Shown one piece after another: positions 1 through 39,960 of a DNA stretch of 39,960 nt. The stretch comes from Candidatus Omnitrophota bacterium. Lineage in GTDB: Bacteria; Omnitrophota; Gorgyraeia; Duberdicusellales; 4484-171. The position numbers and the translations under genes are program-made. The notes beneath the pieces are model-generated. The model did not search any database. It was not told the DNA's origin and saw nothing but the letters and a program-made list of their open reading frames with translations. The stretch spans positions 1 through 39,960 of the forward strand of contig JAMXCX010000012.1 in NCBI GenBank assembly GCA_024542985.1. Reading direction: 5' to 3'. Numbering within the stretch: the first letter of the stretch is position 1; each line of letters opens with the position of its first letter.

Positions 1-662
1 CTTCTCATCTTAAACCCTACGGGACAAATTATTTCTCTTATGTCCTTATTGGAATTGCCTTTTTTAGTTACGTAAGTATAGGTGTGAGTAATTTTGCTAA
101 CATTATCCGAAAAGAACAGCTAATGGGCACATTAGAAAATTTGTTCGCAACCCCTACAAAACTATCAACCCTAATTGCAGCAATGGGAATATGGAATTTT
201 ATTTGGGCCTCAATAGAAGTTATTATTTATTTAATACTGGGAGTATTTTTATTTGGTATTGATTTAGGCCAAATTAATCTTTTATCAGCTTTTGTCATTA
301 TGATTTTAACCATTATATCGTTTAGCGGCTTAGGACTGGTAGCCGCCGGCTTTATCATTATATTAAAACGAGGCCAACCCATAACCTGGGCTGTGAATAC
401 TTTATTTGAAGTTTTAGGCGGGGTATATTTTCCGATTACTGTTTTTCCCGGCTGGCTCAAAATAATTTCCCAAATTCTTCCGGTCACTTATTCGGTAAGG
501 GCAATGCAATGGGCTGTTTACCGCGGTTATAACTTGGCAGCCTTAAAGCTAGAGATAAGCATTTTGAGTATATTTTCTCTTATTTTGCTTCCTCTAGGTT
601 TTGAGCTTTTGAAATATGCCCTTAGACGAGCAAAAAAAGACGCAAGCCTAAGCCATTACTAA
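1..662 (+). CDS. ABC-2 type transporter permease, 5' truncated by window
   Basis: Integral-membrane subunit of an ABC exporter of the ABC-2 family. The reading frame is open from the first bases of the window (frame starting at base 3), so the GTG at 84 is not the real start and the N-terminus lies outside. Visible: an ABC-2-like segment (IRKEQLMGTLENLFATP) that typically lies between membrane helices 2 and 3, then about four hydrophobic helices, a conserved GGVYFP stretch, and a basic C-terminus. The ATP-binding subunit must lie upstream. It converges on the RiPP operon, so a role in exporting that product is possible but unproven. The substrate cannot be told from the sequence. Confidence 0.85.
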   Translation, partial: SHLKPYGTNYFSYVLIGIAFFSYVSIGVSNFANIIRKEQLMGTLENLFATPTKLSTLIAAMGIWNFIWASIEVIIYLILGVFLFGIDLGQINLLSAFVIMILTIISFSGLGLVAAGFIIILKRGQPITWAVNTLFEVLGGVYFPITVFPGWLKIISQILPVTYSVRAMQWAVYRGYNLAALKLEISILSIFSLILLPLGFELLKYALRRAKKDASLSHY

Positions 663-700
663 AGGAGCCTAATTTTCTTTTATATATAAAGGTAAGTAAG

Positions 701-732
701 CCTCCGTTAGAGAACTTCGTCCTCTAACGGGG
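701..732. terminator. Palindrome between convergent genes, member of a two-copy repeat
   Basis: CCGTTAGAG (704-712) pairs with CTCTAACGG (722-730), a 9-bp stem in the 75-base gap between two convergent genes. It has no long T-run, so it is at best a weak bidirectional terminator. A related block lies at 28922-28981, also between convergent genes. Confidence 0.5.
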
Positions 733-736
733 TAAA

Positions 737-1843
737 CTAGGTTAGAATATCAAATATCCGCTGAAAAATCTTCTTAAACTGTAGCAGGTAATGCTGTATT
801 CTTATTGATTGTAGAGGAATCTTATACCTATATACTAACATCTCCCGAGGTGGGAATAGGCTGCGCCAAATATATTCAATTTTACCTCTTGAATTGGTGC
901 AGAGAAAAAAATAAAAAAAATGCCGCAATTGGCCGAATGTTTTACCCTTTTTGATAAGATTTATAATTTTGCGCTCAGGGTAGCTGAATCTTACAGGGAC
1001 CAAACTGTCTAAAACATATTTCGGCACCTGAGCCCCGGTTAACTCGCGGGCAAAATATAAACCGTAATAAACTGTTTTTTCAATACCGAACTTGCCGGCA
1101 TCTTCAATGAAAACTTTCCAGTTTATTTCATTCTCATAGTAATCAATGATTTTAAAAATATCGTAAAAAAGAACTAAGCGCTGGTAAGAATGGCTCAATA
1201 AATGCTCGCAAGCATGTATAAGCAAATGGTGCGGAGCTAAAACTAAAGTATCTACTCCGGCTACGGTGTTTTTTTCTGCCTTCTCCCAGAACTTATCCAT
1301 ATTAAACTTATCAGCATAAGAATAAACCCGAAAAGTTGTATTTACTATATGCCAGTGTAAATCTAAAACAATCGGTATCTTACCCTGGCCTTTTAGATAA
1401 ATTATAGAATTTATATACTCACATCTTGCTACATCCAGATATTTTGACCAATCGCAATAGGGCTCAAACCCCAGCTTTCTTAAAACAACATCAATTTTAA
1501 AAAGCTCATCTTTTTTTATTAAAAAGTCAATATCGGATATTTCTTTTGCGCCGATATCAGCATAAACTTCTTCCAGTAAAGCCGCACTTTTTAAAACGAG
1601 CACTGATATCTTATCGCTAGAAAAACCTTTGAGGATTTTATTCAACTCACTAAAAATAAAAATATTGGTTGCTGAGACATTAAAATAATTCTCTTTTAAC
1701 TCTTTTCTTATTCCATCAGGCAGAGAAATTTCTTTATTATTATTCTTTAAATCCCGGTACAAAAGACAGCTCATGCCTTGCTCTTGGGAATTATCTACTA
1801 TAGAACCCCAATCTAAATCTTTTACTATTGTGCTTTTAAGCAT
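737..1843 (-). CDS. Nucleotidyltransferase family protein of the RiPP operon
   Basis: 368 residues resembling the uncharacterised nucleotidyltransferase family PF14907 (NTP_transf_5). Seen: the VLVLKSAALLEEVY helix near 81-94 and the metal-binding SDIDFLI signature (Asp 104 and 106), followed by an all-helical C-terminal region with HHLLIHACEHL. The family recurs in lasso-peptide clusters of the paeninodin type, where its substrate is not well established. It starts 39 bases after the precursor-peptide stop and is the last gene of the operon. Inference: it may nucleotidylate the peptide or a tailoring partner. Family confidence is good, substrate unknown. Confidence 0.75.
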   Translation of the reverse strand: MLKSTIVKDLDWGSIVDNSQEQGMSCLLYRDLKNNNKEISLPDGIRKELKENYFNVSATNIFIFSELNKILKGFSSDKISVLVLKSAALLEEVYADIGAKEISDIDFLIKKDELFKIDVVLRKLGFEPYCDWSKYLDVARCEYINSIIYLKGQGKIPIVLDLHWHIVNTTFRVYSYADKFNMDKFWEKAEKNTVAGVDTLVLAPHHLLIHACEHLLSHSYQRLVLFYDIFKIIDYYENEINWKVFIEDAGKFGIEKTVYYGLYFARELTGAQVPKYVLDSLVPVRFSYPERKIINLIKKGKTFGQLRHFFYFFLCTNSRGKIEYIWRSLFPPREMLVYRYKIPLQSIRIQHYLLQFKKIFQRIFDILT

Positions 1844-1882
1844 AAAAATTATCGGTTTAAACCTCTTGTTCCAACTATTCTC

Positions 1883-1996
1883 TTAGCAATTATGTCTTAT
1901 TGGACTACAAGGTGAGCTCATCTGACAGGCAGCAAAAAATACTTTTAACTTTTTAACACTCATCTTTGGCTTCTCATATTTTTTTTTCTTCTTCAT
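1883..1996 (-). CDS. Putative RiPP precursor peptide, 37 residues
   Basis: Short ORF between the SPASM enzyme and the nucleotidyltransferase. Its ATG (1996-1994) overlaps the TGA of the enzyme gene (1995-1993), and a perfect AAGGAGG lies at 2010-2004, seven bases upstream, the best ribosome binding site in the operon. The peptide opens with MKKKKKYEKPKM: a basic head and Tyr7-x-x-Pro10-x-Met12, resembling the YxxP(xL) motif that leader-binding RRE/B1 proteins recognise in lasso-type precursors. It continues SVKKLKVFFAA and ends CQMSSPCSPIRHNC, with Cys at 24, 30 and 37 and Ser at 27, 28 and 31. Inference: residues around 24-37 are the core, with the Cys as radical SAM targets and the Ser as possible kinase targets. 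No Gly-Gly cleavage site. Not verified by homology search. Confidence 0.8.
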   Translation of the reverse strand: MKKKKKYEKPKMSVKKLKVFFAACQMSSPCSPIRHNC

Positions 1997-2997
1997 CCTA
2001 AGACCTCCTTTTTTATTTTTGCCAAGCGGCAAGCCTCTTTGTATGAGGCTTTAATATCTCCTTCTTCTAAAAAGGCAGCTCCGGGGCAGCGAAAACAATA
2101 ACTAGAGACTCGGCAGCTGGAACATTTTTCTAAATCAGAACGTTTGAGCAAGCGTATATCCTGTAAAAAGTGTGATTTTTGCCAAACATCCTTAAACGGC
2201 TGTTCTCTTAGGTTTCCGGCTGAGATTGGCGCTCCCACGCAAGGATAAACTTCTCCCAAGGGATTTATAGTGCAGGCGGTTCTGCCGAACTGACATATCA
2301 AGCCCGGTTTTTGGGGTTCTTTAAAAAACGCGAGTTCTTTTTCTTTATCTCTTAGGTAAAGACTCTTTAAATCGCTATCAGATAATCTAAACTCTAAAGG
2401 CTGCTTTCCTTTGTCATGCTTGGCGTATACTTGCGGAGAATAGAAAAAATTAACTCCTAACTCATCAGCTAAAAGCTGAACCCGGCCTAATTCCTCTATA
2501 TTTTGCTTCATTAAAGTAAGCATTAACCAAACTTGTAAGCCTTGAGCTTTTAAGTATTTTACTGCGGATATAACTTTAGTAAAAGAACCTTGGCTTTGAG
2601 TGATGGAATCATGTGTTTTAGTAGAAGCACCATAGATACTGATATCTACTTCCAGAAAGTTTAATTTATTAATCTGTTTGGCCATATAGGAATCAATTAA
2701 GGTACCGTTAGTTTTAAGCTCAAGAGCAAATTTTTTTTCATAGGCATATCTAGCAATATCTAAAAAATCTTCCCGCATCAGGGGTTCTCCTCCGGTAAAA
2801 GTAAGAAAAAGACAGCCGGCCTTGGCTAACTGGTCCAAAATATCTTTTATCTCCTCAAGCTTAAGCTCATTACCCTGATAAGGATTCTGATAGCAGTGAA
2901 GGCAATTAGTATTGCACTTCCAGGTCAGTTCAAAAGAAGCATGAACAGGTATGTTATTTTTTTCTAACTTTACAGAAAAACTATCCGGAAATATCAT
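1993..2997 (-). CDS. Radical SAM/SPASM peptide maturase
   Basis: 334 residues. The radical SAM cluster motif CNTNCLHC is at Cys28, Cys32 and Cys35, and the SAM-binding GGEP is at 69-72. The C-terminal SPASM domain has Cys235, Cys253 (G-x4-C), Cys292, Cys295, Cys301, Cys304 and Cys323, a spacing expected for two auxiliary [4Fe-4S] clusters; Cys242 is extra. SPASM enzymes install thioether or C-C crosslinks in ribosomal peptides or mature enzymes. GGGGG and an 8-base spacer precede the ATG at 2997, right after the truncated paralogue. The gene overlaps the precursor ORF by ATGA, so the two are translationally coupled. Most likely this is the main modifying enzyme for that peptide; the bond formed is unknown. 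Confidence 0.88.
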   Translation of the reverse strand: MIFPDSFSVKLEKNNIPVHASFELTWKCNTNCLHCYQNPYQGNELKLEEIKDILDQLAKAGCLFLTFTGGEPLMREDFLDIARYAYEKKFALELKTNGTLIDSYMAKQINKLNFLEVDISIYGASTKTHDSITQSQGSFTKVISAVKYLKAQGLQVWLMLTLMKQNIEELGRVQLLADELGVNFFYSPQVYAKHDKGKQPLEFRLSDSDLKSLYLRDKEKELAFFKEPQKPGLICQFGRTACTINPLGEVYPCVGAPISAGNLREQPFKDVWQKSHFLQDIRLLKRSDLEKCSSCRVSSYCFRCPGAAFLEEGDIKASYKEACRLAKIKKEVLG

Positions 2998-3000
2998 AAG

Positions 3001-3615
3001 CTATCCCCCTAAAAGACAAGCCTTATTTGTATCTGAACTTAGATGAGAACTCCGGTAATAAACCCCTAATTTATCAGCCAGTTGTTTTAATTCTTTGGCT
3101 TCCTTAACATTTTGTTTTATAAGAGTATTGACTACCAACACCTTTATACCTTTTTTTTGCAAAAGTTCCACAGCCCGAATACTTTTAGCAAAAGAACCCT
3201 CTATCCCGGTTATTTTATCATGGGTTTTGGCTCTTGCACCCATAAGAGTAATGCTCACCTGAAAAGGCTTAAGCTCTTTTATTCTTTCTGCTACGGCACT
3301 TGTTATTAGCGTGCCATTTGTTCTAAGAATAAGGGCAAAGAATTTCTTACGAGCATATTGGGCTATTTGCCAGAAATCTTTACGCAGCAAAGGCTCTCCT
3401 CCACTGATAATAAAAAATATACATCCTCTAGCGGCTAAATTATCTAATTTATTTTTTATATCTTCTAATTTGAGTTCTTTATCTTGAGGAAGAAACTCAT
3501 AACAGTGGATACACCTGAGATTACACTTGTAGGTTAAGTCTATACCAAAGGCAAATGAATTGTTTTTGTCTCTTATTCTATCTACTAATTCCGCTGGCAT
3601 TAGTGACGACAGCAT
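3001..3615 (-). CDS. Short radical SAM protein lacking SPASM domain (tandem paralogue)
   Basis: 204 residues, collinear and clearly similar to the first 190 residues of the next gene. It keeps CNLRCIHC (Cys31, 35, 38), GGEP at 72-75 and the NGTL and KTHD.IT landmarks, so it may still bind a cluster and SAM. It ends just after the LGVYY segment, where the paralogue runs on into SPASM; its last residues (ACLLGG) are read through the ribosome binding site of the next gene. No SPASM fragment follows in another frame because the next gene starts three bases later. It starts five bases after the kinase stop, with no clear ribosome binding site. Could be a partner subunit, a minimal radical SAM enzyme, or a decaying duplicate. 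Confidence 0.75.
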   Translation of the reverse strand: MLSSLMPAELVDRIRDKNNSFAFGIDLTYKCNLRCIHCYEFLPQDKELKLEDIKNKLDNLAARGCIFFIISGGEPLLRKDFWQIAQYARKKFFALILRTNGTLITSAVAERIKELKPFQVSITLMGARAKTHDKITGIEGSFAKSIRAVELLQKKGIKVLVVNTLIKQNVKEAKELKQLADKLGVYYRSSHLSSDTNKACLLGG

Positions 3616-3620
3616 ATTTT

Positions 3621-4451
3621 TTAATTTAATTTGGGCATTTTCTCCCAGATAGGACTCTCTAAAGAAAAATGCATCTCATAACAAGGCACTAAATCAACAA
3701 CCCTGCTTACCAAATTCAGTATATTAGCGTTAATGCTTGTATCTAAGAATAAAGAGGCGTCATGTATTATCCTGCTTGCTGCTAAAGAAGGTTTTAGCCT
3801 TTTAAAGGCTATTTTTTTGCCTCTATTGAGGAAAAATATTCCTTTTAACTTAGCATAGTTATTTTGCGCTTTTCCCCAGGGCATGCCATAAACATAGAAA
3901 CCTTCTCCATTCTTGGATATGGTAAGGCGTTCGTCAGAAAGAAGCTGTGAGTCCTTTGACATTCTAGCAACAGTACTTTTTCCGCTGCCTGAAGGCCCGC
4001 AGAATATATAACCTTCACTGTTTTGAGAAAGGCCGCAAGCATGAAGCATAAAACTGTTGCGGTAGCCAAAAAAAAGATAAAAACAAAACAAGATAAAATC
4101 AGTGAAAAAACTCCCCGGCCAACGCGCAAATAAATCATACAACAAGCACTCGTTCCTATTTCTATCAATAAATCCTATTGTTTTGGAAGGTTCAGACTTT
4201 GCTGAAAAAAAGTATTTTTCTTCTGATTTGATTAAAATAAGGCTCTGCGGGTTATTTGCAAGTTCCTCAAAAAGTTCTCGGCTTATTTTTAAATCTTTAT
4301 CAGGCTTTATAAAGTTAATTGTAAAATCTGGCTTTCTTTTTGATAAGAAATTTTTAAATCTTCTTTTCAGGTATAGATAAGTTCTCGGCCTCTCTATCCT
4401 GACTCTAAAACAAATGCCGGCAGCCTCTATTTTCAAAAATTTAGCTGACAT
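3621..4451 (-). CDS. HprK-like serine kinase of the RiPP operon
   Basis: 276 residues. A Walker A motif GPSGSGKST is at 152-160, preceded by the LHACG strand (His137) and followed by LLSDERLTI (Asp173). This is the arrangement of the C-terminal kinase domain of HPr kinase and of HprK-like proteins in peptide clusters. There is no separate HPr gene nearby. In paeninodin-type lasso clusters a homologue phosphorylates a Ser of the precursor; here Ser27, Ser28 and Ser31 of the precursor are candidates (inference). The ATG lies inside the end of the PqqD gene (11-base overlap), so translation is coupled. Confidence 0.82.
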   Translation of the reverse strand: MSAKFLKIEAAGICFRVRIERPRTYLYLKRRFKNFLSKRKPDFTINFIKPDKDLKISRELFEELANNPQSLILIKSEEKYFFSAKSEPSKTIGFIDRNRNECLLYDLFARWPGSFFTDFILFCFYLFFGYRNSFMLHACGLSQNSEGYIFCGPSGSGKSTVARMSKDSQLLSDERLTISKNGEGFYVYGMPWGKAQNNYAKLKGIFFLNRGKKIAFKRLKPSLAASRIIHDASLFLDTSINANILNLVSRVVDLVPCYEMHFSLESPIWEKMPKLN

Positions 4452-4716
4452 CTATTACTCTTGCTTCTTTTAATCTCTTTAAAAATTCCAAAGCATCTTT
4501 AGCGGCTGCATCCTTATCTACGTCGAAAGTTTCATATATATATTCAATTATCTCCGAAACCTTAGTTTTACTTTCTATTGAATTCCATATTTGGGCTCCT
4601 ACCGAATTCAGATGTATTACTTCTCCCCTATCTACACTTACTAATACCGCCTCTTCTTCGATTATTCTCCAAGGTACATCATTATTTCTGCCAATACACG
4701 AATCTAGAGTTAACAT
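4441..4716 (-). CDS. PqqD-family leader-binding protein (RRE)
   Basis: 91 residues of the PqqD fold: a short beta region (VLVSVDRGEVIHLNSVGAQI) followed by the helical half (VSEIIEYIYETF...EFLKRLKEARVI). PqqD proteins are RiPP recognition elements: they bind the leader peptide and hand it to radical SAM enzymes or leader peptidases. A strong GGAGAGGTGAT precedes the ATG. The gene lies 16 bases after the B2-type gene and overlaps the kinase gene. Expected partner: the Tyr7/Pro10 motif of the peptide at 1883-1996. Residue details of binding cannot be read from sequence alone. Confidence 0.9.
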   Translation of the reverse strand: MLTLDSCIGRNNDVPWRIIEEEAVLVSVDRGEVIHLNSVGAQIWNSIESKTKVSEIIEYIYETFDVDKDAAAKDALEFLKRLKEARVIDVS

Positions 4717-4732
4717 ATCACCTCTCCTAATC

Positions 4733-5140
4733 TTAGGGGTACCTAAATATAGTTTGATACCTTTTGGCTTGGCTCCGGTCTTGACTTAACCAGCAATGGC
4801 CTTCTAATTTGCCATTTGTTTTCTTTGCCCCAAAATCAATTTCGGCCTTAATACCTGACTTTCTTAACATATAACAAAGAAGAATTGAACGCTCAAGGCA
4901 AGTGTAACCAATACCTAGTCTTTTCTTGATAAAAAAATATAAATTAACATAGCGGATTATTTTATCCCTATCTTTACTTCTGTCGGTTTTTTTTGCATTT
5001 GCGCTTACAGCCGGAATTAAGGCTAAAGCAGCACTTGGCCCTTTCTTAAAAGACACAAAAGATATTTTTAGGGCTGCGCCTACTATTTGAAAAAAAATAA
5101 GGGGATTCTTATAACGAAGGAGCTTATTTACTATTTTCAT
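4733..5140 (-). CDS. Lasso-B2-type transglutaminase-like leader peptidase
   Basis: 135 residues matching the lasso peptide biosynthesis B2 family (Transglut_core3 fold). The catalytic Cys81 sits in TCLERSILLCYMLRKSG, His115 in EGHCWL, and Asp121 follows at the position expected for the third residue. The N-terminus is a short hydrophobic or helical region, typical of stand-alone B2 proteins. In lasso pathways B2 removes the leader with help of the B1/RRE protein, here the adjacent PqqD. A lasso cyclase (asparagine-synthetase-like C protein) is absent from the window, so the protease is probably recruited for a non-lasso peptide, or the cyclase is elsewhere. Confidence 0.82.
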   Translation of the reverse strand: MKIVNKLLRYKNPLIFFQIVGAALKISFVSFKKGPSAALALIPAVSANAKKTDRSKDRDKIIRYVNLYFFIKKRLGIGYTCLERSILLCYMLRKSGIKAEIDFGAKKTNGKLEGHCWLSQDRSQAKRYQTIFRYP

Positions 5141-5163
5141 CCCTATATAAATCAGTAGGCCTA

Positions 5164-6297
5164 TTAATCTTTTAAATAGCCTTGAATATGAAGGTTTGGA
5201 TACTCTTCTAAGTTAATTATCCGTGCATCCTGGGGTCTATCACTATCAATATCACAAACTTCAACTACCGGGTTCAGAGGATACCCAAGATTTCTGCCGA
5301 TAACTTTGGCATTCTCACCCGAACTCAATCTAACATAAGCGCCAATAGGAAAAGGACAGGAAATTCTCTCAATAAATGACTTAATTACTTTTTCTCCGAA
5401 AGAATTTTTGATGCGAATAATCAAATTTAAAACTTCATAGGGTTGTATTCGGCCGCGCTTAAAGCCCGGATAAACCAATACTTCATACAAGTCAGCTAAG
5501 CCTATTATTTTAGAATATTCAAACATTATATCGTCATCTAAACCTTTGGGGTAACCGATTTGCGTCATGTGCTCAAGGTCTTGATAGGCAGCAGAAATAA
5601 ATTTGCTAGCTATATTTTCAAATTTATCTATAGTTTGCGAATTCAATTCCCTAGGTCCTTCTATCTCGCTAAACTTACCTTTTGTTTCCGGATGAGACCT
5701 AGAGTCTAATTGGTAAATTCTAAGCATTCCAATTTTATGTAGAAAAGCTGCAACGCCTAAATCAACCAATTTATCTTTGCTATACTCAAGACCAAGACCT
5801 ATCTCAACAGACACAATACAGACATTGATAACATGGTCATAAGGATAATTTTCTTCGGATGAGTGCAACAAAGCTAATACCTTATTGTCACCCCGGCTTT
5901 GCTTGCTGACAAAGCGTTCTATATGAATCGTAATAGCCTTGTCTGATGAGGCTGTATTATCTTCGTTTTTTAGCCGCTTATAAATATCCTTTATTAAAGT
6001 GATAGCCTCCTCATACGACTCTCCAATATCTTCACGGCCTAAGTTGTTAGATTTTTTCTTTACAAATTGAGAGATATTACTCTGCTTTTTTAGTTTTTTC
6101 TCCGGCTCTTTCGCAGGCTCAGATTTTCTTTGAATCTCGGTAGAAACTTTTTGGGGTTTTGAATACTTTCTTTGTCGCAAAGAGACTTCAGGCCCCAGTT
6201 CTTTTTTCTTAGGAGGAGATTCCTTCTTAGTCTCTTCCTGAACAGTATATTCTTGCTTTTTTAAGGCTTTCTTAAAAATATCGGCCATTCTTACCAT
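5164..6297 (-). CDS. Degenerate HD-GYP family protein at head of RiPP operon
   Basis: 377 residues. The first 90 or so are Lys/Glu/Ser-rich and probably disordered. The rest follows the HD-GYP layout, but the metal ligands are lost: the HD pair reads HK (His187-Lys188 in FLHKIG), and the HHExxDGxGYP signature is reduced to a segment ending in GYP (248-250) where the two His and the Asp are replaced. The C-terminal beta domain typical of HD-GYP proteins (GAYVRLSSGENAKVIGRN...PVVEV) is intact. Probably an inactive sensor or scaffold rather than a phosphodiesterase. It ends 23 bases before the B2-type gene on the same strand, so co-transcription is likely. Why a signalling pseudo-enzyme would lead a peptide operon is unknown. 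Confidence 0.75.
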   Translation of the reverse strand: MVRMADIFKKALKKQEYTVQEETKKESPPKKKELGPEVSLRQRKYSKPQKVSTEIQRKSEPAKEPEKKLKKQSNISQFVKKKSNNLGREDIGESYEEAITLIKDIYKRLKNEDNTASSDKAITIHIERFVSKQSRGDNKVLALLHSSEENYPYDHVINVCIVSVEIGLGLEYSKDKLVDLGVAAFLHKIGMLRIYQLDSRSHPETKGKFSEIEGPRELNSQTIDKFENIASKFISAAYQDLEHMTQIGYPKGLDDDIMFEYSKIIGLADLYEVLVYPGFKRGRIQPYEVLNLIIRIKNSFGEKVIKSFIERISCPFPIGAYVRLSSGENAKVIGRNLGYPLNPVVEVCDIDSDRPQDARIINLEEYPNLHIQGYLKD

Positions 6298-6349
6298 TGT
6301 CTCAAATCCTGGTTAATCTATTATTAATATTTTTAGTATTCTAAGTTAT

Positions 6350-6377
6350 AATTTACACTAGAAAAATTGTTTGTCAA
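6350..6377 (-). promoter_or_regulatory. Predicted sigma-70 promoter for the RiPP operon
   Basis: On the minus strand: TTGACA (6377-6372), 16 bases, then TAAATT (6355-6350). The next gene starts at 6297, giving a leader of about 45 bases. The -35 is a consensus match; the -10 is moderate. Confidence 0.5.
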
Positions 6378-6422
6378 ACACTCTATCCTTATAAATTAGA
6401 CTCAAACTTTTTTAGTTGCTGA

Positions 6423-6806
6423 TTATTGATGAAGCTCAATATGCTTTGCAATCAAAACTGAAAGCCTATCCAGGCTAAACGGCTTCATAATATAATCCGA
6501 TATGCGAAAATTCTTGGCTTTAAATATATTCCTGGACTCCCTACTTGCCGTAAGCATAATTATCGGTATTTTTCGGATATCCGGCTGGGCATTGTTTAAT
6601 TTCTGTAAAACCTCAAAGCCATCCATATGCGGCATCATAATATCAAGGAGTATTAAATCCGGTTTTTGCGTAAACGCGGCTTTTAGGCCTTCTTTACCGC
6701 TAGTGGCAGTAATGACCTCGAAATTACCGTCCTTTTCTAGATTTATCTTCACAAAATAATCAAAATCCTCTTCATCGTCGATAATCAGAATTTTCTTTTT
6801 GTTCAT
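6423..6806 (-). CDS. Single-domain response regulator (CheY-like receiver)
   Basis: 127 residues, a receiver domain only. Acidic pocket Asp11/Asp12, phospho-acceptor Asp55 in LILLDIMMP, switch Thr86 in IMLTAS and Lys108 in MKPF are all present, so it should be phosphorylatable. There is no output domain, and no histidine kinase is in the window. It begins 39 bases after the alcohol dehydrogenase stop region in the opposite sense of reading order, i.e. the two minus-strand genes are adjacent (ADH first), with GGGAGGTGACAAG as ribosome binding site before this ATG. The RiPP operon promoter lies downstream of its stop. Confidence 0.9.
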   Translation of the reverse strand: MNKKKILIIDDEEDFDYFVKINLEKDGNFEVITATSGKEGLKAAFTQKPDLILLDIMMPHMDGFEVLQKLNNAQPDIRKIPIIMLTASRESRNIFKAKNFRISDYIMKPFSLDRLSVLIAKHIELHQ

Positions 6807-6849
6807 CTTGTCACCTCCCTCTCCCTAGGCAAAAATAATACAATTACTC

Positions 6850-8010
6850 TTATAGGGCCGCTTTCAATATCTTTAAAACGTCTTGTTCTTTTAATTCTCT
6901 AAAACTACCTACAGGGCCGAAACTGGTAATTTTTTTAGCCATATCTACCAACCTCTTATCTTCTACCCCCACTTCACTCAAAGTCTTAGGCATCCCCAAC
7001 CTGTTAAAAAAGTCCCTTGTTTTCTCAATTCCTTCTTTAGCTGCCGCAAACTCATCTGCTTCGTCTATACTCCAAACTTTTCTAGCGTATTCAACGAATT
7101 TAGGTAAAGTTTTTTTATCTAATACATATTCCATCCAATAGGGAGTTAATATCGCCAATCCTACTCCGTGGGTTAAATCATAAACAGCACTGATTTGGTG
7201 CTCTATATAATGGGTAGACCAATCTCCTATTTTGCCGTAAGTTAAGAGGCCGTTTAAAGCCAGGCTACTTGCCCACATTAAGTTTGCTCTCGCGGGATAA
7301 TTTTTAGGTTCCCTCAACGCTATCGGCCCGTATTTTATGCAGGTTTCAAGAATGGCCTCAGCAAGTTTATCTTGAATAAAAGTACCTTCTGTTAAGCAAA
7401 AATACTGCTCTAAAACATGACTGTATATATCGACAACTCCGGCGGCAGTATGTTTTTTTGAAACCGTGAAAGTGCAGCTCGGGTCTAAAAAAGAAAATCT
7501 TGGCCTTAAGACCTCACTGCCAGCCGCTAATTTCTCCTGGGTTTCTTGGTTGCTTATAACGCTAAAGCCGTTCATCTCAGAACCGGTAGCAGCAAGCGTT
7601 AGAACAACTCCTATGGGCAAGGCTTTTTCTATCTGAGCTTTTTTTGAGAAAAAATCCCAAGGGTCGGAGTTATAATAGAATCCGGCAGCGATAGCTTTAG
7701 CGCAGTCAATTACGCTTCCGCCACCAACTGCCAAAATGAGCTCTAAGCTATGAGCCCGACATAATTTTATGCCCTTTCTTACGTTGGTTATTCTAGGATT
7801 AGGTTTAATTCCGGTCAATTCTTTATAGGTAATATTGCTGTTTTTTAATACTTTTATCAACTTATCGTATAGACCGATTTTTTTTATACTTACCTTTCCG
7901 TAAACCAAAAGAACTCTAGCGGCATATTTTTTAATTTCCGGCCCGATTTTTCCTATTTTTTTTTGGCCGAAAAATATTTTCGTAGGAATGGAATATTCAA
8001 AATCAAGCAC
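6850..8010 (-). CDS. Iron-containing alcohol dehydrogenase (BdhA/YqhD type)
   Basis: 386 residues, full length for NAD(P)H-dependent butanol dehydrogenase-type group III alcohol dehydrogenases. The dinucleotide motif AVGGGSVID is at 94-102, with metal ligands Asp194, His198, His267 and His281, and His271 in HYIEHQ. It should reduce aldehydes or ketones in the cytosol, as in fermentative or aldehyde-detoxifying metabolism. The gene is divergent from the HD-GYP gene at 8218. The true substrate cannot be inferred. Confidence 0.92.
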   Translation of the reverse strand: MLDFEYSIPTKIFFGQKKIGKIGPEIKKYAARVLLVYGKVSIKKIGLYDKLIKVLKNSNITYKELTGIKPNPRITNVRKGIKLCRAHSLELILAVGGGSVIDCAKAIAAGFYYNSDPWDFFSKKAQIEKALPIGVVLTLAATGSEMNGFSVISNQETQEKLAAGSEVLRPRFSFLDPSCTFTVSKKHTAAGVVDIYSHVLEQYFCLTEGTFIQDKLAEAILETCIKYGPIALREPKNYPARANLMWASSLALNGLLTYGKIGDWSTHYIEHQISAVYDLTHGVGLAILTPYWMEYVLDKKTLPKFVEYARKVWSIDEADEFAAAKEGIEKTRDFFNRLGMPKTLSEVGVEDKRLVDMAKKITSFGPVGSFRELKEQDVLKILKAAL

Positions 8011-8148
8011 TCGTTATAGTCTCCTTATTCTTAGCCTGCCTTATAAAAATTCGTCCCCGCTACCCTAATTATTATATCACTGCTGGCGACTATTAAAACT
8101 CAAAAAAAATAGACCCTGAATGCTTAAATATAAAAAAATAAAGGCTAC

Positions 8149-8177
8149 TTGCTATTTGCCTTAGCATATCTTATAAT
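8149..8177 (+). promoter_or_regulatory. Predicted sigma-70 promoter of HD-GYP gene
   Basis: TTGCTA (8149-8154), 17 bases, TATAAT (8172-8177). The promoter overlaps the upstream part of the open frame, which rules out the possible TTG start at 8149 and supports the ATG at 8218. Confidence 0.6.
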
Positions 8178-8180
8178 AAA

Positions 8181-8195
8181 ACAATTGGCAATTGT
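8181..8195. promoter_or_regulatory. Perfect palindrome at transcription start, possible operator
   Basis: ACAATTGGCAATTGT is a perfect 7-1-7 inverted repeat placed where transcription from the predicted -10 box would begin. This is the position of a repressor operator. No regulator is known for it. Confidence 0.35.
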
Positions 8196-8217
8196 TTCAT
8201 CCAAAAGGAACAAAAAA

Positions 8218-9114
8218 ATGCAACTAAAACTAAAAAAGAACCTATACAGTATAGATAAAAATCTTCTGGTTAAAGCCGGAGAGGCAATAAACGATACTGT
8301 TCTAGATAGAGCTGTTGAAAAGGCTAGAAAGATATACCTAGTAAAATTAAAAAATACAACAATACTCAAAGATATTAAAAAAGCTTTCCTAGATGAACGT
8401 TACGCTATAATATTTTCTTCAAAAAACGCTAAACAAAGAATATTGTCGGTGCTGGGAGGAATTTCAATACCAAAAACTATTCTGGCCGAATTAAAAAACT
8501 TAAAAATAAATTTTCCTTACACTTATCTGCATATAATAATGATTGCCCCTTTAGCAATGCGCGTAGCTTTGCATAAAGACGTGAGAGGGAAATTTAGCCT
8601 GAAACGAATTGGAGAATTATGCCTTGCTCATGATATCGGCAAATCACGAATCTCGAAACGTATTATTAATAAAAAAACCCCTCTTACTGCTAAAGAATAT
8701 AGAATTCTACGAATGCATCCGCTAATCGGACATGTATTATTGCATTACTATTATGGCAAAGAACATAGTAAATATGATTTTGTATCCTACGAACATCATG
8801 AACGCCTGGATGGCTCAGGGTATCCCAGAAGAATAAAAAAAATGAGTCTATATTCACAGTTAATCGCCATAATCGATATCTTTGATGCCTTGACGTCGCA
8901 GAGACCTTATAGAAGTGGCACCTACAGCTTCCGGGGAGCAATTGATCTCTTAATAGATGAAGCTAAAAAGGGCAGGCTAAATAAAAGGTTTGTCTACTCT
9001 TTGATAGCTTTTGCAAGACACAAACAACCTATACTAAAAGGAATGAAAGTTTCCAAATTCTCAAGAGACCTGCCTCCTGAATGGAATGCCTATGGCAAGA
9101 TAGCCCGTAAATAA
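8218..9114 (+). CDS. HD-GYP domain phosphodiesterase
   Basis: 298 residues from the ATG at 8218, which has AAAGGAA upstream. Intact HD-GYP signatures: HDIGKS with His138/Asp139, LRMHPLIG, HHERLDGSGYP (HHE 193-195, GYP 201-203) and the DIFDALTSQRPYR helix. The family hydrolyses cyclic-di-GMP to GMP or pGpG using a bi- or trinuclear metal site. The N-terminal 110 residues resemble no sensor I recognise and carry no membrane segment, so the enzyme is probably cytosolic. It contrasts with the inactive-looking relative at 5164-6297. It stands alone between its own promoter and a terminator near 9279-9310. Confidence 0.88.
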   Translation: MQLKLKKNLYSIDKNLLVKAGEAINDTVLDRAVEKARKIYLVKLKNTTILKDIKKAFLDERYAIIFSSKNAKQRILSVLGGISIPKTILAELKNLKINFPYTYLHIIMIAPLAMRVALHKDVRGKFSLKRIGELCLAHDIGKSRISKRIINKKTPLTAKEYRILRMHPLIGHVLLHYYYGKEHSKYDFVSYEHHERLDGSGYPRRIKKMSLYSQLIAIIDIFDALTSQRPYRSGTYSFRGAIDLLIDEAKKGRLNKRFVYSLIAFARHKQPILKGMKVSKFSRDLPPEWNAYGKIARK

Positions 9115-9278
9115 ACTCCTCCTAAACATATCTCTAGCCTCGACTCTTAACTATCCCCCGGATAACAGCCTTGCGCACCCTGAAAACGGTTTCAAGACAC
9201 CTTCTGTTTACTATTGATTACACCCAACAATAGGCTTAGAATGAGAATTGAAAGGAACTCCACTAATCTCCACAAAAT

Positions 9279-9310
9279 GAGGGAGGCATAACGCTTCCCT
9301 CTTCTTTTTT
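9279..9310 (+). terminator. Rho-independent terminator after HD-GYP gene
   Basis: GAGGGAGGC (9279-9287) pairs with GCTTCCCTC (9293-9301), followed by TTCTTTTTT. It lies 165 bases past the HD-GYP stop; the intervening bases show no gene. Confidence 0.75.
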
Positions 9311-9323
9311 AGATAAGTCTAAA

Positions 9324-9509
9324 TTATTTTAAGAGGTCTCTGGTCCAATATTTAAGGTTTTCCAGAAAATCTTGATTACTGAGATCATAGAAGTGATTGC
9401 AGAGATTTTTATATATTTTACAATATTCTTCCAATCTCTGCCTGCCGGTAGGTAGATCTGGAGTCTTTATCAAATATCTGTAATTAGAGAGCTTTTTTAA
9501 AATATGCAA
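9324..9509 (-). CDS. Small ORF in frame behind exonuclease stop; doubtful
   Basis: 61 residues from a TTG at 9509 without a ribosome binding site. It reads in the same frame as the exonuclease gene that ends in TAA at 9528, six codons earlier, so it could be a separated C-terminal tail or a random extension. Composition looks protein-like (EEYCKIYKNLCNHFYDLSNQ). Residues 18-25 (DLPTGRQR) are encoded by a palindromic repeat (9438-9455) that also occurs in non-coding DNA at 12529-12548. No family recognised. Confidence 0.3.
   Translation of the reverse strand: MHILKKLSNYRYLIKTPDLPTGRQRLEEYCKIYKNLCNHFYDLSNQDFLENLKYWTRDLLK
9438..9455. repeat. CTGCCTGCCGGTAGG palindromic repeat, copy inside an ORF
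   Basis: CTGCCTGCCGGTAGGTAG, nearly identical to CTGCCTGCCGGTAGGCAG within 12529-12548. It reads LPTGRQ in the minus-strand ORF. Confidence 0.65.
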
Positions 9510-9527
9510 AGGATAATAACAAAAGGG

Positions 9528-10112
9528 TTATTTAAGATTTTCAGAAAGCATATTACAAAATAATAACCCTTGCTCAATAGCATCATCAAGGGCCACGTGG
9601 CTTTTTTTATTTTTGTCAAACCATCTCTTAGGCATATTTGACTTAGTGATGCTGTAAAAAGGTTTTTTCATCATTGCGCAGGCAAAGGTTTTAATATCAA
9701 AAGCAAGATAGGTAAAAGGGCTCTTTCCGGTAAATTTGATTAAATACCAGTAAATAAAAGTAAAATCAAAAGAAGCCGGATAAGCAACAAAAACCGGTTT
9801 TTGCCCTAATGACTTTAACCATTTAGAATAAGCCACCATGGCCTCTTTAGGTTTCTGCAAATCTTTTCGGCAGAGATTCCAAGCTCGATTATGCCTGCGC
9901 CACCACTGCATCGTAGGCGGATCCTGTTTTGCATCGGGTAATGTTTCTAAATTAACCGAAAAAGTAGAAATAATTTTTTTATCAAGGCTAAAAGCTGCCG
10001 AGCCGAAACTAAGCATAGAATATTCACCGGGTATAGGCCCGTCGGCTTCAATATCTGTACTTACGTAAATTTCCCGCATAGGATTATAAATAGGGCCTCG
10101 CTGCTGAAACAT
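9528..10112 (-). CDS. DEDDh-type 3'-5' exonuclease
   Basis: 194 residues from 10112; a second ATG at 10079 (residue 12) gives a start right at the first strand and is equally plausible. The family is RNase T / Rv2179c-like. Seen: the first acidic motif STDIEADGP (Asp and Glu one residue apart), the middle [12 protein letters not shown] Asp, and the last motif HVALDDA with the catalytic His and Asp. It should trim RNA or DNA 3' ends in the cytosol. No partner genes nearby define its substrate. Confidence 0.8.
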
Positions 10113-10289
10113 AGCCCTAAAATCTGATTATAGCAGAAATATCTTAAAAAGGTGAGGTAATTTACTACTTTTAAGTTGGATAGAATTAAGGCGGGCTGTG
10201 GCAGTTAAAGATTATGCCTGTTGGCTATAAGTTTTTAGCTCATAAAAACATAATAGCCAAAAAAATACACCTATATGTGCGGAATCGGG

Positions 10290-10637
10290 CTAATTAACAA
10301 TATTTTTAAACATCTTTTTGACTTTTCCGTTTTGAATCTGGACCTGAAAAATCGAGTTTTTATCTTTTGTATTCCAAATATAAGTGCTTTTTTTAATGCC
10401 TCTGCTGCGGTCAAACTCCTTAGCAATCAGCATGGGTGTCCCCATGATCTTTGTTACTTCATCTGCACTCATTCCTTTTTTGATTCTCAAAAAATTATTA
10501 ACATTTACCTTTCCGTAATCAATATGCTTTGATGCTGAGCCTTTACGAATATTACCGGGTGCAGTCTTTTCATTAGGAGCCAATTTAGTGCAAGAAATCA
10601 AAAATAAACTCATCAAAAGTACTAAAAAAACTTTCAT
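10290..10637 (-). CDS. BamE/SmpA-like small lipoprotein
   Basis: 115 residues with a signal peptide and lipobox LFLISC (Cys16), so it should be lipid-anchored. The mature part holds FLRIKKGMSADEVTKIMGTPM, the signature of the SmpA/OmlA (BamE) fold, followed by YIWNTKDKNSIFQVQIQNGKVKKM, the expected strands. BamE itself is part of the outer-membrane beta-barrel assembly machine, but the domain is widespread in other lipoproteins. It is last in the small operon under the c-di-GMP riboswitch, 34 bases after the gene at 10672-10974, suggesting an envelope role regulated by c-di-GMP. Confidence 0.78.
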   Translation of the reverse strand: MKVFLVLLMSLFLISCTKLAPNEKTAPGNIRKGSASKHIDYGKVNVNNFLRIKKGMSADEVTKIMGTPMLIAKEFDRSRGIKKSTYIWNTKDKNSIFQVQIQNGKVKKMFKNIVN

Positions 10638-10671
10638 TGCTCTCCTCCTTTATTAAAGTTTATTTAGGGTT

Positions 10672-10974
10672 CTAGGAGAACCCTCTTCTCCGGCGCCTTC
10701 CAATACGCCTTTTTTTAGTCTTTTTTTCCTCAGCTACGGAATCAAAATAAGTCTTCTCCATAATATGTATATAAAAATCAATATCATGGAAATCGATATA
10801 ATTATCAAATTGCTTCTCGTAAATACCGGAAACTCTAAGCCTGCGATCGTTTATTGAATTTGCGCCGGCATTTAAAGCAAAACCGGCTTTGCCTGTAACG
10901 CTATTGTCAGCTAGCCCTAAAACTAAATTTGCGCTTGAAAACAACAAAGCAATAAAAAATACTTTCCCTGTCAT
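10672..10974 (-). CDS. Secreted protein of unknown function under c-di-GMP riboswitch
   Basis: 100 residues. It has a clear N-terminal signal peptide (MTGKVFFIALLFSSANLVLG), a middle region without a recognised domain, and a strongly basic C-terminus (KKTKKRRIGRRRRRGFS) that could bind nucleic acid, acidic polysaccharide or lipid. It begins nine bases after the stop of a 23-residue membrane peptide. Placement behind a c-di-GMP riboswitch suggests a surface or adhesion-related role; that is inference. Confidence 0.6.
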   Translation of the reverse strand: MTGKVFFIALLFSSANLVLGLADNSVTGKAGFALNAGANSINDRRLRVSGIYEKQFDNYIDFHDIDFYIHIMEKTYFDSVAEEKKTKKRRIGRRRRRGFS

Positions 10975-10983
10975 AATGCTTTT

Positions 10984-11055
10984 CTATTTAAAAACAACCA
11001 AAATAATTATAAAAACAAAAAGCCATAACACTCTGAGCAAAACATCCATCAACAT
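10984..11055 (-). CDS. 23-residue single-helix membrane micropeptide
   Basis: ATG at 11055-11053, stop TAG at 10986-10984, with AAGGGG nine bases ahead of the ATG. The product is almost one transmembrane helix: MLMDVLLRVLWLFVFII then ILVVFK. It lies between the riboswitch terminator and the secreted-protein gene. It may be a membrane microprotein or a leader ORF that feeds ribosomes to the next gene, which has a poor ribosome binding site. Confidence 0.5.
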   Translation of the reverse strand: MLMDVLLRVLWLFVFIIILVVFK

Positions 11056-11125
11056 CTTAACCGCCCCTTTTTATCGAAATCCTGCAATCAACAGTTAAAA
11101 TAAAATATGGCATAAGCTTATAAAA

Positions 11126-11156
11126 ATAAAAAAAACCTTGAGACAAATTCAAGGTT
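11126..11156 (-). terminator. Riboswitch-controlled intrinsic terminator
   Basis: Minus strand: AACCTTGA (11156-11149), 7-base loop, TCAAGGTT (11141-11134), then a run of T broken only by one A. It starts about 11 bases after the aptamer and upstream of the genes it would control, the usual layout of a transcriptional riboswitch expression platform. Confidence 0.8.
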
Positions 11157-11167
11157 TTTAAAACATA

Positions 11168-11239
11168 TACCTAGCAACGCAGCCGGCCATTTTGGCCCTG
11201 TCGTTTTGCGTCCTAAGATTACTCTTAGTTTGCCTTTTT
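11168..11239 (-). ncRNA. c-di-GMP-I (GEMM) riboswitch aptamer
   Basis: Read on the minus strand, the region has the class I c-di-GMP aptamer order: AAAAAGGCAAAC; a P2 stem CTAAGA/TCTTAG capped by a GNRA-type GTAA loop; GGACGCAAA; a P3 region with GGGCC-AAAAT-GGCC; then GCTGCGTTGCTAGG, whose TTGCT can pair with AGCAA-like bases of the 5' strand to close P1. All conserved blocks are in order and spacing. With the following terminator it should make transcription of the genes at 11055-10290 depend on c-di-GMP. Whether it is ON or OFF with ligand cannot be told by eye. Confidence 0.9.
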
Positions 11240-11388
11240 AAGTACTCCTAATTTTCAAATATCCTATTAAGAGGTAACATATTTTTCAGAAATTTTCAAG
11301 GTAAAAACAGAAAATATTTACTACAAATCATAAAGCCTATTTATCTTAATTTTTGAAAAGTTTGCTGTTTCCAAAATTTATATTTTAA

Positions 11389-11397
11389 TGATATAAT
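11389..11397 (+). promoter_or_regulatory. Extended -10 promoter, leaderless start of sugar kinase
   Basis: TGATATAAT (11389-11397), an extended -10 box, ends nine bases before the ATG at 11406. Transcription would begin within a base or two of the start codon; there is no ribosome binding site. Confidence 0.5.
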
Positions 11398-11405
11398 ATA
11401 TCCTT

Positions 11406-12359
11406 ATGAGAAAATATATTTTAACTGTTACCTTAAACCCGGCAATAGATAAAACAGTCAAGGTGCCAAATTTTAAAACCGGCAAGGATTTCCGTGAACA
11501 AAATCTATCCTTAAGTGCCGGAGGGAAAGGCATAAACACCTCTCAAGTTTTAAAACATCTTGGTGTACCTACTCTGGCTACCGGTTTTTTAGGGGGAGGG
11601 GGAGGCGAATATATTAAGAACCAATTAAATAAAGAAAAAATAAAATATGATTTTTGCGCTATAGGAAACAATACGCGTACAAGTTTGACTATTCTTGACC
11701 CTCGCTTAAACACCATAACCCGCCTGCTGGAACGCGGGCCCAAAATCACTAAAAAGGAATTAAATGCTTTTCGGAGAAAATTCTCTTCTCTACTTAACAA
11801 CTGTCGCTATGTGATAATTTCCGGGAGAAATGCCGTCGGCGTAACTGACTCATTTTACGGAGAATTAATTGCTGAGGCAAAAAAGAAAAATATATTAACT
11901 GTATTTGATACGAGCGGTAAACCCTATGAACTAGGCCTTATACAACGCCCTTTCATGGTAAAACCGAATTTGAAGGAAGCTGAACAAATAACAGGACTTA
12001 AGATTCTGACTATTTCAGAAGTAAAACAGGCTGCGTTTTATTTTTACAAGCGAGGAATACAAATCTCTGCTATTACTCTGGGTTCACTGGGAGCAATTGT
12101 CTTCAACGGCCAAGAAATGCTGTTAGCTATACCGCCAAAACTAAAACGTAAAAATCCAGTAGGGTGCGGCGATTCCTTTATAGCCGGATTTATTGCCTGG
12201 CATTGGCGCAAAAGGAGCTTTAGAGAATGTGTTAAGATGGCTACTATCTGCGGGGCCGCAAATGCCTTAAGCCTTAATCCCGGATTTATTAAACCCGGAA
12301 CTATCCAAAAAGTATCACGGCAAGTGAAAATAAAAACCCTAAAATACAATTCTTATTAA
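11406..12359 (+). CDS. PfkB-family sugar-phosphate kinase, FruK-like 1-phosphofructokinase
   Basis: 317 residues, normal for 1-phosphofructokinase / tagatose-6-phosphate kinase. Seen: N-terminal TVTLNPAIDKTV, GGKGINTSQVLKHLG (substrate-binding glycines), VKPNLKEAEQITG, ITLGSLGAIV, and the catalytic anion hole NPVGCGDSFIAGF with the base Asp. It phosphorylates fructose-1-phosphate or a similar sugar phosphate with ATP in the cytosol. No PTS genes or aldolase are adjacent, so the exact substrate is open. It appears to be a single-gene transcript. Confidence 0.85.
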   Translation: MRKYILTVTLNPAIDKTVKVPNFKTGKDFREQNLSLSAGGKGINTSQVLKHLGVPTLATGFLGGGGGEYIKNQLNKEKIKYDFCAIGNNTRTSLTILDPRLNTITRLLERGPKITKKELNAFRRKFSSLLNNCRYVIISGRNAVGVTDSFYGELIAEAKKKNILTVFDTSGKPYELGLIQRPFMVKPNLKEAEQITGLKILTISEVKQAAFYFYKRGIQISAITLGSLGAIVFNGQEMLLAIPPKLKRKNPVGCGDSFIAGFIAWHWRKRSFRECVKMATICGAANALSLNPGFIKPGTIQKVSRQVKIKTLKYNSY

Positions 12360-12374
12360 CTTACCAAATATCTT

Positions 12375-12396
12375 ACCCAACAGGGTAGTCTGTTGA
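12375..12396. repeat. ACCCAACAG..CTGTTG hairpin repeat, copy 1
   Basis: CAACAGGGTAGTCTGTTG (12378-12395) folds as CAACAG/CTGTTG. The same 21-base block with one change occurs at 21273-21293. Copy 1 sits just behind the sugar kinase stop. Confidence 0.6.
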
Positions 12397-12493
12397 CTTA
12401 TTTGTCTTTAGATAATAATACCCGAAAATCATCTCTTTTAGGCTCAAGCTGCCCTTAACCCCGGAATTATGTTTTTGTCCTGACGCCACAAAA

Positions 12494-12586
12494 CCTCGGT
12501 CTTTAGACCGAGGATGGAGGCGGGTCGGCCTGCCTGCCGGTAGGCAGGGATTCCACCCCTAAGGGAACCTCGGGCTTTAGCCCGGG
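12494..12586. repeat. Three consecutive palindromes (REP-like cluster)
   Basis: CCTCGGTCTTTAGACCGAGG (12494-12513), CCTGCCTGCCGGTAGGCAGG (12529-12548) and CCTCGGGCTTTAGCCCGGG (12568-12586) are near-perfect palindromes, far richer in G and C than their surroundings. The first and third share the form CCTCGGnCTTTAGnCCGnGG. They fill the 288-base gap between the sugar kinase and the first PilZ gene, which has no ORF. Confidence 0.7.
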
Positions 12587-12647
12587 TGGGGCTTCATTTC
12601 TATACTTGGACTCACGGTTTAAAAAGGAAAGACTATCTATTTTAAAG

Positions 12648-12992
12648 TTATTTTAAATTCTCATCTATGAACTGGCCTAGCTTTTTAAAAAAACTTTCAT
12701 TTAAACCCACATATCTTAATCTCGTCTCATAGATAGAGTCTTTGACTACTTCCCTAGAACTCAAAACAACACCAGTAATTTTTATTCTCTGGCGGATAAG
12801 CGGAAAATTCATCATCATTTCTAGTTGGATGCCTTTTTCGAATTTTTTGCCAGTAGTAATCAGCATTCCTCCCTGGCTTAAATTCTTTGTGCGGGAAATA
12901 TCGTAAACGCCCTTTTTGTCTTTTACTCTATAGCTGACAAAGTATCCGGCCTTTTGGCGGGGATACTTTCTTTTATTCATGCCTTCATACAT
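12648..12992 (-). CDS. PilZ domain protein
   Basis: 114 residues. The PilZ c-di-GMP contacts are visible: the N-terminal RKYPR (RxxxR-like) and, about 27 residues later, NLSQGGM ([D/N]xSxxG). A single PilZ domain with no other module; such proteins act as c-di-GMP-responsive adaptors for motility, polysaccharide or pilus machines. Start at residue 5 (MNKRKYPR) is possible. It follows a second PilZ gene by 52 bases on the same strand. Confidence 0.85.
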   Translation of the reverse strand: MYEGMNKRKYPRQKAGYFVSYRVKDKKGVYDISRTKNLSQGGMLITTGKKFEKGIQLEMMMNFPLIRQRIKITGVVLSSREVVKDSIYETRLRYVGLNESFFKKLGQFIDENLK

Positions 12993-13044
12993 GCCAATTT
13001 ATTAGCTCTTTATTAAACCCAGCAACAATGTTATTTTTGATAAT

Positions 13045-13425
13045 TTAAGACTTTTTTTTCTTTCGTTCATCTGGAGGGTAAAATGCATCCACGAACTGTT
13101 TTATTTGTTCCCTGTCACTATCATACATATCTATAAATTCAACGCCGACTTCATAGTTCTCCTTTTCCCCTTGAGTATCTTTTTTTAATTTAGCAATCCA
13201 GGCCACTCTTCCTTTTAAGTGAATAATTTTTCCTTCAGGAAGTTTAAATTCTAATTGCAGAACATCCCCTATTTCTGCTTCTCTTTTATCCATCGCAAGA
13301 CAAACCCCGCCCCCGGATATATTTCTTATATCATCCAAATTATCCAATGCGCCTTCTTTTCTCCAAAGAACTTTTATATTATTAGTATTTAGACGGGGGA
13401 ACTTTCTTTTTTCCTCTTCCTTCAT
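13045..13425 (-). CDS. PilZ domain protein
   Basis: 126 residues. RKFPR near residue 7 and DIRNISGGGVCL give both PilZ ligand motifs, followed by the beta-barrel strands (VLQLEFKLPEGKIIHLKGRVAWI) and YEVGVEFIDM typical of the C-terminal half. It ends in a basic KKKKS. It lies in tandem with the other PilZ gene and 18 bases after a two-helix membrane protein gene, so the three probably form one operon from the promoter at 13982-14009. Confidence 0.88.
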   Translation of the reverse strand: MKEEEKRKFPRLNTNNIKVLWRKEGALDNLDDIRNISGGGVCLAMDKREAEIGDVLQLEFKLPEGKIIHLKGRVAWIAKLKKDTQGEKENYEVGVEFIDMYDSDREQIKQFVDAFYPPDERKKKKS

Positions 13426-13443
13426 AATCTTTTATTTTTAAAA

Positions 13444-13698
13444 CTAGTAATAAAAAAGTTGCAAGAACACGGCTGAGAATTGCGCAAGGAATCCTAAAAA
13501 AATGAGCCTGACTCCACTCCTATAAATATCTCCGTCTAGCAAGGCTTCGATGTTGCTGCGTCTATCTTTATCAACCTCTGGAGGAGGCAAGCTTCTTCTG
13601 CCGGGTTTAACTGCGTATGCCAGCCTAACAGCCCCAATTAAACCGGCAACAAGACCTAAAAGAGTCAGATACTTTATTATTGTTGTTGACGAAAGCAT
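13444..13698 (-). CDS. Small membrane protein, two predicted helices
   Basis: 84 residues. Helix 1 is about residues 7-30 (IIKYLTLLGLVAGLIGAVRLAYA) with a polar loop (PGRRSLPPPEVDKDRRSN) and helix 2 about 62-82. A good GAAGGAGGTTTT ribosome binding site precedes the ATG. First gene of an operon with two PilZ proteins; it could be their membrane partner, but no family is recognised. Confidence 0.65.
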   Translation of the reverse strand: MLSSTTIIKYLTLLGLVAGLIGAVRLAYAVKPGRRSLPPPEVDKDRRSNIEALLDGDIYRSGVRLIFLGFLAQFSAVFLQLFYY

Positions 13699-13750
13699 AA
13701 AACCTCCTTCAATGAGACTTTCCCGATTTAATTATCATTAAATCGGGATT

Positions 13751-13793
13751 AGTCGAATTGCTCCTGAGCGACCGTAGAGAGTCGAAGGATCTT
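13751..13793 (+). repeat. REP-like element, AGTCGAATT family
   Basis: Begins AGTCGAATTGCTCCTGAGCG and continues to GAGTCGAAGGATC, folding as CTCCTGAGCGAC / GTCGAAGGA-type imperfect hairpin. A close relative reads on the minus strand at 20332-20287 (AGTCGAATTAATCCTGGGAC...GTGTCGCAGGGCTC). Confidence 0.55.
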
Positions 13794-13981
13794 ATCTATA
13801 TCCATTCAATCTTTCATTTGACATAGAACGTTCAATGAGCAAACATCTTCTAAAACGCAAAGCTTAGAAAACAGTTGTGTACGTGAACCATGAAAATTAG
13901 ATTTTTTATTGCCAAAAGACTAATTTATAATTCTATAAAGAACTGTACTATTGATTAAGAGAAAACTATTCACTCTTATTT

Positions 13982-14009
13982 ATTGTACCAAATTTGGTAA
14001 AAAATGCAA
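13982..14009 (-). promoter_or_regulatory. Extended -10 promoter for the PilZ operon
   Basis: Minus strand: TTGCAT (14009-14004), 16-base spacer ending TGG, TACAAT (13987-13982). The spacer and flanks match a second promoter at 17119-17092 almost base for base (ATTTGGTAnAATAAATA). Confidence 0.6.
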
Positions 14010-14110
14010 TTCTAAGAATGAAAAACTACGGTAGGAAACAACCGCCAAAAAAATGGCTACGCGGACATATTATGCAGTCATCAGTTTTAGAGATTTCTGA
14101 TAAGCAGTAT

Positions 14111-14491
14111 TTATCTAACCTGGGAACGGACATAGGCAGTAACATAAGTTTCTAAAGCTATACCTAATACACGGTCGGAAAATCTACCTACTCCTTTTGC
14201 CACCTCATACATAGAAATATCCGGCTGAGTCTTCTGAACAGCCTGATATGCTGAAATCATTGAATTCATGACATCGAGCTTATTGTATCGGGGGTGATCA
14301 AAACAAACTTTAGCTAAAAGCGGCTCAAACTCATTAGGAAAATGTTTGCCTTCATCTAGCACATATAAGTATTCTTCAGGAGAAAAATACTCAACTGGCG
14401 TATAATACCTGTAGACAATATCTTCAGCATAGCCAAAATGCCCAAATAAGAAAAATACCAAAAAAAGCGCTATTGTTACTATTCTAAACAT
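14111..14491 (-). CDS. Exported protein of unknown function
   Basis: 126 residues with a signal peptide (FRIVTIALFLVFFLFGHFGYA, cleavage near residue 22). The mature part is about 100 residues, helical in the second half (DVMNSMISAYQAVQKT), and lacks a recognisable domain. It has one Cys. The gene stands alone: downstream is the promoter region of the PilZ operon, upstream a 451-base gap with a possible small RNA. Confidence 0.65.
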   Translation of the reverse strand: MFRIVTIALFLVFFLFGHFGYAEDIVYRYYTPVEYFSPEEYLYVLDEGKHFPNEFEPLLAKVCFDHPRYNKLDVMNSMISAYQAVQKTQPDISMYEVAKGVGRFSDRVLGIALETYVTAYVRSQVR

Positions 14492-14942
14492 GGTTTACCT
14501 CCGTTTTTTTAAGGTTACTTCTCCATACCCAATACGTAACATACTTATTAAGGCATTTCAATTAAGCCAACAATAAAGAATGTAATCGTTTTCAACAATA
14601 ATCCTTTAAGCCAATATTTAAGCCTATATAAAGAGTTTTTCCGGCTCAAGCCTAAATAATTAGAAGATTATTATTAAGCAATATTTTCTTGAATATAAAA
14701 CGTTTACAAAAGATAGGTCATTTAGCCTGTAAATAGGCAAATTATTGAGTTATATTATAAGTGAAGAAGCACCACCAGCCACGGAAGAGGTTTTTACAGG
14801 GGCAAAAAAGCCCCTCTTTTTTTTAATAGCAGATTTTAACTCTCTTTTATATGATAATTCGACGCAAAGGATACCTTTATGCTCTTTAAAGGTCAATGCA
14901 GGCAAATGAAGTCTGAGGCAAGAAAAAACTATGTTTTTTTAC
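14492..14942. other. 451-base gene-free stretch
   Basis: Apart from the plus-strand hairpin/terminator structure at 14726-14824, I see no ORF or known RNA. The stretch next to 14943 contains GACGCAAAGG (14871-14880), which is not part of a GEMM fold. Confidence 0.5.
14726..14824 (+). ncRNA. Candidate structured RNA with terminator
   Basis: CCTGTAAA (14726-14733) can pair with TTTACAGG (14793-14800), closing a domain of about 60 bases. A strong terminator follows: AGGGGC (14798-14803), A6 loop, GCCCCT (14810-14815), then eight T. The closing stem and terminator share three bases (AGG), so they may compete. No plus-strand gene follows, so this is more like an independent small RNA than a riboswitch. 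No known class recognised. Confidence 0.4.
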
Positions 14943-15308
14943 TCAAGCAGAACAAACAATCAAAACACCAAGAAGCAAAGCTAAAAAAGACATAAAGCGC
15001 AAAAATGCTACTGGCTTCTCTACTAATTTATCAACCCTCGAAACAAAACCTTGAGGGCCAAGCAAAAAGATAACAATACCTTCTATAAGACATAAAATTC
15101 CTGCCAAAGCTATAACCAAAGGCATTTTACACTTCAAAGCAGTCAATAAAAAAACAATGCTAACAATTATATCTAAGAGTCCGGCTGCATATACTCTTTT
15201 ACCTTTGGCCCAGAAACTCACCATTTTTCTCATTGCCTCCGGCTTCAATAGATAGATAGCTCCGAAAACAGTAATCAACACACCCACAAGCCTAACCAGG
15301 GTAATCAT
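14943..15308 (-). CDS. Hypothetical membrane protein, four predicted helices
   Basis: 121 residues with hydrophobic spans near 4-22, 42-58, 64-84 and 100-118. Between the first two lies a basic cytosolic-type loop (KPEAMRKMVSFWAKGKRVY). No family recognised with confidence; it resembles small DUF2065-like proteins in length and layout only. It follows a response regulator gene by 36 bases and has an AGGAGGTAC ribosome binding site, so it is likely the last gene of the operon that runs from 16958. Confidence 0.6.
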   Translation of the reverse strand: MITLVRLVGVLITVFGAIYLLKPEAMRKMVSFWAKGKRVYAAGLLDIIVSIVFLLTALKCKMPLVIALAGILCLIEGIVIFLLGPQGFVSRVDKLVEKPVAFLRFMSFLALLLGVLIVCSA

Positions 15309-15344
15309 AATGTACCTCCTTTTTTAATAGTTTATTAAAACTGG

Positions 15345-15731
15345 CTAAGAATCGTCATATTCTTCCGGCAAAACATTTTCTATCTTTCGCAATAACTCTT
15401 TAGGGTCGGAAGTTTTAACTATGTAATCTGTTGCCCCGAGTTTTCGCGCCCGAAGGCTATCATTTATCAATATACTCACTGTAAAAACAATTATTGGTAC
15501 TTGTTGCTCCGGATAATTATTCCTTAATATCCTCAATACTTCAAATCCGTCTATCTTTGGTAAAGCAATATCAAGAAGCACTAGGTCCGGCTTGATTTCT
15601 TCAAACTTCTCTATTCCTTCTTTACCATCACAAGCAACAAAAATTTCATAACCTGCCCTTTGCAGGATATATTTGTTGACTTCAGCTAAATCCTGTTCAT
15701 CTTCGATTATAAGAATCTTCCTTTTTCTCAT
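15345..15731 (-). CDS. Single-domain response regulator
   Basis: 128 residues, receiver domain only. Glu10/Asp11 acidic pair, phospho-acceptor Asp54 in LVLLDIALP, Thr84 and Lys106 are present; the residue after Lys106 is Thr instead of the usual Pro. It sits between an outer-membrane-barrel-like gene (24 bases upstream) and a membrane protein gene, with GGGAGGTGGC before the ATG. No kinase is nearby. Confidence 0.9.
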   Translation of the reverse strand: MRKRKILIIEDEQDLAEVNKYILQRAGYEIFVACDGKEGIEKFEEIKPDLVLLDIALPKIDGFEVLRILRNNYPEQQVPIIVFTVSILINDSLRARKLGATDYIVKTSDPKELLRKIENVLPEEYDDS

Positions 15732-15755
15732 TAGCCACCTCCCTGTTAATTATTA

Positions 15756-16592
15756 TCAAAACCTAAATGTAGCTCCAAAAAAAGGACCGATTATCTCTAT
15801 TTCAGCATAATCAGAGTCATTTTCAATCTTCAGGCTAAGAATTCTATATCCGGCAAGGATAGAAAAATTATCCCTAGGGATTATTTCTATCCCGGCCTCA
15901 GCATCAAAAATATAACCGTAATCTCCGATATATAAACCCGATAATTCAGCAAATATATTTACTGATTTATGAAGTTTTGAATTGAAAATAATACCTAAAG
16001 CCGGGATAGCGCCAATGAACTTTTCTGATTCTGAAATACCCAATGACGGGACGCCTAGAGAAGCATCTATCAGAAAACCCTTGACTTCAAAGAGCAAATC
16101 TAAGGTTGTATTGGCCGAGCCGGCATCAACCCCGATAAGCTGTTGTATCCAGCCTAATCTTAAGTATTTTATATCCAGGCCTGTATCAACCCTGGCACCT
16201 ATAGTGTAAGTTTGACCATCAAAAACTATATTCCGGATAATGTTTTCACTTCCATTATAATCAATCTCTGTATAGGCTAATCTCAGCTGACTTTTTGAAG
16301 TCAAATTCCACATAAGCCGTATGTCGCCAAAATCATCATCTTGGATGCCAAGATCATCCTTGAAATTTATATCTGTACCTATTATGGAGTTACTAGTCAC
16401 TTTCACCTTAGAAGTTAAATCAGTAAGCCAGTAATAGCCTTGTATTTCTATTGTGGGTTTGCTTGATGTTTTTTTATAGGCGGGGGCTTCTTTTGACTTA
16501 TAATAACCCTTAGTTTCGTCTTCTGAATCAGCAAGTACTTTTTGAGTAAAACTAAATAAAATAAACCAAATAATCAAGAAAAATCTCAACAT
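15756..16592 (-). CDS. Predicted outer-membrane beta-barrel protein
   Basis: 278 residues with a signal peptide (about 1-21, cleaved after VLA). The mature chain alternates polar and hydrophobic residues in strands separated by turns, and ends in the Phe-terminated strand GPFFGATFRF expected of barrel proteins recognised by the Bam complex. A 30-residue polar, Lys/Tyr-rich linker follows the signal peptide. No specific porin family assigned. It is in a probable operon with the response regulator and two membrane proteins. Confidence 0.7.
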   Translation of the reverse strand: MLRFFLIIWFILFSFTQKVLADSEDETKGYYKSKEAPAYKKTSSKPTIEIQGYYWLTDLTSKVKVTSNSIIGTDINFKDDLGIQDDDFGDIRLMWNLTSKSQLRLAYTEIDYNGSENIIRNIVFDGQTYTIGARVDTGLDIKYLRLGWIQQLIGVDAGSANTTLDLLFEVKGFLIDASLGVPSLGISESEKFIGAIPALGIIFNSKLHKSVNIFAELSGLYIGDYGYIFDAEAGIEIIPRDNFSILAGYRILSLKIENDSDYAEIEIIGPFFGATFRF

Positions 16593-16676
16593 GATTAGTT
16601 CCTTTACCCTTATTCATCTAGTTATATCCTCAAAACTTTCCCCAAGCACAAATTTCCAAAAAAGTACGCTAAAGTT

Positions 16677-16958
16677 TTAGGCCTTTAAAATACAAATCCA
16701 GACAAATAAACTTATCCCAATTGCCAGTAAGCAAACTAGCATAGTCAATATTCTCTTCTTAAGGCTATTAGCCGGGACTGCGGTTATAATTTTATTAGAT
16801 TTTTGTATTCCGCAGGCGGCTTTTCTTTCATTTAGAACTAACCGGGCAAGCTCCTGAGTGTCATTAGTCCATTTTCCTAAAGCTAACCCTATCTCTATAC
16901 CAACAATCGGCATTTTCCTAAATTCACCTAAAGTACTTTCTCGCTCTTGGGACAACAT
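16677..16958 (-). CDS. Tail-anchored small protein
   Basis: 93 residues: a soluble N-terminal part (about 65 residues) and one C-terminal helix (ILTMLVCLLAIGISLFVWICIL), so probably anchored in the inner membrane with the N-terminus in the cytosol. No domain recognised. It is preceded by a leader with its own hairpin terminator (16999-17027) and the promoter at 17092-17119, and is followed by the barrel gene 84 bases later. Confidence 0.55.
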   Translation of the reverse strand: MLSQERESTLGEFRKMPIVGIEIGLALGKWTNDTQELARLVLNERKAACGIQKSNKIITAVPANSLKKRILTMLVCLLAIGISLFVWICILKA

Positions 16959-16998
16959 ACCAACCTAACCTCTAACAGTAAGTCTCTAATTTACTAAT

Positions 16999-17027
16999 AA
17001 AAAAACAACTCCCCTATTTCGAAGTTG
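16999..17027 (-). terminator. Attenuator-like terminator in the leader of 16677-16958
   Basis: Minus strand: CAACTTC (17027-17021) opposite GGGGAGTTG (17014-17006), then seven T (17005-16999). It lies about 60 bases past the predicted transcription start and before the first gene. Confidence 0.6.
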
Positions 17028-17091
17028 TATATGGATTAACTCTATTCCTAATTTCATCTTAAGTTTTACCAAAATAAAATAATATATATTT

Positions 17092-17119
17092 ATTCTACCA
17101 AATCCAGTACTAAATGCAA
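17092..17119 (-). promoter_or_regulatory. Extended -10 promoter, twin of 13982-14009
   Basis: Minus strand: TTGCAT (17119-17114), 16-base spacer ending TGG, TAGAAT (17097-17092), followed by AAATA as in the twin. Confidence 0.6.
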
Positions 17120-17260
17120 ACTTAGAAAGAGGCTACATTTTTAGCTGGAGTTTTCCATCTTTTTCGGGTATACTAGTCATACCTTGTCTAAATTTCTGGT
17201 AATCCGTAAATATCGCGCTAAGGGAAGCATTTTGCTGAATAATATTTCAAAAGCTAAAAA

Positions 17261-18379
17261 ATGGAAAATAAAAAGCTTATCTTACTGATAGACGACGAAC
17301 CTGATTTCACAGACACGATGCAATTGTTTCTGACTAATTCCGGTTTCCGCACTGAGGTTGCCTACAACCCTAGAGAAGGTATAAAAAAAGCAAGCCTTAA
17401 ACCAGACCTCATTCTTCTCGATTTAAACATGCCACAAATGAACGGACACCAAGTATGCAGGCAGCTTAAAGAAAATGCGCCTACCCAGAACATTCCGATT
17501 ATCATGTTGACTGCTTTTACTAAAACCATCGATAAGGTGGAAGCGCTCAATCTGGGTGTGGCTGATTACATTAGTAAAAGCTTTCCTTTTGAAGAAATTC
17601 TCGCCAGGATAAAAGCAGTTCTTAGGGAAAGAGCGATTGCAGAGAATCCTAAAACACTTCGGGAAAAAAATGAAAAGATTATAGAATTAAGAAGGGTTAT
17701 CGATGAAAAAAACATAAGAATACTTTTCCAGCCCATTGTAGAGCTTGCCACCAAGAATCCTATTGGCTATGAGGCTTTGACGCGTGGGCCAAAGGGGAGT
17801 TTTTTAGAAAATCCTATTAATCTCTTTTCTTTATCAGTTGAAACGAATATGTTTTTTGAACTCGATAAACTTTGCCGAAATACGTCTACGCAAAAAGCAA
17901 AATTTATCACCAAAAATAATATTCTATTTCTCAACACCGATCCCAGCATCATCGATACTGACTATTTTAAAAATATGGAATTTTTATCCGGAACAACACT
18001 TTCACCTTCGCAGATATGTATTGAGATTACTGAACGCACCTCTGTCAAAAATTTCTCAGAATTGGGCTCTAAGCTAGCTTACTTTAAATCTATGGGGATT
18101 AAAACTGCTATCGACGATGTAGGCTCGGGTTATTCAACGCTAGCTGCAGTTGCCCAATTAAACCCAGAATTTATCAAAATAGACATATCTCTAATCCGGG
18201 ATGTAGACTCAGATGAAACCAAAAAAAACCTTGTACAGGTAATCATAACCTTAGCTAAAAAATTAAATTGTCAGATTATTGCCGAAGGCATAGAAACCGA
18301 AAACGAATATAATACTCTGCTCTCCCTGGGAGTTAAGTATGGACAAGGGTATCTATTTGCTAGGCCTCGCGAATATTAA
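17261..18379 (+). CDS. Response regulator with EAL c-di-GMP phosphodiesterase domain
   Basis: 372 residues. Receiver domain 1-120: Asp11/Asp12, phospho-acceptor Asp54 (ILLDLNMP), Thr84, Lys106. A linker helix of about 30 residues follows. EAL domain from about 150: YEALTRG (EAL 171-173), FLNTDP, CIEITE (Glu255), IDDVGSGYS (Asp285/286), FIKID (Lys306, Asp308), AEGIE (Glu342) and GQGYLF (Gln362). All residues needed for Mg-dependent hydrolysis of c-di-GMP to pGpG are present, so it should be active and controlled by phosphorylation. Cytosolic. No cognate kinase in the window. Confidence 0.92.
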   Translation: MENKKLILLIDDEPDFTDTMQLFLTNSGFRTEVAYNPREGIKKASLKPDLILLDLNMPQMNGHQVCRQLKENAPTQNIPIIMLTAFTKTIDKVEALNLGVADYISKSFPFEEILARIKAVLRERAIAENPKTLREKNEKIIELRRVIDEKNIRILFQPIVELATKNPIGYEALTRGPKGSFLENPINLFSLSVETNMFFELDKLCRNTSTQKAKFITKNNILFLNTDPSIIDTDYFKNMEFLSGTTLSPSQICIEITERTSVKNFSELGSKLAYFKSMGIKTAIDDVGSGYSTLAAVAQLNPEFIKIDISLIRDVDSDETKKNLVQVIITLAKKLNCQIIAEGIETENEYNTLLSLGVKYGQGYLFARPREY

Positions 18380-18397
18380 ATCTGGTTATTCTTAATT

Positions 18398-18440
18398 CGG
18401 CTCCTCCCGATAGCCCGCCTGAATAAATGCCTGTTTTTGG
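18398..18440 (-). repeat. Degenerate REP-like element
   Basis: On the minus strand it reads TTCAGGCGGGCTATCGGGAGG, close to TTCTGGCGGGCTAAGCGAGG at 20211-20192. Located right after the EAL gene in a 188-base gap. Confidence 0.4.
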
Positions 18441-18567
18441 TTTAGAGCCGCCGAATTTCTCAGTTAGAAAACCCACTAGACAAAATCCCAGGAAAATGAA
18501 CTTCACATATTACCCCTTTAGAGAAACTTTTACGGCAAGAGGAACTTTAACCCTTCTCCGCCTAGTA

Positions 18568-18810
18568 TTAATCACTAGCCAGGACTGACTTTTTATTTCT
18601 GGGCAAAGCTTTGATATGAGCTTCTCTTTTGAGGGCTTTAGCTCTAGTAAGATACTTTTCGGAATGGATTAGTTTGACAGGATAACGACACCTGGTGTAT
18701 CTACAGCCCTCACCGGAATTGTGCTCACAGATACGGCGTTTTAAATTGTTAGTGATGCCAGTATAGAAAGTCCCATCGCGGCATTGAATGATGTAAGTAT
18801 ACCAGGACAT
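18568..18810 (-). CDS. GIY-YIG nuclease family protein (UPF0213-like)
   Basis: 80 residues with the GIY-YIG module: WYTYIIQCRDGTFYTGITNNLKRRICEHN, where YTYII and YTGIT give the two halves, Arg in LKRRICEHN, and a Glu-containing helix (LKREAHIK). Same small stand-alone type as E. coli YhbQ. The role of these proteins is poorly known; some nick DNA. It begins 21 bases after the stop of the nitronate monooxygenase-like gene on the same strand. Confidence 0.85.
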   Translation of the reverse strand: MSWYTYIIQCRDGTFYTGITNNLKRRICEHNSGEGCRYTRCRYPVKLIHSEKYLTRAKALKREAHIKALPRNKKSVLASD

Positions 18811-18831
18811 GAAACAAATAGAGGCGCAGCC

Positions 18832-19920
18832 CTAGGCTTTATCTAGTTCCTTGATTGTCTCATTAACAATTTCATCTATTAGCTCTTTTACGGAAACAAT
18901 CTTATCTATTTTTACAACATTACTACCGGCAAACACAACCGCATTATCCAAATTTCCGCTTGCGGCATTGAACAAAGCTTCGGCAATACAGTAAGGAGTA
19001 GTCTTAGGATCGCAGGTCTTAAGACACCTGTAATTACATCTAACCGGTATCCGTGTACCTGCAGTCACTTGCCTAATAAGCTCGGTCATTATCACTCTTC
19101 CTGGCATGCCAACAGGGCTAGCTATAATAAGAACATCTTCCTCCTTAGCTGCAAGATATAAGGCCTTAAATTCATCGGCTACAGAACATTCAAAGGTAGT
19201 AACAAAACGAGTAGCTATTTGTACACCACTTGCACCTAATTTAAGGAATTTAGCGACATCTTTACCGTAAAATATCCCCCCTGCTGCTATAACCGGCATC
19301 TTTATATTGAATTCTCTTTCGTATCCTTTAACTACTTCCAGAACATCGATCATTAACTTTTCTAAGTTATCCCCTTCCTGCGATGTTAAATCCTTAAAGT
19401 TAAAGCCTAAATGTCCGCCGGCCAATGGACCCTCCACAACAATGGCATCCGGAAAACGTTTATAACGCCTATTCCATGTTTTGATTATGATACTAAGGGC
19501 TTTGGCTGACGAGACAATCGGAATTAATTTTATTGAAGAACCCTTTGTAGCTTCCGGCAATCTTAAAGGCAAACCCGCACCTGAAATAATATAGTCGGCT
19601 TTTTCCTCTACGGATATTCGCAATAAATCTTCATAATTACTCAAAGCTACCATTACATTTACCCCCACAATTCCTGAGGTTAATTTTTTAGCTTTGCGGA
19701 TTTCATCCCTAAGACCTTCTCCCGAGGCCTTAACATAATTTGTTGCGTTTTCTGGATTGCCATAACCAAGTCCGACACTAGCAATAGTTCCTGCTGCGCC
19801 GCAGTCAGCAACTGCACTGACTAAAGGGGCTGTGGATACCTTAACTCCCATACCACCTTGGATAATTGGTATCTCTATTTTTAAATCTCCGATTATGAGT
19901 GGTTTTAATCTACTAGACAT
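18832..19920 (-). CDS. Nitronate monooxygenase / FabK-like flavin oxidoreductase
   Basis: 362 residues, FMN-dependent TIM barrel. Seen: IPIIQGGMGVKVS at the N-terminus, GVNVMV, the VVEGPLAGGHLGF segment (His near the flavin), PVIAAGGIFYGKDVAKFLKLGASGVQIATRF (phosphate-binding end). The C-terminal part adds a Cys-rich stretch CNYRCLKTCDPKTTPYC, seen in variants from anaerobes and possibly a metal or Fe-S site. Could oxidise nitronates or act as an enoyl-ACP reductase relative; no fatty acid genes are near, so the reaction is not settled. Confidence 0.85.
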   Translation of the reverse strand: MSSRLKPLIIGDLKIEIPIIQGGMGVKVSTAPLVSAVADCGAAGTIASVGLGYGNPENATNYVKASGEGLRDEIRKAKKLTSGIVGVNVMVALSNYEDLLRISVEEKADYIISGAGLPLRLPEATKGSSIKLIPIVSSAKALSIIIKTWNRRYKRFPDAIVVEGPLAGGHLGFNFKDLTSQEGDNLEKLMIDVLEVVKGYEREFNIKMPVIAAGGIFYGKDVAKFLKLGASGVQIATRFVTTFECSVADEFKALYLAAKEEDVLIIASPVGMPGRVIMTELIRQVTAGTRIPVRCNYRCLKTCDPKTTPYCIAEALFNAASGNLDNAVVFAGSNVVKIDKIVSVKELIDEIVNETIKELDKA

Positions 19921-19977
19921 GGCTTACCCTCTCTTTAAACAAAAAATAATATAGACTAGCTGCAATCAAACATCCGG

Positions 19978-20049
19978 GGTGGCTAACGGGGGTCGAACCC
20001 GTACTAAGAGAACCACAATCTCTTGTGCTGCCGCTACACTATAGCCACC
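19978..20049 (-). tRNA. tRNA-His (GTG)
   Basis: Minus-strand cloverleaf of 72 bases: acceptor GGTGGCTA/TAGCCACC including the extra 5' G typical of tRNA-His, anticodon stem AGAGA/TCTCT with loop TTGTGGT, T-loop GGGTTCGACCCC. CCA is not encoded. Confidence 0.95.
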
Positions 20050-20178
20050 GCAAATATAATTAATAATAGTGGATTAGGTAATGACAATTCCTGCACAGCC
20101 AGGCTAAATTTTCTGCTTTATTATTTTTTATTCCTATAGGTTTAAGATAAATTTTGCATACCTTAAAAGCTACGGGGT

Positions 20179-20332
20179 CATTGAGCCCTGACCTCGCTTA
20201 GCCCGCCAGAATTAATGCTAATGCTCAACACAAGTTTCAACTAGGGGTTTTATTCGCTAACGCTCTAAAACCCAAGTTTCATTGAGCCCTGCGACACTAT
20301 TCGTGTCCCAGGATTAATTCGACTACACAGCC
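20179..20332 (-). repeat. Two or more degenerate REP-like units
   Basis: Minus strand: AGTCGAATTAATCCTGGGAC...CAGGGCTCAATGAAACTT (20332-20279) and TTAATTCTGGCGGGCTAAGC...CAGGGCTCAATGA (20213-20179). Each has a small hairpin bounded by CTGG and CAGG and ends in GGCTCAATGA. They belong with 13751-13793. Confidence 0.5.
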
Positions 20333-20492
20333 TTCCTTCGCCGTTGCCTCGAAAACCTGTAAGTCTCATTGAACATCTACCTGATCTTATAAACTAACCA
20401 GACTGTTTACAATAGGAATGCTTATAATACCAATGTTTTTAACTACTGTAAAGAAAGTTTTCTTTGTCTCTACAAACTACGGTTTCAAAAAC

Positions 20493-20544
20493 AACCCCTT
20501 CCTCGGAGAAAAAAGATATATAATATACTCCGAGACTAGGGGTT
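20493..20544 (-). terminator. Long hairpin terminator after the MORN-2 gene
   Basis: AACCCCT (20493-20499) and CTCGGAG (20502-20508) pair with CTCCGAG (20528-20534) and AGGGGTT (20538-20544). On the minus strand it is followed by GTTTTTG. It lies 27 bases after the stop at 20571. Confidence 0.5.
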
Positions 20545-20570
20545 AAGTATCTGTTTTTTTAACATTTCTT

Positions 20571-21221
20571 TCATTGATTGGGATTTTTTTGTCTTGGTTT
20601 TTTGTCCAGTTTTTTTGCCTCTTTATCTAAGCTGTTCTTCCAATATTTTAAATGCCTTCTGTGGGCTTCTAGTTTTACCTTTTCATCCTCAAGCAGTGAT
20701 AGAAAATAATCTTCATCTACCTTTTTTAATAGTGCAGGCATTTCTTTATACATTAATGCAATACCTTCATCTAACCTATAAGCTACTAATTTTCCTCTTC
20801 TGTTATATTCTTTCTTTATTACATCAGCCTTCCCGTTAGGAAGGAAAATATGTCTGCTATCATACTTGACTTTACCATTAGGATAATAGGCTATATACGA
20901 CCATTTTTTCTTATCTTTCTTTATAAAAATCTTTGGGCGCCCGTTAGAGTAATAAAGCCTTTCCAAATAATGCATATCTGTATCACTTAAGCGTCTATAC
21001 TCACTCATTAGTTTTCCATTCACATTAAAAGTCCTGATTCTAATTTCTTTACCATTCTTATAGGCAATGATTTTCTTTAACACCCTGTTTTTGTAGTAAC
21101 TTTTTTCTACCCTGACTTTAGCTTCGCAGAGACTAGCCCCTAAGAGTATAAATATGCTGCTAAGAACACAAACGATTACATTAATATTCTTTTTACTGCA
21201 AAACTTAGTTTTTATGGTCAT
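20571..21221 (-). CDS. Exported MORN-2 repeat protein (YwqK-like)
   Basis: 216 residues with an N-terminal membrane or signal segment (VIVCVLSSIFILLGASLCEA, ending at about 34). Then degenerate MORN variant repeats: KKIIAYKNGKEI, RTFNVNGKLMSEY, ERLYYSNGRPK, IAYYPNGKVKYD, KEYNRRGKLVAY. The last 60 residues form a charged helix. MORN-2 repeats are often labelled YwqK-family antitoxin, but no toxin gene is adjacent, so the label should not be taken as function. It is followed by the long hairpin terminator. Confidence 0.65.
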   Translation of the reverse strand: MTIKTKFCSKKNINVIVCVLSSIFILLGASLCEAKVRVEKSYYKNRVLKKIIAYKNGKEIRIRTFNVNGKLMSEYRRLSDTDMHYLERLYYSNGRPKIFIKKDKKKWSYIAYYPNGKVKYDSRHIFLPNGKADVIKKEYNRRGKLVAYRLDEGIALMYKEMPALLKKVDEDYFLSLLEDEKVKLEAHRRHLKYWKNSLDKEAKKLDKKPRQKNPNQ

Positions 21222-21272
21222 CAGCTATTCTGATTTTCATCTTTTGTTTCAAAATATGAAATTCCGCGGGCT

Positions 21273-21293
21273 ACCCAACAGGATAGTCTGTTG
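21273..21293. repeat. ACCCAACAG..CTGTTG hairpin repeat, copy 2
   Basis: ACCCAACAGG then ATAGTCTGTTG; 20 of 21 bases match the copy at 12375-12395. It lies in the 74-base gap between two minus-strand genes. Confidence 0.6.
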
Positions 21294-21295
21294 GC

Positions 21296-21559
21296 CTAAA
21301 GCTCAGAGAAATTTGCGCCATTTTCTCTTAAAGTTCTTATTGACCAGATGATTGATTTAACAAATAGATAAAAAATATAACAAGACAATAAAAACAAGAC
21401 TATTTCTATCTTTGTAACGCCGGGTAAGTCTATACCGGATTTTTTCTCCTGGTAGGATCTTACAAAAATCAAAGCGAGTCTAGTTAGAGGAAATGTTACG
21501 CCAATGGCTATGAAAGTTAACCATTCTCTTGCAACAATTTTCTTTGTTCCACGCTTCAT
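21296..21559 (-). CDS. Small membrane protein, two predicted helices
   Basis: 87 residues with hydrophobic spans near 12-32 (REWLTFIAIGVTFPLTRLALIF) and 50-70 (IEIVLFLLSCYIFYLFVKSI), separated by a polar loop. An AGGAGGTAGC ribosome binding site is present. No family recognised. Lies in a run of minus-strand membrane and MORN-2 proteins (20571-22647). Confidence 0.6.
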   Translation of the reverse strand: MKRGTKKIVAREWLTFIAIGVTFPLTRLALIFVRSYQEKKSGIDLPGVTKIEIVLFLLSCYIFYLFVKSIIWSIRTLRENGANFSEL

Positions 21560-21611
21560 GCTACCTCCTGATTAACAATTATACTGATCTTACTGCCTCC
21601 ATCTAGGGCTA

Positions 21612-22139
21612 TTAAGACAACCTTTCTACTTTTTCTTGCTTATTAAGTTTAGCTTTTTGGCGTTTATTCAGCCATGCCCATATTTTATCTATTAGAAGGT
21701 CTATATAAAAAATCAGCCTGCTGATAACTATAAACATAATTGTTACTGCGAATGCCCCGCCTATAATAGCTTCTGCAGTGTAAGATAAATACCAACCAGA
21801 ATTTTCAAAAACAAACAGAGGTATATGATATAAAAAAATGTATACTTCTTTCAAAAAAGCCCATATCTTTATCCCCCAACTTAGGCATAAAATAACAAAT
21901 ATTACACTCCAGATAAGTTTGTTCCAAGCAACCATGCTCTGCTTGATAACATAGATATCCTTTTCGATATTGTCCAGTCTCTCCTCTGTAGTTATTAAAG
22001 CGGCTTTGAGGCTCTTATCTTCTTGCTGCTGCTCTGACTCACTATCATTTGTTTGACCAATACTGTTATTTATTTCTTCGGTATTGTCCCTATCCTCATT
22101 GCTGGTCATGCTAACCTCGCTTTTTTGTAATTTACTCAA
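21612..22139 (-). CDS. Membrane protein with acidic N-terminus and coiled coil
   Basis: 175 residues. Residues 1-45 are acidic and Gln/Asn/Ser-rich, 46-70 look like a coiled coil (AALITTEERLDNIEKDIYVIKQ), then helices near 73-95 and 120-145 and a Lys-rich tail. No family recognised. Its start overlaps the stop of the upstream MORN-2 gene by eight bases, so the two are translationally coupled and may act together at the membrane. Confidence 0.6.
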   Translation of the reverse strand: MSKLQKSEVSMTSNEDRDNTEEINNSIGQTNDSESEQQQEDKSLKAALITTEERLDNIEKDIYVIKQSMVAWNKLIWSVIFVILCLSWGIKIWAFLKEVYIFLYHIPLFVFENSGWYLSYTAEAIIGGAFAVTIMFIVISRLIFYIDLLIDKIWAWLNKRQKAKLNKQEKVERLS

Positions 22140-22647
22140 TCAAAGGATACTCGTCAATTCTTCTGGGCCTATTATTCTTAAAAAATATTTTCCTTTTTAA
22201 TGTCCCATCTCTATAATAATACCTAGCCACTCCTTCATACCTTCCGTCTTTATAAGGTATTTCCAAGCTTAAACTCCCATCTTCATAATAATATTTTTCA
22301 ATTCCAAACTCCTTACCGTTTTTATAAGACCTTTCTGCCTGTAATGCCCCATCTTCATAATAATGTCTCCTAACTCCGTCTATTTTACCATTCTTGTACG
22401 GAATTTCTATCTTCAATTTTCCGCTGGTATAATAATGTCTCTTTACTCCGGACATACTTCTTAAGCGAATCGCCGATTCATTAGCAGATAAAGCTGCAGA
22501 TTTTTTACGCGATGAGGAAATATTAAACATAATACCGAAGAAAAACCAAGTTACCAAAAAAGCTGCTAAAGGAATTATAAAAATCTTAAAGCGTTCATAA
22601 AAAGCTTTTACATTCTCCTTCTTGTTCAAAAAATCCTTAATATTCAT
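22132..22647 (-). CDS. Membrane-anchored MORN-2 repeat protein
   Basis: 171 residues: one N-terminal helix (IFIIPLAAFLVTWFFFGIMF, about 22-41), then four regular MORN-2 repeats of about 24 residues (RHYYTSGKLKIEIPYKNGKIDGV, and so on), each with xxYYxxGxLxxExxYKNGxxxG. It would project the repeats to the periplasm or cytosol depending on topology. Second MORN-2 protein in this block; no toxin gene nearby. Confidence 0.7.
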   Translation of the reverse strand: MNIKDFLNKKENVKAFYERFKIFIIPLAAFLVTWFFFGIMFNISSSRKKSAALSANESAIRLRSMSGVKRHYYTSGKLKIEIPYKNGKIDGVRRHYYEDGALQAERSYKNGKEFGIEKYYYEDGSLSLEIPYKDGRYEGVARYYYRDGTLKRKIFFKNNRPRRIDEYPLIE

Positions 22648-22888
22648 ATTTTATGTTTTAGTTTTTGTGATTACTTAGGCTTATTTTTATCAAAAAACAA
22701 GAAATAACCCTCCAAAAATAGTTGTTCTATATATCCAATCTCTGTTCTTGCAGGGCTAATAAATAATACTACTAAAAAACCCCTTCTTCAATAAAAATGA
22801 TACAACCTAAAGGCTAGCTCTGAAGTTATAAAGAAATGATTGAAATATGAAAGGTATCTTTTAAGAAAAATTAATATTTTAGGAAAGA

Positions 22889-24151
22889 TTACTTTTGATT
22901 TTTATCTTTAGCTTTAAACTTAAATACTTCTGCTATGCTGTCCACGACTTCCTTAAAGGTATCCACAACTGCGTCTACGGTGACTTCTCCTGTTTTCTTA
23001 AACCCGCCCAGGACATCTTTCTTCACATTATCAAGAACTCCTTTTATTACAGTACCGAAACTAAGCTGCACAGAGTCTTTAACCACATTTTTTAGAGAAG
23101 AAAAATCTAAACGGGGTGAATCCATTTTTGTTTTTAGCTTGAAATGCAGAGTTGGTTTATCCTTCCCTACTCCAAAAAAAGCAATAATCGTTTTTAGCGT
23201 TTTCATCTTAGATGAGTCTTCGTCATCTTCTACTTCCTTAAAAGCAATTTTCTCAAGCACCAGCACAGAATTAATAGTCAAATCATTATTCTTGGAAGTA
23301 AAATTAGAATCTAGAGAAATTAAAGCCTCTTTTATTTTAAAAGCATCGGGCTTCCAGTAATCAGAATAATAACCTTCGAAAAGGATGTAATCAAAATTAT
23401 TGACCTTGAAATCTACGTCCATGGCTTTGCCGGAATAATTTATCCAACCATTTGCGCTTAAAGCCTTGGGGATTTTCTTCTTCTTTGAAGCCGGGAGTAA
23501 AGAAGAGTTGAATTTTATATAAAACTTGCCCGGCCGGGGATAAGCAAAATCTCTCAAACCTACGGTAATATCCTCTAATATAATGGTTACAGGATTTTTC
23601 TTCACTAAACAAGATATTTCTGCTTGAGAATTTTTAATGTATAATTTTTTTACGAAAAATGGCAATCCGTTCTTTTTAAAATTCATATCAACATTTTGGC
23701 TAGAGATTGAATTTTTATTCTGAGCAGATACGGCCTTTTCTCTGAGTTTAGGCTTTTTTCGGGAAAGAAAAGGTTCAATGTAGATTTTATTATTCTGTAC
23801 TGACGCTTTCAATTTTAAACCATCAAGGTAAACCTTGTTTAAGTTTAATCTTTGCGCAAAAATGCTGCTTAATCCTAAAGATATATTTGCTTTCCTAAAA
23901 GAAACATCTCCACAGTCAAAATTTGTTATCTTAATATTAAAAGGAAAACCAAAAGTTACTGATTCAATTTCGACCTTAGCGCCTAATTCTTTTTCAATCT
24001 TTTTAATAACAATATTTTTACCTTTTATGTTAAGAAAGATAAAAATCCCCAAGTATAAGTGAAAAATTATAGTAACTACTATGGCTGAAAAAATAAAAAT
24101 TTTTTTAGCTGCTTTATTTTTGGTTGTCTTAGTCATCTTTCTTCTTTTCAT
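22889..24151 (-). CDS. AsmA/DUF748-like membrane-anchored protein
   Basis: 420 residues. N-terminal helix (IFIFSAIVVTIIFHLYLGIFIFL, about 18-40) and then KIEKELGAKVEIESVTFGFPFNIKITNFDCG, the start of the AsmA-like repeating beta groove found in proteins that bridge the envelope and affect lipid transport or outer-membrane assembly. The C-terminal 80 residues are helical and Val/Lys/Asp-rich. It is shorter than classic AsmA (about 600), more like small DUF748 proteins. Periplasmic with one anchor. Alone on its strand, next to tRNA-Arg. Confidence 0.65.
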   Translation of the reverse strand: MKRRKMTKTTKNKAAKKIFIFSAIVVTIIFHLYLGIFIFLNIKGKNIVIKKIEKELGAKVEIESVTFGFPFNIKITNFDCGDVSFRKANISLGLSSIFAQRLNLNKVYLDGLKLKASVQNNKIYIEPFLSRKKPKLREKAVSAQNKNSISSQNVDMNFKKNGLPFFVKKLYIKNSQAEISCLVKKNPVTIILEDITVGLRDFAYPRPGKFYIKFNSSLLPASKKKKIPKALSANGWINYSGKAMDVDFKVNNFDYILFEGYYSDYWKPDAFKIKEALISLDSNFTSKNNDLTINSVLVLEKIAFKEVEDDEDSSKMKTLKTIIAFFGVGKDKPTLHFKLKTKMDSPRLDFSSLKNVVKDSVQLSFGTVIKGVLDNVKKDVLGGFKKTGEVTVDAVVDTFKEVVDSIAEVFKFKAKDKNQK

Positions 24152-24177
24152 TTTCTTTCGACTATTTACATTAACTA

Positions 24178-24251
24178 CGCGCCCAGCAGGATTTGAACCT
24201 GCGACCCTCTGCTTAGAAGGCAGATGCTCTATCCAACTGAGCTATGGGCGC
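24178..24251 (-). tRNA. tRNA-Arg (TCT)
   Basis: 74 bases on the minus strand. Acceptor GCGCCCA/TGGGCGC, anticodon stem TCTGC/GCAGA with loop CTTCTAA, D-arm GCTCAGTTGGATAGAGC, T-loop CAGGTTCAAATCCTG. No encoded CCA. Confidence 0.95.
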
Positions 24252-24268
24252 ATATTTACTCTGTATGG

Positions 24269-24343
24269 TCGGGGCGAGTGGATTCGAACCACCGGCATCT
24301 TGGCCCCAAACCAAGCGCTCTAACCAGACTGAGCCACGCCCCG
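24269..24343 (-). tRNA. tRNA-Pro (TGG)
   Basis: 75 bases on the minus strand. Acceptor CGGGGCG/CGCCCCG, anticodon stem CTTGG/CCAAG with loop TTTGGGG, T-loop GGTGGTTCGAATCCACT. It lies 17 bases upstream of tRNA-Arg, so both are probably on one transcript. Confidence 0.95.
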
Positions 24344-24440
24344 GAATAAACAAAATGTCACCATAACTGAATCTATACTCTTAATAAGATACTGCTTAAT
24401 TATTCTGAATTTCTTTATGCTAACAAAGTTTCAATCCTTG

Positions 24441-25229
24441 TCAATGATGTTTTTTACTCTGAAAATTGGAGAGGACTATATTCTCTACTTTATTATAAAC
24501 TAAGCTATTAGAAGCAATATAGCCAATAGTTTTATAGGTCAAAGGCCTGCCTTTAAGGTCAGCTAATTTACCGCCGGCCTCCTCTATTATGCATACACCC
24601 CCTGCAAAATCCCAAGGCCGGTCGTGAAATTCTACTACAAAATCAAGTTTTCCTTCAGCTACATAAGACAAAGCTCTTGCTGAAGAACCAAACATTCTTA
24701 CGTTAAAAACCTCACGGGCTAAATTATCTAACACTTTAAGCATAATAGCCGGTGAATACCTTATGCTAGAATCAAAAGATATAGAACACTCCTTCAACTC
24801 GCTATTAAAAGAAACGCTTATCTTTTTTCCATTTTTGTAAGCACCGCCGCCTTTTTCTCCCGCATATAGCTCTTTATCTTTGGGCATATATATAACCCCG
24901 GCCACGAATTTTTGTTTATGCACCACTCCAATAGATACACCAAAAATATCTATATTACGGATAAAATTATGCGTCCCATCAAGAGGGTCGATTATCCATA
25001 AATAATCGCTATCTAGCTCTCTGCTTCCGCTTTCCTCAGCTATAATGCCGTGGCTGGGAAAATTCTCTTTAATTTTATTTATAATCATCACCTCGGCTGT
25101 TTTATCCAAATTAGTAGCAAAATTTCTATCACCTTTTTTTTCAATCTGACCTACATTCCCAAAATTCTCCCATAAAAATATCCCTGCTTCTTTGGCAGCT
25201 TCTATCGCAACATTCATGATTTTACTCAT
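24441..25229 (-). CDS. Inositol monophosphatase family protein (SuhB-like)
   Basis: 262 residues, full length for the family. Metal-binding motifs: IAEESGS (Glu65/66), IDPLDGTHNF (Asp81, Asp84, with Gly85-Thr86), and RPWDFAGG near residue 210. Dephosphorylates inositol-1-phosphate or a related phosphate monoester with Mg in the cytosol; in some bacteria SuhB also assists transcription antitermination. No inositol pathway genes nearby, so the substrate is open. Confidence 0.9.
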   Translation of the reverse strand: MSKIMNVAIEAAKEAGIFLWENFGNVGQIEKKGDRNFATNLDKTAEVMIINKIKENFPSHGIIAEESGSRELDSDYLWIIDPLDGTHNFIRNIDIFGVSIGVVHKQKFVAGVIYMPKDKELYAGEKGGGAYKNGKKISVSFNSELKECSISFDSSIRYSPAIMLKVLDNLAREVFNVRMFGSSARALSYVAEGKLDFVVEFHDRPWDFAGGVCIIEEAGGKLADLKGRPLTYKTIGYIASNSLVYNKVENIVLSNFQSKKHH

Positions 25230-25374
25230 TTCTTTGGCTCCTTTTTTGTGCCAATCAAATCAAAGCTCAATATTTATAGTCGAAAACCTACACAAGATAA
25301 AAATGCATTAAAGTATATCATTTATAAGTAAAAAATCTATCAAAATTAATTTTGCTGTCAGAACAAATAGCCTC

Positions 25375-25833
25375 TTACCGGCCTGTTTGGAATCTTTTTA
25401 AGGTGCGCCGGGTTTCCCTGTTAATCACATCCTCCTTTAATTTCCTTCTTTTGTCATAAGAATGTTTTCCTTTAACTAAGGCAATGTCCAATTTAGCAAT
25501 ACCGCGGTCATTAAATAAAACTTTCAAAGGAATAAGAGTAAAACCTTTCTGTATCGTAAGCCCTATCAATTTCCTTATCTCTTTCTTATGAACCAGTAAT
25601 TTTCTCGTCCTTTTGGGATCAGTCTTAATAAATGAGCTTTGCCCAAACTCCGGAATATGCATATTATACAAAAAAAGCTCACCATGCTCAATGCGCGCGA
25701 AACTGTCATCAATAGAACAGCTCCTTGTACGTAAAGACTTGACTTCGCTCCCCTTTAGCTCTATTCCGGCCTGATAAGTTTCTAGTATTTGATAATCACG
25801 CCTAGCCTTTCTATTTGTTGTAACTATCTTCAT
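25375..25833 (-). CDS. smpB: SsrA-binding protein SmpB
   Basis: 152 residues, the usual length. Seen: the N-terminal NRKARRDYQILETYQAGIELKGSEVKSLR, SIDDSFARIEHGELFLYNMHIPEF, KLLVHKKEIRKLIG, TLIPLKVLFNDRGIAKLDIALVKGKHSYDKR and the basic C-terminal tail that enters the ribosome decoding site. It partners tmRNA in rescuing stalled ribosomes. I do not find a tmRNA gene in the window. It follows the carrier gene by 17 bases. Confidence 0.97.
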   Translation of the reverse strand: MKIVTTNRKARRDYQILETYQAGIELKGSEVKSLRTRSCSIDDSFARIEHGELFLYNMHIPEFGQSSFIKTDPKRTRKLLVHKKEIRKLIGLTIQKGFTLIPLKVLFNDRGIAKLDIALVKGKHSYDKRRKLKEDVINRETRRTLKRFQTGR

Positions 25834-25850
25834 AAGTCAATTTCTGAACT

Positions 25851-26798
25851 TTAAAAAAAAGAAAATCCAAATACTTCCAGCAAATACAGCCACACAGGAA
25901 TAGAAAATATTCCCAGCAAATGTGTGATAAATACGCCTTGAGAAACAAACTCGCTATCAGCCCCTCTTAAATTGGCTACAATCGGTAAAGACGCTGCTGA
26001 AGGCATAGCTGCCTCGAAGACTATAAATACCCCTAAAAGCGAAAATATTTTAAGATTTAATACTGCGATAAAAAATAAACCTGGTAATATTATTAATTTA
26101 AGAAAACTAACCTCACCAATAATGTATAATCTCTTGGTAAGCCCTGAGAGTTTAACTTTTGCTAACCAACAACCTAAAACTATCATCGAAAGCACAAAGC
26201 TCAAAGTACCCACCATTTTTACAGGGTCAATTATCAAGGCAGGCACAAATGTAGATATTCTGCTATAAATTAGCAATAAAGCAATGAAAGTGCTTACTAT
26301 CGGGGGTGTAAATAAGCTTTTGAAATTGAATTTATCTCCTTTCTTTTTAAATATAAAAAAACTTCCCAAAGCCCACATGATAATATTAAAACCTAAAAGA
26401 TACAGAAAAATATACACAAGAAACCTTTGGCGCACACCGGGAGGAAAAAGGAAAAAGGCAAGATTCATCGGCAAATACCCTGCGTTTTGAAAACTCACCA
26501 AACTCACAAATTCTCTTTTAAATTGATGAGCCCGCCAAAAAGATACAATAAATCCCAATAAATATCCGGCAAGAAAAATACTCACACTTAAAATTATATA
26601 AATCCACAGCGAATGCTTTAACACTATCTTAGAATTCTCGATAAGATGCGAAAATATCAAACAGGGAACAGTGAAATTAATCACAAAAAACGTTAAAAAT
26701 CCCAAAATTTCCTCTTTGATAATGCCTTTTTTATAAAAATAAAACCCAAGAAGTGCAACCAAACAAAGTTTTATAATAGCTAATGAAACCACATTCAT
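25851..26798 (-). CDS. Auxin efflux carrier (AEC) family transporter
   Basis: 315 residues with about ten hydrophobic helices in two halves of five, separated by a charged loop (FKKKGDKFNFKSLFTPP), the layout of AEC / malate-permease-like transporters (PF03547). Landmarks: GFLTFFVINFTVPCLIFSHL in helix 2 and FEAAMPSAASLPIVANLRGAD near the C-terminus. Inner membrane; substrates in the family are organic acids, and none can be assigned here. A minus-strand promoter (TATAAT near 26806) precedes it. Confidence 0.85.
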   Translation of the reverse strand: MNVVSLAIIKLCLVALLGFYFYKKGIIKEEILGFLTFFVINFTVPCLIFSHLIENSKIVLKHSLWIYIILSVSIFLAGYLLGFIVSFWRAHQFKREFVSLVSFQNAGYLPMNLAFFLFPPGVRQRFLVYIFLYLLGFNIIMWALGSFFIFKKKGDKFNFKSLFTPPIVSTFIALLLIYSRISTFVPALIIDPVKMVGTLSFVLSMIVLGCWLAKVKLSGLTKRLYIIGEVSFLKLIILPGLFFIAVLNLKIFSLLGVFIVFEAAMPSAASLPIVANLRGADSEFVSQGVFITHLLGIFSIPVWLYLLEVFGFSFF

Positions 26799-26891
26799 AG
26801 ATAGAATTATAACATATGATATTTAGTTGACAAAGCCATATTAGCCGATAGGCTAAAGACGATAAAACTGGTTTCCTAAAAAACAAATATT

Positions 26892-26900
26892 TGGTATAAT
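26892..26900 (+). promoter_or_regulatory. Extended -10 promoter for the tRNA-Leu transcript
   Basis: TGGTATAAT (26892-26900) in the context ATTTGGTATAAT, the same extended -10 as the promoters at 13982 and 17092. The -35 is poor. The leader holds two hairpins: GCATTAA/TTAATGC (26917-26940) and CAGCCA/TGGCTG (26946-26981). Confidence 0.5.
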
Positions 26901-27009
26901 CGCTATTAATAGGGCTGCATTAACTAAAATACTTTAATGCAAAGTCAGCCAAGTTATTATTTTGCGCGGCTCATCTGGCTGAGGTAAAGAATTTTTAAAG
27001 TCTATTAGT

Positions 27010-27084
27010 GCCGAGGTGATTGAATTGGCAGACACGCAGCGTTCAGGACGCTGTGGGTGAAAATCCGTGAGGGTTCTCCCGCAT
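27010..27084 (+). pseudogene. Degenerate tRNA-Leu (CAG) lacking its 3' half of acceptor and T-arm
   Basis: The 5' two thirds are a normal tRNA-Leu: GCCGAGG acceptor strand, AATTGGCAGACACGC D-arm, anticodon stem GCGTTCAGGACGC with CAG. But the T-arm is reduced to GGGTTCTCCC with a three-base loop, and no CCTCGGC follows to complete the acceptor stem. Probably not functional. An intact tRNA-Leu with the same anticodon starts 27 bases later. Confidence 0.75.
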
Positions 27085-27110
27085 CAAATGCTCTTTTTAA
27101 AATAAAAAAT

Positions 27111-27192
27111 GCGGAAGTGGCGGAATTGGCAGACGCGCTAGGTTCAGGACCTAGTGGGTAATACCGTGGGGGTTCAACTCCCCCCTTCCGCA
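27111..27192 (+). tRNA. tRNA-Leu (CAG)
   Basis: 82 bases. Acceptor GCGGAAG/CTTCCGC, anticodon stem CTAGG/CCTAG with loop TTCAGGA, variable arm TGGGTAATACCG, T-loop GGGGGTTCAACTCCCCC. No encoded CCA. It is followed by TTTTTT (27194-27199). Confidence 0.95.
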
Positions 27193-27280
27193 TTTTTTAT
27201 TTCCTATACAAACGGGATCCCTCTCCTGGAATTTATGGTTAGAACGGGGAACTCTCTCCCCCCACGCATTGTCTTATTAA

Positions 27281-27339
27281 GATCTCTCGTTCCGCCAAAG
27301 GCGGGACTCGAGATCCAAAAATTTACTTGGTAAATTTTT
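27281..27339. repeat. Two back-to-back palindromes before tRNA-Ser
   Basis: GATCTCTCGTTCCGCC/GGCGGGACTCGAGATC (27281-27315) and CCAAAAATTTAC/GTAAATTTTTGG (about 27314-27341). Both are almost perfect, and the second runs into the first bases of tRNA-Ser. Confidence 0.6.
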
Positions 27340-27432
27340 GGAGAGGTGGCCGAGCCTGGTTTAAGGCGCTGGTCTCGAAAACCGGTTCTCAGCTTTGTTG
27401 GGACGGGAGTTCAAATCTCCCCCTCTCCGCCA
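27340..27432 (+). tRNA. tRNA-Ser (CGA)
   Basis: 93 bases including an encoded CCA. Acceptor GGAGAGG/CCTCTCC, anticodon loop CTCGAAA, long variable arm as expected for Ser, T-loop GGGAGTTCAAATCTCCC. Unlike the other tRNAs here it encodes its CCA. Confidence 0.93.
27417..27429 (+). repeat. Direct repeat copy 1 (tRNA-Ser 3' end), att-like
   Basis: CTCCCCCTCTCCG, the last part of T-arm and acceptor of tRNA-Ser. An identical 13-mer is at 27823-27835; the two bracket the GIY-YIG gene. Confidence 0.6.
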
Positions 27433-27495
27433 TACTACGTTATCCTGAAAGAAATTCATAGGAGCAAACTTCGTATGGCTTCGCTAACTTTGTAG

Positions 27496-27768
27496 ATGTA
27501 TATGTGGTATATATATATTTTAATGAGCTATAGATATAAAAGGTATATTTATGTTGGTTCGACAAATAATTTGAAACGGCGATTATCAGAGCACAATAGT
27601 AAGAAAAGTAGGCTAGCTACAGCACCTTATCAGCCATTAAGACTGATGGGATATATTGCTGTCAAGAGCGAAGAGAAAGCCAGAAAGCTAGAAACATATT
27701 TCAAAGGTGGATCAGGTAAGGCATTTTTGAAAAAGAGAATTTTACCTGACGAAGTCCACCTTCGCTGA
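27496..27768 (+). CDS. GIY-YIG endonuclease family protein next to tRNA-Ser
   Basis: 90 residues. GIY-YIG module: WYIYILMSYRYKRYIYVGSTNNLKRRLSEHN, then KSEEKARKLETYFKGGSGKAFLKKR, the typical helix with Glu and the SG.G.FLKKR end of small stand-alone members. Start at residue 3 (MWYIYIL) is equally plausible. A hairpin with four T follows (27771-27794). It sits between two identical 13-base copies of the tRNA-Ser 3' end, which suggests it arrived as part of a small insertion. Confidence 0.8.
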   Translation: MYMWYIYILMSYRYKRYIYVGSTNNLKRRLSEHNSKKSRLATAPYQPLRLMGYIAVKSEEKARKLETYFKGGSGKAFLKKRILPDEVHLR

Positions 27769-27770
27769 AG

Positions 27771-27794
27771 CTTCGGTAGATCTGCCGAAGTTTT
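27771..27794 (+). terminator. Hairpin terminator of GIY-YIG gene
   Basis: CTTCGG (27771-27776) pairs with CCGAAG (27785-27790), with AGATCT in the loop, followed by TTTT. Confidence 0.55.
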
Positions 27795-27822
27795 AACGTA
27801 GGCTGACTTCAGCGTAGTCAGG

Positions 27823-27835
27823 CTCCCCCTCTCCG
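27823..27835 (+). repeat. Direct repeat copy 2 of tRNA-Ser 3' end
   Basis: CTCCCCCTCTCCG, identical to 27417-27429, without the rest of a tRNA. It is preceded by a CTGACT/AGTCAG hairpin. Confidence 0.6.
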
Positions 27836-27926
27836 TAGATTTATGTTATTTGTAAAACAGAGGCGGAATTAGACTTGGCTCATCGTGGGGCAAAACCTAA
27901 TACATTTTCATTATCTTTTATTAGCA

Positions 27927-28901
27927 ATGAAAAGAAATACCTACATCATATTAACTATTTCATGTATTTTTTCTCTGATAATCCTCAAAGCCATCATAAC
28001 AAAACCGCAACTCCCTCAAGAAGGGTTCAGCCCTTCTGTGAACATAGAAGAAAAGTTAAACCTCTCCATAGACATAGAAAAATTAAAAAATAACCCTTCT
28101 ACTCTAATTCTTACGGCATTAACCCTGGCTTACCTATCCCTAATACTTATCGGCCTGGCAAATTTAGTTATTTTTGGCATAAGAAAATTTAAAAATAAAC
28201 CTATTGTTGATATCGTAAGCGAAAGGAAAAAATTCTCTTTATCAGAAAAGGGTTCAAGCAAATTACTTTTCCTAATAAGTCTAATGATATTTGGAATGTA
28301 TGTAATTTTAATCGCACTGGGTAATTTTAAACTACCTATCCCGCAGCTGCCCTTAATTTTTAACCTAGCTTTTCAGGTCGGTGTAATTTTAATAGTTTTG
28401 CGCTATATCAGCCTAAAATCTTTAGGTTTTTCACTGAGCAAAAAACACCTTATAATCTCATTAAGAATATATTCTGCTATTTTACCCGTGACTTTAATAT
28501 CACTTCTAATCAACGCTTTTATAGCAAAAAAAATGGGCATAGGATACTCTCCTAATCCAGCAATAGAAATATTCTTTCTTTTAAAAAATAAAATTCTTCT
28601 TTCCACACTCATTATACAGGTAGTTTTATTAGGGCCAATAGCCGAAGAATTGTTCTTCAGGGGATTTATTTATAAGCTGACAAAAAATAAATACTCTTTT
28701 CTGGTATCGGCCGGACTGACATCTATTTTCTTCTCTCTCATCCATAGAGTACCATATAATATCCTTCCTCTTTTTGTCCTGAGCTTAGCTCTGTGTTATG
28801 TTTATGAAAAGACTCAAAATATACTTGCCCCTTTTATTCTACACTTTGTCCACAACTTCGTAAGTGTTTGCTTTTTTCTAGCAATAAAAGAGCTCCTCTA
28901 G
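27927..28901 (+). CDS. CPBP family intramembrane glutamic protease
   Basis: 324 residues from the ATG at 27927, chosen because the first helix begins directly after it (MKRNTYIILTISCIFSL); an open GTG start at 27885 would only add 14 poorly motivated residues. About eight membrane helices. Catalytic signature in the C-terminal half: GPIAEELFFRGFIY (EExxxR), then FSLIHR and a final HFVHNF. The family includes CAAX prenyl proteases and bacterial Abi proteins of mostly unknown substrates. Inner membrane. Converges with the M48 protease gene. Confidence 0.85.
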   Translation: MKRNTYIILTISCIFSLIILKAIITKPQLPQEGFSPSVNIEEKLNLSIDIEKLKNNPSTLILTALTLAYLSLILIGLANLVIFGIRKFKNKPIVDIVSERKKFSLSEKGSSKLLFLISLMIFGMYVILIALGNFKLPIPQLPLIFNLAFQVGVILIVLRYISLKSLGFSLSKKHLIISLRIYSAILPVTLISLLINAFIAKKMGIGYSPNPAIEIFFLLKNKILLSTLIIQVVLLGPIAEELFFRGFIYKLTKNKYSFLVSAGLTSIFFSLIHRVPYNILPLFVLSLALCYVYEKTQNILAPFILHFVHNFVSVCFFLAIKELL

Positions 28902-28921
28902 GCCTAATTATAAAATTTTAT

Positions 28922-28981
28922 CCCGTTAGAAAACTTTTTTCTAACGGGGTAAAAAAACGTAGTTCCCTAACGGAGGGTTTA
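28922..28981. terminator. Palindrome and repeat between convergent genes, second copy
   Basis: CCCGTTAGA (28922-28930) pairs with TCTAACGGG (28940-28948), and a further CCCTAACGGAGGG (28965-28977) follows. Read on the minus strand, the end (CCTCCGTTAGGGAACTACGT) matches CCTCCGTTAGAGAACTTCGT at 701-720. Probably a bidirectional terminator. Confidence 0.55.
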
Positions 28982-29776
28982 CTAATTTATGTAATCAGCT
29001 ACATCTAAAGGGAGGTGCAGGGTTTCTTTTATGTGCCTTATCCTTTGAGCTGTATAGGGATGTGTTCTAAAATAAGATAGGGGATTGATTTTCTTTTTAT
29101 TTTCTTTGTAAAGTTTTTCCTGAACAGCTATGCCGACAGAAGGGTCAAACCCAGCCATGCGGCAATATTTAACCGCTAACTCATCGGCATTAAATTCATC
29201 TTGTCGTGAATAACCCATAAAAATTTGAGCCAGAGCAAAAGAAAGACCTTGCTGGAATTCAGGAGAACTACGAGCTACGCTCGACGCAACCATAACTAAA
29301 TTATATCCCATAGCCGCCTGAAGTCTTTTTATCTGGTGCCTGCTGACAATATGCCCTACCTCATGAGCGATAACAAAAGCGACCTCATCATCGCTAAGTA
29401 AATCCAGAAGCTCCTTGTATATATACACATAACCACCAGGTATGCTAAAAGCATTGATTTGCGACTTTGCTTCTTGGTCCTCCTCTATTACATAAAAATA
29501 ATAACTGATTTCTCTGCGGTCTACATTCTCCACTATTTTTTTAGCTATTTTGTCAACTCTCTGTATATCGTAAGGATTACGAGAAAGCTTAAATTCTTTG
29601 GCAATCCTTTTAGCTATATTCTGGCCCATGCTCACTTCTCTTGCTGTGGAGTAAAGAAAAACATCCTGTTTCCCGGTAGCGACATTGTATTCTGTACTAA
29701 TGCAACCGCATAAAATCAGGCCATAAATCATAAACTGCAAAGCATAGACTAGAAACTTCCTAGGGAAATCTTTCAT
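28982..29776 (-). CDS. M48-family zinc metalloprotease, lipoprotein
   Basis: 264 residues from the ATG at 29776, which overlaps the pyrE stop as ATGA; this is preferred over the ATG nine codons upstream. Signal peptide with lipobox ILCGC, so lipid-anchored to a membrane in the periplasm. Zinc motif HEVGH with upstream AFVIAHE, and the distal Glu in FNADELAVKYC. The family (BepA/LoiP/HtpX-like) degrades or helps fold outer-membrane proteins. A C-terminal RTHPYTAQRIRHI motif is typical. No TPR domain, so closer to LoiP than to BepA. Confidence 0.9.
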   Translation of the reverse strand: MKDFPRKFLVYALQFMIYGLILCGCISTEYNVATGKQDVFLYSTAREVSMGQNIAKRIAKEFKLSRNPYDIQRVDKIAKKIVENVDRREISYYFYVIEEDQEAKSQINAFSIPGGYVYIYKELLDLLSDDEVAFVIAHEVGHIVSRHQIKRLQAAMGYNLVMVASSVARSSPEFQQGLSFALAQIFMGYSRQDEFNADELAVKYCRMAGFDPSVGIAVQEKLYKENKKKINPLSYFRTHPYTAQRIRHIKETLHLPLDVADYIN

Positions 29777-30306
29777 AAAAAATCTCTTTTGGTAAAAAGA
29801 CAAACAAGGGGAACTCCTAGTTTAGCTAAATTCTGGCTGGCGCCTTCTTGTCTATCAACAACAACCACTGCCCTGGCTACCTCTATTCTATTCTTTCTCA
29901 AAACCTCTATTGATTTTATCAAAGAAGAACCGCTGGTAGCTACATCATCAACTATAACCACACGCTCTTTGGAGGAAGGAAGCTGGCCTTCGATTAATTT
30001 CTGACGCCCATGTTTTTTGGGAGATTTACGGATAAGGAACCCTTTGAGTTTCTTTTTATTTTTATAAGCCAAAAAACAAACTCCGCTGACAATAGGATCT
30101 GCCCCTAAGGTAGGCCCCCCGATGGCGTCGATTTTATCATCTTTTATAAGCCTAAAAACAAGATGAGAAATTAAATACACTCCTTGGGGGCTCAAGCTCA
30201 CTTTTCTCACATCTATATAAAAATTACTAAGCTTACCGGAAGCCAGCTTTACTCTTTTGGTCAAAAATGCTTCTCTTTTTAATAATAAAAGTAGTTGTTT
30301 ACGCAT
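29773..30306 (-). CDS. pyrE: Orotate phosphoribosyltransferase
   Basis: 177 residues. PRPP-binding motif RVVIVDDVATSGSS near 117-130, FLIRKSPKKHG (catalytic loop Lys) and IGGPTLGADPI. It converts orotate and PRPP to OMP in pyrimidine synthesis, in the cytosol. The usual partners (pyrF, pyrB and so on) are not adjacent. It shares an ATGA overlap with the following protease gene. Confidence 0.92.
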   Translation of the reverse strand: MRKQLLLLLKREAFLTKRVKLASGKLSNFYIDVRKVSLSPQGVYLISHLVFRLIKDDKIDAIGGPTLGADPIVSGVCFLAYKNKKKLKGFLIRKSPKKHGRQKLIEGQLPSSKERVVIVDDVATSGSSLIKSIEVLRKNRIEVARAVVVVDRQEGASQNLAKLGVPLVCLFTKRDFL

Positions 30307-30334
30307 GCCTAAATTATAACTAAAAATAAAAAAC

Positions 30335-30363
30335 TTGCAATAATTCCTTTTCTTCTATATAAT
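30335..30363 (+). promoter_or_regulatory. Sigma-70 promoter of the phosphate transporter operon
   Basis: TTGCAA (30335-30340), 17 bases, TATAAT (30358-30363). This gives a leader of about 37 bases before the ATG at 30407. No PHO-box-like repeat recognised. Confidence 0.65.
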
Positions 30364-30406
30364 TTCCTTCTATTCTATTTTCCCAACTCTTCTAAAAATA
30401 CTTTTT

Positions 30407-31531
30407 ATGCCTAATGAAAAAATAAAAATCTTCTTGAGGATGGCTGCAGTCTTGGCCTGCGTTTATTTATTTTTAGTTAGCATTGGCCTTATGGGAGCAG
30501 CATTCAAAGGTTTTGGCAAAGATTTTGCCCAGCATCTAATCCAAACTACCTCCAATCCTTTTATTGGGCTTTTTATCGGAATTCTGGCAACAAGTCTTGT
30601 CCAGAGCTCTTCAACTACAACTTCAATAATCGTAGGAATGGTTGCCTCAGGGGTTATGACCGTTACCAATGCAGTCCCAATAATCATGGGCGCAAATATC
30701 GGAACTACGGTAACAAGCATGCTTGTTTCGCTCGGCCACATAGGCCGGCGGGAAGAATTCAAAAGAGCTGTAACCGGAAGCGCTGTCCATGATTTCTTTA
30801 ATATGATGTGCGTCTGCATCCTCTTCCCCCTTGAAATGGCTTTTAAGCTCTTAAGCAAAACTGCTGCCTGGATGAGCAACATCTTTAATAACATCGGTGG
30901 AATTAAGTTCACAAGCCCTTTGAAAATAGCCACCCAGCCGCTCATACACTTTATAGAAGAAACTATTAAAAAATTCCATACTTCTCACAGCATAACTTAT
31001 ATAATGCTATTAACTATTTCTATGATAATTCTCTTTCTCGCTCTATATTATATTGTAAAAATCATGAGAACACTTGTTGCGCAAAGAGCAGAAATTGTAC
31101 TCAATAATATTCTTGGCAAACACGGAGTATTAATGATTTTTGCAGGCTTAATCCTAACTGCCGTCGTCCAGAGTAGCTCAATAACCACCTCACTTATGGT
31201 TCCCCTGGTTGCATCCGGAATACTGACGGTCGAAATGGTATTTCCTATAACTATGGGTGCCAATATAGGCACTACTGTTACTGCCATTCTGGCTTCCTTC
31301 GCGACTGGAAACATCTCAGCAATTACCGTTGCTTTTACTCATTTTCTTTTTAATATTATAGGGGTCTGTTGTATTTATCCAATAAAAAGATTGCGAAAGA
31401 TACCTCTATTCTTAGCAAAAAGTTTAGGGAATCTTGCTTTTAAAAAGAGAAGGTATATTGTCATCTATGTATTAACAGCATTTTTTATACTTCCCGGAAT
31501 TTTAATTTTGATTTCAAGGATGATGAAATAA
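30407..31531 (+). CDS. Na/phosphate symporter (NptA/YjbB family)
   Basis: 374 residues with two inverted-like repeats: GILATSLVQSSSTTTSIIVGMVASGVMT...GANIGTTVTSML near 60-105 and GLILTAVVQSSSITTSLMVPLVASGILT...GANIGTTVTAIL near 244-290. The paired QSSS and GANIGTT motifs are the hallmark of Na/Pi cotransporters. Inner membrane. No ribosome binding site is obvious at this ATG. It is followed 10 bases later by a PhoU-like gene, the common pairing for regulated phosphate uptake or efflux. Confidence 0.92.
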   Translation: MPNEKIKIFLRMAAVLACVYLFLVSIGLMGAAFKGFGKDFAQHLIQTTSNPFIGLFIGILATSLVQSSSTTTSIIVGMVASGVMTVTNAVPIIMGANIGTTVTSMLVSLGHIGRREEFKRAVTGSAVHDFFNMMCVCILFPLEMAFKLLSKTAAWMSNIFNNIGGIKFTSPLKIATQPLIHFIEETIKKFHTSHSITYIMLLTISMIILFLALYYIVKIMRTLVAQRAEIVLNNILGKHGVLMIFAGLILTAVVQSSSITTSLMVPLVASGILTVEMVFPITMGANIGTTVTAILASFATGNISAITVAFTHFLFNIIGVCCIYPIKRLRKIPLFLAKSLGNLAFKKRRYIVIYVLTAFFILPGILILISRMMK

Positions 31532-31541
31532 GGAGGTAACT

Positions 31542-32216
31542 ATGTTCAAAAATCTCTTGCATTTCTGGAAAGGAAAAGATTTTTTAAACCAGGTCTTGGA
31601 AGAATTTAAAAACATGCTGGATGATAGCCAAATAATGTTTGATTCTGTCTGCAAAAAATTGATTAACGACGAAGAAAGTCCGGGGCTTAAAGACAAAATA
31701 TACGAAATAGACAGAAAAGTAAATTCATTGCAGAGAGATATCAGAAAAAGGGTGGTAGAACATCTTTCCCTGCAACCGTCAGTTAACGTGCCGACATGCC
31801 TTATTTTGATGAGCGTGGTAAAGGATGCTGAAAGGCTGGGAGACTATTGTAAGAATCTTTTCGAAGTAAGTAAACTACTGGCCAAACCTCTGGATAAGGG
31901 AAAATATTTGAAACTATTTAACAATATAGAAAATGAAATATTCGAACTTTTTGAGCAAACCAAAAAAGCTTTTATGGAATCTGACGAAGAAAAGGCAAAA
32001 AATTCCTGGGGTTATAAAAGAGAGATTTCTCAAAGGTGCGACGGAATAATTAAAGAACTAGCGAGTAGCAATATTGCTATTAATGAAGCTGTCTGTTTTA
32101 CTCTCATGGCAAGGTATTTCAAGCGCATAGCCGCACACCTAACGAATATCGCTACTTCTGTTATAGTGCCTTTGTCAGATTTAGATTATTTTGATGAAAA
32201 AAGAACGGAAAAATGA
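31542..32216 (+). CDS. PhoU-domain protein
   Basis: 224 residues, helical bundle. Seen: IYEIDRKVNSLQRDIRKRVVEHLS and LILMSVVKDAERLGDYCKNLFEVS, the ExD...ER.GD...N pattern of PhoU that binds metal clusters; a weaker second copy is in FTLMARYFKRIAAHLTNIATSVI. A strong AAGGAGGTAACT precedes the ATG. It should regulate the adjacent Na/phosphate symporter at the inner face of the membrane. Confidence 0.88.
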   Translation: MFKNLLHFWKGKDFLNQVLEEFKNMLDDSQIMFDSVCKKLINDEESPGLKDKIYEIDRKVNSLQRDIRKRVVEHLSLQPSVNVPTCLILMSVVKDAERLGDYCKNLFEVSKLLAKPLDKGKYLKLFNNIENEIFELFEQTKKAFMESDEEKAKNSWGYKREISQRCDGIIKELASSNIAINEAVCFTLMARYFKRIAAHLTNIATSVIVPLSDLDYFDEKRTEK

Positions 32217-32249
32217 GCTTTAAAAGATTGCTGATTGGCATCGGTGGAT

Positions 32250-32657
32250 TTACCGCCGGCAGTTATCGTGGAAATATTTTAAATACCTAAGTATTTTTTT
32301 ATCAGCCGGGGCAAGTTTAAGTTTCTGGGCACCAGCAAAAGTGAAAAACCCGAAATCCTGACAATCCCTCGTATAAGGCTCACCTGAACAAATAAAACAC
32401 TCATGAAGAAAGACTTTTATCTTCAAGGTCCTATCTTCATCGAAAAATTCGCTTACTAATCTTTTAGCTTTAACCTCAAAACCTAACTCCTCTTTTATTT
32501 CGCGTTCAATTGCCTCAAAATACGACTCATTCTTTTCAACGCAGCCACCGGGAAATTCCCAGAGATTAGCGTATCTGTCGTCTTTGCCCCTCTGGCAAAG
32601 AAGAATTTTATTATTCTTTCTTATCAAAGCAGCAACTACATCCAGCTCTTTCTTCAT
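32250..32657 (-). CDS. NUDIX hydrolase, MutT-like
   Basis: 135 residues. The Nudix box reads GGCVEKNESYFEAIEREIKEELGF, about 37-60 (given here as its landmarks GGcvE..., REikEELGf), with all catalytic Glu residues. WEFPGG precedes it, as in 8-oxo-dGTP-hydrolysing MutT. Cytosolic; cleaves nucleoside diphosphate-linked compounds, probably oxidised dGTP. It follows the FAD oxidase gene by 24 bases and converges with the PhoU gene. Confidence 0.9.
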   Translation of the reverse strand: MKKELDVVAALIRKNNKILLCQRGKDDRYANLWEFPGGCVEKNESYFEAIEREIKEELGFEVKAKRLVSEFFDEDRTLKIKVFLHECFICSGEPYTRDCQDFGFFTFAGAQKLKLAPADKKILRYLKYFHDNCRR

Positions 32658-32681
32658 AATGCTGAAAACTCCAAGCGATAA

Positions 32682-34151
32682 TCAACCGAGATTAAATAGA
32701 ATTTCCTTTTTGAATATATTATCCAGGCCCAACAAACAAGGAGGGTCAAAATATTTCTTAACTCCTGCCATTTGTTCAATTTGACTTTCAGTGTACATGA
32801 TTTTTAAATATGGTTTTTTTATTTTCCCAATGCCATGCTCTGCAGAAACAGTTCCTCCTAAAGCAACTGCCCTTTTGCAAAAATCTGCAATATAGCCTCT
32901 CGCTCTATGAGCCTGAGAGTCATTTTGAGGAAGAAAGTTAAAATGAAGGTGAGATTCCCCGATATGGCCAAAATTCACATACCGGATTTTTGCTTTTTGG
33001 GCGCATTCGTTATAAAAAGCATGCATCTTTGAAAAATTATTCTCAGGAATTGAAATGTCAGTTGCGGCTTTGGTTTGTTTATTCTGACGCAAAAATTCAT
33101 TAATCATTTGGGGCAATTTATGTCTAAATTCAAATATTATCTCTCTTTGGCGGGAAGTATCGGCAAAGATGCTTTTATCAATATCTGCGCCGCTTTCCTC
33201 CATCAAAACCTGCCATTTATTAATGAGAGAGTTATAACTCTTTTGGTCCTCTGCCTCCTGTTCAAAATAGACAGCGGCCTCAAAATTAGGCACAAAAGAA
33301 TATTGCTGCCGCAGCATATCTAGGGAGTTTTTATCGAAAAATTCCAAAGAAGCGGCAAATAAAAGTCTTTCTCTTTGCAAAGCCTTAATCTTGTCTACAA
33401 AAATAAGCGCATCACTTTCATTTGAGAAAAAAAGCAAACCATCAAAGAGGCGAAAAGGAATTTTCTGTAAATTCAAAACACAGGAAGTAATCACGCCTAA
33501 AGTACCTTCACTGCCGATAAACAAATCAATCAAATCCATATTAGGTTTTATGAAGTATCCGGCCTGAGATTTAACTTTCGGCATCTGATAAGAAGGGATA
33601 TTAAATTTAAACCTCCTGCTTTTATATTCAAAATCAAAGCCTTTAGATTGAGAAAAGATATCACCCCGCCTTATAGTAATAAGCTCACCGGTAGTCAGGA
33701 TAACTTCTAGCTCCTCGATATAACGCCTGATAGAGCCATAACCAAAACCTCTAACTCCGGAAGCGCAAGTAGAAATCGCACCACCTATAAAAGCCAAAGA
33801 TTCAGTAGGCGAAGCCCTCAAGGCTAAGTTGAATTTATTTATCTCTTTATTCAGCTCCTCTAAAGTTATTCCGGCTTCAAGCCTGATGAGTTGCCTTTCT
33901 TTATCGATATCAATAATCTTATTTAAATTCTCTAAAGAGATTATTGCTCCGCCTCCGGGAACACACCCCCCGGTTGTACCGGTCCTTCCGCTAGAAACAG
34001 TAAAAGGAATTTTTTTCCGGCAACACTGCTCTATACTAGCTGAAACTTCTCCTTTATCTTTAGGAAGATAGAGTAAAGAGGCCTCACCCTTAATATTGGA
34101 TGTATCCTCTAGATAATTAGCTAAATCTTCCGGCTTTCGTTTAATAATCAC
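32682..34151 (-). CDS. FAD-linked oxidase (GlcD / D-lactate dehydrogenase-like)
   Basis: 489 residues. FAD_binding_4 domain at the N-terminus: PFTVSSGRTGTTGGCVPGGG near 50-68, SLENLNKIIDI, AFIGGAISTCASGVRGFGYG near 120-140. FAD-oxidase C-terminal domain: HIGESHLHFNFLP and GGTVSAEHGIGKIKKPYL, metal and substrate residues. Oxidises a 2-hydroxy acid such as glycolate or D-lactate. No GlcF-type Fe-S partner is seen in the window. Confidence 0.9.
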   Translation of the reverse strand: MIIKRKPEDLANYLEDTSNIKGEASLLYLPKDKGEVSASIEQCCRKKIPFTVSSGRTGTTGGCVPGGGAIISLENLNKIIDIDKERQLIRLEAGITLEELNKEINKFNLALRASPTESLAFIGGAISTCASGVRGFGYGSIRRYIEELEVILTTGELITIRRGDIFSQSKGFDFEYKSRRFKFNIPSYQMPKVKSQAGYFIKPNMDLIDLFIGSEGTLGVITSCVLNLQKIPFRLFDGLLFFSNESDALIFVDKIKALQRERLLFAASLEFFDKNSLDMLRQQYSFVPNFEAAVYFEQEAEDQKSYNSLINKWQVLMEESGADIDKSIFADTSRQREIIFEFRHKLPQMINEFLRQNKQTKAATDISIPENNFSKMHAFYNECAQKAKIRYVNFGHIGESHLHFNFLPQNDSQAHRARGYIADFCKRAVALGGTVSAEHGIGKIKKPYLKIMYTESQIEQMAGVKKYFDPPCLLGLDNIFKKEILFNLG

Positions 34152-34167
34152 GAGTTAAAAGGTGAGT

Positions 34168-34860
34168 CTAGAATTTAAAATTAAAGCTAAAGCTAAAAGC
34201 TTGGGTGTCTATTAATTGGCCTTCAATATTAAGCCAGGTATTCTCATAGAGAGGCAAATCAAAACCAAAAACTACACCCAAATCCTGGGTTAAATCAGAC
34301 ATTCTCCTTTTCCTATCTTCCTCTACCCAATGAATATAGTCCACTCGGGACCATTTTACTCCTAAATAGGGGGTGAACCCACCCAAGGCATATGAGGCTA
34401 ATAAAGAGACCTGCCAATCGTCTAAGATAGCTCTGTTTTTTTGGCCGGCATTCAAACGGACAGAACGAGGATGAACGCTGATATGCTGAAAACCAAAAAC
34501 TGCTTTTACCTTTTCGGTATCATAAAACTTCACTCTTATGCCATAGCCTCCGGCAAAAGAAGAAGGATAATCAATCTCGCTGCTATTTAAGGGATGTTGT
34601 TTTATGAGGCCGGATCCGGCCTTTAAGTCCAGAGATAACCAGTCAAAAATTCCGTAAGAAAGCTGAAAAAACTCCTGGTTAGACCTTAAACTTCCAAATT
34701 CATTTTCTAGATAGCGCTTGAAAATAACGTGGATTTGAAATCCTCCGAAAAATTTTCCTTTTTCAGGCAGCTTTGTACCATAAGAAGGAGCGGCAAAAAG
34801 ATAAGGGCATAAATAAATACTAGCGGTAATCAAAAGTAGCAATCGAACAACCAAAATCAT
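34168..34860 (-). CDS. Predicted outer-membrane barrel protein (YjbH-like end)
   Basis: 230 residues. Signal peptide (VVRLLLLITASIYLCPYLFAA, cleavage near 23). Mature part with repeated amphipathic strands (FFQLSYGIFDWLSLDLKAGSG, GGYGIRVKFYD, VKAVFGFQHISVH) and a Phe-ended last strand AFSFSFNFKF. Likely a small 8- to 12-strand barrel. Family not assigned. It precedes the FAD oxidase on the same strand by 16 bases. Confidence 0.65.
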   Translation of the reverse strand: MILVVRLLLLITASIYLCPYLFAAPSYGTKLPEKGKFFGGFQIHVIFKRYLENEFGSLRSNQEFFQLSYGIFDWLSLDLKAGSGLIKQHPLNSSEIDYPSSFAGGYGIRVKFYDTEKVKAVFGFQHISVHPRSVRLNAGQKNRAILDDWQVSLLASYALGGFTPYLGVKWSRVDYIHWVEEDRKRRMSDLTQDLGVVFGFDLPLYENTWLNIEGQLIDTQAFSFSFNFKF

Positions 34861-35001
34861 TTCTCGCTAATTATATCAAATTTTCAATTTAAGACAACTT
34901 AAAAACTATCTCCTGAAGTTAAACCTTCTTTAAATAGTTAAAAGATAGCAATTTATCGAGCAGCGGTTCCAATTCTCTACCCCCGGAGGTGGACAAAGGT
35001 T

Positions 35002-35034
35002 ATAAAAAAAGAAGAGCCGGAAAAACTCTTCTTT
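35002..35034 (-). terminator. Rho-independent terminator of the pilus operon
   Basis: Minus strand: AAAGAAGAG (35034-35026), 9-base loop, CTCTTCTTT (35016-35008), then TTTTATA. It lies 83 bases after the last pilin stop. Confidence 0.8.
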
Positions 35035-35116
35035 AATAATTCTTTACTCTCAGCTGCGCTTAGCCAAAGTAGGTTTATGTGTGACAATTTAAGAAAAAAT
35101 ATTTAAAAAGTTATTA

Positions 35117-35542
35117 TCACCGGTTTGTACAACGGTCATCACCTCCACAGCGGCAATCCTGAACAGTCTCGTTAAATTCCCCAATATGCCAAGACTCTGT
35201 ACTATCATTAACCTTGTCAGCATCAATACAAAAAGTTCCGCTGTCTATGTCAACTCGATAATGCCACTGTCCAATCGGGATATCTGTACCAAGTTCTGCG
35301 TTACAGGCAGCAGTGCCCTCACACAACCGACCACCTGGGCCATAACCATCATTATCAATACCGAAATTCTTTGCTGCTGCCTGGAGAATTTTTAGATTGG
35401 CTTGGGCCTCCTTATCTTTTATCTTTAGTTGGGCGTTTATGAAGGCTGGAACAGCGAAGGTAAGAAGTATACCGGCAATAACAATAACTATGATTAATTC
35501 AACAAGATTAATAGCTTTACGAGAGCGTTTATTAAACAACAT
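35117..35542 (-). CDS. Type IV prepilin-like protein, Cys-rich
   Basis: 141 residues. Prepilin leader RSRKA followed by INLVELIIVIVIAGILLTFAVPAF: class III leader with Ala instead of Gly at -1, and Glu at +5. The globular part is about 80 residues with six Cys (GGRLCEGTAAC...TFC...DCRCGGDDRC), so likely disulfide-bonded. Smaller and more divergent than the neighbour, so perhaps a minor pilin or pseudopilin. Last gene of the secretin-PilB-PilC-pilin operon. Confidence 0.85.
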   Translation of the reverse strand: MLFNKRSRKAINLVELIIVIVIAGILLTFAVPAFINAQLKIKDKEAQANLKILQAAAKNFGIDNDGYGPGGRLCEGTAACNAELGTDIPIGQWHYRVDIDSGTFCIDADKVNDSTESWHIGEFNETVQDCRCGGDDRCTNR

Positions 35543-35591
35543 TTTAAATGTCTAAAAAAACTTTAAGCGATAATCTTGCTTATTTTTATTC

Positions 35592-36050
<459 letters not shown>

Positions 36051-36148
36051 AAAAACCTCCTTTTTACAATGAATAAGACTCTCCACTTCATTTATACCAC
36101 AAACTCCATATCTATGTCAACTCTAAGAATGGAACCTCAAGTTCTACT

Positions 36149-37378
36149 CTAACCTATGGTAGAAATCTTAAATAAAGGTAAAAATAAAGATATTACAATA
36201 CCTCCGATAATTACTCCCATAAATATAATCATCAAAGGCTCAAAGGCGGCAATCATTCTTTCTACCCGGGTTGTTAAGTCTTTTCGATAATGCAATGATA
36301 CTCTTTGAAAAACTTCAGCCATGGTTCCGGTTTCCTCTCCGATTTTAGACATCTCAGAAACCAGAAGGGGAAAAATATTTATCTTTCTTAATTCGTCTGA
36401 CAAGGAAGCGCCTTGGCGGACCCTTTCTTTTACAAACACAATTGCTTTTTTTAAAAAAGTATTACCTACACTATTGGCTGTAACCTCTAAAGCAAAAACT
36501 ATGGGCAAGCCGCTATCTAAGAGAATGTATATTGTTGAAGTTATGCGTTCTAGGAAAAAAGTAAACATGACCGGACCTAAAACCGGTATTTTAAAACAAA
36601 CTCTATCCCACCAGTTTTTAAATAAGTCTCGTTTCTTAATAAAAAAACAAGCAGCTACAAAAAGAGCCATGCCGATTAAAACAACCAAAAAATTATTAAC
36701 AAAAAAATCGCTAATAGCAAAAAGAATCTTGGTAAAAAGAGGTAATTCCACATCAAAACTATCAAAAATTACAGTGAACTTAGGTAATATCCACTTCATA
36801 AAAACAAAAATTGCTATTCCGGCAGCACCAATAAGGATGCTGGGATAAACCAGAGCGCTTTTTATTTTTCGCTCAAATTCCATTCTCAACTCTAAATAAT
36901 CTGCCAGTTTGTCAAGCACAAAAGGCAAATTACCTGAAGTTTCCCCTACCTGAACTATACCCTGCCAGAGCGAAGAAAAAACATTGGGATATTTAGCAAT
37001 AGCTTCGCCAAAAGATAAACCTTTCCTTATGTCTTCGTTGCAAGTTCTCAATATTTTTGACAATTTGATACTCTCGGCCTGAAAAGAAATAATCTCTAAG
37101 CTTCTCAGGAGAGTAACGCCGCTGGAAAGAGTAGTGGCCAGATTACGCGCTAAAAAGGTTAAATCATGTAATTTTACAGCAGTATGTCTGCCGGGGGCAG
37201 AAAGAGATTTAGAAAAAAAAGAAGCTTTCTGTGTTTTTTCCCCTAGCTCTTTTATCGAGATAATATAAAGCCCTCTTGATTTCAGCCTAGAAACGAGCTC
37301 AGACTTAGAATTAGCTAAAGTCACGTCCTTTACCCTAACAGAATCCTTGGTCTTAGCAATATAACTATATCTCGGCAT
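36149..37378 (-). CDS. Type IV pilus / type II secretion inner-membrane platform protein (PilC/GspF)
   Basis: 409 residues, normal length. N-terminal YSYIAKTKDS, two repeats of the T2SSF domain: HDLTFLARNLATTLSSGVTLLRSLEII and, about 200 residues later, ERITSTIYILLDSGLPIVFALEVTA. Three membrane helices: about 175-195, 225-245 and a C-terminal one (MIIFMGVIIGGIVISLFLPLF). It assembles with the ATPase to drive pilus extension or pseudopilus growth. Confidence 0.95.
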   Translation of the reverse strand: MPRYSYIAKTKDSVRVKDVTLANSKSELVSRLKSRGLYIISIKELGEKTQKASFFSKSLSAPGRHTAVKLHDLTFLARNLATTLSSGVTLLRSLEIISFQAESIKLSKILRTCNEDIRKGLSFGEAIAKYPNVFSSLWQGIVQVGETSGNLPFVLDKLADYLELRMEFERKIKSALVYPSILIGAAGIAIFVFMKWILPKFTVIFDSFDVELPLFTKILFAISDFFVNNFLVVLIGMALFVAACFFIKKRDLFKNWWDRVCFKIPVLGPVMFTFFLERITSTIYILLDSGLPIVFALEVTANSVGNTFLKKAIVFVKERVRQGASLSDELRKINIFPLLVSEMSKIGEETGTMAEVFQRVSLHYRKDLTTRVERMIAAFEPLMIIFMGVIIGGIVISLFLPLFKISTIG

Positions 37379-37436
37379 ATCTTAGAGTACTACAAAGAAA
37401 AATATTGGAAGAGTATTTTATCGATATTTTATAGTC

Positions 37437-39158
37437 TTAGTATACGGCGGCCACAGAAAGAACTTCCTCTAAAGAAGTAATACCTTCTTCAACCCGTTTT
37501 AGGCCACTCTCTAGAAGAGTTTTTGTACCTTTCTTTCTAGCGACATTCATGAGCTCAAGAGGAGTTGCTCCTTTATGTATTGCTGCCCTAATATCTTCAT
37601 CCAGTAAAATAATCTCATTAATTACTGATCGGCCTTTGTAACCGACAAAATTACACTTCTCACAGCCCTTAGCCTTGTATATCACCGGAGAATCTAAAAC
37701 TACTCCCTCCGGCAAATTTTCCTTCTTTACCTCATAGGCCTCTTTACAAAACTGGCAAAGTTTGCGTATCAGCCTCTGGGCGATAATCAGTCTTGTGGAA
37801 GCAGTTACCAAGTAGCTGGGAATACCAATATCCACTAACCTGCTAATAGTAGAAGCAGCATCATTAGTATGTAGGGTAGAAAAAACTAAGTGTCCGGTTA
37901 AAGCCGCCCTTATGGTCATCTCAGCAGTTTCTAAATCTCTAACTTCGCCTACTAAAATTATATCCGGATCCTGTCTCAAGAAACACCTCAAACTATTCGC
38001 AAAAGTCAAGCCTATCTCCGGTTTGACTTGAACTTGATTTATACCATCGATCCTGTACTCCACAGGATCCTCAACAGTAAGGATGTTTTTAGCCTTGGTT
38101 TTGACTTCATTCAAAGCAGCATATAAAGTGGTAGACTTACCTGACCCGGTAGGCCCGGTAAGAAAAACAAGTCCATAAGAAACTGAAATACCTTTACGTA
38201 TCATTTCTAATTCCTGAGGTAAAAATCCGAGCTTTGCCAAATCTAAAGCTATACGGCTTTTATCCAGAATTCTTAAAACAGCCTTTTCTCCATAGATAGT
38301 CGGCATAGTTGATACCCGCAAATCAATAAGACGCTTGCCTATCTTAACCATAAATCCCCCATCTTGAGGGAGTCTTTTTTCGGCAATATCCATTTTTGAG
38401 AGAATTTTTACCCTGGAAATTATAGGCAAATACAGAGAAGTTGCCGGAGAAGGCATATCATACAAAACACCATCAATGCGATATCTCAAGCTCAATTTAT
38501 CGTAATGCGGTTCGAGATGAATATCTGAAGCATTCTCTTCAATTGCCTGGCGTATTAATAAATCTACAAGCTTTACCACAGGCGCTTCTTCTGCCTGAGC
38601 AATCAGTTTATCAAGACTGAGGTCGGTTTCCTCGGAAGAAATTTCCTTTATTTCAACACCCATATCATCAAGGCTTTCCTTGCCGACTGCCTGGATAGCA
38701 TCGCGAAAAATTTTATCTTTGCCATAAAAAACTTCAATTGATTTTAAAATGTCTGACCTCGTAGAAACAACGGGATTTATCTCACAGCCGGTTATTTTCT
38801 TTAGATTATCTATAAGAATTAAATCTAAAGGGTCAAACATAACCACAGTTAGAGAATTTAAGCTCCGCGAAAGAGGCAAGACAATATTCCTTATGGCGAA
38901 AACCCGAGGTATAATCTCTTCTAAATTTTGGTCTGCTGTAGGCTTTAATTTTCCTGAAACCGAAGAAACATAGGGTATGGACAATTGCTTACTTAAGGCA
39001 ATAACTATTTGCTCTTCATTTACATAGCCTAACCTAACTAAAACCTCACCCAGCCTACCACCTTCTCTTTCTTGTAAAGAAATAGCTTCCGTGAGCTGTT
39101 TCTCGGTGATAATTCCTTCGGAAATCAATATATTACCTAGTTTTTTATATCTGGCCAT
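37437..39158 (-). CDS. Type IV pilus assembly ATPase (PilB/GspE) with tandem MshEN motif
   Basis: 573 residues. The N-terminus has two 24-residue MshEN motifs, residues 6-29 and 35-58, both of the form [RK]LGxxLxxxGxxxxxxLxxAxxxQ that binds c-di-GMP. Core ATPase: Walker A GPTGSGKST at 335-343, Asp box ILTVEDPVEYRIDG, Walker B ILVGEVRDLETAE, His box TGHLVFSTLHTNDA. A tetracysteine zinc site follows (CQFC...CEKC). ATP hydrolysis drives pilin polymerisation at the inner membrane. It lies between the secretin and PilC genes. Confidence 0.95.
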   Translation of the reverse strand: MARYKKLGNILISEGIITEKQLTEAISLQEREGGRLGEVLVRLGYVNEEQIVIALSKQLSIPYVSSVSGKLKPTADQNLEEIIPRVFAIRNIVLPLSRSLNSLTVVMFDPLDLILIDNLKKITGCEINPVVSTRSDILKSIEVFYGKDKIFRDAIQAVGKESLDDMGVEIKEISSEETDLSLDKLIAQAEEAPVVKLVDLLIRQAIEENASDIHLEPHYDKLSLRYRIDGVLYDMPSPATSLYLPIISRVKILSKMDIAEKRLPQDGGFMVKIGKRLIDLRVSTMPTIYGEKAVLRILDKSRIALDLAKLGFLPQELEMIRKGISVSYGLVFLTGPTGSGKSTTLYAALNEVKTKAKNILTVEDPVEYRIDGINQVQVKPEIGLTFANSLRCFLRQDPDIILVGEVRDLETAEMTIRAALTGHLVFSTLHTNDAASTISRLVDIGIPSYLVTASTRLIIAQRLIRKLCQFCKEAYEVKKENLPEGVVLDSPVIYKAKGCEKCNFVGYKGRSVINEIILLDEDIRAAIHKGATPLELMNVARKKGTKTLLESGLKRVEEGITSLEEVLSVAAVY

Positions 39159-39209
39159 TTTTATTCCGGTAGCAAATGTAAGCTGGTTAATTCTAATTTC
39201 ACTTAACTT

Positions 39210-39960
39210 CTAGCGGGAAAAACTATCCAAAGCAAGCCTTACAGATTCATCTTTTACATCATTCTGCTGTTCCCGGGGAAAAATCTTGGCTTTCTTAACC
39301 CGGGCTGAATTATCCGGCATTATTCGCGGGGTTAGAAAAACCAGAAGTTCTCTATCCTGGTTACCTCCCTCGGGGGATTCCCGGTAACGGAAAAGTCTTC
39401 CCACAAAAGGTAAATCTCCCAGAAAGGGTACTTTTTTGTTAATTACAGTGGTTTCTCTCTTTATAAGCCCGCCGATATATAAGGTCTCTCCATTTTTAAG
39501 CCTGACCAGGCTTTTCGTGCTTCTTTCTTCAATATTCTTGACATTACCACTACCCGTAGTTAAACCCGAAACCTTTAAACCGCTATCCGTAGACTCTCGG
39601 TTAAACATTTCCACAAACAGCGTGATTTCATTAGTAAGAAGATTGACTTGAGGAGTAACCCTTAATTTAGTTCCGGTCTCCTCTCTCTCTACATTCTGAG
39701 TTTCAACCCCCTGACTACTAGTGGTAGTAAGTCCTATTGCCTCATCTACTGTAAGATTAACTTCAGCAGTCTCATTAGAAAGAGTAAGTATCTTTGGCCG
39801 GGCTAGAAACTTGGTAGTAGTTTCCTGGCTCAGGAAATTCATCACTACTTTTAGCTGATCAAAGGCTAAGCTACCTAAAGTAAAAGTTCCGTCGGCTCCG
39901 ACAGATGGCGTAAAAGGAGGAACCAAGCGCGTCGGAAAGGGGACCGATGTCTGGCGTGAA
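39210..39960 (-). CDS. Secretin (PilQ/GspD), C-terminal part, cut by window end
   Basis: The frame runs open to the last base of the window, so the apparent TTG start at 39926 is not real. Visible is the secretin core: FDQLKVVMNFLSQETTTKFLARPKILTLSNETAEV, then LRVTPQVN, LKNGETLYIGGLIKRE, KVPFLGDLPFVGRLFRY and ELLVFLTPRIM. It forms the outer-membrane gated channel for the pilus or for secreted proteins. N-domains and signal peptide lie outside. The PilB gene starts 51 bases after its stop. Confidence 0.93.
   Translation of the reverse strand, partial: SRQTSVPFPTRLVPPFTPSVGADGTFTLGSLAFDQLKVVMNFLSQETTTKFLARPKILTLSNETAEVNLTVDEAIGLTTTSSQGVETQNVEREETGTKLRVTPQVNLLTNEITLFVEMFNRESTDSGLKVSGLTTGSGNVKNIEERSTKSLVRLKNGETLYIGGLIKRETTVINKKVPFLGDLPFVGRLFRYRESPEGGNQDRELLVFLTPRIMPDNSARVKKAKIFPREQQNDVKDESVRLALDSFSR

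Follow-up and report, generated by a model that had tools for sequence, protein, structure and literature searches.

A 37-codon gene as the probable precursor peptide of a radical SAM operon in Candidatus Omnitrophota

The window analysed here, a stretch of 39,960 nucleotides at the start of a Candidatus Omnitrophota contig, carries an operon of radical SAM enzymes and helper proteins (Table 1), and it raises the question of what these enzymes act on. An earlier note had pointed to a 37-codon open reading frame (ORF) directly after the radical SAM/SPASM gene and proposed it as the substrate. We found a genuine and conserved gene whose position ties it to the enzymes and whose wider family shows purifying selection. 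Judged from the sequences, it is very probably a RiPP precursor and the substrate of this operon.

Table 1. Features of the window discussed in the text
Feature	Position	Strand	Evidence or remark
ABC transporter permease, possible exporter	3..662	plus	cut at contig start; convergent with the operon
Nucleotidyltransferase-like protein (NTP_transf_5), 368 aa	737..1843	minus	Pfam PF14907, 155 bits (cut-off 31.2)
Precursor peptide gene, 37 aa	1883..1996, stop included	minus	translation MKKKKKYEKPKMSVKKLKVFFAACQMSSPCSPIRHNC-stop
Predicted core, residues 24-37, CQMSSPCSPIRHNC	1886..1927	minus	Cys24, Cys30 and Cys37 invariant in six B2-type precursors
Leader, residues 1-23, with recognition motif YEKP (Tyr7, Pro10)	1928..1996	minus	boundary inferred
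Radical SAM/SPASM maturase, 334 aa	1993..2997	minus	Pfam Radical_SAM 7e-23, SPASM 2e-12
Ribosome binding site AAGGAGG	2004..2010	minus	read directly; within the SPASM coding sequence
Second radical SAM protein, SPASM-less, 204 aa	3001..3615	minus	CxxxCxxC intact; Pfam Radical_SAM 6e-26
HPr-kinase-like P-loop protein, 276 aa	3621..4451	minus	weak NCBIfam matches; AlphaFold2 model pLDDT 93.6
PqqD-type leader-binding protein (RRE), 91 aa	4441..4716	minus	Pfam PqqD 4e-18
B2-type transglutaminase-like leader protease, 135 aa	4733..5140	minus	NCBIfam lasso_biosyn_B2 45.9 bits (cut-off 33); Pfam PF13471 2e-12

The signals that had been described around the ORF were all borne out when read from the sequence. 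Seven bases (TCTTAGG) separate the AAGGAGG from the ATG, the start codon overlaps the stop of the SPASM gene in an ATGA (1993-1996), and Tyr7, Pro10 and the three Cys residues are in the places reported. The further statement that the gene falls below common gene-calling cutoffs was overstated: the minimum gene length of Prodigal is 90 nt, which 37 codons exceed, and ORFs of such size are nonetheless often missed. We scanned the whole window for reading frames 30-95 aa long that are preceded by a ribosome site, contain [Y/W]xxP early in the sequence and have two or more Cys further on. The sole ORF recovered was 1883-1996, against a chance mean of 0.05 in 40 dinucleotide shuffles, the scan settings having been chosen after the ORF had been seen.

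The operon occupies 5140-737 of the minus strand, in the order B2 protease, PqqD-type protein, HPr-kinase-like protein, SPASM-less radical SAM protein, SPASM enzyme, peptide and NTP_transf_5. Cys81 and His115 of the B2-type protein were invariant in five sequences. For the PqqD-type protein, the best NCBIfam model was the lasso PqqD chaperone (3e-14, under the cut-off of the model) and the best PDB match was TbiB1 (4e-7), which places the lasso B1 proteins as its nearest relatives, in agreement with the earlier suggestion of a lasso-like, leader-binding RRE. Lasso RREs are known to recognise YxxP, and the broader W/Y/LxxP type is shared by the RREs of the lasso, PQQ and sactipeptide systems (PMC12710340). 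By sequence, the protein belongs to the PqqD type known to bind this leader motif.

When the profile of the SPASM branch was compared with the PDB, SkfB was ranked first (3e-29) and PqqE next, and SkfB is a sactipeptide synthase. The nearest PDB entries were thus peptide maturases, as expected if the SPASM enzyme acts on a peptide. The NCBIfam cut-offs for maturases were reached neither by the window enzyme nor by five relatives. The top sequence matches of the radical SAM core were haem-pathway enzymes, far under cut-off, which we counted against our preferred reading. The Pfam scan detected no SPASM domain in the second radical SAM protein. A shortened partner of this kind was also present in one relative (G045; L041 4184-4999), and the tree supports ranged from 0.06 to 0.92 when a single duplication was tested for the window and L041 enzymes.

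Since the PDB sequence search with the HPr-kinase-like protein returned mainly P-loops, fold comparison was used instead. The AlphaFold2 model matched the fold of PEP carboxykinase at 7e-9 and that of HPr kinase at 2e-5; the TM-scores were modest. In the alignment, His137 and Lys158 were present in 65/65 sequences and Asp173 in 64/65; the fourth position (174) was Asp in 43 and Glu in 21, the window having Glu. This predicted residue set resembles the His-Lys-Asp-Asp of lasso kinases (PMC9266682). Across the fetched loci, 55 ORFs homologous to NTP_transf_5 and 32 homologous to the ABC permease were counted, the latter mostly adjoining the nucleotidyltransferase, and ABC ATPases of one homology cluster were neighbours in 49 loci. 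Upstream of the operon, the window encodes an HD-domain protein (5164-6297), which was a conserved neighbour in 18 loci. It is often accompanied by a putative ExeA-like ATPase and by a putative Wzz-like chain-length protein; such neighbours suggest that the operons tend toward an envelope-polysaccharide-like region.

A SPASM homologue below 1e-40 was carried by 72 of 384 genomes of the class, and 80 loci were fetched and annotated with profiles grown from the window proteins. In the tree, the SPASM enzyme of the window grouped with those of G171, G045, G145 and G184 (support 0.90), and these were the only five loci of the set with B2. A phylum search with the profile of these SPASM enzymes added G429 and G459, which were fetched only afterwards; both proved to carry B2 and, in the position expected for it, a matching precursor. 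The earlier note held that a true precursor should recur at this place in relatives with the same operon. Among the B2-PqqD-kinase-SPASM operons whose contig runs past the SPASM gene, 6/6, the window included, carried the short ORF there, G171 being left out of the count as its contig stops eight bases past that gene.

Tyr7, Pro10, Lys16, Phe21, Cys24, Cys30 and Cys37 were invariant in the six B2-type precursors, so that the YxxP motif and the three Cys singled out beforehand for a conservation check held throughout the window's branch. Profiles built from five of the precursors found the sixth at E-values of 2e-6 to 5e-16 (7.7e-12 when the window ORF was the one left out), with the next best match at about 0.4. 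Against the 384 genomes, the six-row profile recovered the loci of these six precursors at 2e-18 or below, followed by G401 at 4e-4, where the match also adjoins a SPASM gene. An alignment was needed for this purpose; the window precursor as a single query gave no other credible match in the family. The closest precursor was that of G459 (locus L147), which belongs to another family: 18/31 residues were equal in a gapless alignment from the Tyr to the end. Of the 19 codons with the same meaning, counting the stop, 8 differed in their DNA. In two B2-type relatives, CxxCxxCC-domain proteins (PF03692) lie between the precursor and the nucleotidyltransferase (L146:8164-9030, L147:5553-6197), and none was seen in the window operon. 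L146 also holds a second HPr-kinase-like gene (9973-10797).

In most of the 80 loci, a short ORF with [Y/W]xxP and Cys directly adjoined a SPASM, PqqD or kinase gene, and precursors of the [Y/W]xxP...Cys form were found beside maturases in about 50 operons of the phylum, the carriers belonging to many different families. The strict scan returned 44 sense ORFs near the enzyme genes (43/80 loci) and none in antisense. Elsewhere it gave three, two of which (L093, L096) overlap the end of a SPASM gene and are precursors too. No precursor was found in about 15 loci, some of them cut by contig ends. In the closer pairs of the wider family, pN/pS was 0.20-0.44; for the pairs that include the window ORF, the divergence was so large that the value is a rough one. 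The genus is represented by the window genome alone. The proposal that the ORF is the operon's substrate was strengthened by the 6/6 conservation, by purifying selection in the wider family, by the lasso-B1-like PqqD protein and by the peptide-maturase-like SPASM enzyme. The precursors tested had no match to any Pfam or NCBIfam model; a weak match to NF050043 (E 0.61) was rejected. A search for named relatives among genome contigs recovered only two Methanosarcina radical SAM loci, which had no bearing on the question.

The family also suggests where the core begins. The distance from the Tyr/Trp of the motif to the first Cys was 15-25 residues, mostly 17-22, and 38/51 precursors had three Cys after the motif. 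One locus (L113:5317-5846) carries three tandem precursor genes. Two of them share the same ribosome sites and identical leaders through ...GTIAHAA, after which the cores differ; the third has an altered N-terminus and a shorter core. These features place the predicted boundary just before the first Cys, and in the window it would lie directly before Cys24. The core of about residues 24-37 proposed earlier gained support both from L113 and from the closest precursor, whose core has the same 14 residues in length (CKNTAPCTPIRAQC in L147, CQMSSPCSPIRHNC in the window). The gene thus has the makings of a RiPP precursor, that is, a short peptide with a conserved leader and a more variable core, encoded beside maturases.

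The C-terminus of the core differed between the branches. Among the precursors from loci without B2, 35/47 ended in Ser and 40/47 in Ser or Thr, compared with 14% Ser at the other core positions, a contrast whose p-value overstates the case because the sequences are related. Of the four B2-type precursors in this count, none ended in Ser (Fisher p = 0.007), and the two obtained later ended in Thr and Cys; the window peptide ends in Cys. HPr-type kinases of lasso clusters phosphorylate a C-terminal Ser (PMC8498205, PMC9266682). Since most relatives have this residue and the window does not, a phosphate on the final Ser can well be predicted for the relatives without B2, and C-terminal phosphorylation is a poor prediction for the window peptide. 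An S24-type peptidase neighboured 32/80 loci without B2 and 0/7 with B2 by homology clustering (p = 0.04), and a cruder motif test gave the same direction (23/80 versus 0/7, p = 0.18). This weak association would fit a model in which B2 and S24 replace each other as leader proteases. For both the Ser and the S24 associations, the data that prompted the test also served for it; moreover, all B2 loci belong to a single clade and so amount to one or two independent events.

We infer every chemical step of the pathway as follows. The PqqD-type protein would bind the YEKP leader and present the peptide, and the radical SAM/SPASM enzyme together with the SPASM-less radical SAM protein would modify the three-Cys core. 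The modification would most likely consist of thioether crosslinks of the sacti- or ranthipeptide kind, and for thioethers in particular we see about an even chance. The B2-type protease would cut off the leader, which ends at about residue 23. Together, the HPr-kinase-like protein and the nucleotidyltransferase may decorate the peptide with a phosphate-based group, in the manner of kinase-bearing lasso clusters, or may do so only in relatives, and an ABC exporter would secrete the product.

The same precursor could instead receive a change other than a thioether, such as epimerisation or C-C links, with the Cys serving for disulfides or metal. SPASM-type enzymes are chemically diverse and can also epimerise or form C-C bonds, the SPASM-less partner is unusual, and the YydG epimerase ranks low among the PDB matches. 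However, the recurrence of three Cys after the motif in 38/51 precursors and the first rank of SkfB speak for thioethers, and we regard a different chemistry as rather unlikely. It is very unlikely that the peptide is the source of a small redox cofactor in the manner of PQQ or mycofactocin, in which one or two residues are rearranged and most of the peptide is waste. In favour of such a precursor, mycofactocin maturase is among the matches of the SPASM enzyme, PqqE is the second PDB match, and PQQ likewise uses a PqqD-type leader binder. Nevertheless, cofactor precursors keep their modified residues fixed, whereas in this family the positions between the Cys are variable, L113 holds precursors with different cores in one locus, and no PQQ or mycofactocin model was matched at its cut-off.

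B2, PqqD, the kinase, the nucleotidyltransferase and the YxxP leader are all parts of lasso clusters, which would suit a lasso precursor whose cyclase is located elsewhere. No Asn-synthetase-like cyclase was apparent among the window ORFs, and a genome-wide search with PF00733 gave one match, in a 633-aa frame on another contig. Moreover, the window core contains neither Asp nor Glu for macrolactam closure, and in relatives it is a radical SAM enzyme, not a cyclase, that adjoins the precursor; we thus consider a lasso product highly improbable. We judge it just as improbable that the ORF encodes a metal-binding or regulatory peptide that the enzymes do not modify. The three Cys and the basic head would fit such a role; but the leader motif fits the RRE type of the operon, every complete relative of the branch keeps the ORF together with the SPASM gene, and the absence from the window of any other candidate substrate of the [Y/W]xxP/Cys type argues against it.

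The preferred reading, a precursor with a radical-SAM-modified Cys core, was compared with known systems. The kinase-bearing lasso clusters of paeninodin and pseudomycoidin share with the operon a YxxP leader, a separate PqqD-type B1, B2, a nucleotidyltransferase and a transporter (PMC8498205, PMC9266682), and their C-terminal Ser is kept in most relatives though not in the window's branch. Their HPr kinase has His-Lys-Asp-Asp where the window has His-Lys-Asp-Glu. Unlike them, the window has radical SAM enzymes, a Cys-rich core and no lasso cyclase; of the lasso set, B2 was found over its cut-off, B1 (PqqD) came closest to lasso models though under their cut-offs, and no cyclase was found in the cluster. 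Sactipeptide systems with a discrete PqqD-type RRE (StsB/StsC) and SkfB resemble the operon in having a SPASM maturase beside a Cys-containing precursor, and StsC-type RREs also bind W/Y/LxxP leaders (PMC12710340). In contrast to those systems, the window adds a kinase, a nucleotidyltransferase and B2, and its thioether is predicted. The NCBIfam models of characterised sacti- or ranthipeptide maturases scored well below their cut-offs (bits/cut-off: StsB 115/625, PapB 70/340, AlbA 78/850).

Three further gene sets showed partial likeness. The SynChlorMet cassette combines a ScmC-like (kinase-like) protein, a PqqD-like protein and two radical SAM proteins; its models remained far under cut-off (ScmE 99/400, ScmC 23/125, ScmD 28/100 bits), and a ScmC-F set was not recognised. 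GeoRSP pairs a PqqD family protein with a SPASM enzyme (GeoRSP_rSAM 110/400), and HPr-rel-A pairs a PqqD family protein with an HPr-related kinase (HprK_rel_A 26/200), both models again under cut-off. In the literature search, which did not extend to subscription papers, no paper on SynChlorMet or on this gene set was found. Each of the parts has been seen before; an operon that joins radical SAM/SPASM maturation to the lasso helper proteins and lacks a cyclase appears undescribed.

We tentatively propose, at somewhat less than an even chance, an uncatalogued, phylum-wide RiPP class that couples radical SAM modification of a Cys core to the helper proteins of lasso clusters, namely leader binder, protease, kinase and nucleotidyltransferase. 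The class would have two alternative end treatments. One would combine an S24-type protease with a phosphorylated, decorated C-terminal Ser; the other, in the window's branch, would use B2 on peptides that lack a C-terminal Ser, some members having in addition a second radical SAM protein without SPASM. An overlooked 37-codon ORF would thus be the entry to dozens of precursors to which we found no matching Pfam or NCBIfam model, in a phylum met here mostly as fragmented genomes. The family predicts a leader-binding protein for each leader, the start of the core, and the relatives phosphorylated at the last residue. If the lasso type of C-terminal-Ser kinase does act on radical-SAM-modified peptides, the tailoring set would be a portable module across RiPP classes. 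The 14-residue core of the window peptide is conveniently short for co-expression tests.

Two further groups were observed in the looser listing and among the neighbours. A sister precursor type, KFxPxITRVKLNPEQAVLxCxC, stands beside arrays of several SPASM genes (L084, L094, L098, L101, L106, L107, L112, L114, L116, L117, L118). Its cores are long, variable and nearly always Ser-ended; two examples had no NCBIfam match, and one had no Pfam match. A UPF0489-like protein with a weak Pfam match (E 0.009) neighbours L147 (4684-5472) and 11 other loci (L077, L082, L093, L094, L096, L098, L102, L110, L111, L114, L115). Arg was present in the core of 8/8 precursors checked at such loci, with up to seven Arg in a core (p = 0.045). 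As UPF0489-like proteins belong to the peptide arginase family, this neighbour and the core Arg together suggest a conversion of Arg to ornithine.
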